Shown in pieces: positions 1-44,685 of a stretch of DNA of 44,685 nt (positions within the stretch are counted from its first letter, which is position 1; each line of letters begins with the position of its first letter). This stretch comes from an uncultured Candidatus Melainabacteria bacterium (lineage in GTDB: Bacteria > Cyanobacteriota > Vampirovibrionia > Gastranaerophilales > Gastranaerophilaceae), in contig CATLEG010000005.1 of the NCBI GenBank assembly GCA_949915775.1, positions 1 through 44,685 on the forward strand, given 5' to 3'. The notes beneath the pieces were generated by a model that was given only the letters and a program-made list of their open reading frames with translations, searched no databases and was not told the DNA's origin. The translations under genes were made by a program, and so were the position numbers.

Positions 1-1654
1 CCTGTGCTTGTTTCAATTGTTTCTGATTGCGAGATACTTCGGCTAAAGCCTCAGTATGACGTTTTATTTGTTCGGTTAAGGCTGTTATCTTTGCATCAAG
101 TTCTTTTACCGCATTTATCAAGGCATAAAACATGTCTTCTTTGCGGATTGTTAAAAAGCCGTCTGAACCCTTTTTCACAGCATTTGGAAAAACTTTTTGC
201 AAATCCTGTGCGATTACACCGACATGCGGAACTTTTTTGTCGTCTTTTTTGTATGTATAATTAAAAACTTTTAACTGACGAATTTTATCTAAACCGGAAG
301 TAGATTCTGTACCGACGTATTTTAATCGACGGTCGGATGGTAGATAAGGACCTCCAGCTCTGCTACCATGCCTTTTATAATACCCATCATTATCATACAA
401 TGGATACATATCAGTCATTAATGCTCCTGTTTCCATATGGTGAGTACGTAATCTAATATTTCCAGTATTAGTTGACAATTCGACATCACCATCAACTCTC
501 AAATTGCCTTTGATATATACAGTTGAGTTACTATTACCCAGATATACAATATCACTTGCATCAGAAGCTTCTGTACTGCCGCTTTCCGGACCAGAATTAG
601 CACCTATACACGTTTTGTTAGATCCGGTTACACCTGCACAAGCACCAAAACCTAATGCAGTATTATTAGATACATTAGTTGGTCCACTTACATCATATTG
701 ATAAGCATTAATTAATGCAGCGGCACCTACAGCTGTATTTTTTGACCCTGTTGCATTATCAAATAAAGCATCTAAACCAATCGCGACATTATCAATACCT
801 GTTGTATTTCCGCGTCCCGCTTGTTTACCTATAAATGTATTAGAATTCCCAGTTGTATTATGTAAGCCTGCCCAAACACCTAAAATAGTATTATCAACAC
901 CTGACGTATTATTTACCAAAGCCATATGACCAATAGCAGTATTTTGTTCTCCTAAAGTGTTATGATATAATGCTTGATTACCAATAGCAATATTGTTTTT
1001 AGCTGTAGTATTACTTCCCGCCATATAACCAATAGAAATTCCATAATCACCGCCAGACTTTGCACTATAACCCAAAACAACCGAATAATCACCTGTTGTT
1101 GAATCTCCGGATGTAGCACCTAAAGATGCATTATAACCAATTACAACACCGCCTTTTTTTAATGCTTTAGCGGAATTTCCTATCAATACTCCATAATCTG
1201 AACCAGGATTAACATTTTTTCCTAAAGCTGTTGTATTTGACCCAATTGTTGAAAGACCACTGGCAAAAGAACCTAACATCATACCATTTGATCCTAAATA
1301 CATATCAGCAGTTTTTGTTCCATTCAATTTGAAAGAAATTGCCGGTGTTGAGGTATTTGGAGTATTTATTATCAGTTTACCGGAATCGGTAGCCGCTTTT
1401 GTTGACTGACCTAACATTGCTGATTGGGTATCTTTTACCCCAAAATACGCATCTATACTATCCAAACCTGCCCAGCGCCATGGTGATGATTGACTGTTAT
1501 CTGAACGCATTTTGGTCGTCATTACTGGAGCCATTGCGGCCAATATTATACTCATTATCAAGAGCACAACCATCATTTCTGCTAACGTAAAGGCATTAAT
1601 ATTTCTAGCGTTAAAATTTTTATGCCAAAAATTAGCATAACTTAATATTTTCAT
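1..1654 (-). CDS. Prepilin-like protein with YadA-type head repeats and C-terminal S74 chaperone domain (partial)
   Basis: This ORF is absent from the supplied track because it runs off the window edge. I read it codon by codon: 551 codons with no stop (2-1654). The ATG at 1654 follows an AAAGGGATGGAAG ribosome site. Residues 1-21 are a short leader, then NAFTLAEMMVVLL begins a class III (type IV pilin) signal: Phe22 as first mature residue, Glu at +5, hydrophobic helix to about 48; the -1 residue is Ala, not the usual Gly. Residues about 130-385 are repeats of the kind NTAIGHMAL and NTFIGKQAG, typical of the YadA-like left-handed roll. From Ser440 comes SDRRLK, then PHVGVIAQDLQ, typical of the S74 intramolecular chaperone of phage tail spikes, with Ser440/Lys445 spaced like its autoproteolytic dyad. 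After that a coiled coil runs off the edge. Inferred: a pilus- or surface-displayed trimeric fibre. The domain reading is firm, the function is not. Confidence 0.8.
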   Translation of the reverse strand, partial: MKILSYANFWHKNFNARNINAFTLAEMMVVLLIMSIILAAMAPVMTTKMRSDNSQSSPWRWAGLDSIDAYFGVKDTQSAMLGQSTKAATDSGKLIINTPNTSTPAISFKLNGTKTADMYLGSNGMMLGSFASGLSTIGSNTTALGKNVNPGSDYGVLIGNSAKALKKGGVVIGYNASLGATSGDSTTGDYSVVLGYSAKSGGDYGISIGYMAGSNTTAKNNIAIGNQALYHNTLGEQNTAIGHMALVNNTSGVDNTILGVWAGLHNTTGNSNTFIGKQAGRGNTTGIDNVAIGLDALFDNATGSKNTAVGAAALINAYQYDVSGPTNVSNNTALGFGACAGVTGSNKTCIGANSGPESGSTEASDASDIVYLGNSNSTVYIKGNLRVDGDVELSTNTGNIRLRTHHMETGALMTDMYPLYDNDGYYKRHGSRAGGPYLPSDRRLKYVGTESTSGLDKIRQLKVFNYTYKKDDKKVPHVGVIAQDLQKVFPNAVKKGSDGFLTIRKEDMFYALINAVKELDAKITALTEQIKRHTEALAEVSRNQKQLKQAQ

Positions 1655-1716
1655 ACTTCCATCCCTTTCATTATTAATATTATAACGTATTTTTTAAAAA
1701 ATTCAAGTCATTAAAA

Positions 1717-2502
1717 TTATTTAAAATAGTATTCAATATCGGAATTTAAGTCTAATTTTTTCGCATTTTTTTTAAAAATTTTTGATTTTATACCCATTTT
1801 TGCGAGTCTGTATTGCAAACTTATTAGAAGTACGCCTAAACCGTATTTACATGAACGTACAAAATTAATTGATGAAGCTTCTTTAAAATATTTTGTAGGA
1901 CAAGATATTTCACCAATTTTATAATTATTATAAAAAAGAAGTGCTATTATTTCGTTATCAAAAATAAAATCATCATCACATTCAGCCAACGGTAAATTTT
2001 CCAGAACTTCTTTTGTAAACCCTCGAAAACCTGTATGATATTCTGATAGTTTTTCGCCTGTAAAAAAGTTTTCAAAACCTGTTAAAAACTTATTGGCAAA
2101 AAACTTATATAATGGCATTCCGCCTTTTAATGCTGAATTTCCAAGCATTCTTGATGCAAAAACAGCGTCGTATTGTCCAAAAGCCATCATACTTACAATC
2201 GCAGGTATAAGTTTTGGGGTGTATTGATAATCGGGATGCAGCATTACAACAATATCAGCTCCTGCTTTTAAAGCTGCTTTATAACAAGATTTTTGGTTTC
2301 CGCCATAACCTTTATTTTCTTTATGAACAATTGTTGTAATATTTAATTCTTTAGATACTTGTTTTGTATTATCCTGAGAATTGTCATCAACAAGAATAAC
2401 TTCATCGACGAAATCTTTATAAATTTCGTCATAAGTTTGTTTAAGTGTCTTCTCTGCATTATACGCAGGCATTATTACAACTATTTTTTTATTATTTAGC
2501 AT
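1717..2502 (-). CDS. Family 2 glycosyltransferase (polyprenyl-phosphate sugar transferase-like)
   Basis: 261 aa. The GT-A fold of family 2 is visible: VVIMPAYNAEKTL at the N-terminus, the nucleotide-binding VDDNSQDNT near residue 40, the donor-loop segment HPDYQYTP near residue 100, and the acceptor-side GFRGF and DDDFIFDNEI. It resembles DPM1-type enzymes that transfer a sugar to a polyprenyl phosphate, but it lacks the C-terminal membrane helices of the GtrB/ArnC kind, so it probably acts at the inner face of the membrane as a soluble or peripheral enzyme. The start is preceded by AAGGGTAAAAA, and that ribosome site lies inside the last unit of a triplicated 92-bp repeat. Donor and acceptor sugars cannot be read from sequence. 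Confidence 0.85.
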   Translation of the reverse strand: MLNNKKIVVIMPAYNAEKTLKQTYDEIYKDFVDEVILVDDNSQDNTKQVSKELNITTIVHKENKGYGGNQKSCYKAALKAGADIVVMLHPDYQYTPKLIPAIVSMMAFGQYDAVFASRMLGNSALKGGMPLYKFFANKFLTGFENFFTGEKLSEYHTGFRGFTKEVLENLPLAECDDDFIFDNEIIALLFYNNYKIGEISCPTKYFKEASSINFVRSCKYGLGVLLISLQYRLAKMGIKSKIFKKNAKKLDLNSDIEYYFK

Positions 2503-2507
2503 TTTTT

Positions 2508-2783
2508 ACCCTTGGGCGGCTCATATAAAGCTTTATCGAATCTTTTACTATTTTCCAAACCGCCTACTGTGTTATTTTATCATAAATCGTTGACAATTTA
2601 CCCTTGGGCGGCTCATATAAAGTTTTACCGAATCTTTTATTATTTTCCAAACCGCCTACTGTGTTATTTTATCATAAATCGTTGACAATTTACCCTTGGG
2701 CGACTCATATAAAGTTTTACCGAATCTTTTATTATTTTCCAAACCGCCTACTGTGTCATTTTACTAGGAATCATTAGAAAATT
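2508..2783. repeat. Three tandem copies of a 92-bp unit (leader of the glycosyltransferase gene)
   Basis: The motif ACCCTTGGGCG begins at 2508, 2600 and 2692, giving an exact 92-bp period and three nearly identical units. Read on the minus strand, each unit carries a GGCGG...CCGCC inverted pair and ends in an AAGGGTAAA ribosome-site-like segment; the unit nearest the gene supplies the ribosome site of the glycosyltransferase. The array fills the 320-bp gap to hpf, and no other gene is visible there. Confidence 0.9.
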
Positions 2784-2796
2784 TTCGAATCTTTTA

Positions 2797-2824
2797 ATTT
2801 AAAAAAGGCGCCTTTCGGCACCTT
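2797..2824 (-). terminator. Intrinsic terminator of hpf
   Basis: On the minus strand GGTGCC-GAAA-GGCGCC-TTTTTT forms a short GC-rich stem (one G-U pair) with a tetraloop and a U-run. It starts at the hpf stop codon. Confidence 0.85.
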
Positions 2825-3176
2825 ATTCTTCTACTGTTTCTGCAACATCTTCTGTTCTGATAGAAGATTTGTCTGAACCTAAGCTTTTTTCTTTGAATTT
2901 TTTAACTTGTCTGTCAAGTTTATCAGCTAATAAATCAATGCTTTCATACATAGAATCAGCTGATTCTTCGCAACGAACAACATCTCCAGAATTCAATTTA
3001 CAGCTTACTTCAGCTACGTGTTTTCCTGATGCTGACGGATTTTTAATTACGGACAACACTACATCAATTCCTTGAATCTGATCGTAATGATTTGCTACTT
3101 TGCCGACTTTTTCTTTAACATAAGCTTTAATAGCATCTGTAATTTCAATGTTTCTTCCGTTTACATAAATGTGCAT
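2823..3176 (-). CDS. hpf: Ribosome hibernation promoting factor (short HPF/RaiA family)
   Basis: 117 aa. It begins MHIYVNGRNIEITDAIKAYV, the usual opening of the HPF/RaiA fold, and continues with the beta strands and the conserved helix ending in LADKLDRQVKKFKEK. The family binds the 30S subunit across the mRNA and tRNA sites in stationary phase and promotes inactive ribosomes. A short acidic tail (residues 100-117) follows the domain; the long-form dimerisation domain usual in photosynthetic cyanobacteria (LrtA) is missing. It is single-gene, with an AGGAGGTT ribosome site and its own terminator. Confidence 0.92.
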   Translation of the reverse strand: MHIYVNGRNIEITDAIKAYVKEKVGKVANHYDQIQGIDVVLSVIKNPSASGKHVAEVSCKLNSGDVVRCEESADSMYESIDLLADKLDRQVKKFKEKSLGSDKSSIRTEDVAETVEE

Positions 3177-3244
3177 GTGAACCTCCTATAACATACTGCT
3201 TGTATATTATAACACATATAATCGGATTTTTAAAGTCCTAAAAT

Positions 3245-3490
3245 TTATTCTTCAACAATAAATTGCTGTAATTCAACATTAGGAGTACCGATAACACGCA
3301 CCAATTCCAGTACAGATGCTTTCATCTGGCATTTTTGAGAAGAACCGCTAAAGAAGTCTTTATAGAAACATCCTTCGCAATTGCAACCTCTTTTATAACA
3401 TTCAAGAGCCGTTGGAGTCCATCTTCTGACCGCTACTGCTCTACCCATATCCCTACTTCTAAACAATTTATTCTCCAATCTCTTACCCAA
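3245..3490 (-). CDS. Small Cys-rich conserved protein, possible metal-binding
   Basis: 81 aa as tracked, from a TTG. Four cysteines form the core: ECYKRGCNCEGCFYK, with another in SSQKCQMK. This suggests a small Zn or Fe-S binding fold. The Arg/Trp-rich stretch VAVRRWTPTALECY looks conserved, but I cannot name the family. The start is uncertain: the tracked TTG (3490) has a poor ribosome site, a TTG at 3466 has GGAG six bases upstream, and an ATG lies at 3448. Upstream the same frame stays open and protein-like (GITWLPDLG) until two consecutive stops, TAG TGA, at 3533-3538. Confidence 0.65.
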   Translation of the reverse strand: MGKRLENKLFRSRDMGRAVAVRRWTPTALECYKRGCNCEGCFYKDFFSGSSQKCQMKASVLELVRVIGTPNVELQQFIVEE

Positions 3491-3589
3491 ATCCGGTAAC
3501 CAGGTTATTCCCTTGTCCCCATTAGAGATGTGTCACTATACCAGTGCCCCATGCCTTAATAACTGCGGGTTTTCACCTCTCATATTTAC
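3491..3589 (-). promoter_or_regulatory. Candidate structured 5' leader of the Cys-rich protein
   Basis: The minus-strand leader of about 95 nt can form a long imperfect hairpin: AACC/GGTT and AGTTATT/AATAACCT arms enclose a small CACT-GGTAT-AGTG hairpin. The apical part has G-rich runs (GGCATGGGG, AATGGGGAC). A 15-codon reading frame starting ATGAGAGGTGAA begins at the presumed transcription start and ends at the tandem stops. It could be a cis-regulatory element or a small RNA. It does not match any riboswitch core I know. Confidence 0.4.
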
Positions 3590-3617
3590 ATTATAAAAAA
3601 TCAGAAAATTATTTCAA
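3590..3617 (-). promoter_or_regulatory. Sigma-70-type promoter of the Cys-rich protein leader
   Basis: Minus strand: -35 TTGAAA (3612-3617), 16-bp spacer, -10 TATAAT (3590-3595). Transcription would start near 3583. The stretch from here to the upstream gene (3618-3737) has no visible gene. Confidence 0.65.
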
Positions 3618-3730
3618 GGGAAGACCATGTGATTGTGAATATTTGTAACAAACCCCGTTATCTGGGCTGTATAGGGAGTTTTCAAAAGTCAATCATGCCG
3701 GAAATTAAGCTATTACATGATTTGCGGAAT

Positions 3731-3768
3731 AAAAAACATGAAACCATGCTCATGGCATGGTTTTTCAT
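3731..3768. terminator. Hairpin terminator downstream of the amidohydrolase gene
   Basis: AACCATGC-TCATG-GCATGGTT forms a perfect 8-bp stem with T-runs on both sides, so it can work in either direction. On the minus strand it ends the rimI-bioY-amidohydrolase transcript. Confidence 0.75.
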
Positions 3769-3808
3769 GATTTTATGAACTATTAAGATTTGTAAAACTT
3801 ACAAATTT

Positions 3809-4921
3809 CTATTGTTTTGGCGGGTTTGAATTTTCTTTTTTTATTAAAAATTTATCCAATAAAACACCTACACCCAAAGCTACCACTCCACCAACAACAA
3901 ACCAGCCTTTGTGGATAGATTTTTTTATTTCTTTTTTTACATTTTTAATTGTTTTTCTTGCTTCTTGACCAAGATCAAAAATCTCTTCTGAATTTGGTTG
4001 TGCCCATGTTTTATTTACAAATAAATTCTCTGCATTACCGCTAAATATTTTATTTAAAGCTTTTTCCGCTTCTTCAGGTTTGTCTTTGTAAAATTCTTTT
4101 ATAGTATTCTCAATAAATCCTACAAATTTTCCATATTCTTCTTTAGTTCCCATTTCAGAAATTGGCGTGTCTGAGCCAAACATAATTCTATTTTCACCAA
4201 TTTTTTCAAGTGCTTGTTTTAAAATTCCTTTGTTAGTTTCTGCATTGTTACCCATTCCGGTGAGCCATGAAATATCTACAAACAAATTCGCTTCCCCTGT
4301 TTTTATGGCTTTTGAAATATCATCAATAGTTTTTGTCATCTGCTCAGGATTTGCCATCAAATCAATATGATAAAGAACAACAGGATGATTTGGATGTTTT
4401 TTTGCAAGTTTTATAATTTGTTCCGGATCAGATTTTCCGTCAGTTACTGAGTGAAATACACTTGGCAATCTTTTTTCTTGCGCAAGATTCATATATTGAG
4501 AATAAATTTCAAAATTATCCTTTATCGGCATATTTGTGTTTGACGGATGAAACTTCATGCCGTAAAATTCTCCGGACTCAAGTGCTTGAGTTATTGCACT
4601 AGTATCTTTTGAAATTCCAGGCTGACAGCTAATTAGCGGGTATAATTTTACCTTTTCATTACCTGAAAGTTTTGCCATTTCTTTAGCATTATCAACTTCT
4701 GATTGAAAAATATCACTGTCAAGAGCACTTAAACCGGACAAAGAACTTACCATTACACCTTTAACATTATGAGGCTCAACTGTAGATATAATATTATTGA
4801 CAGAATAATCCATTAATTTATTGCCATGCATACCATCATACATCTTACCCACATGTCCATGTACATCAAAAATTTCTCTGTTTCCTTTGAATGCAAATCC
4901 TGAAATACCTTGAATCTTCAT
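3809..4921 (-). CDS. Amidohydrolase-2 family metal-dependent hydrolase with C-terminal membrane anchor
   Basis: 370 aa. Residues about 15-310 form an amidohydrolase TIM barrel of the COG2159 type: the HxH-like metal site in DVHGHVG, the mid-barrel YGMKFHPSN and VFHSVTDG, and the catalytic-Asp strand IMFGSDTP. The C-terminus adds a basic linker and one membrane helix (GWFVVGGVVALGVGVLLDKF), unusual for this family, so the enzyme is probably tethered to the membrane. The N-terminus ISGFAFKGN has the F-x-G-K-like motif seen in other proteins of this window. It is the last gene of an operon 11 nt after bioY. The substrate is unknown. Confidence 0.75.
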   Translation of the reverse strand: MKIQGISGFAFKGNREIFDVHGHVGKMYDGMHGNKLMDYSVNNIISTVEPHNVKGVMVSSLSGLSALDSDIFQSEVDNAKEMAKLSGNEKVKLYPLISCQPGISKDTSAITQALESGEFYGMKFHPSNTNMPIKDNFEIYSQYMNLAQEKRLPSVFHSVTDGKSDPEQIIKLAKKHPNHPVVLYHIDLMANPEQMTKTIDDISKAIKTGEANLFVDISWLTGMGNNAETNKGILKQALEKIGENRIMFGSDTPISEMGTKEEYGKFVGFIENTIKEFYKDKPEEAEKALNKIFSGNAENLFVNKTWAQPNSEEIFDLGQEARKTIKNVKKEIKKSIHKGWFVVGGVVALGVGVLLDKFLIKKENSNPPKQ

Positions 4922-4932
4922 AAACTAACTCC

Positions 4933-5586
4933 TTACATAAAAAACCACAAGATTATTTTAGCATATCTTGCTAAAAATACAAGTGCAAATGAGAATATTA
5001 AATCGTATATAATTTTAATACCGCTTTGAGCAGCAATCCAGCCGCTCATAAATGTCCAGCCTTCATGTTTAAGTCCGGCGATAAAAAGCATATATAAAAC
5101 ACCAATTAAATGAATTGTTAACACTCCGACTAAAACCGCATGTAAAATATTTCGATTGGAAAATCCGCTTTTTAAAATTGAACCTGCAAAAAATACTGCC
5201 GGAATATATGCCAGAATATAACCAAAACCATATTCAAAAATATATTTTGGCCCGCCTCCAAGTGCAAAAACAGGAATTACAAAAAGACCGAGTAAAATAT
5301 AAGTTAAAATTGCCGCAATACCATATTTTCTGCCTAAAAAAGCACCAACAAACATTACGACAGGAATTTGCGGTATAAATTTATATGTATAAATAAAGTC
5401 AAGAATATTAAGATTTCCACCGCTAAATATATCTTTTGGAATAATAAAATGTGTAATATTTAGCTGTAAAAATGTAGAAATAATTATTAAAAAAATACAA
5501 CAAAGAATTAAAAGCAAACTTCCAATACTGAATCTAATCCCCTCAACTTGTTTTTTTACAACTTTTTTTACAACTTTATCTGTCAT
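4933..5586 (-). CDS. bioY: BioY-family biotin transporter (ECF substrate-binding component)
   Basis: 217 aa, hydrophobic with about six membrane helices after a basic N-terminus (VVKKVVKKQ). The segment ALGGGPKYIFEYGFGYILAY matches the Gly-rich BioY signature, and the length fits. BioY captures biotin, alone or with an ECF energising module; no EcfA or EcfT genes are nearby. The start overlaps the end of rimI by 11 nt, showing translational coupling. Confidence 0.8.
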   Translation of the reverse strand: MTDKVVKKVVKKQVEGIRFSIGSLLLILCCIFLIIISTFLQLNITHFIIPKDIFSGGNLNILDFIYTYKFIPQIPVVMFVGAFLGRKYGIAAILTYILLGLFVIPVFALGGGPKYIFEYGFGYILAYIPAVFFAGSILKSGFSNRNILHAVLVGVLTIHLIGVLYMLFIAGLKHEGWTFMSGWIAAQSGIKIIYDLIFSFALVFLARYAKIILWFFM

Positions 5587-6103
5587 AACAAATTTTCCCG
5601 TTTAATTCTAAAACTCTTTTGTCAAAATTCGATTTAAATTTATCGTAAAAAATATTTTCAGTCCACATAATAAGAGCATCTTCGTTATTATCTTGATAGT
5701 AACCTTTTCTTATACCTAATGATTTAAAGCCGTATTTTTCGTAAAGTGCAATCGCGGCAGTATTTCCGGCACGAACTTCAAGAGTAATAAATTTAACCAT
5801 ATTTTTATAACAAGTATCAATAATAGTTTTTAAAAGTGCTTCGGCAATATGGTTTCTTCTATATTTTGGAGTTACAGCAATATTTGTAACATGAGCTTCT
5901 TCAAGAATCTGCCAGCAGCCGGCATAAGCTACTAATTCACCATCTTCGCTAAATACGCTGAAATATTTAGCAAGACTATTAGATAATTCACTTAAAAATG
6001 AATCTTTAGACCAATGATGCGGCCCATAGCATAGTGCTTCTATATCTATAATTTTATCAACATCCGATTTTTCCATCGGTTTAATTTTTACAGATAAATT
6101 CAT
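5576..6103 (-). CDS. rimI: RimI-like GNAT N-acetyltransferase
   Basis: 175 aa. GNAT features in order: the N-terminal DVDKIIDIEALCYG, the beta-4 strand HVTNIAVTPKYRR, the acetyl-CoA loop RRNHIAEALL, and LEVRAGNTAAIALYEKYGFKSLGIRKGYY, which is highly characteristic of RimI (N-terminal alanine acetylation of ribosomal protein S18). The substrate is inferred; an S18 gene (rpsR) occurs in this window but is unlinked. It is the first gene of the rimI-bioY-amidohydrolase operon. Confidence 0.85.
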   Translation of the reverse strand: MNLSVKIKPMEKSDVDKIIDIEALCYGPHHWSKDSFLSELSNSLAKYFSVFSEDGELVAYAGCWQILEEAHVTNIAVTPKYRRNHIAEALLKTIIDTCYKNMVKFITLEVRAGNTAAIALYEKYGFKSLGIRKGYYQDNNEDALIMWTENIFYDKFKSNFDKRVLELNGKICYDR

Positions 6104-6210
6104 AAATTAATCATATCATACAAATTGACCGACAGCAATTTATTAACTTTTATTTACCTCTTGATTAAATGTGGACAATATGCTAGAATTCTTAGTAAAG
6201 AGGGAAAATG

Positions 6211-6275
6211 GGAACGAGCGTTCGTTAGATCCTGAAACAAGTTCAGGATGACTAGAAAGCGAAGTGACTGACCAA
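6211..6275. repeat. Palindromic intergenic repeat (GATCCTGAAACAAGTTCAGGATGAC type)
   Basis: TCCTGAAACAAGTTCAGGA is a strong inverted repeat, with looser flanking arms (GAACGAGCGTTCG, AAGCGAAGTGACTGACC). It belongs to the same family as 7971-8039, 10375-10441, 28956-29016 and 44639-44666. Confidence 0.7.
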
Positions 6276-6316
6276 GATATACAAAATACCATGGAAATCA
6301 ACAAAGAGGGTAAAAA

Positions 6317-7189
6317 ATGAAGAATATCGTTGTTTATACAGACCAAAATGAATCAAAATTAGCTGATGTATTAGCTCAAATAGAAGATTCAAATGTAAGA
6401 ATTGAGAATGCTGATAATCTTAAAGATTATGAGACACTAAATCCCGGATTAGTTGTTATAGAAAGTGTTCCTAATATTAAAGATGTTCTAATGACAACAA
6501 AATTCAAAGTGCCTGCCTTATTTATAGGAAATGTTTTTAAAGGTTCTACAGTAAGAGCGGTTATTTTTGATTTTATCAATACTCCGGTTGATAATATGGA
6601 ACTTGTAATAAGAGCAAATGCACTTTTAAAATATAAAGAATTACGTGACAAATTAAAAGTTGTTTCAACAACTGACGAATTGACAGGTTTACATAACAGA
6701 AAATACATGCAGGAACGCCTTGAACAGGAAATCTCTCGTGCAAAACGTTATGGAAACCAACTTTCTTGTCTTTTATTTGATTTAGACTTCTTTAAAGTTG
6801 TTAATGATATTTACGGTTATGAATGGGGCGATGTATTACTACGTTCTATTGCTGACAAACTTAAACAATTAATCAGAAAAGAAGATATTTTAACACGTTA
6901 TGGTGATGAAGAATTTTTATTAATCCTTCCAAATACTTCTGAAGAAAATGCATTCTTATTTGCAGAAAGATTTAGACGTGATATAGAAAAAATGGAATTC
7001 ATTCCGGCAGGTGAAGAAGAAAGACATCCGATTACAATTTCAGGCGGAATTTCTACATATCCTTGTATTGAAGATACAAATGAAGATGCTAATACAATTA
7101 TACGTTATGCAGAACATGCTTTGTATAATGCAAAAAAACGCGGTAAAAACAAAATTGTCCAATTTTCAAAATTAAATTTAGGTGAATAA
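6317..7189 (+). CDS. Response-regulator-like protein with diverged GGDEF domain
   Basis: 290 aa. Residues 1-115 resemble a receiver domain, but the phospho-acceptor strand reads LVVIES (Glu in place of Asp), so it is probably not phosphorylated. Residues 120-285 are a complete GGDEF domain: STTDELTGLHNRKYM, LLFDLDFFKVVNDIYGYEWGD, the active loop, ISGGIST and ALYNAKKRGKNKI. The active loop reads RYGDEEF, so the second Gly of GG(D/E)EF is Asp. It may be a weak cyclase or a GTP or c-di-GMP sensor. Its stop overlaps the tracked start of the next gene, so the two are probably co-transcribed. Confidence 0.85.
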   Translation: MKNIVVYTDQNESKLADVLAQIEDSNVRIENADNLKDYETLNPGLVVIESVPNIKDVLMTTKFKVPALFIGNVFKGSTVRAVIFDFINTPVDNMELVIRANALLKYKELRDKLKVVSTTDELTGLHNRKYMQERLEQEISRAKRYGNQLSCLLFDLDFFKVVNDIYGYEWGDVLLRSIADKLKQLIRKEDILTRYGDEEFLLILPNTSEENAFLFAERFRRDIEKMEFIPAGEEERHPITISGGISTYPCIEDTNEDANTIIRYAEHALYNAKKRGKNKIVQFSKLNLGE

Positions 7190-7199
7190 GGAACAAATT

Positions 7200-7922
7200 A
7201 TGAAAAAGAATATTTTATTACTAATGGTTATGCTGCTATCAACTGTTACAGCTAATGCTGTGAACTGGCAATTTATTCCAAATGACAACAATATGAATTT
7301 GATGATTGATGAAGATTCTGTCAGATATATCAACAATAACGAAACTTATTATGCAATAAGATTTAAAGTTTTAGATAATCCTGAAAAAGTTGCATATATA
7401 AAATCAAATTCAGAAACTGGTTACATTGGTATAATTGAAACTGGAGATTATACTGAAAAATCTTATAAACCGCATTCTGTATTTTATAATGCACATGTAT
7501 TTATGAAACCATTAAAAGAAGATTCTTTCCTCACATATGCAAACGATTATGTATCGAGTTTGCTTATTGACAGCAATATTGCAGAAAATATAAACGATGA
7601 AGAAAATATTAAACCTGTATCTTATAAAGGACTTGATACACAGGCATTTCTTGCGCAGGTAAGAAGTAAGTTATGGCAAAATTGGAATCCGCCTAAAAAT
7701 AATGTAAATGCAACAATTATGGTTACATTAGGCACAGACGGAAGTTTGCAAAATTATAAATTTACAAAAGAATCAGGTGATGAAGAAACAGACAGATCTA
7801 TTATAAGTGCAATTGAACAAACTGTACCATATATAAAATTTCCTCATTCAGTTAAAAATAGCAGTGCTGCAAATTTCCAATTTACATTTGATAAAAAATT
7901 GTTTAAAAAATCTGTTTATTAA
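7200..7922 (+). CDS. Secreted protein with TonB C-terminal-like domain
   Basis: 240 aa from ATG 7200, chosen over the tracked start because AAGGA lies seven bases upstream and the protein then begins with a clean signal peptide (KKNILLLMVMLLSTVTANA). Residues about 150-235 look like a TonB C-terminal domain: KLWQNWNPPKNN, GTDGSLQNYKFTKESGD, and YIKFPHS. There is no transmembrane anchor or proline-rich linker, so it is not a canonical TonB; TonB-fold domains of this kind also occur in other periplasmic proteins. It sits directly behind the GGDEF gene. Confidence 0.65.
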   Translation: MKKNILLLMVMLLSTVTANAVNWQFIPNDNNMNLMIDEDSVRYINNNETYYAIRFKVLDNPEKVAYIKSNSETGYIGIIETGDYTEKSYKPHSVFYNAHVFMKPLKEDSFLTYANDYVSSLLIDSNIAENINDEENIKPVSYKGLDTQAFLAQVRSKLWQNWNPPKNNVNATIMVTLGTDGSLQNYKFTKESGDEETDRSIISAIEQTVPYIKFPHSVKNSSAANFQFTFDKKLFKKSVY

Positions 7923-7931
7923 AAATAAAGG

Positions 7932-8079
7932 ATTTATATACAAGTTTACACTAAATAATAATAAGACAATGTCATTCTGAGCATAGCGAAGAATCTATAA
8001 TAAAAAAGAGATTCTTCGGGCTAAAGCCCTCAGAATGACCTAATTCTGCTTATCTCTTGTATAAACTTGTATATAAGTT
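7932..8079. mobile_element. MITE-like element with terminal inverted repeats, copy 1
   Basis: The left end ATTTATATACAAGTTTACAC and the right end, read in reverse as TTATATACAAGTTTATACA, form imperfect terminal inverted repeats. They enclose a second palindrome, GTCATTCTGAGC...CAGAATGAC (7971-8039). It lies just after a stop codon, as does the second copy at 28919-29052. Confidence 0.75.
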
Positions 8080-8097
8080 CCCAAAATAATTTGACGA

Positions 8098-8129
8098 CAA
8101 AAAAGAACCTCAAAAGAGGTTCTTTTTTT
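8098..8129. terminator. Terminator of rpmB (bidirectional hairpin)
   Basis: AAAAAAGAACCTC-AAAA-GAGGTTCTTTTTTT is a perfect stem with T-runs in both directions. It ends rpmB on the minus strand. Confidence 0.85.
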
Positions 8130-8143
8130 GTTTTTCTAAATCC

Positions 8144-8335
8144 TTAAACAGCTTTTTGTACTTTACCTGCTCTTAAACAAGATGTACAAACTTTAATTCT
8201 TTTAACAGTACCGTTCATATTAACTTTTACAGATTGTAAGTTTGGTTCTTGAGTATGAACGATTTGTTTATGAGAGAATGTTAATTTTGCTGCTTTCTTC
8301 GGTTGTTTTCCGCATATTTCACATTTTTTTGCCAT
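8144..8335 (-). CDS. rpmB: 50S ribosomal protein L28
   Basis: 63 aa, the usual L28 length. It starts MAKKCEICGKQPKKA and has a second Cys pair in KVCTSCLRAG, so it is the zinc-binding (C+) version of L28. It is monocistronic with its own terminator, as is common for rpmB. Confidence 0.95.
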   Translation of the reverse strand: MAKKCEICGKQPKKAAKLTFSHKQIVHTQEPNLQSVKVNMNGTVKRIKVCTSCLRAGKVQKAV

Positions 8336-8478
8336 TTTTCTATTCCTTTTCTAGTTCGTGTAATTCAATCATATCTTAAAAATCTGAAAAAATCAAGAAC
8401 CATGTTAAAATTATTTAAGATACTTGTATAAAAAATATAATTATGATATATTTATTTTTGTAGATTAGGGAAATAAGC

Positions 8479-9018
8479 ATGAAGAGTTCAACTATCAGAA
8501 GATCAAATTTATCAAAAGAAAAAATGGCTGTTTTAGAGGCTATATCAAAATACAGACACGATACTTATGACAATTCACCAGGAATTTACGTTCGTCCAAA
8601 TCGTGAAAAAGAGTTAGATGTTTTATGGCAGAATTTTAAAGTTAATCAAAAATCTGACAAATCACCTAATGTTTATTTGATGGCCGGTTTTATTACCGGA
8701 GCTGTTGTCATGCTTATTTTAACAGTTCTTATCAGTTTTTCTGCTAAAAGTATTAATACTGTAAAAGAAAATTCTGTTGCTCCGGTTAAGAAAGAAAAAT
8801 TAAGTTTGAACTTTTTACCATCATCACAAAAAACAGAAGATGAAACTGCCGTCAATGAAGTTTACACAGTACAAAATGGCGACACAATGGAAGCTATCTT
8901 GGTTAGATTTTACGGTTCTTACAGCAAAGAAAAAGAATCACTTGTTTTAAAAACTAATAACATGACAAATCCAAATAAACTTTCAATCGGACAGCAATTG
9001 ACCATTCCGATGGAATAG
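8479..9018 (+). CDS. Single-pass membrane protein with C-terminal LysM domain
   Basis: 179 aa. A basic cytoplasmic segment (1-65) is followed by one membrane helix, VYLMAGFITGAVVMLILTVLISF (about 66-88), a linker, and a LysM domain from about 130: VYTVQNGDTMEAILVRFYG to NKLSIGQQLTIPME. LysM binds N-acetylglucosamine-containing glycans, so this protein likely links the inner membrane to peptidoglycan. AGGGAAATAAGC precedes the ATG. There is no catalytic domain. Confidence 0.85.
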   Translation: MKSSTIRRSNLSKEKMAVLEAISKYRHDTYDNSPGIYVRPNREKELDVLWQNFKVNQKSDKSPNVYLMAGFITGAVVMLILTVLISFSAKSINTVKENSVAPVKKEKLSLNFLPSSQKTEDETAVNEVYTVQNGDTMEAILVRFYGSYSKEKESLVLKTNNMTNPNKLSIGQQLTIPME

Positions 9019-9084
9019 TGCTACGCACGTAGCCCTGTTAGTAAATATCGGTGAAGACTTAAAAGATATTTGTATAAGTTATAC

Positions 9085-10320
9085 CTAATTTCTTGTATAT
9101 TTTTTCCCGACAAGTTCATCGGGTAAAAATTGTTGTTCAACATCAGGGGCTAGATGTGAATATATATAACCTTCACCAAAACCGTAGTTTTTAGCATCTT
9201 TATAATGTGCATCTCTTAAATGCATCGGAGGAGGAAAATCTTTTCCTCTTTCTATATCTGCTAATGCTTCATCAATAGCCATAATTGTTTCATTTGATTT
9301 TTTTGCACGCGCAACATATATTACCGCCTGAGCTAAAGGAATTCGGCCCTCAGGAAGTCCCAACAACTCAACCGCCTTATAAGCATTTAAAGATATATTT
9401 AAAGCGTTTGGATCAGCATTCCCAACATCTTCTGCCGCACAAACGATAAGACGTCTGGCTATAAATCTCGGGTCTTCACCAGCTGCAATCATCTTTGCAA
9501 GATAATAAATTGCCGCATCAGGGTCAGAACCTCTTAAACTTTTTTGAAACGCCGAAGCGCAATCATAATGTTCCTGCTGTGAATATCTTGTATTACGTTT
9601 TTGACAAATCTCTTCAATTATTTTTACAGTTAAATTCCGCCTGCCATCTTTCAAATCACTTGCAAAATAAGCATTTTCAACAACATTTAATGCATATCTG
9701 GCATCTCCGCGTGCAAGATTAATAATAAAATCAATTGCGCCGGTTTCACAGTCCATCGGAAGATGATTTTTGGCAAGATAAGCAAATCCGCGTTTAATTA
9801 TCTTATTCATGCTTACATCATCTATAGAATTTAATCTTATAACCTGTAATCGTGATAAAAGCGCGGGAACAACCTGAAATGAAGGATTTTCTGTTGTAGA
9901 ACCTATTAAAAATAATGTGCCGTTTTCTAGATGAGGTAAAAGCGCATCCTGCTGAGTTTTTGAATAACGATGAATTTCATCAATAAACAAAATAGTTTTT
10001 TGTCCGGCACGAAGTGCCTCTTTTGCTTTTTCTACAGCATCTTTGATATCTTTAACACCCGAAGTTACAGCAGATATTTCAATAAAATTTGCATTAGTTT
10101 TAGAGGCAATAAGACGGGCAAGAGTTGTTTTGCCACAACCAGGTGTACCCCAAAAAATTAATGAAAATAATCTGTTTGTTTTCAAAAGATTCAAGATAGG
10201 ACTATTTGAAGACACAACATTACTCTGCCCCAAAAAATCTTCAAGAGTTTTTGGACGTAAAATTTCCGCTAACGGAATTTGTTTATTTTGATTTTCGAGT
10301 TCAGTAAATAAATTGTTCAT
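9085..10320 (-). CDS. rarA: Replication-associated recombination protein A (RarA/MgsA AAA+ ATPase)
   Basis: 411 aa. It begins with the RarA signature PLAEILRPKTLEDFLGQ, followed by Walker A WGTPGCGKTTLARL, Walker B FIDEIHRYSKTQQDALLP, sensor 1 IGSTTENPSF, and the RarA-specific C-terminus with KMIAAGEDPRFIARRL and DFPPPMHLRDAHY. This clamp-loader-like ATPase acts at stalled replication forks. Length and motifs are complete, and it stands alone on the minus strand. Confidence 0.95.
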   Translation of the reverse strand: MNNLFTELENQNKQIPLAEILRPKTLEDFLGQSNVVSSNSPILNLLKTNRLFSLIFWGTPGCGKTTLARLIASKTNANFIEISAVTSGVKDIKDAVEKAKEALRAGQKTILFIDEIHRYSKTQQDALLPHLENGTLFLIGSTTENPSFQVVPALLSRLQVIRLNSIDDVSMNKIIKRGFAYLAKNHLPMDCETGAIDFIINLARGDARYALNVVENAYFASDLKDGRRNLTVKIIEEICQKRNTRYSQQEHYDCASAFQKSLRGSDPDAAIYYLAKMIAAGEDPRFIARRLIVCAAEDVGNADPNALNISLNAYKAVELLGLPEGRIPLAQAVIYVARAKKSNETIMAIDEALADIERGKDFPPPMHLRDAHYKDAKNYGFGEGYIYSHLAPDVEQQFLPDELVGKKYTRN

Positions 10321-10374
10321 AGTATAATTGTAACATGATATAAATTAAAAGTGAAAAAATAAAAATAAAATCCT

Positions 10375-10441
10375 GTCATTCTGAGGGCTTTAGCCCGAAG
10401 AATCTCTAAATATGAGATCCTTCGCTATCGCTCAGAATGAC
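10375..10441. repeat. Palindromic intergenic repeat (GTCATTCTGAGG...CAGAATGAC)
   Basis: The outer arms GTCATTCTGAG and CTCAGAATGAC pair perfectly; the inner arms AAGAATCTC and GAGATCCTT pair imperfectly. It lies between the divergent rarA and solute-binding protein genes. Confidence 0.85.
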
Positions 10442-10456
10442 AAAGGTGAGGGGTAA

Positions 10457-11644
10457 ATGAAAAAATTTATATTTATACTTATCACAATATTAGCGGTAAT
10501 TTTGACAATTCCACACAAAAATTCAAAAAGTGAAGAACTTGTTTTTTGGACACTTCAAATGAATGATTTTGCTCCATATATGAACAATGTAATTTCACAA
10601 TTTGAAACAGAAAATCCGGAAATTAAAATTAAATGGATTGATGTTCCGTTTTCAGAAGGCGAAAAAAGAACTCTCGCTTCTGTCTTGAGTGATAATCCTC
10701 CTGATTTAATCAATCTTAATCCGGATTTTACGGCACTTCTTGCTCAACGCGGAGCATTATATGAAATTGCACCCGAATATACAACTCAGTTTAATAAATC
10801 AATTATTAATTCTTTAAAATATAACGGCAAACTATATTCTTTGCCATGGTATGCAACATCTGCCATAACAATTTATAATAAAAATCTGTTAAAAAATAAC
10901 AAAGTCCCATCAACATATGATGAGATGGCAAAAATTGCTCCAAAACTTGAAGCATATGCAACTTTACCAAACATTACCGAAAACGACACTATGCTTAGAA
11001 TTTTAAATAAATATGGTATTACAACAAAAAATATAAATTCTGAACAATCTATAGCCGTTTTTGAACTTTTTAAAAACATGTATGAAAAGGGTTACATTCC
11101 AAAAGAATCAGTAACTCAAACTCATCGTGAAGCGCTAGAAAAATATATGGCTGAACAAATTGTATTTTTTCAAGCAGGTGCAAACTTTTTAAATATGATC
11201 AAAGAAAATGCACCATCAACTTATTCAAAAACAGATGTAGCCCCGCAGCTTACCGGAAAACTGGGTCAAAACGATTTTTCGTTGATGAATTTTGTAATTC
11301 CACTACGTGCAAAACACAAAGAAGAAGCTTTAAAATTTGCGCTATTTTTGACAAATTACGAAAATCAGCTTGAACTTGCGAAATTAACAAATGTTCTTGC
11401 CGTAAACCAGAAAACTCTTGATGATGATTATTACAAAAATTATAATGATTTGATGTCCAAAGCACGTGTTATAAGTGCCAAACAGCTTAATAAAATTGAA
11501 CCGGCATTAAAATCTGAAAGAAACCAAAAAGAAATAAACACAATTGTTAATACAGCTGTTCAACAAATCTTTTTAAACAAAAACACCACCAAGAATATTC
11601 TTGATGATGTTTTTAATAAAATAAAAATTCTGCAAGGTGCATAA
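10457..11644 (+). CDS. Extracellular solute-binding protein, family 1 (sugar-type ABC transporter)
   Basis: 395 aa. The N-terminal hydrophobic segment (FIFILITILAVILTIP) is a signal or anchor with no lipobox Cys. The mature part shows the family 1 pattern: ELVFWTLQMND, FETENPEIKIKWIDVP, PPDLINLNPDFTALLAQRGALYEI, KLYSLPWYATSAITIYNK and a late ALKFALFLTNYENQLELAK. It would bind a sugar or oligosaccharide in the periplasm and deliver it to an ABC importer. No permease or ATPase genes are adjacent, so it must share a distant transporter. Confidence 0.85.
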   Translation: MKKFIFILITILAVILTIPHKNSKSEELVFWTLQMNDFAPYMNNVISQFETENPEIKIKWIDVPFSEGEKRTLASVLSDNPPDLINLNPDFTALLAQRGALYEIAPEYTTQFNKSIINSLKYNGKLYSLPWYATSAITIYNKNLLKNNKVPSTYDEMAKIAPKLEAYATLPNITENDTMLRILNKYGITTKNINSEQSIAVFELFKNMYEKGYIPKESVTQTHREALEKYMAEQIVFFQAGANFLNMIKENAPSTYSKTDVAPQLTGKLGQNDFSLMNFVIPLRAKHKEEALKFALFLTNYENQLELAKLTNVLAVNQKTLDDDYYKNYNDLMSKARVISAKQLNKIEPALKSERNQKEINTIVNTAVQQIFLNKNTTKNILDDVFNKIKILQGA

Positions 11645-11648
11645 ATTT

Positions 11649-12098
11649 TTAGCACCAGCACCCGCGCATTCCAAACATACTCGGGCCGCCAAACATAAAA
11701 TTGTCGTAACAGCCTGGGAAAAATCCTCCATAATAACCGCCCCCAAATGGACCGCAGCCATATAAAGAAGATGTCATCATCCATGGATTACAACCAAAAA
11801 TCCCAAAAGGCGATGTTAACATTGCAGCAGCAATTGTACCAGTTGTACCCTGAGCATTAGCAACCGGATTGCCATATCCCGCAGCATTATTAATTGCATA
11901 ACCCAGATAACTGCCTGTTCTTTGCTGAATATCACGCGACATTTCATTTCTTAATGCACCATTCATAATATTATATCCCATATCGGAAAGTGCATATCCG
12001 GCAGGTACACCATTCTGTCTATTATCAATGTAACTTGCTGTACTGCCCATTATCGCGTTAATGTTACTAAGTGCATAAATAGCATTTTCTATACTCAT
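11649..12098 (-). CDS. Hypothetical protein with Gly/Phe/Cys-rich C-terminus
   Basis: 149 aa, family not recognised. Residues 1-100 are Ala/Asn-rich and moderately hydrophobic (LSNINAIMGSTASYID). The last 50 residues are low-complexity, rich in Gly, Phe, Tyr and Met with five Cys (FGGGYYGGFFPGCYDNF). There is no signal peptide. It converges with the solute-binding protein gene, with only four bases between the stops. Confidence 0.6.
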   Translation of the reverse strand: MSIENAIYALSNINAIMGSTASYIDNRQNGVPAGYALSDMGYNIMNGALRNEMSRDIQQRTGSYLGYAINNAAGYGNPVANAQGTTGTIAAAMLTSPFGIFGCNPWMMTSSLYGCGPFGGGYYGGFFPGCYDNFMFGGPSMFGMRGCWC

Positions 12099-12256
12099 AA
12101 TTTTCTCTCTATTTTTGTGTATGTATATATAAAGTATATAATTTTTTAAAAATTGCGTTCTTTTTATAGATTGTTAACTTTTGTTACACAACAAATACTT
12201 AAATTTAAAGTTTTAAGTTTATATTGCCGATAAAAATAAAGGAAAGGGATTTGAAA

Positions 12257-12748
12257 ATGAACGTTAATGCACAGTACAAATTAGGAATTGATACAACTAC
12301 ATTAAAACAAGTTTCTCAAGAAATCTTGAAACGTGCTGCTGAAAAAAACAGTCAGTATAATACAAATACTGAAACTGTAAATAACATTTTCAAACCCGCA
12401 GATATTGGTTTGGATTTGTACAAAGGTAATGTTGACACAAAACTTGCACGTCAAATTGCTATGAACAATTCCGGCTTACAAATTCAATTAAATAATGAAG
12501 TTTTAAAATCAATTAACTATTTGAATACTAAAGCTGCTCAAAATGTTCAAAAAAATGTTGAAGGCAAAATTACAATTGCATTAAATGAAGGTGTTGGCAA
12601 TATGCAGCATACATCTAATGCTCCAAAATTCAACAGCATTTTAAGTTTAGCAGCAGGAAAAGATAAAAATGGTTCTGCACCATCATATAAAGGCGAATTC
12701 TTATTTATAAAAAAAGATAAAGAAAAAGAAGAAGTTACAGCCGCATAA
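12257..12748 (+). CDS. Hypothetical protein
   Basis: 163 aa from ATG 12257, preferred over the tracked start because GGAAAGGG lies just upstream. No signal peptide, membrane helix or known domain is visible. The middle is helical and Asn/Gln-rich (IQLNNEVLKSINYLNTKAAQNVQ), and the end is charged (KKDKEKEEV). This composition fits lineage-restricted Melainabacterial proteins; no function is assigned. Confidence 0.55.
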   Translation: MNVNAQYKLGIDTTTLKQVSQEILKRAAEKNSQYNTNTETVNNIFKPADIGLDLYKGNVDTKLARQIAMNNSGLQIQLNNEVLKSINYLNTKAAQNVQKNVEGKITIALNEGVGNMQHTSNAPKFNSILSLAAGKDKNGSAPSYKGEFLFIKKDKEKEEVTAA

Positions 12749-12801
12749 ACTATTTTTTTACACACATTGCAAACGGTAATAATGTATGATATTATGCATT
12801 T

Positions 12802-13215
12802 ATGAGTATTGACATATCAAATCTTAAATTTGCATTACAAACACTAATCGCAAGTATGGATACACTTGAACATAACAAAGCGTGTGATTTTGCTGATATG
12901 CTTGAAGATTCATGTATTAAAAGATTTGAATACACTCTCGAAATTGCAAGAAAATTAATGAAAAAAGTTCTTAAAAAGATTTACGGTAAATCTGAAGAAG
13001 AATTAACAGTTAATAATATTTTCAGATTTATGCAAGGATACAAATTTATTCCAAATTGGGAAAATTGGCGCAGTTATTACGAACAACGCAACAATACCGC
13101 ACATGAATATAATTTGGAAAAATCACGCAAACTTATAGAAATTATTCCACAATTTATTGAAGATACAAAAACTTTAATTTACAATTTAGACGAAAAACTT
13201 CCAAAAAATGATTAA
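12802..13215 (+). CDS. hepT: HepT-like HEPN ribonuclease toxin (HI0074 family)
   Basis: 137 aa, all helical. The motif RNNTAHEY near residue 97 fits RX4HXY of the HEPN toxin HepT exactly: Arg and His form the RNase active site, and Tyr is the residue AMPylated by the partner in characterised type VII systems. FEYTLEIARKLMKK matches the older nucleotidyltransferase substrate-binding name. The next gene, overlapping by 8 nt, is the matching nucleotidyltransferase, so function by analogy is well supported. Confidence 0.85.
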   Translation: MSIDISNLKFALQTLIASMDTLEHNKACDFADMLEDSCIKRFEYTLEIARKLMKKVLKKIYGKSEEELTVNNIFRFMQGYKFIPNWENWRSYYEQRNNTAHEYNLEKSRKLIEIIPQFIEDTKTLIYNLDEKLPKND

Positions 13216-13483
13216 AGGTATAACCGAAAAAGAATATTCTATTATAAAAGATATACTGAAAAATTATTCAGGTGAATTTTTCGCATACGGTTCTCGTGTA
13301 AAAGGAGATTTTTCCGAACTTTCGGACTTGGATATTCTTGTAAAAGCTGATAAAAAAATCATACCCGAATTAAAAGAAAAATTTGATAAAAGCTACTTGC
13401 CTTATATTGTCAATTTTACAGATTACAACTCAATTGATGACAAATTCTTTAATTTAATAAAAAATGATTTAATTAAAATATAA
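13208..13483 (+). CDS. mntA: MntA-like minimal nucleotidyltransferase antitoxin
   Basis: 91 aa. GSRVKGDFSELSDLD fits the GSX10DXD motif of MntA-type nucleotidyltransferases exactly: Gly-Ser hold the triphosphate and the two Asp bind metal. In studied pairs this enzyme adds AMP to the HEPN tyrosine and so blocks the toxin. It overlaps hepT by 8 nt and ends at a shared terminator, giving a compact two-gene unit. The order is toxin first. Confidence 0.85.
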   Translation: MIKGITEKEYSIIKDILKNYSGEFFAYGSRVKGDFSELSDLDILVKADKKIIPELKEKFDKSYLPYIVNFTDYNSIDDKFFNLIKNDLIKI

Positions 13484-13486
13484 AAA

Positions 13487-13514
13487 AAAGGAGGATTTAA
13501 ATCCTCCTTTTTAG
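13487..13514. terminator. Bidirectional terminator between mntA and the next minus-strand gene
   Basis: AAAAGGAGGATTTAAATCCTCCTTTTT is a self-complementary hairpin with A- and T-runs. It serves both converging genes. Confidence 0.85.
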
Positions 13515-13527
13515 TGTTATACCAATT

Positions 13528-14538
13528 TTATGCAGAAAGCCTAATTTCTTGAGATTTTTTATTATCAGAATATGATTTCACACCGATTGCTCCGCCTAAA
13601 ATACCAACACCTGCTGCAATCCAGCCCCATTTGCCTTTAGATGCTTTTTTGCCAGCATTACCAGCTGCTGTTTTAACATTTTCGGCAGCATCGCTTACAA
13701 TTGTTTTTACTTCTGATGCTGTATCATTTACAACTGTTTCTATTACATCTGAAACCGGTTCTAATTGTTTGCCGTCAGACTCGATTATTGGGGCAAAACC
13801 ATTTTCCATAAATACTTTTGCCGATTCTTGAGCACTTTTCCATGGCGCGTCTGCAATAATTTGATGAGATTTAATTTTTTGATAAAGTTTTTTACCTTCT
13901 TTTGTCATCATACCTTGTGAAGTAAGATATTCTGTATTACGCGACATTTTTGTTGATCTGTATGCTTTATGTTTTTGTTGAGATTGAATTTCAGCCTGTT
14001 TTTTTGCTAATTTGCGTTTTTTAGAACTTTGATAATCTGCATTAGCTTCTTTTTTATTAGCATTATTTGATTTTGGTTTTGGCGCATTTCTTAATGCAAT
14101 TTCTTTTTCGTATTCAGAAGGATTATTTCGTTTCAAAACTTCTAAATAATCATCTGAAGTGAATGCATCTTTAACCATATTTCGTTGTTCTGATGTTTTA
14201 CGTTTACGAGCAAGATTACCCATTTGATTTTGTTCGTAATAGTATCTGTCGGCAGCAGTTTTTTCTTTAAAATATTTTTTGGCTTCATCAAGATTTTTAT
14301 TTTTTATTGGAGTAAAATTAGCTTTAATTTTTTCTGATGGAATGTCATAAACAGTCGCGGCATCAATAACCGCAGTATTCATTGCTTTTTTGCTAATTTT
14401 TTCACCTTTTGAAGTCAATTCTTGTAAATGCCAGCGTACTGCTGCTTGTAACTGGTCTTTAGAAGCCTTAGGATTTTTTTTCATGTAATCAACTGCAAAA
14501 GTTCTTGCTGTTGCTGTTGCATCAATTCTAGCGCACAT
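13528..14538 (-). CDS. Hypothetical basic protein with C-terminal membrane helix
   Basis: 336 aa from ATG 14538, chosen because GAAAGG lies eight bases upstream; the tracked start is ten codons further up. The middle is strongly basic and low-complexity (SKKRKLAKKQAEIQSQQKHK). The C-terminus is a Gly-rich membrane helix (GWIAAGVGILGGAIGV) followed by a short polar tail, after an Ala/Val/Asp amphipathic segment. There is no known domain. The helix near the end recalls the architecture of the genes at 43203-44404. Confidence 0.55.
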   Translation of the reverse strand: MCARIDATATARTFAVDYMKKNPKASKDQLQAAVRWHLQELTSKGEKISKKAMNTAVIDAATVYDIPSEKIKANFTPIKNKNLDEAKKYFKEKTAADRYYYEQNQMGNLARKRKTSEQRNMVKDAFTSDDYLEVLKRNNPSEYEKEIALRNAPKPKSNNANKKEANADYQSSKKRKLAKKQAEIQSQQKHKAYRSTKMSRNTEYLTSQGMMTKEGKKLYQKIKSHQIIADAPWKSAQESAKVFMENGFAPIIESDGKQLEPVSDVIETVVNDTASEVKTIVSDAAENVKTAAGNAGKKASKGKWGWIAAGVGILGGAIGVKSYSDNKKSQEIRLSA

Positions 14539-14612
14539 ATCGTTAACCTTTCTATTTTCACTATACATGTAAAAAAGAAATCGTCAAAAATTTTGCTATG
14601 GGCGCACTTCGA

Positions 14613-14632
14613 CCATACCATACCATACCATA
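14613..14632. repeat. Pentanucleotide microsatellite (CCATA)4
   Basis: Four exact CCATA units lie in the 204-bp gap between two divergent unknown genes. A slip-prone repeat here could change promoter spacing. Nothing else is evident in the gap. Confidence 0.8.
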
Positions 14633-14742
14633 CAGTGATTATACAAGGGTTTCAGCCATTTTGAAATTCATTTTTACATTTCTTTACAATTTAGGCAATT
14701 ATTTACAGAGTAAATACTTTATATATATAAGAGAGGATAATT

Positions 14743-15225
14743 ATGTCGTTAAGAGTAAACGGAACAACTGAAAATACTGATAATATACAACTGAATAAAG
14801 TTGTAACTAATCCATTTACAAATTGTGTATTTGATGGAAGGTTGTCCTCAAATAATAAAACTAATCAATCTTTAAAAGAACAGTTATACGCGAAAGCAGC
14901 AAATTTACCGGATAATATTAGTGAACAATTTTTAGAATATATAGAAAAAGGGGCAACTAAACGAGAATTTATTGATTTATTAAATGAACGTTATGAGAAA
15001 AAACAAGCTGAATTTGAAGTAGCTTGGGCAGAGTATCAAGAAACAAAAAATAATTTAAAATTATTAGAAAGAATATATAATATTTTACAAAATAAATATG
15101 GAGATTCTGAAAGTAATTTTGAACAAAGTCAATTAGCACAGGCTGAAAAGAATTTTAATAATGCAGATATGAGTTCTTGGAACAAGCTTTTAAAATGCCG
15201 TGATATTTCACACAGACTAACTTAA
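14743..15225 (+). CDS. Hypothetical coiled-coil protein
   Basis: 160 aa. Residues about 65-140 are charged and heptad-like (KKQAEFEVAWAEYQETKNNLKL), suggesting a coiled coil. The N-terminus has NPFTNCVFDGRL, loosely like the Phe-x-Gly motif of other unknown proteins here. There is no signal or membrane helix. AGAGAGGATAATT precedes the ATG. Function unknown. Confidence 0.55.
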   Translation: MSLRVNGTTENTDNIQLNKVVTNPFTNCVFDGRLSSNNKTNQSLKEQLYAKAANLPDNISEQFLEYIEKGATKREFIDLLNERYEKKQAEFEVAWAEYQETKNNLKLLERIYNILQNKYGDSESNFEQSQLAQAEKNFNNADMSSWNKLLKCRDISHRLT

Positions 15226-15325
15226 ATCAATGTAACATAAGTATTGCATTTTTTCCTTTATATATTATCATGCATTTTGTAGAGTGCTTACGCCAATAAT
15301 CACTCAACAAGTAAAGGAAATTACA

Positions 15326-15589
15326 ATGAACTTAAAAAACAAACAAGAAATCGTTAAAGCTTACGGCAAAAATGAAAAGGACACAGGTTCAACTGCTGTT
15401 CAAGTTGCTATGATGAGCCAAAAAATCTCTGAACTTACTGAACACCTTAAATCAAACAAAAAAGATTTTGCTACAAAAAGAGGTCTTTTAATGATGGTAG
15501 GTAAAAGAAAGAGATTACTTTCTTATTTGAAATCTCAAAATCTTGACGAATACAGAGAATTGATTAAAAAACTCGGTATCCGCGGATAG
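15326..15589 (+). CDS. rpsO: 30S ribosomal protein S15
   Basis: 87 aa from ATG 15326, behind GTAAAGGAAATTACA; the tracked ORF starts 14 codons too early. [40 protein letters not shown] and the closing [14 protein letters not shown] are standard S15, which binds the 16S rRNA central domain. A terminator follows at 15668. No pnp gene is next to it. Confidence 0.95.
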
Positions 15590-15692
15590 CGATTGCGAGC
15601 TGAGGGCGTACGGCGGCGCGAAGGCGACGGCGGTAGACCCTTTAAACGCGAGCAATCAAGAAGTTTTAAAGCACCCTTTCGGGTGCTTTTTT
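15590..15692 (+). terminator. rpsO 3' region: GC-rich hairpin and intrinsic terminator
   Basis: 15668-15692 is AAAGCACCC-TTTC-GGGTGCTTTTTT, a clear intrinsic terminator. Before it, 15592-15654 is a GC-rich block (GGCGTACGGCGGCGCGAAGG) enclosed by GATTGC/GCAATC arms. It stands out from the AT-rich surroundings and is probably a repeat remnant. Confidence 0.8.
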
Positions 15693-15719
15693 AATGATTA
15701 TATTTATTTATATTTATTG

Positions 15720-15813
15720 ACCCCTCTCTCTAGCTCTCCCCCTAGGGGAGAGGACATTTTCCTCATTCCCTCTCCTAGGGAGAGGGTTAGGGAGAGGGGT
15801 TTATGTTATAATA
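15720..15813. repeat. Left inverted repeats of the DUF559 unit
   Basis: 15720-15755 is identical, in reverse complement, to 16207-16242 over 36 of 36 bases. Inside it, 15766-15803 matches 16160-16197 inverted with a few mismatches. Each block is itself palindromic (CTCCCCCTAGGGGAGAG). Confidence 0.9.
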
Positions 15814-15818
15814 ATTTT

Positions 15819-16199
15819 ATGAAAAAATATGATGAAAAATCTCTTCATTATGCAAAACAATTAAGAAAAAATATGACTGATTGTGAACAGGCATTATGGT
15901 ATTATTTAAGAGCTAAAAGATTTTTAGGGCTAAAATTTAAAAGACAGGTTCCAATAAGCAAATATATTGTAGATTTTTTATGTATTGATTACAAAGTTGT
16001 TATTGAACTTGATGGGTCAGGGCATCTGGAAGGGAAACAAGTTGAATATGATATTAAAAGAGATGAATATATTAAAAGCAAAGGATATAAAATTATAAGA
16101 ATTTTAGATAATGAAATAAAAAATATTGAGAGTGTATTAGAATTTATCAGGGTAAATATTGACCCCTCTCCCCAACCCTCTCCCTCGGAGAGGGAATAA
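15819..16199 (+). CDS. DUF559 family endonuclease-like protein
   Basis: 126 aa from ATG 15819, just after a TATAAT box; the tracked extension upstream is translated repeat DNA. DUF559 hallmarks, in a restriction-endonuclease-like fold: LRKNMTDCEQALWYYLRAKR, GLKFKRQVPISKYIVDFLC, VVIELDGSGHLE, YDIKRDEYIKSKGYKIIR. The acidic and Gln residues in these strands are the likely active site. The last dozen residues (DPSPQPSPSERE) come from the downstream palindromic repeat. The whole gene is enclosed by perfect 36-bp inverted repeats and may move with them. The cellular role of DUF559 is not established. Confidence 0.85.
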   Translation: MKKYDEKSLHYAKQLRKNMTDCEQALWYYLRAKRFLGLKFKRQVPISKYIVDFLCIDYKVVIELDGSGHLEGKQVEYDIKRDEYIKSKGYKIIRILDNEIKNIESVLEFIRVNIDPSPQPSPSERE

Positions 16200-16242
16200 G
16201 AGAAAGGTCCTCTCCCCTAGGGGGAGAGCTAGAGAGAGGGGT
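16160..16242. repeat. Right inverted repeats of the DUF559 unit
   Basis: This is the counterpart of 15720-15813. It overlaps the 3' end of the DUF559 coding region and ends just before the hydF promoter-like TTATAAT (16249-16255). Confidence 0.9.
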
Positions 16243-16277
16243 TTTGTGTTATAATCAACATAAAGGAAAATTTTAAA

Positions 16278-17483
16278 ATGAAAATACTTAAATCAATGCG
16301 TTTGCATATCGGAGTTTTTGGCAGAACAAATGTCGGAAAATCGTCACTTTTAAATAGAATTACCAATCAGGAAATCTCTATTGTTTCTGATATTGCAGGA
16401 ACTACAACCGATGTAGTCGAAAAATCCATGGAACTTTTACCGGTCGGGCCCGTAACTTTTTTAGATACAGCTGGGCTTGACGACAATACAGAGCTTGGCG
16501 AAATGCGTATTGAAAAAACATTAAAAGTTTTAAACCGTATTGATGTTGCCGTAATCGTTTGTGATCAACGCGGAATTGAAACTTACGAAGAAGAACTTAT
16601 CGAAAAACTTGATGAGTTAAAAATTCCTTATTTGATTGTCATGAATAAATGCGATGATGTTGTATACCCTCCCCTTGAGGGAGGGTCGAAATCTGTGATT
16701 TCGGGGAGGGGTATTTTGTATACCTCTGTTAAAACCGATGAACAGCTTGTTTTCAAATTCAAAGAGGCTCTTGTAAAACTTTTACCTGATGATTTTGTAA
16801 ATTCTCCAAAAATTGCAGGGGATTTGGTTGAACCTAAAAGTACGGTGATTCTTGTTATTCCGATTGATAAAGAAGCGCCTAAAGGAAGAATTATTTTACC
16901 GCAAGTTCAGACTTTACGCGACTTGTTGGATAATGATTGTCTAACCTATGTAGTTAAAGAAAATGAATTAAAACAGGCACTTGATAACTTAAAAACCCCG
17001 CCGGCACTTGTGATTACAGACAGTCAGGCATTTAAAAAAGTTTCAGAAATTGTTCCTGAAAATATCCCTTTAACCTCTTTTTCCATACTATTTGCAAGAC
17101 TAAAAGGGGATTTGACTGCATTTATCAAAGGGGCTCAGGCAATTGAAAATTTAAATGACGGAGATATGGTTTTAATCCTCGAAAGCTGTACTCATCATGC
17201 GATAGAAGATGATATCGGACGTGTAAAAATCCCTAATTTATTACGCAAAAAAACAGGAAAAAATCTTGTTATTCATAATTATGCAGGACATGATTTTCCG
17301 GATTTGAAAGATTATAAACTGGTAATTCATTGCGGTGCATGTATGACAAACAGGCGTGAAGTTTTATCAAGAATTTTAATTGCAAATAAAATGGAAGTGC
17401 CAATAACAAATTACGGAATAACAATTTCATATTGTCTTGATATTTTACCAAGAGCTGTTAAAATATTTAATGAGGAGAAATAA
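16278..17483 (+). CDS. hydF: [FeFe]-hydrogenase maturation GTPase HydF
   Basis: 401 aa. GTPase domain: P-loop GRTNVGKSSLLNRI, switch GTTTD, DTAGLDD, and G4 NKCD. The C-terminal metal domain carries ESCTHHAIEDD and VIHCGACMTNRREV, the CxH...HCxxC set that binds the [4Fe-4S] cluster and carries the 2Fe precursor. HydF loads the diiron subcluster into [FeFe]-hydrogenase, so this organism probably makes H2. Residues about 129-146 (YPPLEGGSKSVISGRGIL) are foreign to the family and are encoded by a palindromic repeat inserted in frame. Hydrogenase, hydE and hydG are not in the window. Confidence 0.93.
   Translation: MKILKSMRLHIGVFGRTNVGKSSLLNRITNQEISIVSDIAGTTTDVVEKSMELLPVGPVTFLDTAGLDDNTELGEMRIEKTLKVLNRIDVAVIVCDQRGIETYEEELIEKLDELKIPYLIVMNKCDDVVYPPLEGGSKSVISGRGILYTSVKTDEQLVFKFKEALVKLLPDDFVNSPKIAGDLVEPKSTVILVIPIDKEAPKGRIILPQVQTLRDLLDNDCLTYVVKENELKQALDNLKTPPALVITDSQAFKKVSEIVPENIPLTSFSILFARLKGDLTAFIKGAQAIENLNDGDMVLILESCTHHAIEDDIGRVKIPNLLRKKTGKNLVIHNYAGHDFPDLKDYKLVIHCGACMTNRREVLSRILIANKMEVPITNYGITISYCLDILPRAVKIFNEEK
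16664..16714. repeat. Palindromic repeat inserted in frame within hydF
   Basis: ATACCCTCCCC...GGGGAGGGGTAT arms pair across a 51-bp block with an inner ATC...GAT hairpin. It lies right after the G4 motif NKCD and adds about 17 residues. Confidence 0.85.
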
Positions 17484-17484
17484 A

Positions 17485-17742
17485 ATGGAACAAACTATTC
17501 AATATAAAACAGAAGGTACTTGCTGCAAACTTATGCAGGTAAAATTTGACGGCGACAAACTTGTTGATGTAGATTTTTTAGGCGGCTGTCATGGAAATTT
17601 ACAAGGAATAAAAGAGCTTGTAAAAGGAATGCCGATTGATGATGTAATTTCAAAATTATCAGGTATAAAATGCGGTAACAAACCGACAAGCTGTCCTGAT
17701 CAGCTTGCTAAATGCCTCAGTGAAATTAAAGCTAATGTATAA
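17485..17742 (+). CDS. TSCPD domain protein (TIGR03905 type)
   Basis: 85 aa from ATG 17485, after GAGGAGAAATAAA and only one base past the hydF stop; the tracked start lies inside hydF. YKTEGTCCKLMQVKFDGDKL, FLGGCHGNLQG, GIKCGNKPTSCPDQLAKCL match the small TSCPD family, with conserved Cys likely binding metal. The same domain closes class II (NrdJ) ribonucleotide reductases. Coupling to hydF suggests co-expression; the function is uncharacterised. Confidence 0.85.
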   Translation: MEQTIQYKTEGTCCKLMQVKFDGDKLVDVDFLGGCHGNLQGIKELVKGMPIDDVISKLSGIKCGNKPTSCPDQLAKCLSEIKANV

Positions 17743-17762
17743 TTTTTAGTCGATTGGATATT

Positions 17763-17886
17763 AGTTAAGACGTTAAGACAGTAAGTCGTTAGGACGTTAA
17801 GTTCGTATATGTCAAATATATATTTTCGAGCGATAGCGAGTGAAAAGAACCTACCGTCTTATCGTCTATCGTCCTATCGTCTTATA
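17763..17886. repeat. GTTAAGACGTTAAGAC-type repeat, copy left of ferritin
   Basis: AAGACGTTAAGACAGTAAGTCGTTAGGACGTTAAG, then GAGCGATAGCGAGTGAAAAGAAC, then CGTCTTATCGTC units that pair back to the left arm. It is nearly identical to 18463-18560 in the same orientation; diverged members lie at 20084-20200 and 39848-39890. Confidence 0.85.
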
Positions 17887-17927
17887 AAATATCCAAGGTC
17901 TGTTTGGCAGATGGAGCGGCTACGCTC

Positions 17928-18437
17928 CTAACCGATTACGGGCTGTACAAATGTTCTTGCAGCAAGTTCTTTATCAAGCATTAATAATGCTTTTTTATCA
18001 TCACCAATAAGTTTAAGTGTTGCAAGAACTCCGCCTACATTTGCTTCTTCTTCAACTTGTTCTTTCAAATACCAATTCAAGAAAGATAATGCTGCACGAT
18101 CTTTAACTTCTTCTGCAACATCCATTAATGCATTAATTCTTGAAGTTACAAATTCTTCATGAGATAAAACTTGTTCAAAACAAGCAAGTGGTGATTCCCA
18201 TTTAGTTTCCGGTTTTTCGATAGCTTCAAGTTCAACTTCTCCGCCTCTTTCATGAACATAATTAAACATACCCATTGCATGAGCGTGTTCTTCTTGCACT
18301 TGAACAGTAAACCAGTTTACAAACCCTTTAAGATTTAATCTTTCAAAATATGCCTGCATAGATAAATACAGGTATTCAGAGTACAATTCTTTGTTAATTT
18401 GATCATTAAAAGCTTTTTCCATTTTTTCGTTAATCAT
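17928..18437 (-). CDS. ftnA: Non-heme ferritin
   Basis: 169 aa, the usual bacterial ferritin length. Ferroxidase ligands are visible: Glu in NKELYSEYLYLSMQAYFE, the EEHAHAM pair, and EQVEEEANVGG. It stores iron as a 24-subunit shell by oxidising Fe(II). GGAGAACAAA precedes the ATG. It is flanked on both sides by direct copies of the same repeat family and is otherwise a single gene. Confidence 0.95.
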   Translation of the reverse strand: MINEKMEKAFNDQINKELYSEYLYLSMQAYFERLNLKGFVNWFTVQVQEEHAHAMGMFNYVHERGGEVELEAIEKPETKWESPLACFEQVLSHEEFVTSRINALMDVAEEVKDRAALSFLNWYLKEQVEEEANVGGVLATLKLIGDDKKALLMLDKELAARTFVQPVIG

Positions 18438-18462
18438 TTTGTTCTCCTTTTTATAAATGTTT

Positions 18463-18666
18463 TATAAGACGTTAAGACGGTAAGTCGTTAGGACGTTAAG
18501 TTCGTATAGGTCAAATATATATTTTTGAGCGATAGCGAGTGAAATGAACTCATCGCCTATCGTCTTTTAGACTTATACAATTTGTTAGAACATTAAGTTT
18601 AGGTGCTACAAATATGGAGCGACCATAAAGAACTTATCGTCCTATCGTCTTATCGTCTTTTAGACT
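18463..18666. repeat. GTTAAGACGTTAAGAC-type repeat, copy right of ferritin
   Basis: It starts ATAAGACGTTAAGACGGTAAG and matches the 17763 copy with only a few changes over about 95 bases, then continues into a second palindromic part ending in CGTCCTATCGTC. It accounts for most of the 316-bp gap before the next gene; nothing else is seen there. Confidence 0.85.
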
Positions 18667-18753
18667 TTTCCTTTATTCTACCACTAAAAAATTTTTAAGA
18701 TAAATACTTTGGGCAATGAAAAATTTTTTTGTTCTGCTTAATTTATAATTGCT

Positions 18754-20082
18754 ATGGAAAATTGTGTTAATAAATTACTTTCTGCACTAGGTGAAAATAT
18801 AAAATTAAAACGGGACGAATTTGCTGATTACATTGCATTCCACGGGATAGGTTCTGCCTATAATAAGCGGTGGCTCGGCAATATAGTCCCTGCTGATGTT
18901 TTGAAGCTTTCGGTCAAAGATGCGGTAAACATTATCGCAACTTTGTCGGAAAGCGGTGTTTTTTACGACAAATTTCCAGATTATATTGAAACCCCAAATT
19001 ACGGTGACAAATGGGGAAGATTAGCAAATTATATAGAAATAAATGACCGCGCAATTGCATATATGGATAATGGATGCACATGCAAAGGGATTTTAAGCTG
19101 CATAAAACTTTTGACTGCAATTCCTCCGTCTGCAAAAAGTTGGGCAAATTGCGTAATCCTATCACAGGTATGGCAGAACATTTTCGGTGACGCTTATGAA
19201 AAAGGTCCATTTGAAGAAAATTCTATTTACGGTTTAAGGCTAAATACAAGTTATAGTGATAATATTATAGATTACTCAATTGTTGATAAAATCACACCCG
19301 AAGAACAATTAAAAGCTTTTGTTGATTTAGCACATTTCAGAGGAATAAAAGTCGGTTTCAGACATGTAATTTCAGCTGACCAGATGAAAGTTGCAAAACC
19401 TTATCAGGATGATGAAACTTTTAATTGGAACAATCCAGAACATGTTGAAATTTATATATCTGAATGCGTTAAACTGATGAATTTGGGTTTTGAATGTATG
19501 TTTATAGATTCTGCAAAACACATTGGCGGATATGACATGGGAAATTACAAAGGTGTTGGTGCGCTGCCGGAGTATCATCAAATGCAGTATATTTTGTATG
19601 AAATCAGATGCCGTACCGGAAAAACAGATTTAAGTTTTGTTGGAGAAAAAAGTACATCAGACTTTGAAAGATACAGACTTATGGGTTTGAATGCAGGGAC
19701 TGATTTTATCACCGGCGACAATTTTTATACGGTAAGAGATTTATCAGAAACTCTTAAATACAATAGAGAATATGCCCCTGGAGTCGAGATCACAAATGAC
19801 AATAATGAAGGCGGGCTTTCATATGAACAGAAACTTAATCGTATAAATACAGCTTTGTTCGGATATTATCTTGCAAGTGATAAACTGCCGAGCTTTATGC
19901 AGATGAACGATTTATTTCCTCTGCGATATGACACAACAACTCATCATCTTATGATGACAAATCCATCTTATTCAACAGATGGTACAGCTTTAAGCCACTG
20001 GGAAAATTTATTCACAAAAGATGACGGACGAGATTATAACAGACGCGTCGGTGAAATTTTTGCGTGGGGGCTAAATTGTTAA
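18754..20082 (+). CDS. Diverged alpha-amylase (GH13)-like TIM-barrel protein
   Basis: 442 aa, no signal peptide. The pattern of a GH13 barrel is visible: HFRGIKVGFRHVIS (strand 3), GFECMFIDSAKHIGGYDMG (strand 4, with the nucleophile-position Asp), DLSFVGEKST (strand 5, acid/base-position Glu) and EITNDNNEGG where strand 7 normally has NHD. The canonical Arg two residues before the Asp is Phe, so the active site is altered. It may be a sugar hydrolase or transferase of an unusual kind, or inactive. Because glgA is in the window, a role in glycogen or oligosaccharide use is possible, but that is inference. Confidence 0.5.
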   Translation: MENCVNKLLSALGENIKLKRDEFADYIAFHGIGSAYNKRWLGNIVPADVLKLSVKDAVNIIATLSESGVFYDKFPDYIETPNYGDKWGRLANYIEINDRAIAYMDNGCTCKGILSCIKLLTAIPPSAKSWANCVILSQVWQNIFGDAYEKGPFEENSIYGLRLNTSYSDNIIDYSIVDKITPEEQLKAFVDLAHFRGIKVGFRHVISADQMKVAKPYQDDETFNWNNPEHVEIYISECVKLMNLGFECMFIDSAKHIGGYDMGNYKGVGALPEYHQMQYILYEIRCRTGKTDLSFVGEKSTSDFERYRLMGLNAGTDFITGDNFYTVRDLSETLKYNREYAPGVEITNDNNEGGLSYEQKLNRINTALFGYYLASDKLPSFMQMNDLFPLRYDTTTHHLMMTNPSYSTDGTALSHWENLFTKDDGRDYNRRVGEIFAWGLNC

Positions 20083-20083
20083 G

Positions 20084-20200
20084 TAGATAAGTAGTTAAGA
20101 CAATAGACGATAAGTTCTTTTCAATCGCTACGCTCCATATATTTGTACTTTAGCTCGATATGAACTCAACGTCATAACAACCTACCGTCTTAACGACATA
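20084..20200. repeat. Diverged GTTAAGAC-type palindromic repeat
   Basis: Left arm GTAGTTAAGACAATAGACGATAAGTTC; right arm TGAACTCAACGTCATAAC...CCGTCTTAACGAC. It lies between the GH13-like and ferritin-like genes. Confidence 0.7.
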
Positions 20201-20219
20201 CAAAAAAAGGAGAAACAAA

Positions 20220-21518
20220 ATGACATTTAATCCATTAGAAGAAAAGGGAATTCCCGTAGAAAAACAAATCAGAAGTTGGCATGAAATTGTCAAAAGACCA
20301 TTTGACAAACATGATATTGACTGTTATTCAAGAACAAGACAAATTTTAATGAACGGTATTGAAGTTGAAGCTTGGAATTTTAAACACAATTTTGCAAGAT
20401 GCTGTCCTGATGCTGATGTAAGAAAACTTATTGCATTATCAAGAAGAACAGAAGATATGCAGCAAACAACAGTTAACTGGTTAACACCTGCTTGCCAGAA
20501 TGTACTTGAAACAACTTTAGGCTATGAACAAGTTGCAGTAGATTTGACAGCTTGGCTTGCTCAAAACGAACCTGATGAATATGTTAAATCAGTTTATGAT
20601 ATGGGTTTGTTAGAAGACTTTGACCACCTTTACAGATACAGCCAATGGGCATATATGATTCATGGCATTGACCCTGATAATATTTTGCAAGGTATGACAG
20701 ATGTTGTATTAAGCCGTCCGACACAAAACCACCATAACTGCAGCGGCGTAAGACTGATGAATCACTATGATAAAGATACTGCATCACCTCAAACTAAAGT
20801 TAATCTTTACACACTTGTTTCAGGCGAACAGCAAACACATAACTTCTATGCCGAACATGGTATGATGTACGGTAATGATGATTTGAGAAGAACTTTCGGT
20901 GAAATTTGCGACGTAGAAGAAGAACACGTAACAATGTATGAAAGTTTAATTGACCCGAACGAAACTCCGTATGAAAAATTACTTCTTCATGAATTTACAG
21001 AAGTCTGCACATATTACAATTGCTACAAAGACGAAGAAAACGATAAATTAAAACAAATTTGGGAAGAATTTCTTGCTTTTGAACTCGGACACTTACAAAT
21101 CGCAGCGGACCTGTTCAGAGAATATGAAGACCGCGATCCAGAAGAAGTTATCGGTAATAAAATAGTTCTTCCATGTCACTTTGAAGAACAAAAAGAATAT
21201 GTTACAAATATTTTAGAAAACGAAATCGACAAACGTCACGACGGTGAAGGCGGTTTCACTACAATAGATGAACTTCCTGAAGATTGGCCAAGCTACAGAA
21301 TTCAAGAAATCGTAAACGGCGAAGGTGCACCATCTGAACAAACAATACAACTGATTAAAACTTCAATAAATATGGATATTGTAACAGCAGACCCGAAACT
21401 TCGCAAAAAAGAACCAGACCTTTTGGAACGAGGACTTGAACCTGAAATGCAAGCTCCAAATACCGTTACTGTAGAAGAATATGAAGAAATGGTCGACGTC
21501 GAGTCTATGGAATTTTAG
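20220..21518 (+). CDS. Large ferritin-like (possible di-iron) protein
   Basis: 432 aa, soluble, no signal. Residues about 180-300 contain paired carboxylate/histidine motifs typical of four-helix di-iron bundles: SGEQQTHNFYAEHG, CDVEEEHVTMYESL, LHEFTEVCTYYN and FELGHLQIAADLF. Cys residues occur at CCPD and NHHNCSG. I do not recognise a named family; rubrerythrin/ferritin-like is the best description. AAAGGAGAAACAAA precedes the ATG. The region also holds a true ferritin 2 kb upstream, so an iron or oxidative-stress role is plausible but unproven. Confidence 0.6.
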   Translation: MTFNPLEEKGIPVEKQIRSWHEIVKRPFDKHDIDCYSRTRQILMNGIEVEAWNFKHNFARCCPDADVRKLIALSRRTEDMQQTTVNWLTPACQNVLETTLGYEQVAVDLTAWLAQNEPDEYVKSVYDMGLLEDFDHLYRYSQWAYMIHGIDPDNILQGMTDVVLSRPTQNHHNCSGVRLMNHYDKDTASPQTKVNLYTLVSGEQQTHNFYAEHGMMYGNDDLRRTFGEICDVEEEHVTMYESLIDPNETPYEKLLLHEFTEVCTYYNCYKDEENDKLKQIWEEFLAFELGHLQIAADLFREYEDRDPEEVIGNKIVLPCHFEEQKEYVTNILENEIDKRHDGEGGFTTIDELPEDWPSYRIQEIVNGEGAPSEQTIQLIKTSINMDIVTADPKLRKKEPDLLERGLEPEMQAPNTVTVEEYEEMVDVESMEF

Positions 21519-21613
21519 AACAGAGGACAAGATGTCAAGAAGGCAAGCTTATTTCGTGAGCTTTGCTCACTGATAACAGCTTGACCTCCTGACATCCGAA
21601 CTTCTGTTCTTCT
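21519..21613. repeat. AAGATGTCAAGAAGG...CCTCCTGACATC inverted repeat
   Basis: The arms AACAGAGGACAAGATGTCAAGAAGGCAAGCT and AGCTTGACCTCCTGACATCCGAACTTCTGTT pair imperfectly. A related copy lies at 44457-44540. Confidence 0.75.
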
Positions 21614-21629
21614 ATAAAGGAGTATAATT

Positions 21630-21872
21630 ATGAAACTCATGAAAATTCTGAAAATATCAGCTTATACAACAATAATTGCAGCAGGTATATTTATGATTGT
21701 AAAAGGCTGTATGGAAAAACGCAAAAAAGATACTAAAGAAAAAATGATTTTAATTGCAAAACAGCTTAACACAGATATCAAAAATACCGAACGCAAGACT
21801 TCTCCAAAATATCATAAAAAAAATCAAGAAAAATATGATGAAATGTGGGGCAAAGAATCAAGTTGTAATTAA
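21630..21872 (+). CDS. Small membrane-anchored basic protein
   Basis: 80 aa. One N-terminal membrane helix (KISAYTTIIAAGIFMIVKG) is followed by a Lys-rich soluble tail (KTSPKYHKKNQEKYDEMWG). Ribosome site AAAGGAGTATAATT. Family not recognised. Confidence 0.6.
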   Translation: MKLMKILKISAYTTIIAAGIFMIVKGCMEKRKKDTKEKMILIAKQLNTDIKNTERKTSPKYHKKNQEKYDEMWGKESSCN

Positions 21873-21880
21873 TTTAAAAG

Positions 21881-21912
21881 TAAACGGATTATATAATCCG
21901 TTTATTTTTTTA
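21881..21912 (+). terminator. Intrinsic terminator before eno
   Basis: TAAACGGATTATATAATCCGTTTATTTTTTT: a 10-bp stem with a U-run. Confidence 0.85.
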
Positions 21913-21942
21913 TAAGTTAATTGTCCAAGTTGCAAAATATAA

Positions 21943-23262
<1,320 letters not shown>

Positions 23263-24522
23263 TTAAAATCTGAATAAACTTTCAAAAATACCTTCCGAAT
23301 ATGTCGGATGGGCAAAACAAACTTTTTTCAAATCATCAATCGTCATGTTATTTTGCATGGCGATTGTTATTTGCTGTATCATTGCAGATGCCTCTTTAGC
23401 AACTATATGCGCTCCGACAATTTTCCCATCCTGCGAAAGAATTTTTATAAACCCTTCTGTACAATTATCACAATGAGATTTGCCAAGAGCAGAAATAAGC
23501 ATATTTGATTTTTGATAAGTACCTTCTTTTAAATCCTGTTCACGTTTCCCAACCCAAGCAATTTCAGGACATCCATAGACAACAGACGGTACAAGGTTTT
23601 CATCAAATTCGATCTCTGATATTTCAGAAATAGCCTGTTTTATTGCAAAATGCGCAAGCTGAATTTTGCCGCAAACATCACCCAACGCGAGCGAGCAAGA
23701 CGGCACCGATACAAATGGGGTTCTTCCTGCCGCAAGTAAAACACATTCCGGTTCCAAAACTTCACCGGATTTGAGAGTTATCACACATTTATCCTTCTCC
23801 CCGATAGTGGGAGAAGGTGTCCGCAGGACGGATGAGGGGGATGTATTAATATACATTTTAATCTTTTTAGATTTAAAAATTCTTTCAACACGTTTAGAAA
23901 CTTCAACATCTGCAAGCGGCAAAAGATGTTCAGCAAGTTCAATAATACTAACCTCTACACCAAATGCTGAAAATATACGCGCCCATTCAATTCCTATTGC
24001 ACCGGAACCTATTATAGCAATACTTTTGGGTAAAGTTTTAAGTTCTAAAATATCATCGGAACTTAAAATAAATTTGTGGTCAAACCTTAACCCCTCAAAA
24101 TCTCTGGGTTTAGAACCTGTTGCAGTAATAATTTTTTCGCAAATGTACGTTTCACCATTTGCTATAATTTTACCATCCTCAATTGATGCTTCAGTATTAA
24201 CAACAACCACACCGGTGTTTTTCAAAGATAATTCCAGTGATTTTCGTAATTTTTCAACAATTTTATCTTTATGTTCAACAACTTTTGCATAATCTACAGA
24301 AATATTTTCTACATTTATTCCCAAATCCGCTGCACATTTCATCTCTTCAAAAATTTCAGCCGAATGTAAAATAGCTTTAGTCGGAATACAGCCTTTATTT
24401 AGACAAGTACCGCCTATTTTATCTTTTTCAAATAAAACTACAGACAACCCTTTTTTTCTAGCCTGAAAAGCTGCCGTATATCCTGCCGGTCCGCCTCCTA
24501 TAATTCCTATATTAAAATTCAT
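23263..24522 (-). CDS. lpdA: Dihydrolipoyl dehydrogenase, altered by repeat sequence
   Basis: 419 aa against about 460-470 for the family. FAD motif GIIGGGPAGYTAAFQA, redox disulfide GGTCLNKGCIPTK, NAD-site IIGSGAIGIEWARI, and the catalytic His in AHPTYSEGIFE are intact. It regenerates lipoamide in 2-oxoacid dehydrogenase or glycine cleavage complexes. Two oddities: residues about 227-244 (SPSSVLRTPSPTIGEKD) are translated palindromic repeat, and between AAGRTP and LALGDV about 25-30 residues usual for the family are replaced by VSVPSCS, from another GC-rich stretch. The enzyme may be impaired or have adapted. Confidence 0.88.
   Translation of the reverse strand: MNFNIGIIGGGPAGYTAAFQARKKGLSVVLFEKDKIGGTCLNKGCIPTKAILHSAEIFEEMKCAADLGINVENISVDYAKVVEHKDKIVEKLRKSLELSLKNTGVVVVNTEASIEDGKIIANGETYICEKIITATGSKPRDFEGLRFDHKFILSSDDILELKTLPKSIAIIGSGAIGIEWARIFSAFGVEVSIIELAEHLLPLADVEVSKRVERIFKSKKIKMYINTSPSSVLRTPSPTIGEKDKCVITLKSGEVLEPECVLLAAGRTPFVSVPSCSLALGDVCGKIQLAHFAIKQAISEISEIEFDENLVPSVVYGCPEIAWVGKREQDLKEGTYQKSNMLISALGKSHCDNCTEGFIKILSQDGKIVGAHIVAKEASAMIQQITIAMQNNMTIDDLKKVCFAHPTYSEGIFESLFRF
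23791..23841. repeat. Palindromic repeat inserted in frame within lpdA
   Basis: TCCTTCTCCCCGATAGTGGGAGAAGGTGTCCGCAGGACGGATGAGGG holds two palindromes, CTTCTCCC/GGGAGAAG and GTCCGCAGGAC. Similar intergenic copies exist in this window, so this one is inside a gene by insertion. Confidence 0.85.
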
Positions 24523-24525
24523 AAA

Positions 24526-24563
24526 AACCCTCTCCCTAACCCTCTCCCTTGGAGAGGGAATTT
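24526..24563. repeat. CCCTCTCCCT-type palindromic repeat
   Basis: CCCTCTCCCTAACCCTCTCCCTTGGAGAGGG lies between alr and lpdA. It is the same family as the repeats around the DUF559 gene. Confidence 0.8.
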
Positions 24564-24567
24564 ATAA

Positions 24568-25686
24568 TTATCGTGTATAAACTCTCGGTAATCTTACTTT
24601 TAAACGGCAAGTTAACTCATAGTTTATTGTTCCTAAAATTTTTGCCCATTCGTCTATAGAATGATTTTCATCAAGCAATGTAATGACATCACCTGTTTTA
24701 GCCTCAATTCCCGTTATATCAAACATCATTTGATCCATAGTAATATTTCCGATTTGTTTAACTTCATGACCGTTCAAAACTCCGGAAATTTTATTTGATA
24801 AACTTCTTGGTACTCCATCAGCATAACCAAGAGGAATTGTGGCAATTTTTTTTGTTCCATGTGCTACAAAAGTATGGCCATAACTTACACCTTCACCATC
24901 TTTTGCATCATGGATATTAACAATTCTGGCTTTTAAAGACATAACAGGTTTTAATTCAAATTTTCTCGAAACATCTCCAGGTAAGTCCGGATAAAGTCCA
25001 TAAATACCAATTCCGGCACGTCTCATATTTGATTTAACATCATAACACATTGAACCGGCAGTATTTAAGATATGCAGCAACAAACCATCTGTCTCAATTT
25101 GCGATATAACTTTATTCCATCTGTCAATTTGAATTTGAGTTTTTTCTCTGTTTTCTGCATTTGCAAGATGAGTAAAAATCCCTCCAAATTCAAGATAATC
25201 AGCATTTTTAACTTCATTTATAAATTCAACGGCATCATCAATAGAAATTCCTATTCTATTCATGCCTGTATCGAGTTTGATATGAACTTTCGGTTTAATA
25301 CCTGTTCGTTTATACGCTTGTTTACAAGCTTCTAAATGTTCTTTTGAAAAAATCGAAATAATTAAATCTGCTTTAACGGCACTTTCGACAGCCCAAACAG
25401 GAACCGCACCAAGCACAAGAATTTCACAATTAATTTTCGCCTGTCTTAAATCCACACCTTCATCAATTGAAGCAACACCGAGCATATCAGCACCGGATGC
25501 TAAAAGAGTCGGCGCAAGCATAACAGAACCATGTCCGTATGCATCAGCTTTTACAACTGCTAAGAGTTTTGTATTTTTCGGAGTATTTTTTTTAATTTGG
25601 CGCATATTATAAGAAATATTTTCCAGATTAATTTCTACCCAGCTATCTCTATGTATATTTATATTAGTTTGTCTGACATTTTTCAT
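24568..25686 (-). CDS. alr: Alanine racemase
   Basis: 372 aa, full length. The PLP lysine is in AVVKADAYGHG; the catalytic Tyr is in GVSYGHTFVA; HIKLDTGMNRIG and TMDQMMFDI are standard. It makes D-alanine for peptidoglycan. It may be transcribed together with lpdA downstream (a 45-bp gap filled by a repeat). Confidence 0.95.
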   Translation of the reverse strand: MKNVRQTNINIHRDSWVEINLENISYNMRQIKKNTPKNTKLLAVVKADAYGHGSVMLAPTLLASGADMLGVASIDEGVDLRQAKINCEILVLGAVPVWAVESAVKADLIISIFSKEHLEACKQAYKRTGIKPKVHIKLDTGMNRIGISIDDAVEFINEVKNADYLEFGGIFTHLANAENREKTQIQIDRWNKVISQIETDGLLLHILNTAGSMCYDVKSNMRRAGIGIYGLYPDLPGDVSRKFELKPVMSLKARIVNIHDAKDGEGVSYGHTFVAHGTKKIATIPLGYADGVPRSLSNKISGVLNGHEVKQIGNITMDQMMFDITGIEAKTGDVITLLDENHSIDEWAKILGTINYELTCRLKVRLPRVYTR

Positions 25687-25746
25687 ATTAAATTCAGTAT
25701 ATTACTAAAAGCATATTAAGGCAAAACTATTACACAAAATACACAT

Positions 25747-25775
25747 AAAAAAATAACCCGAAATCGGGTTATTTT
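25747..25775 (-). terminator. Terminator of the rpsF-ssb-rpsR operon
   Basis: On the minus strand AATAACCCGATTTCGGGTTATTTTTTT: a 10-bp stem and seven Us just after the rpsR stop. Confidence 0.88.
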
Positions 25776-25794
25776 CTTTCAGTTTTTTGATAAA

Positions 25795-26028
25795 TTAATC
25801 AAAAACGTAATCAATAATTGCAGCTTCTCTTGCGCGTTTAATAGCTCTAACAATCATTCTTTGATGTTTTGCACAATTGCCTGTAATACGACGAGGAATA
25901 ATTTTTCCTGCTTCTGTCAAGTATCTTTTCAATTTTGCAGCATCTTTGTAATCAATTGTTTCAACTTTGTCTGCACAAAGTCCGCAATTTTTACGTTTTT
26001 TCTTGTCATCATTGTTTAATCTTGCCAT
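25795..26028 (-). CDS. rpsR: 30S ribosomal protein S18
   Basis: 77 aa from ATG 26028; the tracked start is eight codons upstream. [21 protein letters not shown] has the Cys pair of zinc-type S18, and [34 protein letters not shown] is the conserved rRNA-binding core. It is the last gene of the rpsF-ssb-rpsR operon, but separated from ssb by 435 bp of repeats. RimI, its usual modifier, is encoded at 5576-6103. Confidence 0.94.
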
Positions 26029-26186
26029 TTTATTTTTTAACCTTTCTACCATTTATTTGTATCACTTATTAAAATCTCGTCAGTCGCTTCGCTTTTGTTC
26101 ACTTTTCAGAAATTCTATCTAAAGTCCAAACGCTTGCTCCCGTTTCTAGCCTTTCTAGCCTATATTTGTGTTACTTATTAAAATTT

Positions 26187-26463
26187 TGTTTGCTGCCTAC
26201 TTGATGGGTGGCACGCAACTTTTACCAATTTCGGACTTTATATCCAACGCCCAGGTGGTGGGTGGAGCGGCTATGCTCCTCTTGCTCGTTCGCGTTTAAC
26301 GGGTCTACGGCTTTTTACCAATCCTGGACTTTATATTCAATACCCAGGTGGCGGGTGGAACGGCTAGGCTCCTCTTGCTCGTTCGCGTTTAACAGGTCTA
26401 CGGCTTTTTACCAATCCTGGACTTTATATTCAATACCCAGGTGGCGGGTGGAGCGGCACGCTC
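26187..26463. repeat. 93-bp tandem repeat (almost three units) between rpsR and ssb
   Basis: The marker CCCAGGTGG recurs at about 26250, 26343 and 26436, exactly 93 bp apart. Each unit has GGTGG-GGTGGAGCGGCTACGCTCC-like palindromes and GCTCGTTCGCGTTTAAC. Because 93 is a multiple of three, a 31-residue repeating ORF appears on the plus strand; I treat it as an artefact. The remaining gap (26029-26186) has no visible gene. Confidence 0.9.
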
Positions 26464-26862
26464 CTAAAACGGAATTTCGTCTTCGTTAATTAATTCATTT
26501 GACATATCGTCAGATTCAAATTTAACGATTTCTTCAGTGCCGAAATCAGAACCTGCTGAGACTGATGCTTCGCCCATTTTTTCAATAGTATTTGCATCAA
26601 TTTCATAAATTCTTTTTTCAGAACCATCATCCATTTTAACAGTCGCTGTTTGAAGTCTGCCTTCAACCAGAACTTTTTCACCTTTTGAAAGTGATGAAAC
26701 AGTTTCATCTAGAGCAGTTCTTCTTGAAACAACTCTAACAAGAATTTCATCTCTTTCTCCGATATTAAGAACAAAAGCAGAAACCGCAATATTGTTTTGT
26801 GTAAAACGTTTTTCCGGTGTTCTGTAAACTGTTCCTGTAACTACTGATTTTGCTAATGACAT
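26464..26862 (-). CDS. ssb: Single-stranded DNA-binding protein
   Basis: 132 aa. OB-fold: SVVTGTVYRTPEKRFTQNNIAVSAFVLNIG and SLSKGEKVLVEGRLQT. The acidic tail ends in INEDEIPF, the partner-binding tip of bacterial SSB. It sits 14 bp after rpsF in the standard rpsF-ssb-rpsR operon. The DNA-binding domain is slightly shorter and more divergent than that of E. coli. Confidence 0.9.
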   Translation of the reverse strand: MSLAKSVVTGTVYRTPEKRFTQNNIAVSAFVLNIGERDEILVRVVSRRTALDETVSSLSKGEKVLVEGRLQTATVKMDDGSEKRIYEIDANTIEKMGEASVSAGSDFGTEEIVKFESDDMSNELINEDEIPF

Positions 26863-26876
26863 TTTTTCCTCTTATT

Positions 26877-27158
26877 CTATTTAGCTAAGAACATTGTTCT
26901 TAAAATATTGTCATTCAATTTTAATTGACGTTTAAATTCAGCAACATTTGATTCAGGCAAGCTGATTTTAGATGTTACAAAGAAACCGTCTCTGAAATTT
27001 TGAATTTCATAAGCTAATTTTTTTCTGCCTGTTTTGTCAGTTGAATCAACTTTACCTTCCAAAGCTGTAACTGATTTTCCTAATGCTTCAATAGCCTTAT
27101 CTGCTTCTTCAGCATCAAGAGTTGGTTTGAATACTGTTAATAATTCGTATGTTTTCAT
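26877..27158 (-). CDS. rpsF: 30S ribosomal protein S6
   Basis: 93 aa. MKTYELLTVFKPTLDAEEADK, TGRKKLAYEIQNFRDGFFV and LNDNILRTMFL are typical of S6, which pairs with S18 in the 30S platform. It heads the operon; AGGAGAAAATA precedes the ATG. Confidence 0.95.
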   Translation of the reverse strand: MKTYELLTVFKPTLDAEEADKAIEALGKSVTALEGKVDSTDKTGRKKLAYEIQNFRDGFFVTSKISLPESNVAEFKRQLKLNDNILRTMFLAK

Positions 27159-27211
27159 TATTTTCTCCTATTCTAGTGTATGAGATAATTCTACCATGGA
27201 AATATTAAATT

Positions 27212-28045
27212 TTACAAGATATAATCTGCAAAAAAACTGTAGTTTGCCGAACCAATTAGAAAAATATCTTGATTAAAATTATCTTTCGAGCCTTGCCATT
27301 CAACAAATACAGCCCCGCCCGGCAGATTTACTTTTACTTTTTGTTCTGTTAAGTTATTTGAAACACAAGCTGCAACACTTGCACATGCTCCGGTGCCGCA
27401 AGCAAGAGTAATACCGCACCCGCGCTCATAAACACTCATATCAATTTCCATACGTGATTTTACTTTTACAAATTCGGTATTGGTTTTTTCAGGAAAATAT
27501 TCGTGTTTTTCAATATAAGGCCCGTATTTTTTTGCAAGTTCCATTGTATCATCTTCTGTTATAATCACACAATGCGGATTTCCCATTGAAACAGGGTTAA
27601 TCTCAAAACTTTTGTCAAGAACTGTTATTGTTCTTTCACCGTAAAATGGGATTTTTTTATCTTCAAATATTGGACACCCCATATTTACTTTTATCAATCC
27701 GTTATCCAACAGTTCTGGTTTAATAATTCCGGCAAGGGTTTTTACACTAAATAATTTTTTATCTACAAGCTTATTATCAGAAACATATTTTGCAAAACAT
27801 CGCATACCATTTCCGCACATCTGAGCAGTAGTTCCATCTGAATTATAAAAATACCAGCCAATATCAACTTCTGTTTCATCGGTTTTTGGAATAATCATTC
27901 CATCTGCTCCAACACCAAAATTTCTGTCACATATTTTTTTTGCAAGTTCGCTCATAGACAAGCCTGTTTTTTCATATTCAGAAAAATCTACTATAACAAA
28001 ATCATTACCGCAGCCTTGCATTTTTGTTATTTTAATTGTTTTCAT
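27212..28045 (-). CDS. dapF: Diaminopimelate epimerase
   Basis: 277 aa from ATG 28045, with GAAAGGAATTTT upstream; the tracked start lies 13 codons earlier. Both catalytic cysteines are present: AQMCGNGMRCFAKYV and TLACGTGACASV. TKMQGCGNDFVIVD opens the family. It converts LL- to meso-diaminopimelate for lysine and peptidoglycan, indicating a DAP-type wall. Confidence 0.95.
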   Translation of the reverse strand: MKTIKITKMQGCGNDFVIVDFSEYEKTGLSMSELAKKICDRNFGVGADGMIIPKTDETEVDIGWYFYNSDGTTAQMCGNGMRCFAKYVSDNKLVDKKLFSVKTLAGIIKPELLDNGLIKVNMGCPIFEDKKIPFYGERTITVLDKSFEINPVSMGNPHCVIITEDDTMELAKKYGPYIEKHEYFPEKTNTEFVKVKSRMEIDMSVYERGCGITLACGTGACASVAACVSNNLTEQKVKVNLPGGAVFVEWQGSKDNFNQDIFLIGSANYSFFADYIL

Positions 28046-28157
28046 AAAATTCCTTTCAAATTTATAATAACACAAATTAGCCATAAGGCTAATTGCATAT
28101 ACTATTTATTTATAATATCCATATTATTAAGTTACTTTAAGCAACAGGTCTTTTGAT

Positions 28158-28916
28158 ATGACAGAAATTTCTGATTGTGCTGATACGCCGGTTAATTATT
28201 ACTGTAATAAATTAACAAACCAACAGGAAATATTTGTCGCAACTTTAACACATGATTTAAAAAATGTGGTAACTGCACAGATAAGCAGTATGGAAATGTT
28301 AAAAAACGGAAATATCGGTACATTAAATTTGGAACAAACTAATGTTTTAGATTTATTGGTTGAATCTTCAAAGTATATGCAAGATATGATTTTAACTCTT
28401 TTAGACACTTACAAATATGAAAACGGTTCAATTCATCTGGAAAAAGAAAATTTTGACTTAAAAGAAATTGTAGAACGCTGTATTCAAGAAACTTATTCAC
28501 TTGCAACAGATAAAAATTTAAAAATTTCATACATTTCTAACGATGAAGTACTAAATGCAGACAAAAGACAAATTAGGCGTGTAATTTCAAATTTATTAAA
28601 CAATGCAATAAATTATGGTTTTAAAAATTCTGAAATAAAACTTAAATCATACACTAAAAATAAAAAGGTTATTTTTTGCTGTGAGAGTACAAGTCCGGTA
28701 ATTTCGGAAGAAGTTAAAGAACATATTTTTGAAAAATACGTTTGTGAATCACAAAAATATGAAAAAATTGGTTTTGGTTTGGGATTATACCTTGCAAGAA
28801 AAATTGTCGAAGCTCATCAAGGTAAAATTTACCTTAATGCTGAAGGTTTTAAAAATAACTTTATTTTCGAAATTCCAATTAATTCAGGAAAAGATTATTC
28901 ACAAATTATTTGGTAA
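28158..28916 (+). CDS. Soluble sensor-less histidine kinase
   Basis: 252 aa with no membrane segment and only about 25 residues before the HisKA helix. H-box FVATLTHDLKNVV (phospho-His), N-box NLLNNAINYGF, and G2 IGFGLGLYLARKIVEAHQGKI are present; the first glycine-rich box is weak. It should phosphorylate a response regulator encoded elsewhere; the signal input is probably a protein partner. It is an orphan gene with no regulator adjacent. Confidence 0.85.
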   Translation: MTEISDCADTPVNYYCNKLTNQQEIFVATLTHDLKNVVTAQISSMEMLKNGNIGTLNLEQTNVLDLLVESSKYMQDMILTLLDTYKYENGSIHLEKENFDLKEIVERCIQETYSLATDKNLKISYISNDEVLNADKRQIRRVISNLLNNAINYGFKNSEIKLKSYTKNKKVIFCCESTSPVISEEVKEHIFEKYVCESQKYEKIGFGLGLYLARKIVEAHQGKIYLNAEGFKNNFIFEIPINSGKDYSQIIW

Positions 28917-28918
28917 AA

Positions 28919-29052
28919 ATTTATATACAAGTTTACACTAAATAAGGTCTAAACGTCACCCTGAACTCGTTTCAGGGTCTAATAAATAGGAGATGCTGAA
29001 ACAAGTTCAGCATGACAAATATTTTATATCCAGTGTAAACTTGTATATAAAT
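28919..29052. mobile_element. MITE-like element with perfect 21-bp terminal inverted repeats, copy 2
   Basis: ATTTATATACAAGTTTACACT (28919-28939) and its exact reverse complement (29032-29052) bound a 134-bp unit. Inside are the hairpins CCCTGAACTCGTTTCAGGG and GCTGAAACAAGTTCAGC. There is no coding capacity. It starts two bases after the kinase stop codon. Confidence 0.88.
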
Positions 29053-29114
29053 CTCTATAATAACTCCTTGATTAATTATATACTTTTGATATAATTACAT
29101 CAAGGAGAGTGTAT

Positions 29115-30563
29115 ATGAAAATATTATTTGCAGCAGCAGAAGTAGCACCGTTTTCTAAAGCAGGAGGATTGGCAGATGTTGTAGGAAGTTTGCCTAAACA
29201 TCTCGAAAAAGATGCAGAAATTGCAATCTTTACTCCGCTTCATGGACTTATTGATGTTAATAAATGGGGCATTAAAGAACTTGAAAATTCTGAAATGTGG
29301 CTTACTTTCGGCGGAATGGGACATAAATTCAGATTATTTATGTGTAAACTTCCCGGTACAAATATTAATGTATTTTTCGTACACAATGATTGGTATTTTT
29401 CTTGTTTTAAAGATGTTTATCCAAAATGGCTTGATACTAAGTATGAACATGAAAGATATATTGCATTCTCACTTGCTACAATGGAATATGCTAAACTTTT
29501 GAATTTCAAAGCTGATGTAATTCATGCAAACGATTGGCACACCGCAATGATTCCAGTTTATCTTCACAGTAATTACAGGTATGATGAATTCTGGCAGAAT
29601 ACTAAATCCGTTTTTGAAATCCACAATCTTGCATATCAGGGTATTTGGTTTGAAGATGTTTTAGATTTTGCAAATATGAGAAAAGATATTGTGTTCAATG
29701 AATGGGGAGTTGAACATTTTGGAAGAGTTAATTGGATGAAAGGGGCAATTAATTATTCTGATAAAATTATTGCTGTTTCTCCAAACTATGCAAGAGAAAT
29801 TTTAACCGGCGAATTTGGCGAAGGTATGGATTACACATTGAGAATGAACCAGCACAAACTTGTCGGAATATTAAACGGTATAGATTATGATGTATTTAAT
29901 CCAAAAACCGATAAAAATATAGAAAAAAATTATGATATTAAATCTTTAAAAAATAAAGAAATAAATAAAAAAGCATTATGTGAAAAATTTGGTCTGGAAT
30001 ACAATCCTGAAAGACCATTATATTCAATGGTATCAAGACTTGTCGGTCAAAAAGGTATTGATTTAATCAGACAGGTAGAAAACGAATTAAAAAATCTTGA
30101 TGCTGATTTTGTATTTTTAGGCAGCGGTGACAAAAATTATGAAAATCTTTTAATCTGGCTTTCAAACAATTCGTCTAATATTCGCGCCTATATTGGCTAC
30201 AAAGGTGATTTAGCTAATCAAATTTATGCAGGAAGTGATTTTTATCTTATGCCATCAAAATTTGAACCCTGCGGCTTGAGTCAATTAATTGCGATGAAAT
30301 ACGGTGTTTTACCTGTTGTAAGAGCAACCGGCGGACTTGAAGATACAGTTACCGGTTATCCCCTAAACGATTCTACAGGATTCAAATTCTGGGGCTATGA
30401 CGGTTGGCAGATGCTTGAAGCAATTAAATGTTCAATGAATGTTTACAAAGATAAATACACATTTAATGCTATGCAAAAAACAGCAATGGAAAGTGATTTC
30501 TCTTGGAAAAGAAGTTCTAAAGTTTATTTGGATTTATACAAAGAACTTGTGCTACGTGCGTAA
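29115..30563 (+). CDS. glgA: Glycogen synthase (ADP-glucose type)
   Basis: 482 aa from ATG 29115, behind AAGGAGAGTGTAT; the tracked GTG start adds two codons. GT5 family motifs: KILFAAAEVAPFSKAGGLADVVGSLP (ADP-glucose-binding lysine in S-K-A-G-G-L), HANDWHTAMIPVYL, VSRLVGQKGIDLI and the nucleophilic-loop FEPCGLSQLIAMKYG. It extends alpha-1,4-glucan chains. No other glg gene is adjacent; the GH13-like protein at 18754 might be related in function. Confidence 0.95.
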   Translation: MKILFAAAEVAPFSKAGGLADVVGSLPKHLEKDAEIAIFTPLHGLIDVNKWGIKELENSEMWLTFGGMGHKFRLFMCKLPGTNINVFFVHNDWYFSCFKDVYPKWLDTKYEHERYIAFSLATMEYAKLLNFKADVIHANDWHTAMIPVYLHSNYRYDEFWQNTKSVFEIHNLAYQGIWFEDVLDFANMRKDIVFNEWGVEHFGRVNWMKGAINYSDKIIAVSPNYAREILTGEFGEGMDYTLRMNQHKLVGILNGIDYDVFNPKTDKNIEKNYDIKSLKNKEINKKALCEKFGLEYNPERPLYSMVSRLVGQKGIDLIRQVENELKNLDADFVFLGSGDKNYENLLIWLSNNSSNIRAYIGYKGDLANQIYAGSDFYLMPSKFEPCGLSQLIAMKYGVLPVVRATGGLEDTVTGYPLNDSTGFKFWGYDGWQMLEAIKCSMNVYKDKYTFNAMQKTAMESDFSWKRSSKVYLDLYKELVLRA

Positions 30564-30617
30564 AACATGTACCATTATCTTCTAAGTCTTTACCGATATT
30601 TCCCGGCAAGAAATAAT

Positions 30618-32114
30618 TTAACCAAGCAAACCTAAGCTGTTTAATTTTTCACTTATTTCATTCATTAAATTAACATCATCTGTGCGGCGAGCATGGTTTT
30701 GAGCTTTTGTTAAAAGACTTTTTGCTTTTGTAATATTGTTTAACTCAACCATAGTGTCTGCGGCTTTTTCATAATTTTGTGCTGTTTTTAACGGAGAATC
30801 TGCTTCCGTATAATGTTTTACGGCATTTGAATATGATTTTAATGCTTTTTGCGGTTCACCAAAAGCATTATAAGCATCCCCAAAACTTGAAGATACAAAA
30901 CCTTTAACTTTTGAATTGTCTGTTTGTTCAGCCAAATCATTTGCAACAGTATAATAATTTACAGCATCAAAATCAAATTGATCAGTAAAAATATTACCCA
31001 TTTTTGTTAATGAAGTTGATTGAGCAGCAAGATTTTCAGCAGCACCTGCATATGAAACTGAGTTAAAATAATGATCTAATGCCGGCTGAATTTGATTTAC
31101 ATCGTCATAAATCTGTGCCATAGAATAGTGTGCTTTTGTTTTTATATTGTTATCAGATGTATTTTGAATAGATTGATTATAGCTTTTTAATGCTTGCGCA
31201 AAATATGAATGATCATCATAAATTTTGCCAACTTCATAAAAGATTTTTGATTTTGTTTCGTTGTCACCAACTTCATTTGCCCGATTTAAAGCTTTTTCAA
31301 ATGCCGCAATTGCTTTTTCCGGTTCATTTGCATAAGCAAGTTTTTTTGATTGTATAAATAATGATTTTAATTCTTTGTCTTGAGGAATTAATGATACAAC
31401 TTTTGCATTTGTTTTAATTTCTTGTTCTACAGGTTCCGGAACTGTTTGAGCTACAACGGTTTTTTCTTCTGTTTTTGTTTGCTCTTGTGTGCTGCCTTCA
31501 GGAAATTTTACCAAAAATTGAGGATTAATTTCATTTTCATTATATTTAAAATCAATTTGCTGTAAGAATAATGCATCAACCCAGTTTTCAACAACTTTTG
31601 ATTCTTTATTTAAGGTTTGGGAAATATATGTATCAAGAATTGATGATGCATTTTTCAAATTTGATTTAACTAATTTAGGATTTGCATTTTCTTTAGTGAC
31701 CTGTTTTTCAACAAGAGAAAGATAACCTTCTACCTCTTCTTTCAGGTTTTCAGGTGTACCAATTGCAGCTGCCGTATTTCTAAAATCCTTCAAAATCTGA
31801 GCAATATTAATAACTGTGCTTCTTCCGGAAAGAGTTTTAGTAGGTTCTGCAACATTTTGAACAGGCTGGTTATTTTTTGCCTGAGCCTGAATTTGAGAAC
31901 GCATTTGACGCCAATCAACTTCTTGATTTTGTTGTTGATATGCTGGTGTATATGACGGTTTTTTCTGTTCAACGTATTGCAAACCTTTACTTTTAGAATT
32001 CTGATCAGACTGCTGTTCACGTTGAGCAGACGTGTTTTTCTCTTCATCTTGTTTTGATTTAACAAGATTACCGTTATTATTTAGATATGGACGTTGAAAA
32101 ATACCGTTTAACAC
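30618..32114 (-). CDS. TPR-repeat protein with Gln/Asn-rich N-terminus
   Basis: 498 aa. Residues 1-100 are low-complexity and Gln/Asn/Lys-rich (AYQQQNQEVDWRQMRSQIQ). From about 240 at least six tetratricopeptide repeats follow, for example KLAYANEPEKAIAAFEKALNRA and DHSYFAQALKSYNQSIQ. There is no signal or membrane helix, so it is probably a cytoplasmic scaffold. Partners are unknown. Confidence 0.75.
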   Translation of the reverse strand: MLNGIFQRPYLNNNGNLVKSKQDEEKNTSAQREQQSDQNSKSKGLQYVEQKKPSYTPAYQQQNQEVDWRQMRSQIQAQAKNNQPVQNVAEPTKTLSGRSTVINIAQILKDFRNTAAAIGTPENLKEEVEGYLSLVEKQVTKENANPKLVKSNLKNASSILDTYISQTLNKESKVVENWVDALFLQQIDFKYNENEINPQFLVKFPEGSTQEQTKTEEKTVVAQTVPEPVEQEIKTNAKVVSLIPQDKELKSLFIQSKKLAYANEPEKAIAAFEKALNRANEVGDNETKSKIFYEVGKIYDDHSYFAQALKSYNQSIQNTSDNNIKTKAHYSMAQIYDDVNQIQPALDHYFNSVSYAGAAENLAAQSTSLTKMGNIFTDQFDFDAVNYYTVANDLAEQTDNSKVKGFVSSSFGDAYNAFGEPQKALKSYSNAVKHYTEADSPLKTAQNYEKAADTMVELNNITKAKSLLTKAQNHARRTDDVNLMNEISEKLNSLGLLG

Positions 32115-32229
32115 TATTCTACCCTCTGGTATAAATACTATATACCAAAACCCGTTTTACGTGCTCATACTTTCGTATGATATGTTTTTAATAAAATTTG
32201 AAAAAATGTCAATCTAAAAACCTTCGTGC

Positions 32230-32258
32230 TTGTCACAAATAAAAATAAATAATATAAT
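32230..32258 (+). promoter_or_regulatory. Consensus promoter upstream of a small membrane protein
   Basis: -35 TTGTCA (32230-32235), 17-bp spacer, -10 TATAAT (32253-32258), start near 32265. A 40-codon frame (32265-32387) beginning at that point would be leaderless and is less convincing than the frame it overlaps. Confidence 0.65.
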
Positions 32259-32358
32259 ATATACATGAATGAAAATCTAATATTTTTAAACGCTTATATA
32301 GTAAGACGTTTTGAATTAACAGGAATTTTACATACTTTACAAAACGAAAGGGAAAACA

Positions 32359-32496
32359 ATGGAAAATATTCTAAATACAATATGTAATATATGTATTTTT
32401 ATAATGTTTGGTTATTTCTTTTATGCTATATATCTTATGAATAAACAAGACCATGAAACCGGTTTTATAACAAAACAGCCTAAGAAACAAAAATAA
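32359..32496 (+). CDS. Small single-helix membrane protein (45 aa, not in ORF track)
   Basis: 45 aa starting MENILNTICNICIF, with one membrane helix (ICIFIMFGYFFYAIYLM) and a polar Lys-rich tail. GAAAGGGAAAACA gives a good ribosome site, and a consensus promoter lies 100 bp upstream. The stop codon abuts the converging stop of the Ycf45-like gene with no spacer. Function unknown. Confidence 0.55.
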   Translation: MENILNTICNICIFIMFGYFFYAIYLMNKQDHETGFITKQPKKQK

Positions 32497-34122
32497 TTAT
32501 TGATGAAAATCTTTACCGCCAACAATTTTTAAGTGGCGGTTGTTGCCTTCTCCAATAGATTTGCTTTCTAAATTGTGCTGTTCAACAAGTTCGTGCTGTA
32601 ATTTTCTTATATGTTGATTTTGAGGCTGTAATTCTATTTGTCTTTCACCGGCAAGAATTTTATTTATTGCTGCTTTTGCCTCATCTAAAGCTCGTTCTGC
32701 ATCATCATAATAACCGCATAATGTTTCTGTAGTTTCTGTAATATCCAATGCTTCTTTCAAAACTTTTTGAATTTGTGCCATTGAATTTGTTTTTACATAG
32801 AAAATTTGCAATCTGTAATCATTTGCGGTACTAAGAACTTTTGCTCCGCCTTTTATAAAGTTTTTATGCGCAATTACAATATCTGCATCATCAAGATTTC
32901 GCGTAATTTCAGCATTCAAATCAAGCCGCTCTATTACTTTTTCAACAATAGTTCTTGATACTGCATATAAATAAATCTTTTTACAGCCTTTAATCGATTC
33001 AATATATTTTTCTCTTGAAAAACTAAATTTTAAACTATCAGTATTATGTTCAGGTTGAATTTTTTGTTCAAGTTTATTTATCTCTTGCGGAATATCAGCA
33101 AGTGACGGTTCTTCTTTTTGAGTTTGAGTAACTTGAGATTCTAAGGATTTATCAACTTTTCTAATTTCAGGTCTAATAGGCCAGCCGCGTAAGATATAAT
33201 CAACAGCCTCAGCAGTATCCTTATAAACAGCAAGTGTATTTCTGTCTAGAATTTCGATTACAACATCAAAAGTCGGTTGTTTTTCTCTTTCAAGAACTGT
33301 TTTTTGTGAGGCTCTTCGTTTAGCTTCATCATCGCCCAAAGTAACAGATTGAATTCCTCCGACCAAATCTGATAGAGTTGGGTTTTTAATCAAGTTTTCC
33401 AAACTATTACCATGGGCTGTTGCAATCAACATAACTCCGCGTTCTGCAATAGTACGTGCTGCCTGAGCTTCGGCTTCCGTACCTATTTCATCTACAACAA
33501 TAACCTCCGGAGTGTGATTTTCAACAGCCTCAATCATAATATCTTTTTGAAATTCCGGTTGAGTAACCTGCATACGTCTTGCATGACCGATTGCAGGATG
33601 AGGAGTGTCACCATCGCCCGCAATCTCATTAGAGGTATCAACAATAACAACACGTTTTCCGAGTTCATCCGCTACAAGTCTTGAAATTTCTCTTAATTTA
33701 GTAGTTTTTCCAACACCTGGACGACCCAAAAACAGAATACTTTTATTCATTAAGCAAATATCTTTGATACATGCAATAGTTCCTGTAACAACTCTACCAA
33801 TTCTACAAGTTAAACCGATTATTTTCCCCTGCCTGTTTCTTATGGCACTAATCCTGTGTAAAGTTCCCGGAATTCCAGAACGATTATCAGAAGTAAATTC
33901 TTGAAGCCTGCTTGTTATATGATTTATATCTTCATCAGTAACAAATTCTTCGCCAAGATAATCTATTTTGCCTCCGGCATGACGAATTTCAGGGGTTCGT
34001 CCGATGTCCAGTACAATCTCAATCACATCTTCCATTTTTTCATAAGATATGTACCTTTTGACCTTATCGGGTAAGACTTCAGTCAGCCTGTCTAAATCAT
34101 TGTGGAATTGTAAGTTGCTCAT
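32497..34122 (-). CDS. Ycf45-like AAA ATPase with R3H-type C-terminus
   Basis: 541 aa. The N-terminal half matches the SpoIIIAA/Ycf45 type: GIPGTLHRISAIRNRQGKIIGLTCRIGR, Walker A FLGRPGVGKTTKLREI, VIVDTSNEIAGDGD, RMQVTQPEFQKDIM, and Walker B EVIVVDEIGTEAEAQAA. A linker and a second alpha/beta segment follow, ending in a basic region with RKLQHEL (R-x3-H) consistent with a single-stranded nucleic-acid-binding R3H domain. The family is typical of Cyanobacteria and plastids, which supports the lineage call. Its exact role is unknown. Confidence 0.88.
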   Translation of the reverse strand: MSNLQFHNDLDRLTEVLPDKVKRYISYEKMEDVIEIVLDIGRTPEIRHAGGKIDYLGEEFVTDEDINHITSRLQEFTSDNRSGIPGTLHRISAIRNRQGKIIGLTCRIGRVVTGTIACIKDICLMNKSILFLGRPGVGKTTKLREISRLVADELGKRVVIVDTSNEIAGDGDTPHPAIGHARRMQVTQPEFQKDIMIEAVENHTPEVIVVDEIGTEAEAQAARTIAERGVMLIATAHGNSLENLIKNPTLSDLVGGIQSVTLGDDEAKRRASQKTVLEREKQPTFDVVIEILDRNTLAVYKDTAEAVDYILRGWPIRPEIRKVDKSLESQVTQTQKEEPSLADIPQEINKLEQKIQPEHNTDSLKFSFSREKYIESIKGCKKIYLYAVSRTIVEKVIERLDLNAEITRNLDDADIVIAHKNFIKGGAKVLSTANDYRLQIFYVKTNSMAQIQKVLKEALDITETTETLCGYYDDAERALDEAKAAINKILAGERQIELQPQNQHIRKLQHELVEQHNLESKSIGEGNNRHLKIVGGKDFHQ

Positions 34123-34291
34123 TTTCTTTTCTGCCTTTATAACAATATATTTATCAGCGGAATTATTTTTACCTTACACTTATATTATACCACTTTTTTA
34201 AAATTTCTCATCAATCTAAAGTATTACAATGGTAGTAAATTTACATTACTTAATGTATTTTTTATTGGCTTGTTTAAGTTAGTATAAGTAT

Positions 34292-34320
34292 ATTTACTTT
34301 CGGGGTGTTTGTAGTATAAT
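34292..34320 (+). promoter_or_regulatory. Candidate promoter of the fab cluster
   Basis: -10 TATAAT (34315-34320) with TTTACT about 16 bp upstream. A palindromic repeat (CCTCACCCGCCCTGCGGGCACCCTCTC, 34340-34380) lies between it and the fabD ribosome site. Confidence 0.45.
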
Positions 34321-34408
34321 TATTACGAGAGGTATAATCCTCACCCGCCCTGCGGGCACCCTCTCATATAGCTAGAGGGAAGTATTATGTAATTAGAGGG
34401 ATAAATTT

Positions 34409-35362
34409 ATGAGTAAAAAAATAGCATTTCTTTTTCCGGGTCAAGGTTCTCAAGCTGTTGGAATGGGAAAAGATTTATATGACAATTTCGAATCTGCAAA
34501 AAATGTTTTTGATACAGCAGATAAAGTTTTAGGAAAAAGTATTACAACATTATGTTTTGAAGGCCCTGAAGATGCCCTCAAGCAAACTGTTAACACACAA
34601 CCTTCAATTGTTACAATGTCAATTGCAACAATGGAAACTTTAAAATCTGAATTTGATATTAAAGCCGATTATGTTGCCGGTCACTCTCTTGGTGAATATT
34701 GTGCTATGTATGCAGCAGGCGTAATGAGTTTGGAAAATACTTTAAAAGCAATCCAAAAACGTGCAGACTTGATGTCAGAAACCAAAGGTGGTGCTATGGC
34801 AGCGGTTTTGAATGCATCAGAAGATGTTTTGAAAGCAGGTCTTGCAGAAGGCTCAAAAGTTGGATATGTTGACGTTGCAAACTACAATTCACCTGCTCAA
34901 GTTGTTATTACAGGTGATGAAAATGCTGTTAAAGCAGCATCTGATTATATGCTTGCAAACGGCGTTAGACGTGTTGTACCTCTTGCAGTTTCTGGGGCAT
35001 TCCATTCTAAATTCATGGAAAATGCAGGTAAAGAATTTGAAAAATTTGTATCAGATTTAGAAATAAATAACGCTTCAATACCTGTTATCACAAATGTTGA
35101 TGCAACAGAAACTACTGATAGTGAAGATTTTAGAGTAAAAATGCCGAAACAAATTTATTCATCAGTATACTGGACTCAAACAATTGAAAAAATGGTTGAA
35201 AACGGTGTAGAAATCTTTATCGAAATCGGACCAGGCAAAGTTCTTGCAGGTTTGAATAAAAAAATTGCACCTGAAACTAAAGTTTTCAATATATTTGATA
35301 AAGTATCTTTAGATACAACTATTGATTCTTTAAAAGAAGAATTAATGTGTGGTATAAATTAA
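34409..35362 (+). CDS. fabD: Malonyl-CoA:ACP transacylase
   Basis: 317 aa. FLFPGQGSQAVGMG at the N-terminus, nucleophile Ser in AGHSLGEYCAMYAAG, catalytic His in VSGAFHSKFM, and GPGKVLAGLNKK near the end. It charges ACP with malonate for fatty-acid synthesis and is the first gene of the fabD-fabG-acpP-fabF cluster. Confidence 0.96.
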   Translation: MSKKIAFLFPGQGSQAVGMGKDLYDNFESAKNVFDTADKVLGKSITTLCFEGPEDALKQTVNTQPSIVTMSIATMETLKSEFDIKADYVAGHSLGEYCAMYAAGVMSLENTLKAIQKRADLMSETKGGAMAAVLNASEDVLKAGLAEGSKVGYVDVANYNSPAQVVITGDENAVKAASDYMLANGVRRVVPLAVSGAFHSKFMENAGKEFEKFVSDLEINNASIPVITNVDATETTDSEDFRVKMPKQIYSSVYWTQTIEKMVENGVEIFIEIGPGKVLAGLNKKIAPETKVFNIFDKVSLDTTIDSLKEELMCGIN

Positions 35363-35469
35363 TTAGCAACATGCGCCGCAGTTGTATCGGTAGGTTGGAC
35401 ATACTCAACAGAATAATAAGGATAAGTAGGTCGGGATTACTATCCTGACAAAAATAAGGAGAAAGATTA

Positions 35470-36201
35470 ATGACAGACAGAAAAATTGCTTTAATTACAG
35501 GCGGATCTCGCGGTATCGGTTTAGCTTGTGCGTTGGAACTTGCTAAAGCAGGATGCGATATTATTATCAACGACATTTGCGATGCAGAAAAAGCGCAGCC
35601 GGCTTTAGATGAAATTAAAGCTTGCGGTGTTAACGCTTATTTCTACAGCTTTGACGTATCAAATTATGATGCTGTAAAAGAAAATGTTGATAAAATGATT
35701 GCAGATCATGGAAAAATTGACATCTTATTGAATAATGCAGGTATTACAAGAGACGGCTTATTCTTAAGAATGGATATGAACCAGTGGGAAAGCGTTATTA
35801 AAGTTAATTTGACATCTGCTTTTTGTGTAACTAATGCAGTTGTTAAATATATGATGAAAGCTCGTCAAGGTTCAATTATTAATATGTCAAGTATTGTAGG
35901 ACGTCATGGTAATGCTGGTCAAGCAAACTATTCAGCATCAAAAGCAGGTCTAATCGGTTTAACTCAAACTCTTGCAAAAGAATTCGGTTCAAGAAATATC
36001 AGAGTAAATGCTGTTTGCCCAGGCTTTATTCAAACAGCTATGACTGCTGAATTGCCTAACATTGATGAATACTTGAAAGCTATTCCGATGAAACGTTTAG
36101 GTACACCTGAAGACATCGCTAAAGTTGTTAAATTTTTAGCTTTGGATACAGATTATGTAACAGGCCAAGCAATTGAAGTAGCAGGCGGTTTAATGATATA
36201 A
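35470..36201 (+). CDS. fabG: 3-oxoacyl-ACP reductase
   Basis: 243 aa, classical short-chain dehydrogenase. NADPH-binding TGGSRGIGLACALE, LLNNAGITRDGLFLRM, catalytic Ser in INMSSIVG and YSASKAG (Tyr/Lys), and the C-terminal VTGQAIEVAGGLMI. AAGGAGAAAGATTA precedes the ATG. About 1.4 kb of unrelated DNA separates it from acpP. Confidence 0.96.
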   Translation: MTDRKIALITGGSRGIGLACALELAKAGCDIIINDICDAEKAQPALDEIKACGVNAYFYSFDVSNYDAVKENVDKMIADHGKIDILLNNAGITRDGLFLRMDMNQWESVIKVNLTSAFCVTNAVVKYMMKARQGSIINMSSIVGRHGNAGQANYSASKAGLIGLTQTLAKEFGSRNIRVNAVCPGFIQTAMTAELPNIDEYLKAIPMKRLGTPEDIAKVVKFLALDTDYVTGQAIEVAGGLMI

Positions 36202-36279
36202 TGCGAGGCGCAGTTCATTCTCCGCACTTGAAAAAATTCAACCAATGTTAGGACGATCTTTGTTAATCTGCTTACAGGG

Positions 36280-36308
36280 TTGAAAAACAAAAACAAATAT
36301 GTTATAAT
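36280..36308 (+). promoter_or_regulatory. Promoter of antisense RNA 1
   Basis: -35 TTGAAA (36280-36285), 17-bp spacer, -10 TATAAT (36303-36308). The same 29-bp promoter is repeated exactly at 36551-36579. Confidence 0.85.
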
Positions 36309-36314
36309 AAAACC

Positions 36315-36391
36315 ACAGGGTGGCACCTTGAGAAAGTGCCGGAACTCTTAGAAGCTTGAACGGTTCTTACTTAACGTGAGAGCCGTTTTTT
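36315..36391 (+). ncRNA. Candidate antisense antitoxin RNA 1 (about 77 nt)
   Basis: It starts about seven bases after a consensus -10 (5' end CACAGGGTGGCACC). Hairpin GGCAC...GTGCC, then the seed GAAGCTTGAA (36351-36360), then the terminator stem AACGGTTCTTAC/GTGAGAGCCGTT with six Us. The seed is the exact complement of a site in the minus-strand leader at 36476-36485, and the 3' part is fully antisense to the end of the toxin ORF. No ORF of its own is evident. Expression is untested. Confidence 0.7.
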
Positions 36392-36444
36392 AATATAAAT
36401 AAAATCATAAAGATTAGTAGTAAACTAATATTGAATTTATCCAT
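36367..36444 (-). CDS. Candidate type I toxin: 25-aa hydrophobic peptide, copy 1
   Basis: 25 aa, too short for the ORF track. ATG at 36444 follows AGAAAGGGGGCTGAT. The peptide starts MDKFN, has one membrane-spanning stretch ISLLLIFMILFIL, and ends in a polar, basic tail (KNGSHVK). This is the usual build of type I toxins such as Fst, Ibs and TxpA, though I see no sequence identity to them. The mRNA would start near 36532 with an 88-nt leader containing a CGGG-TTGGTT-CCCG hairpin and the seed target. Its 3' end overlaps the antisense RNA by 25 nt. Toxicity is inferred, not shown. Confidence 0.6.
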   Translation of the reverse strand: MDKFNISLLLIFMILFILKNGSHVK

Positions 36445-36538
36445 ATCAGCCCCCTTTCTAGTCGGGAACCAACCCGAAGCTTGAATTTTGTTGTTAGCAG
36501 TTCCTTTTCGAAAGAGTTTCTTTTACCCTGTGTAATCT

Positions 36539-36567
36539 ATTATATAACACTTGAAAAACAAAAACAA
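36539..36567 (-). promoter_or_regulatory. Promoter of toxin mRNA 1
   Basis: Minus strand: -35 TTGTTT (36562-36567), 17-bp spacer, -10 TATAAT (36539-36544); start near 36532. It overlaps the plus-strand promoter of antisense RNA 2 head to head. Confidence 0.65.
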
Positions 36568-36579
36568 ATATGTTATAAT
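36551..36579 (+). promoter_or_regulatory. Promoter of antisense RNA 2
   Basis: -35 TTGAAA (36551-36556), 17-bp spacer, -10 TATAAT (36574-36579), identical to the promoter of antisense RNA 1. Confidence 0.85.
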
Positions 36580-36585
36580 AAAAAC

Positions 36586-36666
36586 ACAGGGTGGCACCTT
36601 GAGAAAGTGCCGGGAACTCTGTAGAGATTGAAAACAGTTCTTACTTAATGTAAGGGCTGTTTTTTA
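36586..36666 (+). ncRNA. Candidate antisense antitoxin RNA 2 (about 80 nt)
   Basis: Paralogue of antisense RNA 1: the same 5' segment CACAGGGTGGCACCTTGAGAAAGTGCCGG, but a different seed, GAGATTGAAAA (36624-36634), and a terminator whose stem has changed on both sides (AACAG/CTGTT instead of AACGG/CCGTT). The seed is the exact complement of the leader of copy 2 at 36749-36759, not of copy 1. Confidence 0.7.
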
Positions 36667-36718
36667 TTATGAATATAATCAAAAAAATCATTATTAATGT
36701 TAAATTGATATCTTTCTT
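36641..36718 (-). pseudogene. Toxin-like peptide, copy 2, lacking a start codon
   Basis: Aligned codon for codon with copy 1: hydrophobic LTLIMIFLIIFII and tail KNSPYIK before TAA. AAG (36716-36718) stands where copy 1 has ATG, although the ribosome site GGAAGGAGGG is better than in copy 1. The next in-frame ATG is 33 bases past that site and would give only 16 residues. It is either disarmed or uses a non-standard start. Confidence 0.55.
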
Positions 36719-36831
36719 ATTACCCTCCTTCCTTCGGAACTAACGACCGAGATTGAAAATAACTGTTGTGTCGAAGTTTCTAAGAAAAGAGTTCCTTTTA
36801 CCCTGTGTTATTTAGTTTTCAATATAATGAA

Positions 36832-36922
36832 GTCATTACGAGGGAGGTAAGAGTTTACCGACCGAAGTAATCCAGATAATGAATTATTTGAATTGCCGCG
36901 TTGCATTGCTCCTCGCAATGAC
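36832..36922. repeat. GTCATTACGAGG...CCTCGCAATGAC palindromic element
   Basis: The end arms GTCATTACGAGG and CCTCGCAATGAC pair with one mismatch. It is the same family as 39451-39490. Its left end abuts the region where the promoter of toxin copy 2 should lie. Confidence 0.8.
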
Positions 36923-36925
36923 GTA

Positions 36926-37144
36926 TTACAAATCGACTTTTGAAACGTCTGTCAGGGTTGCAAAATCCATGTCAAGTGCTTTAGCAATCTTTTCTAAAGT
37001 GTCTAATGTTGGTGAAACTTGTCCTGTCTCAATTTTCCAAATAGTATTTTTATCAACACCAGCCAAATTTGCTAATTCTAACTGTGATAAATCTCTTTTA
37101 TTCCGTTCTAGTTTTATTTTTTTAGAAATTTTTTTACTTATCAT
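36926..37144 (-). CDS. XRE-family helix-turn-helix regulator
   Basis: 72 aa from ATG 37144; the tracked ORF is extended upstream through promoter DNA. KIKLERNKRDLSQLELANLAGVDKNTIWKIETGQVSPTLDTLEKIAKAL is a complete Cro/C1-type HTH with no further domain. It is divergent from 37247-37567. Twin 12-bp repeats in the shared promoter (37168 and 37224) are good operator candidates. It could be an antitoxin or a simple repressor. Confidence 0.9.
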   Translation of the reverse strand: MISKKISKKIKLERNKRDLSQLELANLAGVDKNTIWKIETGQVSPTLDTLEKIAKALDMDFATLTDVSKVDL

Positions 37145-37167
37145 ATTTAATTCAACTTTTATAACAT

Positions 37168-37235
37168 TATAATAAGATATTGACTTATTGTAGACAACTA
37201 TATATAATATGATTATACCTGAATATAATAAGATA
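37168..37235. promoter_or_regulatory. Divergent promoter with twin TATAATAAGATA operators
   Basis: The direct repeat TATAATAAGATA occurs at 37168-37179 and 37224-37235. A plus-strand promoter lies between: TTGACT (37180-37185), 17-bp spacer, TATAAT (37203-37208). One repeat touches the -35 and the other lies just past the start point, a typical repressor layout. Confidence 0.7.
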
Positions 37236-37246
37236 AGGAGAAAAAT

Positions 37247-37567
37247 ATGTTTAGTAGAAATAGTTGTAAAGAACAATTTTATAAGAATTTACCATTATAC
37301 TTTAAAGACAATTTTGAGGGTAAATTTGTACATGAGGCAGTTTATAAAACATTTAAAAAAGAAGTATTTTTATTAACACAAACATATGTAAGGTTTGGAA
37401 TGTTACTTACAGCTCTTGTTGCAATCAAGGAACAAAAAAGTGAAAATTTATCATTAGTTTTATCAAATTTACTTGATGAATACATTAAACGTGTAGATGT
37501 TATTTGTAAACAATTAAACAGCATACTTGAACCGATAGCCAACGAATTAAATGTAACAATTTCTTAA
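37247..37567 (+). CDS. Unknown helical protein divergent from the XRE regulator
   Basis: 106 aa, ribosome site AAGGAGAAAAAT. All-helical by composition (FKKEVFLLTQTYVRFGMLLTALVAIKEQ and IKRVDVICKQLNSILEPIANEL). There is no membrane helix, signal or known motif. It is paired with the XRE gene across a shared operator region, so it may be the target or partner of that regulator. Confidence 0.55.
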   Translation: MFSRNSCKEQFYKNLPLYFKDNFEGKFVHEAVYKTFKKEVFLLTQTYVRFGMLLTALVAIKEQKSENLSLVLSNLLDEYIKRVDVICKQLNSILEPIANELNVTIS

Positions 37568-37645
37568 ATGAGTTGCAAATTTATCTTGAATTAGTATAAT
37601 GTTATTGAAAACTAGTAATTACAATTAAACTATGAGGAAAAAAAG

Positions 37646-37876
37646 ATGAGTACATTAGAAAAAGTAAGAAAAGTTGTTGTAGACCAATTAAGTGTTGATG
37701 AAGCTTTAGTTACTCCAGAAGCTAGCTTTACAGCTGATTTGGGTGCAGATTCTTTAGATACAGTTGAATTAGTTATGGCTTTCGAAGAAGAATTTGGTTG
37801 CGAAATCCCTGATGAAGAAGCTGAAAAAATTCAAACTGTTCAAGATGCAGTTAACTACATTGATTCACACAAATAA
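37646..37876 (+). CDS. acpP: Acyl carrier protein
   Basis: 76 aa, acidic. The phosphopantetheine serine is in [20 protein letters not shown]; the rest matches AcpP over its length. It carries growing acyl chains for FabD, FabG and FabF encoded beside it. Confidence 0.97.
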
Positions 37877-37926
37877 GTGCTACATAGTCCTTCAGTAGGG
37901 CGGTCGCAAAGTGAATAAAAATTATT

Positions 37927-37964
37927 GCGAGGGTGAAAATTGAATATTCAGTTTTACCCTCGTA
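37927..37964 (+). terminator. Hairpin between acpP and fabF (attenuator-like)
   Basis: CGAGGGTGAAAATTG...CAGTTTTACCCTCG forms a stem of about 13 bp followed by TATTTATT, a weak U-tract. It would let some transcription into fabF and could explain high acpP output. Confidence 0.5.
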
Positions 37965-37987
37965 TTTATTAAAAGGATAGTAAAGAG

Positions 37988-39238
37988 ATGACTAAAAGAA
38001 GAGTAGTAATAACAGGACTTGGAGCCGTTTCACCATTTGGCGTAGGGGTTGATAAATTTTGGAATAGTCTTGTTGAAGGTAAAAGCGGCATAAGCACTTC
38101 TGAGCTTATCGATATTGACAAACATGTTGTTAAAATCTCAGGTGAAGTGAAAAACTTTAATCCTGAAGAATATTTAGATCCTAAAGAAGCTAAAAAAATG
38201 GATAGATTTATCCAATTCGCTATGATTGCTGCTGATGAAGCTGTTAAAGATGCGAAATTGGAAGAAGTAAATGATGTTGACCCTTATAAAATCGGGGTTA
38301 TGGTTAGTGCTGCAGCCGGCGGTTTCAGAACTTTCGAAGATAACCACATTAGAATTCTTGAAAAAGGACCAAACAAATGTTCTCCATTTACAATCCCAAT
38401 GATGATTGTAAATATGGCATCAGGCAGAATTTCTATGAAATACGGTTTTAAAGGTATTAATAAAGTTGTAGTTTCAGCTTGTGCAACAGGAACTCATACA
38501 GTTGGTGATGCTTTCCGTTCTATTCAGTACGGAGATGCCGATATTATTGTTGCCGGCGGATGTGAAGCAACTATTTGTGATGTAGGTATAGGCGCTTTCT
38601 CTAGTGCAAGAACACTTTCTAAACGTAATGATGAACCGACAAAAGCCTCTCGTCCTTGGGATGTTGACAGAGACGGTTTTGTTATGTCAGAAGGTGCCGG
38701 CGTTCTTATTTTAGAAGAATACGAACATGCGAAAAAACGCGGTGCTAAAATTTATGCAGAAGTTGTAGGTTACGGTCAAACAGGTGATGCTTATGATGTT
38801 GTAGCTCCAGATCCTGAAGGACAGGGAGCCGTTCATGCTATGAAATTCGCTCTTGAAGATGCCGGTATGAAACCTCAAGATATTCAATATATCAACGCAC
38901 ATGGAACAAGTACAGGTTTAGGCGATATTGCTGAATCTAAGGCTATTGAAAGCTTATTCGGAAGTAAAGATGAAAATAAAAATCTTCTTGTTAGCTCAAC
39001 AAAATCAATGCATGGCCACCTTCTTGGTGCTACAGGTGCTGTTGAAGCTATTGCCTGCGTAAAAACAATTACAGAACATATTGTTCCTCCAACTATTAAT
39101 CTTGATAATCAGGATGAAAAAGTTGGAAATCTTGATTATGTTCCGCATAAAGCAAGAAAAGCTGACATTGATGCTGCTTTGTCAAATTCTTTCGGATTTG
39201 GCGGTCAAAATGCATCTCTTATTATTAAAAAAGTTTAA
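37988..39238 (+). CDS. fabF: 3-oxoacyl-ACP synthase II
   Basis: 416 aa. RVVITGLGAVSPFGVG, the nucleophile Cys in VVSACATGTH, the two catalytic His in NAHGTSTGLGD and STKSMHGHLLGATGAVEA, and NSFGFGGQNASLI. It condenses malonyl-ACP with acyl-ACP and is the last gene of the cluster. Confidence 0.97.
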   Translation: MTKRRVVITGLGAVSPFGVGVDKFWNSLVEGKSGISTSELIDIDKHVVKISGEVKNFNPEEYLDPKEAKKMDRFIQFAMIAADEAVKDAKLEEVNDVDPYKIGVMVSAAAGGFRTFEDNHIRILEKGPNKCSPFTIPMMIVNMASGRISMKYGFKGINKVVVSACATGTHTVGDAFRSIQYGDADIIVAGGCEATICDVGIGAFSSARTLSKRNDEPTKASRPWDVDRDGFVMSEGAGVLILEEYEHAKKRGAKIYAEVVGYGQTGDAYDVVAPDPEGQGAVHAMKFALEDAGMKPQDIQYINAHGTSTGLGDIAESKAIESLFGSKDENKNLLVSSTKSMHGHLLGATGAVEAIACVKTITEHIVPPTINLDNQDEKVGNLDYVPHKARKADIDAALSNSFGFGGQNASLIIKKV

Positions 39239-39260
39239 AGACTTTCTTTTTTATTTATAT

Positions 39261-39292
39261 AGGAGGTTCCGGGGGGAGCCTCCATTTTTTTA
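39261..39292 (+). terminator. Terminator of the fab cluster
   Basis: GGAGGTTCCGGGGGGAGCCTCC followed by ATTTTTTT. Confidence 0.85.
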
Positions 39293-39972
39293 TGAAATTT
39301 AGATACAAGCTTATACTAAAACTTCACACATCGTCCCCTCCATCGGCACTACGTGCGTAGCCACGCCGATAAACATTGATGATATTTGTTCTGTTTTGGA
39401 GAAGGTTAGCCGCTTGACCCGCCACTTGGGTTTTGGTGTTATTTTAAAGGCGTCATTGCGAGGAGCGAAGCGACGTGGCAATCCATTAATTTATAGGTTA
39501 AGTAATCAAAATAAAACCCTCCCTTACCACCTCTCACAAACGATACTCAATCGTTTGTTCGGCAGAGTCTTACAAAAGGAGGGGATAAAAAAGTCACGTC
39601 ATACTGAACTAGTTTCAGCATCTCAAGTTAACCCTCTCCTGTCACTTCGTGACACCTGCTTGGTTACTCGTGTTAAACGGCAATTCCGCATTTTGCCGCA
39701 GAGCCTTTGGCTCTTTGCAAAATTGCTCCAGCCTCGGCTCGCAATCCGCCTCCCCCAAGGGAGGGAAAATACTCTGTGCGCGATACCTACATCAAAATCT
39801 ACAAAATCTTCACCAATGTCTACCGGCAGGGCTACGTGCGTAGCACACGATAAGAACTTATCGACCTATCATCTTAACGTCTTAAAGACTGATAAAAACC
39901 CCTCCCTAACCACCTCTCACAAACGATACTCAATCGTTTGTTCGGCAGAGTACCTTGGAGAGGGAACAATTA
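39293..39972. repeat. Mosaic of palindromic repeats without genes
   Basis: 680 bp with no credible gene. Recognisable parts: GATACAAGCTTATACTAAA (MITE end remnant, 39302), AGCCGCTTGACCCGCCACTTGGGT (like the 93-bp units, 39408), GCGTCATTGCGAGGAGCGAAGCGACG (39450), TCACAAACGATACTCAATCGTTTGTTCGGCAGAGT twice (39533 and 39916), CCCTCCC-type blocks, and CGATAAGAACTTATCG (39848). The long tracked ORF 39396-39983 is made of these repeats. Confidence 0.85.
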
Positions 39973-40191
39973 TTACCTATTAAAAATATTCTTATCTTTC
40001 AAATCTTTTTTATGAACTAAAAGTCCGCATTTTGAACAGGCAAGTATTTCACCGGAGCTATCAACAGGCAAAAATACATGCTCGCAATCTGTTTCTTTAA
40101 GTTCATCCTGCGCAAAAGGGTCAAACTTTTTTGAAGATTCGTATTTTTTATCCGGAAAAATCCATCTAAAAATTAATTCAACCAAATACAT
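39973..40191 (-). CDS. Small zinc-ribbon-like protein
   Basis: 72 aa from ATG 40191, directly after the cdd stop. It has a hydrophobic N-terminus (MYLVELIFRWIF), an acidic middle, and ETDCEHVFLPVDSSGEILACSKCGLLV, where the Cys and His spacing fits a small zinc ribbon. Function unknown. Confidence 0.6.
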   Translation of the reverse strand: MYLVELIFRWIFPDKKYESSKKFDPFAQDELKETDCEHVFLPVDSSGEILACSKCGLLVHKKDLKDKNIFNR

Positions 40192-40192
40192 T

Positions 40193-40576
40193 TTATAATA
40201 CAAAACCTTCCGGCAAAAGCTCATTTATTGTATGTACACGAATTCCATCTGAACATAATGTGATAACATCTAAACCATTATCGGATTGAAATTCACTTAA
40301 AACCTGACGACAGGCACCGCAAGGTGTGCAATTTTGCATGTTTGGAGAAAAAATAGCTATTGCTTTAATTTTTCTTTCACCTGCTGCAATTGCAGATCCA
40401 ACAGCATTACGTTCCGCACAAATTGTTAAGCCGTAACTGGCGTTTTCAAAATTACATCCGGTAAATATTTTATCATTTTCTGTTAAAATACAAGCTCCAA
40501 CCGGAAATTTTGAATAAGGAACATAAGCGTTTTTTGAGGCTTCTTCTGCCAATTTTATCAATTCTTCATATTTCAT
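40193..40576 (-). CDS. cdd: Cytidine deaminase
   Basis: 127 aa, tetrameric type. YVPYSKFPVGACILT, the zinc and catalytic site CAERNAVGSAIAAGER, and PCGACRQVLSEF. It deaminates cytidine and deoxycytidine for pyrimidine salvage. It is followed within a few bases by the zinc-ribbon gene. Confidence 0.95.
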   Translation of the reverse strand: MKYEELIKLAEEASKNAYVPYSKFPVGACILTENDKIFTGCNFENASYGLTICAERNAVGSAIAAGERKIKAIAIFSPNMQNCTPCGACRQVLSEFQSDNGLDVITLCSDGIRVHTINELLPEGFVL

Positions 40577-40647
40577 AATTATAATTTAATCTTTTTTTTT
40601 ATAAATGCAATCCTTTAATCATACGAGATTTATGTTATAATAAAGTT

Positions 40648-41436
40648 ATGAAAATACTCGTTAAAATAATATTATTACTGTTTATTTTAGCAGCACCGGC
40701 ACAAGCTGTAGAAGTCTTAGTTTTACCGGTTGATTTAACTAATACTAAAGAAAATTATTATAGTTTTGACGAAGTTTCAGAAATTGTTTCTAATGATATT
40801 ATAAAAGAATTTAATCGTTCAAATGGGAAAGTAACCTCCCCCCAGCTGCCTGAAATTCGTGTGAAAATAAACAATAATTCAGCTCTTAAACAGGATATTG
40901 AAAATTCATTAAACTTATACAAAAATAAAAATTCGATAGATTATGAAAGTTTCAAAAAAGTATGCCAAAATTTTTCTTGCAATAAAATACTTTTAGTATC
41001 AGCATCTGCCGTTAATAACAAAAATTCTATAAAACGTAGTATTTGGGAAGTTTTAGAAATATCAACAGCATTTGATGTTTCTTATCCGTTTAGACTTGAA
41101 ACTTCTGTTGTACTTATTGATACAGAAAATGATATTGTAATGTGGAGTAATAATTATTCTTTAAAATTATCCAATAATAACAATACTTTTTCAGCAAAAA
41201 ATTATGCACAGGCAAATGCTGAATTAGAAAAAATAAAATTATACTCAAAAACAGCAGTAGCACCATCTGCATCACAAAATATAATATTAAGATTTTATCC
41301 AAAATCAATCCGGCCGATTCAACAAGAGATAAAAGAAACTACCGGCGGCGCTTTAAGATTTGACAAAAATATTCCTGAAAAGCCGAAACTCAGACCTCGT
41401 GAGGATTTTTACGGCGATACACTTTTTGGGATTTAA
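40648..41436 (+). CDS. Hypothetical secreted (periplasmic) protein
   Basis: 262 aa with a clear signal peptide (KILVKIILLLFILAAPAQA). The mature part has a beta/alpha pattern with VLVLPVDLTN, CQNFSCNKILLVSASAV and TSVVLIDTENDIVMWSNNYSLKL, reminiscent of periplasmic proteins with a GNA1162/CsgG-like fold, but not close enough to assign. A basic proline-rich tail follows (EKPKLRPREDF). Its end overlaps the next, converging ORF by 4 nt. Confidence 0.6.
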   Translation: MKILVKIILLLFILAAPAQAVEVLVLPVDLTNTKENYYSFDEVSEIVSNDIIKEFNRSNGKVTSPQLPEIRVKINNNSALKQDIENSLNLYKNKNSIDYESFKKVCQNFSCNKILLVSASAVNNKNSIKRSIWEVLEISTAFDVSYPFRLETSVVLIDTENDIVMWSNNYSLKLSNNNNTFSAKNYAQANAELEKIKLYSKTAVAPSASQNIILRFYPKSIRPIQQEIKETTGGALRFDKNIPEKPKLRPREDFYGDTLFGI

Positions 41437-41726
41437 TTTATCGGATTTTTAATAGTATCTCTGCGTTTATCAACATTATCTAGTTGATTCTGTTTTATCG
41501 CATTATTATTTTGGTTCATTTTTTGTTGAAGTGTTTGAACATTTTTCTGATTTTGAATATTATCTTTGTTAATTTGTTCATCAGGTTTGTTAATCATTTG
41601 TTTCATTTCTACCTGAGAAGGTGTATTTGCCGCAACTTCATCAAGTTCTTTAAACCTGTCTTTTGCATCAAAAAATGCGATAAAAGCTATAATAAATATT
41701 GATAAAAATATAAATGATTTTTTCAT
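41433..41726 (-). CDS. Hypothetical Gln/Asn-rich exported or membrane-anchored protein
   Basis: 97 aa. N-terminal hydrophobic segment (FIFLSIFIIAFIAFF), then a polar, coiled-coil-like stretch full of Gln, Asn and Lys (VQTLQQKMNQNNNAIKQNQLD). AAGGTGAAGTTCTT precedes the ATG. No family recognised. Confidence 0.55.
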   Translation of the reverse strand: MKKSFIFLSIFIIAFIAFFDAKDRFKELDEVAANTPSQVEMKQMINKPDEQINKDNIQNQKNVQTLQQKMNQNNNAIKQNQLDNVDKRRDTIKNPIN

Positions 41727-41835
41727 AAGAACTTCACCTTTCCGTCATATTGTAACCATTATTGTTGTAAAAATAAATTAATCACTTGCATAAAATTTTA
41801 CAAAATGCTAAAATGCTTAAAGAAGGGAGAAACTT

Positions 41836-42003
41836 ATGGCAAGATTAATAAGACCCAGCTGGGCAATCAGATGTGTTCAATCAGGATGTAAAACATTATT
41901 TGAAGTCGCAAAATTGGAAGATGGAAAACAACAGGAAGTTGTTTGTCCAAATTGCGGCGAACATTATGTTTACCCGATTTATGAAGAAAAAGAAGAACAA
42001 TAA
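41836..42003 (+). CDS. Small zinc-ribbon protein (55 aa, not in ORF track)
   Basis: 55 aa, start MARLIRPSWAIRC, ribosome site AGAAGGGAGAAACTT. Two Cys pairs, RCVQSGC and VVCPNCGEHY, form a likely zinc ribbon; the end is acidic (YEEKEEQ). The track shows only an out-of-frame shadow here (41873-42130). It lies 107 bp ahead of the radical SAM gene and may share its transcript. Confidence 0.65.
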   Translation: MARLIRPSWAIRCVQSGCKTLFEVAKLEDGKQQEVVCPNCGEHYVYPIYEEKEEQ

Positions 42004-42110
42004 CAGATACACTCCAGAGAGGGTGGAAATCTGCGCGAGTCCGCAGAGGGTGAAAGCGGAGCGTACCCGTTTAATGCGGACGATGCAAGATATGATTTTC
42101 GGGAGGAGTC

Positions 42111-43049
42111 TTGTTCAACAATACGGATAAACGTTATAATCAGTTCAGTGCATATTTAAAAAATAAATTCGGCGTCAAGGTATATAAAATAACACTTGAT
42201 GCCGGTTTTTCATGTCCAAACAGAGATGGAACGATTTCAACTGGCGGTTGTATTTTTTGTGATGATGGAGGAAGCTTTTCTCAAGCACACTCTAATAGAC
42301 TTTCTATTGAAGATCAAGTTAATATAGGTGCTGAAACTTTAAAAAACAGGTTTAAAGCACAAAAATTTATGTCATATTTTCAAGCATTTTCGAATACTTA
42401 CAAACCGGTTAATGAACTTGAAAAAATTTATAACTCTGCATTAAATCATCCCGATATTGTTGGAATTTCAATCGGAACGCGACCGGATTGTGTAGATGAT
42501 GAAAAATTAAAACTTATTTCATCATATAAAGATAATTATTACACCTGGATTGAATACGGTTTACAATCAATTCATAATAAAACTTTATTAAAAATTAATC
42601 GCGGGCATGATTATGATTGCTTTTTAAGAGCATATGAAAAAACAAAAGAAGCTGGTATTAATGTATGTGTACATGTGATTTTTGGAATGTGGGAAACTCA
42701 TGATGAAATTATGCAGACAGCCAAAGAGCTTGCCAGATTAGAAGTTGACGGTATAAAAATCCATATGCTATGCGCTCTTGAAAATACAAAATTTGCTCAA
42801 ATGTACAGAGCCGGTGAAATTGATTTTATGAGTGAAGATGAATATGTACAAACAGTTTGTGACTTTTTAGAATATCTTCCGCCTCAAACTACAATTCATC
42901 GTCTAGCAGGAAACGGATATACAAAAACTCTCATTGCACCGCGCTGGCTGGGGAAAAAACTCGATTGTCTTAATAAGATTGATAGAGAATTTATTAACAG
43001 AAATTCATATCAAGGTCGTCTTCACTATGGGAGAGGGAGCAGTTGTTAG
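42111..43049 (+). CDS. Radical SAM protein, TIGR01212/YhcC family
   Basis: 312 aa. It starts at TTG 42111, supported by GGGAGGAG five bases before; no better ATG exists. YNQFSAYLKNKFGVKVYKITLDAGFSCPNRDGTISTGGCIFC holds the family's Cys set for the [4Fe-4S] cluster, followed by GTRPDC, WIEYGLQS and GIKIHMLC. The family is widespread but its substrate is not established. The C-terminus is complete. Confidence 0.9.
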   Translation: MFNNTDKRYNQFSAYLKNKFGVKVYKITLDAGFSCPNRDGTISTGGCIFCDDGGSFSQAHSNRLSIEDQVNIGAETLKNRFKAQKFMSYFQAFSNTYKPVNELEKIYNSALNHPDIVGISIGTRPDCVDDEKLKLISSYKDNYYTWIEYGLQSIHNKTLLKINRGHDYDCFLRAYEKTKEAGINVCVHVIFGMWETHDEIMQTAKELARLEVDGIKIHMLCALENTKFAQMYRAGEIDFMSEDEYVQTVCDFLEYLPPQTTIHRLAGNGYTKTLIAPRWLGKKLDCLNKIDREFINRNSYQGRLHYGRGSSC

Positions 43050-43202
43050 AACGGAGTGAGTTACTAGGGTATTTACAAATAAACTTAGCTGTGAAATAAT
43101 AAAAGAGCTAATGTAACAAATTTTTACAAAAACTGGTTAGGGTAGCAAAAAAATTTCTTGACGCTTGTTAAAGCCTCTACAAGAAACTATGGAGAAAATA
43201 TA

Positions 43203-43895
43203 ATGTTAACAGTTACTAATTTTTCAAATCCCGTTTTCACTGCAAAAAAACAAAACACATCTTCAAAGAATCTTAATGAAGATAGAATTATAAGGTTTGA
43301 TGAAATGGATCAAGACACATATGATACCATGAGAAGTGAACTTGAAGAACAACGAGAAGAACTGGAAGAATTAGCTGATGACAACAAAGAATATAAACTT
43401 CCAAAACCTGTTAATACTGCATTAAAGGGCGGAGCGATTGTCACAACCGGTTTGCTAGGCGGTATGGCATCAGGCTGGGGTACAAAAAAATCTATTACTG
43501 GTCTAAAAAAACTGGTTAATACTGATGCTGTAAAAAGTGTCAAGGCTCATGCCAAAGAAACAAAGAAATTCATTTTTGATAATGCGAAATTACTTAAAGC
43601 AAACTTCCTCAAATCAAAAGTTTATACAATGCCCGCAAATTCTATTAAAAAAGCTTATACAAAATTTAGTAAAACCCAAATTGGCGAACCGCTTGTAAAA
43701 TTCTTTAATAAAATTGGTAATGGCATAAAAACCGGTTATACAAAGATTAAAAACGGTATTAAGCATTTGTGGAATAAAATCCGCGGCGTAAAAAATAAAG
43801 CCTGGGAAAAAGCAGCTGTAAATACAGTCGGCGTTTCCGGCGGTGTTGCATCCGGTGTAACTGCACTTAAAGAGCAGAACAAAAAGGAAGATTAG
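43203..43895 (+). CDS. Hypothetical protein with F-x-A-K N-terminal motif
   Basis: 230 aa from ATG 43203, after ATGGAGAAAATATA; the tracked start is 15 codons earlier. N-terminus TNFSNPVFTAKKQ, then an acidic coiled coil (SELEEQREELEELADD), a Gly-rich hydrophobic helix (GGAIVTTGLLGGMASGWG) and a strongly basic, repetitive helical part (KIGNGIKTGYTKIKNGIKHLWNKI). No known domain. It is followed after 2 bp by a gene of similar style. Confidence 0.55.
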   Translation: MLTVTNFSNPVFTAKKQNTSSKNLNEDRIIRFDEMDQDTYDTMRSELEEQREELEELADDNKEYKLPKPVNTALKGGAIVTTGLLGGMASGWGTKKSITGLKKLVNTDAVKSVKAHAKETKKFIFDNAKLLKANFLKSKVYTMPANSIKKAYTKFSKTQIGEPLVKFFNKIGNGIKTGYTKIKNGIKHLWNKIRGVKNKAWEKAAVNTVGVSGGVASGVTALKEQNKKED

Positions 43896-43897
43896 TT

Positions 43898-44404
43898 ATG
43901 TCTGTAAGTATGCTTGACAACCAAATAGCTTTTTCCGGCAAGAAAAAAACTAAAAATTTTAAAGAATACCGAAAAGAACGTTCTCAAGAACAAAAAGATG
44001 CCGAAAAAAAAGTTGTTACAGGAGGCGGAGCTGTTGCAGCTACTACTGCGGCTGCTAATTCAAAAGCTGTGAAATCCGGAGTTGATATTTTCAGTTCAAG
44101 TAAAAAAGCTGCTGCCGGAATGAAAAATATAACAAATACAGCTAAAGCTGCCAAAAATGTAACTAAACAAACAAGCTCATTATGGACTAAGGTTTGTGAA
44201 AATGCGAAATGGGCTAAAGATTCTATTATAAAATGGGGAGCGAAATTCCAAAATTCCAGATTTATTCGACCATTAGTACAAAATAGAGTCTTCAAATACT
44301 GTGCAGGTGCATTAGGATATGGTTTTGGTGTTATAACATTAATTTCTGGATTATCTGATATAGGTCAAGTTGCCACTGATGTTGCCGAAAATCTTAACAA
44401 GTAA
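43898..44404 (+). CDS. Hypothetical protein with F-x-G-K N-terminal motif
   Basis: 168 aa. N-terminus LDNQIAFSGKKK, an Ala/Gly-rich stretch (TGGGAVAATTAAANSKAV), a basic helical middle and a C-terminal membrane helix (YCAGALGYGFGVITLISGL). It lies 2 bp after the previous gene with the same composition, so the two are co-expressed and perhaps paralogous. Function unknown; the build suggests membrane association. Confidence 0.55.
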   Translation: MSVSMLDNQIAFSGKKKTKNFKEYRKERSQEQKDAEKKVVTGGGAVAATTAAANSKAVKSGVDIFSSSKKAAAGMKNITNTAKAAKNVTKQTSSLWTKVCENAKWAKDSIIKWGAKFQNSRFIRPLVQNRVFKYCAGALGYGFGVITLISGLSDIGQVATDVAENLNK

Positions 44405-44685
44405 CCCTTGACAAACACCAAAAAATCGTAAATAATAAGATAGAAGAAGAATTAAAGCTTGGAAGAGCGGAAGTTCGGAAGAGGTCAGGCTATTAAAAAA
44501 ATAATTTTCTGACTTGTCATCTTCTTGCCCTCTGAGCAACTATGGAGGTAAATTTATGTTTAACAAAACTTCACACATTGCCCCCCCCCCGAAAGCCATT
44601 TAGCAAGGATTTTGAACTGGTTTTGGTGTAAAATTTTCGTCATCCTGAGCAAAGCGAAGGATCTCAAACCCACCCCTACCCTCTC
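44405..44685. repeat. Repeat-rich tail of the window
   Basis: GGAAGTTCGGAAGAGGTCAG...CTGACTTGTCATCTTCTTGCC (44457-44540) is the family of 21519-21613. GGAGGTAAATTT then opens a 15-codon frame (ATG 44556) running through a C10 tract (44581-44590) into TAG. 44639-44666 is the GTCATCCTGAGC...GGATCTC repeat, and CCCTACCCTCTC begins another at the edge. Confidence 0.7.

Follow-up and report, generated by a model that had tools for sequence, protein, structure and literature searches.

A Type IV Prepilin Fused to a Phage-Type S74 Ectodomain in Gastranaerophilales: A Candidate Trimeric Pilus-Tip Adhesin

The S74 Modular Prepilin Gene and Its Neighborhood

The window analyzed here comprises 44,685 nucleotides and is the whole contig C5 of genome G000, a draft of 2.04 Mb. 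On its minus strand an ORF (1654..2) of 551 amino acids was identified, which starts with an ATG at position 1654 and stays open to nucleotide 2, where it runs off the end of the contig. The gene is 3′-incomplete, since the window is the whole contig and the ORF reaches the contig edge. A complete paralog, located on contig C4 of the same genome, extends only about 10 residues past the end of the C5 copy (...QLKQAQDEELKILRST), and the missing C-terminal part of the C5 protein probably amounts to only a few residues. The third S74 copy of this genome lies on contig C46 and is cut at its 5′ end. The following features were assigned to the gene in the window:

2..1654, minus strand: S74 modular prepilin gene, 3′-truncated after 551 codons (ORF, Pfam, complete C4 paralog)
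1592..1654, minus strand: leader peptide, residues 1-21, predicted prepilin peptidase cut A21/F22 (N_methyl match, FTLAE register)
1517..1591, minus strand: pilin alpha-1N helix, mature residues 1-25 with F1, E5, and P22 (alignment of 35 homologs, predicted helix)
1295..1486, minus strand: conserved post-helix segment (SSPWxxA...DAYFG...AMLGQ...LIINTP...FKLNG), residues ~57-120 (alignment)
575..1294, minus strand: YadA-like beta-roll head with NxAIGxxAL repeats of ~17 residues, residues 121-360 (model, profile matches, Pfam)
338..544, minus strand: neck or stalk ahead of the cleavage site (VYIKGNLRVDGDV...), residues 371-439 (alignment)
173..337, minus strand: Peptidase_S74 intramolecular chaperone auto-processing domain, residues 440-494 (Pfam, profile matches)
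335-337 and 320-322, minus strand: predicted S74 dyad, Ser440 and Lys445, respectively
2..142, minus strand: C-terminal coiled coil, residues ~505-551, truncated by the contig edge (C-terminal model)
1..337, minus strand: 337-bp block from the Ser440 codon on, near-identical in the C4 paralog (DNA comparison)

The neighbors of the S74 pilin gene in the window are housekeeping genes. An ORF for a glycosyltransferase of the family-2 type (1717-2502, minus strand) is located 62 bp upstream on the same strand and is possibly co-transcribed. It was dropped as a partner of the S74 pilin, since no glycosyltransferase gene immediately precedes the C4 paralog. At a distance of about 15 kb from the S74 pilin gene, the window contains a gene (16278-17483) similar to a HydF-like GTPase gene that adjoins or closely neighbors the S74 sets of the families f7 and f6 (L233:13668-14894 and L235:12382-13647). 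A further frame in the window (39396-39983) resembles translated dispersed repeats (RHTELVSASQ, SLRGAKRRGNP).

The Class III Prepilin Signal

Residues 17-41 match the Pfam family N_methyl with 24.5 bits (cut-off 21.2), and the prepilin N-terminal domain TIGR02532 was found above its own cut-off. The class III prepilin signal A21/FTLAE is canonical with respect to E5 and P22 of the mature protein, and alanine instead of glycine at position -1 of the prepilin cleavage site is allowed. The sequence-only reading had described a single frame with an FTLAE prepilin signal, of which both the frame and the signal are confirmed; to be corrected are the strand, which is the minus strand, the residue at position -1, which is Ala and not Gly, and the extent of the gene, which lacks its 3′ end.

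Both E26 and P43, which correspond to E5 and P22 of the mature protein, are invariant in 35 aligned homologs, and F22 (mature F1) is kept in more than 90%. Among the 42 scorable homologs, 41 have a leader that ends in A or G. The predicted monomer comprises a helix from residue 3 to 25 of the mature protein with a pLDDT of about 80. Residues 26-96, where a globular beta-sheet pilin module would be expected, mostly remain below 50; a conserved segment is seen in this part of the alignment. Weak N-terminal matches to geopilin and MshA were obtained when the family profile was compared with the PDB.

The YadA-Like Head, the S74 Domain and the Coiled Coil

The Pfam family YadA_head stays below the cut-off in the protein of the window (E = 0.01) and is matched by 21 of the 35 family members, the best with an E-value of 4.3e-37. 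Over the middle region, the family profile matches the heads of BpaC (7o23, 5.9e-28) and YadA (1p9h, 4.2e-16) in the PDB. In the predicted monomer a regular strand follows every ~17 residues, with a pLDDT of up to 96 and high confidence from about residue 200 to 360. The trimeric-adhesin-like head repeats proposed from the sequence are present.

An S74 domain with the motif SDRRLK had been proposed as well, and it is indeed present: the motif occupies residues 440-445, and Peptidase_S74 matches residues 440-494 with 60.5 bits (cut-off 22). The C-terminal part of the family profile matches S74 proteins in the PDB, namely MYRF and phage fibers. A profile of the S74 domain alone matches MYRF (7dc3, 8.2e-18) and also 6f45 (phage long tail fiber subunit), 8jov (tail fiber), 8hqz (L-shaped fiber), and 3gud. 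The residues S, D, K, A, and Q are invariant in an S74 alignment of 57 phage and bacterial sequences, and every fixed position of the SDxRLK motif is kept in all 49 automatically recovered fusions, so that the conservation of Ser440 and Lys445, on which the sequence-only reading depended, is found in both sets. The C-terminal model contains a helix of 46 residues (106-151) with a pLDDT of 97-98, and a helix also closes the model of the full monomer. From the serine to the stop codon, 106-162 amino acids were counted across 49 homologs.

Foldseek yielded no significant PDB fold match for the full monomer model or for the S74 domain alone; null results of this kind can arise because monomer models stand for intertwined trimers. 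Hits with E above 1 were disregarded, and the structure models were computed from alignments of the window, related loci, and viral loci. Hits in a viral structure library were S74 and intramolecular-chaperone proteins from phages and giant viruses; these alignments were long but had low TM-scores. Proteins of Tupanvirus, Edafosvirus, and Bodo saltans virus were among these S74 and adhesin fold matches.

The Prepilin-S74 Fusion in the Order Gastranaerophilales

The pairing of a prepilin signal with S74 was searched for in the host phylum, in phage records, and in IMG/VR. Among 192 Gastranaerophilales genomes, 99 contain S74, and at least 54 of the 55 complete S74 ORFs checked within the order carry a prepilin signal together with an intact SDxRxK motif. 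These 54 consist of 49 fusions recovered automatically, two (L068, L093) with a long in-frame stretch ahead of the signal, and three complete fusions added from the cluster analysis (S74 pilin number two in both L233 and L234, as well as ones in L235); locus counts do not equal independent events. Three further S74 ORFs in the fetched loci are 5′-incomplete and stand outside the 49 fusions. The only complete S74 ORF of the order without a prepilin signal belongs to family f4 (G011, 88% complete and 7% contaminated). S74 ORFs with a readable N-terminus in other families of the phylum lack the signal, and L220 and L222 are cut at their 5′ ends. A search of genome contigs with the single protein returned two relatives only, one of them with 39% identity in the best segment (Candidatus Gastranaerophilales).

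The prepilin-S74 fusion is real, and the concern that the prepilin segment might be a mis-joined neighbor is removed by the recurrence of the same fusion throughout the order. The stretches which run in frame into the S74 prepilins of L068 and L093 are similar to the RHTELVSASQ and SLRGAKRRGNP frames; the true starts of these two prepilins are uncertain, since the repeat-like stretches precede them in frame.

Relation to Phage Spikes and Other Known Systems

A tblastn search of phage records showed that residues ~97-531 are collinear with tail spikes or fibers of SPO1, P-SSM2, and Roseobacter phages, and PHROG tail-fiber families span the head together with S74. Phage S74 tail spikes and fibers such as K1F endosialidase, the T5 L-shaped fiber, and the SPO1 tailspike share the head, S74, and coiled coil over about 400 collinear residues. 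They carry a virion-attachment N-terminus and are encoded in a phage genome, whereas the S74 pilin has a prepilin signal and a non-phage neighborhood. None of 92 viral S74 ORFs from 80 loci, 73 of them with a complete 5′ side, contains a prepilin signal. Most simply, these comparisons suggest that a pilin part may have taken the place of the portion by which a tail spike attaches to the virion.

The trimeric autotransporter adhesins YadA and BpaC have beta-roll head repeats in common with the S74 pilins. They are anchored by a C-terminal beta-barrel in the membrane, whereas the S74 pilin has its membrane anchoring at the N-terminus and ends in S74 and the coiled coil. Among the Pfam families shown for the 35 members, no match to the YadA C-terminal beta-barrel anchor was found, and an identity as trimeric autotransporter was rejected for the lack of a beta-barrel. 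MYRF is membrane-tethered, carries its S74/ICA domain after a beta-helical stalk, and strongly matches the S74 pilin domain by profile. It differs in being eukaryotic, in that its cleavage frees a transcription factor, and in topology and purpose.

A bacterial comparison, by description, is given by the MAT fibers of Bdellovibrio, whose S74 fibers were reported in 2024 to self-cleave and to form trimers at the cell surface; self-cleavage of the MAT fiber Bd3182 is blocked by the exchange S782A (PMC10769870). Like the S74 pilins, they are chromosomally encoded bacterial proteins with a phage-type S74 chaperone end containing SDxxxK, and several paralogs differ in their tips (PMC10769870). The MATs are described with a signal peptide and a conserved beta domain of ~130 amino acids with unknown anchoring (PMC10769870). 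The S74 pilin begins with a class III prepilin signal and a type IV pilin helix.

Modular pilins, in which a functional module is grafted onto a pilin N-terminus, were defined by Raynaud et al. (2021, PMC8179133). The combination of N_methyl and S74 (IPR012902-IPR030392) is among their 15 most frequent architectures, where it was read as “predicted peptidase,” and it resembles the window protein in its extra module on a pilin N-terminus (PMC8179133). Trimerization, a YadA-like head, a relation to phage spikes, the Gastranaerophilales, near-constant ends with variable heads, and three-gene sets do not occur in the main text of that study (PMC8179133). The domain logic had been taken as undescribed in the sequence-only reading, and this claim does not hold: the combination was catalogued in 2021 (PMC8179133), and S74-matured fibers of Bdellovibrio have been described (PMC10769870). 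The fusion itself is already catalogued; what is added here are the spike reading, the collinearity with phage proteins, the near-constant ends with variable heads, and the three-gene sets. No account of S74 pilins forming trimeric spikes was found in the part of the literature that was searched.

Near-Constant Ends and Variable Heads

At the DNA level, the C4 and C5 copies share 94.7% identity in mature codons 1-75, 71% in the head, and 97.4% in a stretch of 90 S74 codons. The block of 337 bp at the 3′ end, which starts at the Ser440 codon, is 97.9% identical between both copies, unlike the DNA of the head. Other genomes with multiple copies (G043, G146, G018) show the same trend of alike ends and divergent heads. 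This pattern fits homogenization of the ends or selection on them, combined with diversification of the heads. The near-identity of the S74 ends may also be the cause of the contig break at this position.

Pilus Machinery and Prepilin Load

One cluster encoding a secretin, PilB/GspE, and PilC/GspF was identified in G000, located on contig C30. The S74 pilin genes do not adjoin genes of the pilus machinery. A prepilin peptidase (Peptidase_A24) was not found in the G000 draft despite 70 prepilin signals. This absence is probably an assembly gap, because 22 of the 24 genomes in a sample of the genus have a prepilin peptidase.

The 70 N_methyl matches of G000 are distributed over 2.04 Mb. Genomes of family f1 contain 48-111 prepilin signals each, those of most other families of the order 0-36, and G005 of family f5 contains 88. 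Other large modular pilins, with domains assigned by eye, were observed in family f3 (L245:593-6699, L246:3131-5182, L247:2116-6501). They include three pilins in tandem of 665-681 amino acids with repeated lectin-like C-terminal units and further tandem pilins with RCC1-like YCWGxGxxGxLGDNN repeats, both likewise recognized by eye.

A Trimeric Spike on a Pilus: Proposed Mechanism

The protein is best explained as a modular minor type IV pilin, the ectodomain of which would be a phage-type trimeric, self-cleaving spike, probably acting as a pilus-tip adhesin. From the sequence and model comparisons, we assign this reading a probability of roughly 0.6. That a trimeric fiber may be presented by the type IV pilus machinery, as suggested in the sequence-only reading, is still the best reading.

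The pre-protein would enter the inner membrane through its alpha-1 helix and would be cleaved after Ala21 by the prepilin peptidase. In the periplasm, the coiled coil and S74 would join three ectodomains into an intertwined spike, and the trimer would be locked once S74 has cut before Ser440 and departed. The spike, seated on three pilin helices, would then be loaded by the single secretin/PilB/PilC machine. Its position would most likely be the cap or tip, where the three subunits could share the first three filament positions. Displayed in this way, it would serve as an adhesin whose variable heads set the binding specificity, while the near-constant ends would serve assembly. It is not evident how a C3 trimer would fit onto a pilus built as a one-start helix, which counts against a spike placed on a pilus. 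The reading is also weakened by the lack of significant PDB fold matches, so that its support comes from sequence profiles and viral models, by the missing prepilin peptidase of the draft, and by the separation of the S74 pilin genes from the machinery genes. Tip presentation has been proposed for modular pilins, and PilB of S. sanguinis is a tip-compatible modular pilin (PMC8179133).

The strongest competitor, which we nevertheless regard as unlikely, is that the prepilin signal only exports the protein or anchors it in the inner membrane, or allows a T2SS-like release, so that the S74 fiber would stand outside the pilus. Such a role would agree with the poor packing of a C3 fiber in a helical filament, with the lack of linkage between S74 pilin and pilus genes, and with the 48-111 prepilin signals per genome in family f1, which exceed the expected need of one pilus. 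It is opposed by the retention of E5 and P22 in the whole family, as expected of subunits that pack into a filament, by the A or G before the mature N-terminus in 41/42 scorable homologs, and by the single secretin/ATPase/platform cluster of the genome.

Three-Gene Sets and the Composition of the Spike

Three adjacent S74 prepilin genes on the same strand, followed by a fourth pilin gene without S74, are found in the families f7 (L233, L234) and f6 (L236, L237), and three adjacent S74 prepilin genes also occur at L235 of f6; the fourth pilin thus follows the trio in four of five f6/f7 loci. It was located at L233:12118-13602, L236:9423-10319, and L237:4725-5690, and no Pfam match beyond N_methyl was obtained for it. 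Within the genus g6, three of the four genomes read have three S74 prepilin genes within one locus (L238-L240). Exactly three S74 copies were counted in 16 of the 19 S74-bearing g6 genomes and in five f6/f7 genomes; most genomes of the genera g11 and g20 carry one S74 pilin, and those of g1 carry 1-11. An S74 tree, which is weakly resolved with its 92 columns, separates the paralog lines of g6 from those of f6/f7, and most lines within g6 and f6 span several genomes in this tree. The S74 dyad is intact in every member of the three-gene sets that was read.

Judged from gene content, the sets could mean either that a heterotrimer arose repeatedly or that three separate homotrimers are formed. 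A spike built from one copy of each paralog would give an asymmetric tip, for which the GspI-J-K minor pseudopilin complex offers a comparison, and lineages with a single gene would form homotrimers. The recurrence of the sets in f6, f7, and g6, the copy number of exactly three in g6 and in the five f6/f7 genomes, the intact dyads, and the separate g6 and f6/f7 lines with their presence in several genomes speak for a heterotrimer. Yet three homotrimers of differing specificity account equally well for the counts, the tree is poorly resolved, and g11, g20, and g1 do not follow the number three. Moreover, we know of no solved S74 heterotrimer, which also counts against it, and the heterotrimer is considered doubtful. 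More speculative still, and rather improbable, is the extended proposal that a phage-related spike of three S74 pilins caps the type IV pili of the Gastranaerophilales; in several lineages this cap would be an obligate heterotrimer of three dedicated paralogs, and S74 cleavage would act as a quality control that licenses the trimer to prime filament assembly.

A Peptidase Effector or an Artifact

It is very improbable that S74 is a peptidase effector of the pilus that acts on other proteins. To our knowledge, characterized S74 domains, including those of MYRF and phage fibers, cut their own chain after trimerization, which counts against an effector. The S74 domain also directly follows the beta-structured head, in the order of a tail spike and as a chaperone requires. 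In favor of the effector, Raynaud et al. (2021, PMC8179133) listed IPR012902-IPR030392 among pilins for which a peptidase activity is predicted; against it stands Bd3182, whose S74 cuts its own chain unless blocked by S782A (PMC10769870).

The chance that the gene is a mis-assembly, or a phage remnant reading by chance into a pilin gene, is negligible: the contig-edge position and the phage-like head and S74 would suit it, but mis-assembly was rejected because homologs carry the same fusion, which recurs on tens of independent contigs that represent three families and many genera, and a phage remnant was rejected on the basis of the housekeeping neighbors in the window and of an N-terminus whose prepilin signal occurs in none of the 92 viral copies.

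Significance of S74 Pilins

If the S74 pilins are trimeric spikes displayed on type IV pili, they would combine two well-studied devices, the type IV pilus and the trimeric phage spike that trims itself. The catalogued “peptidase” pilins would then be reassigned to chaperone-matured adhesins, and it would become a testable question how an obligate trimer enters a filament that grows by single subunits. For the Gastranaerophilales, a common and mostly uncultured gut lineage, the S74 pilins would be candidates for an attachment system in which heads can be exchanged.
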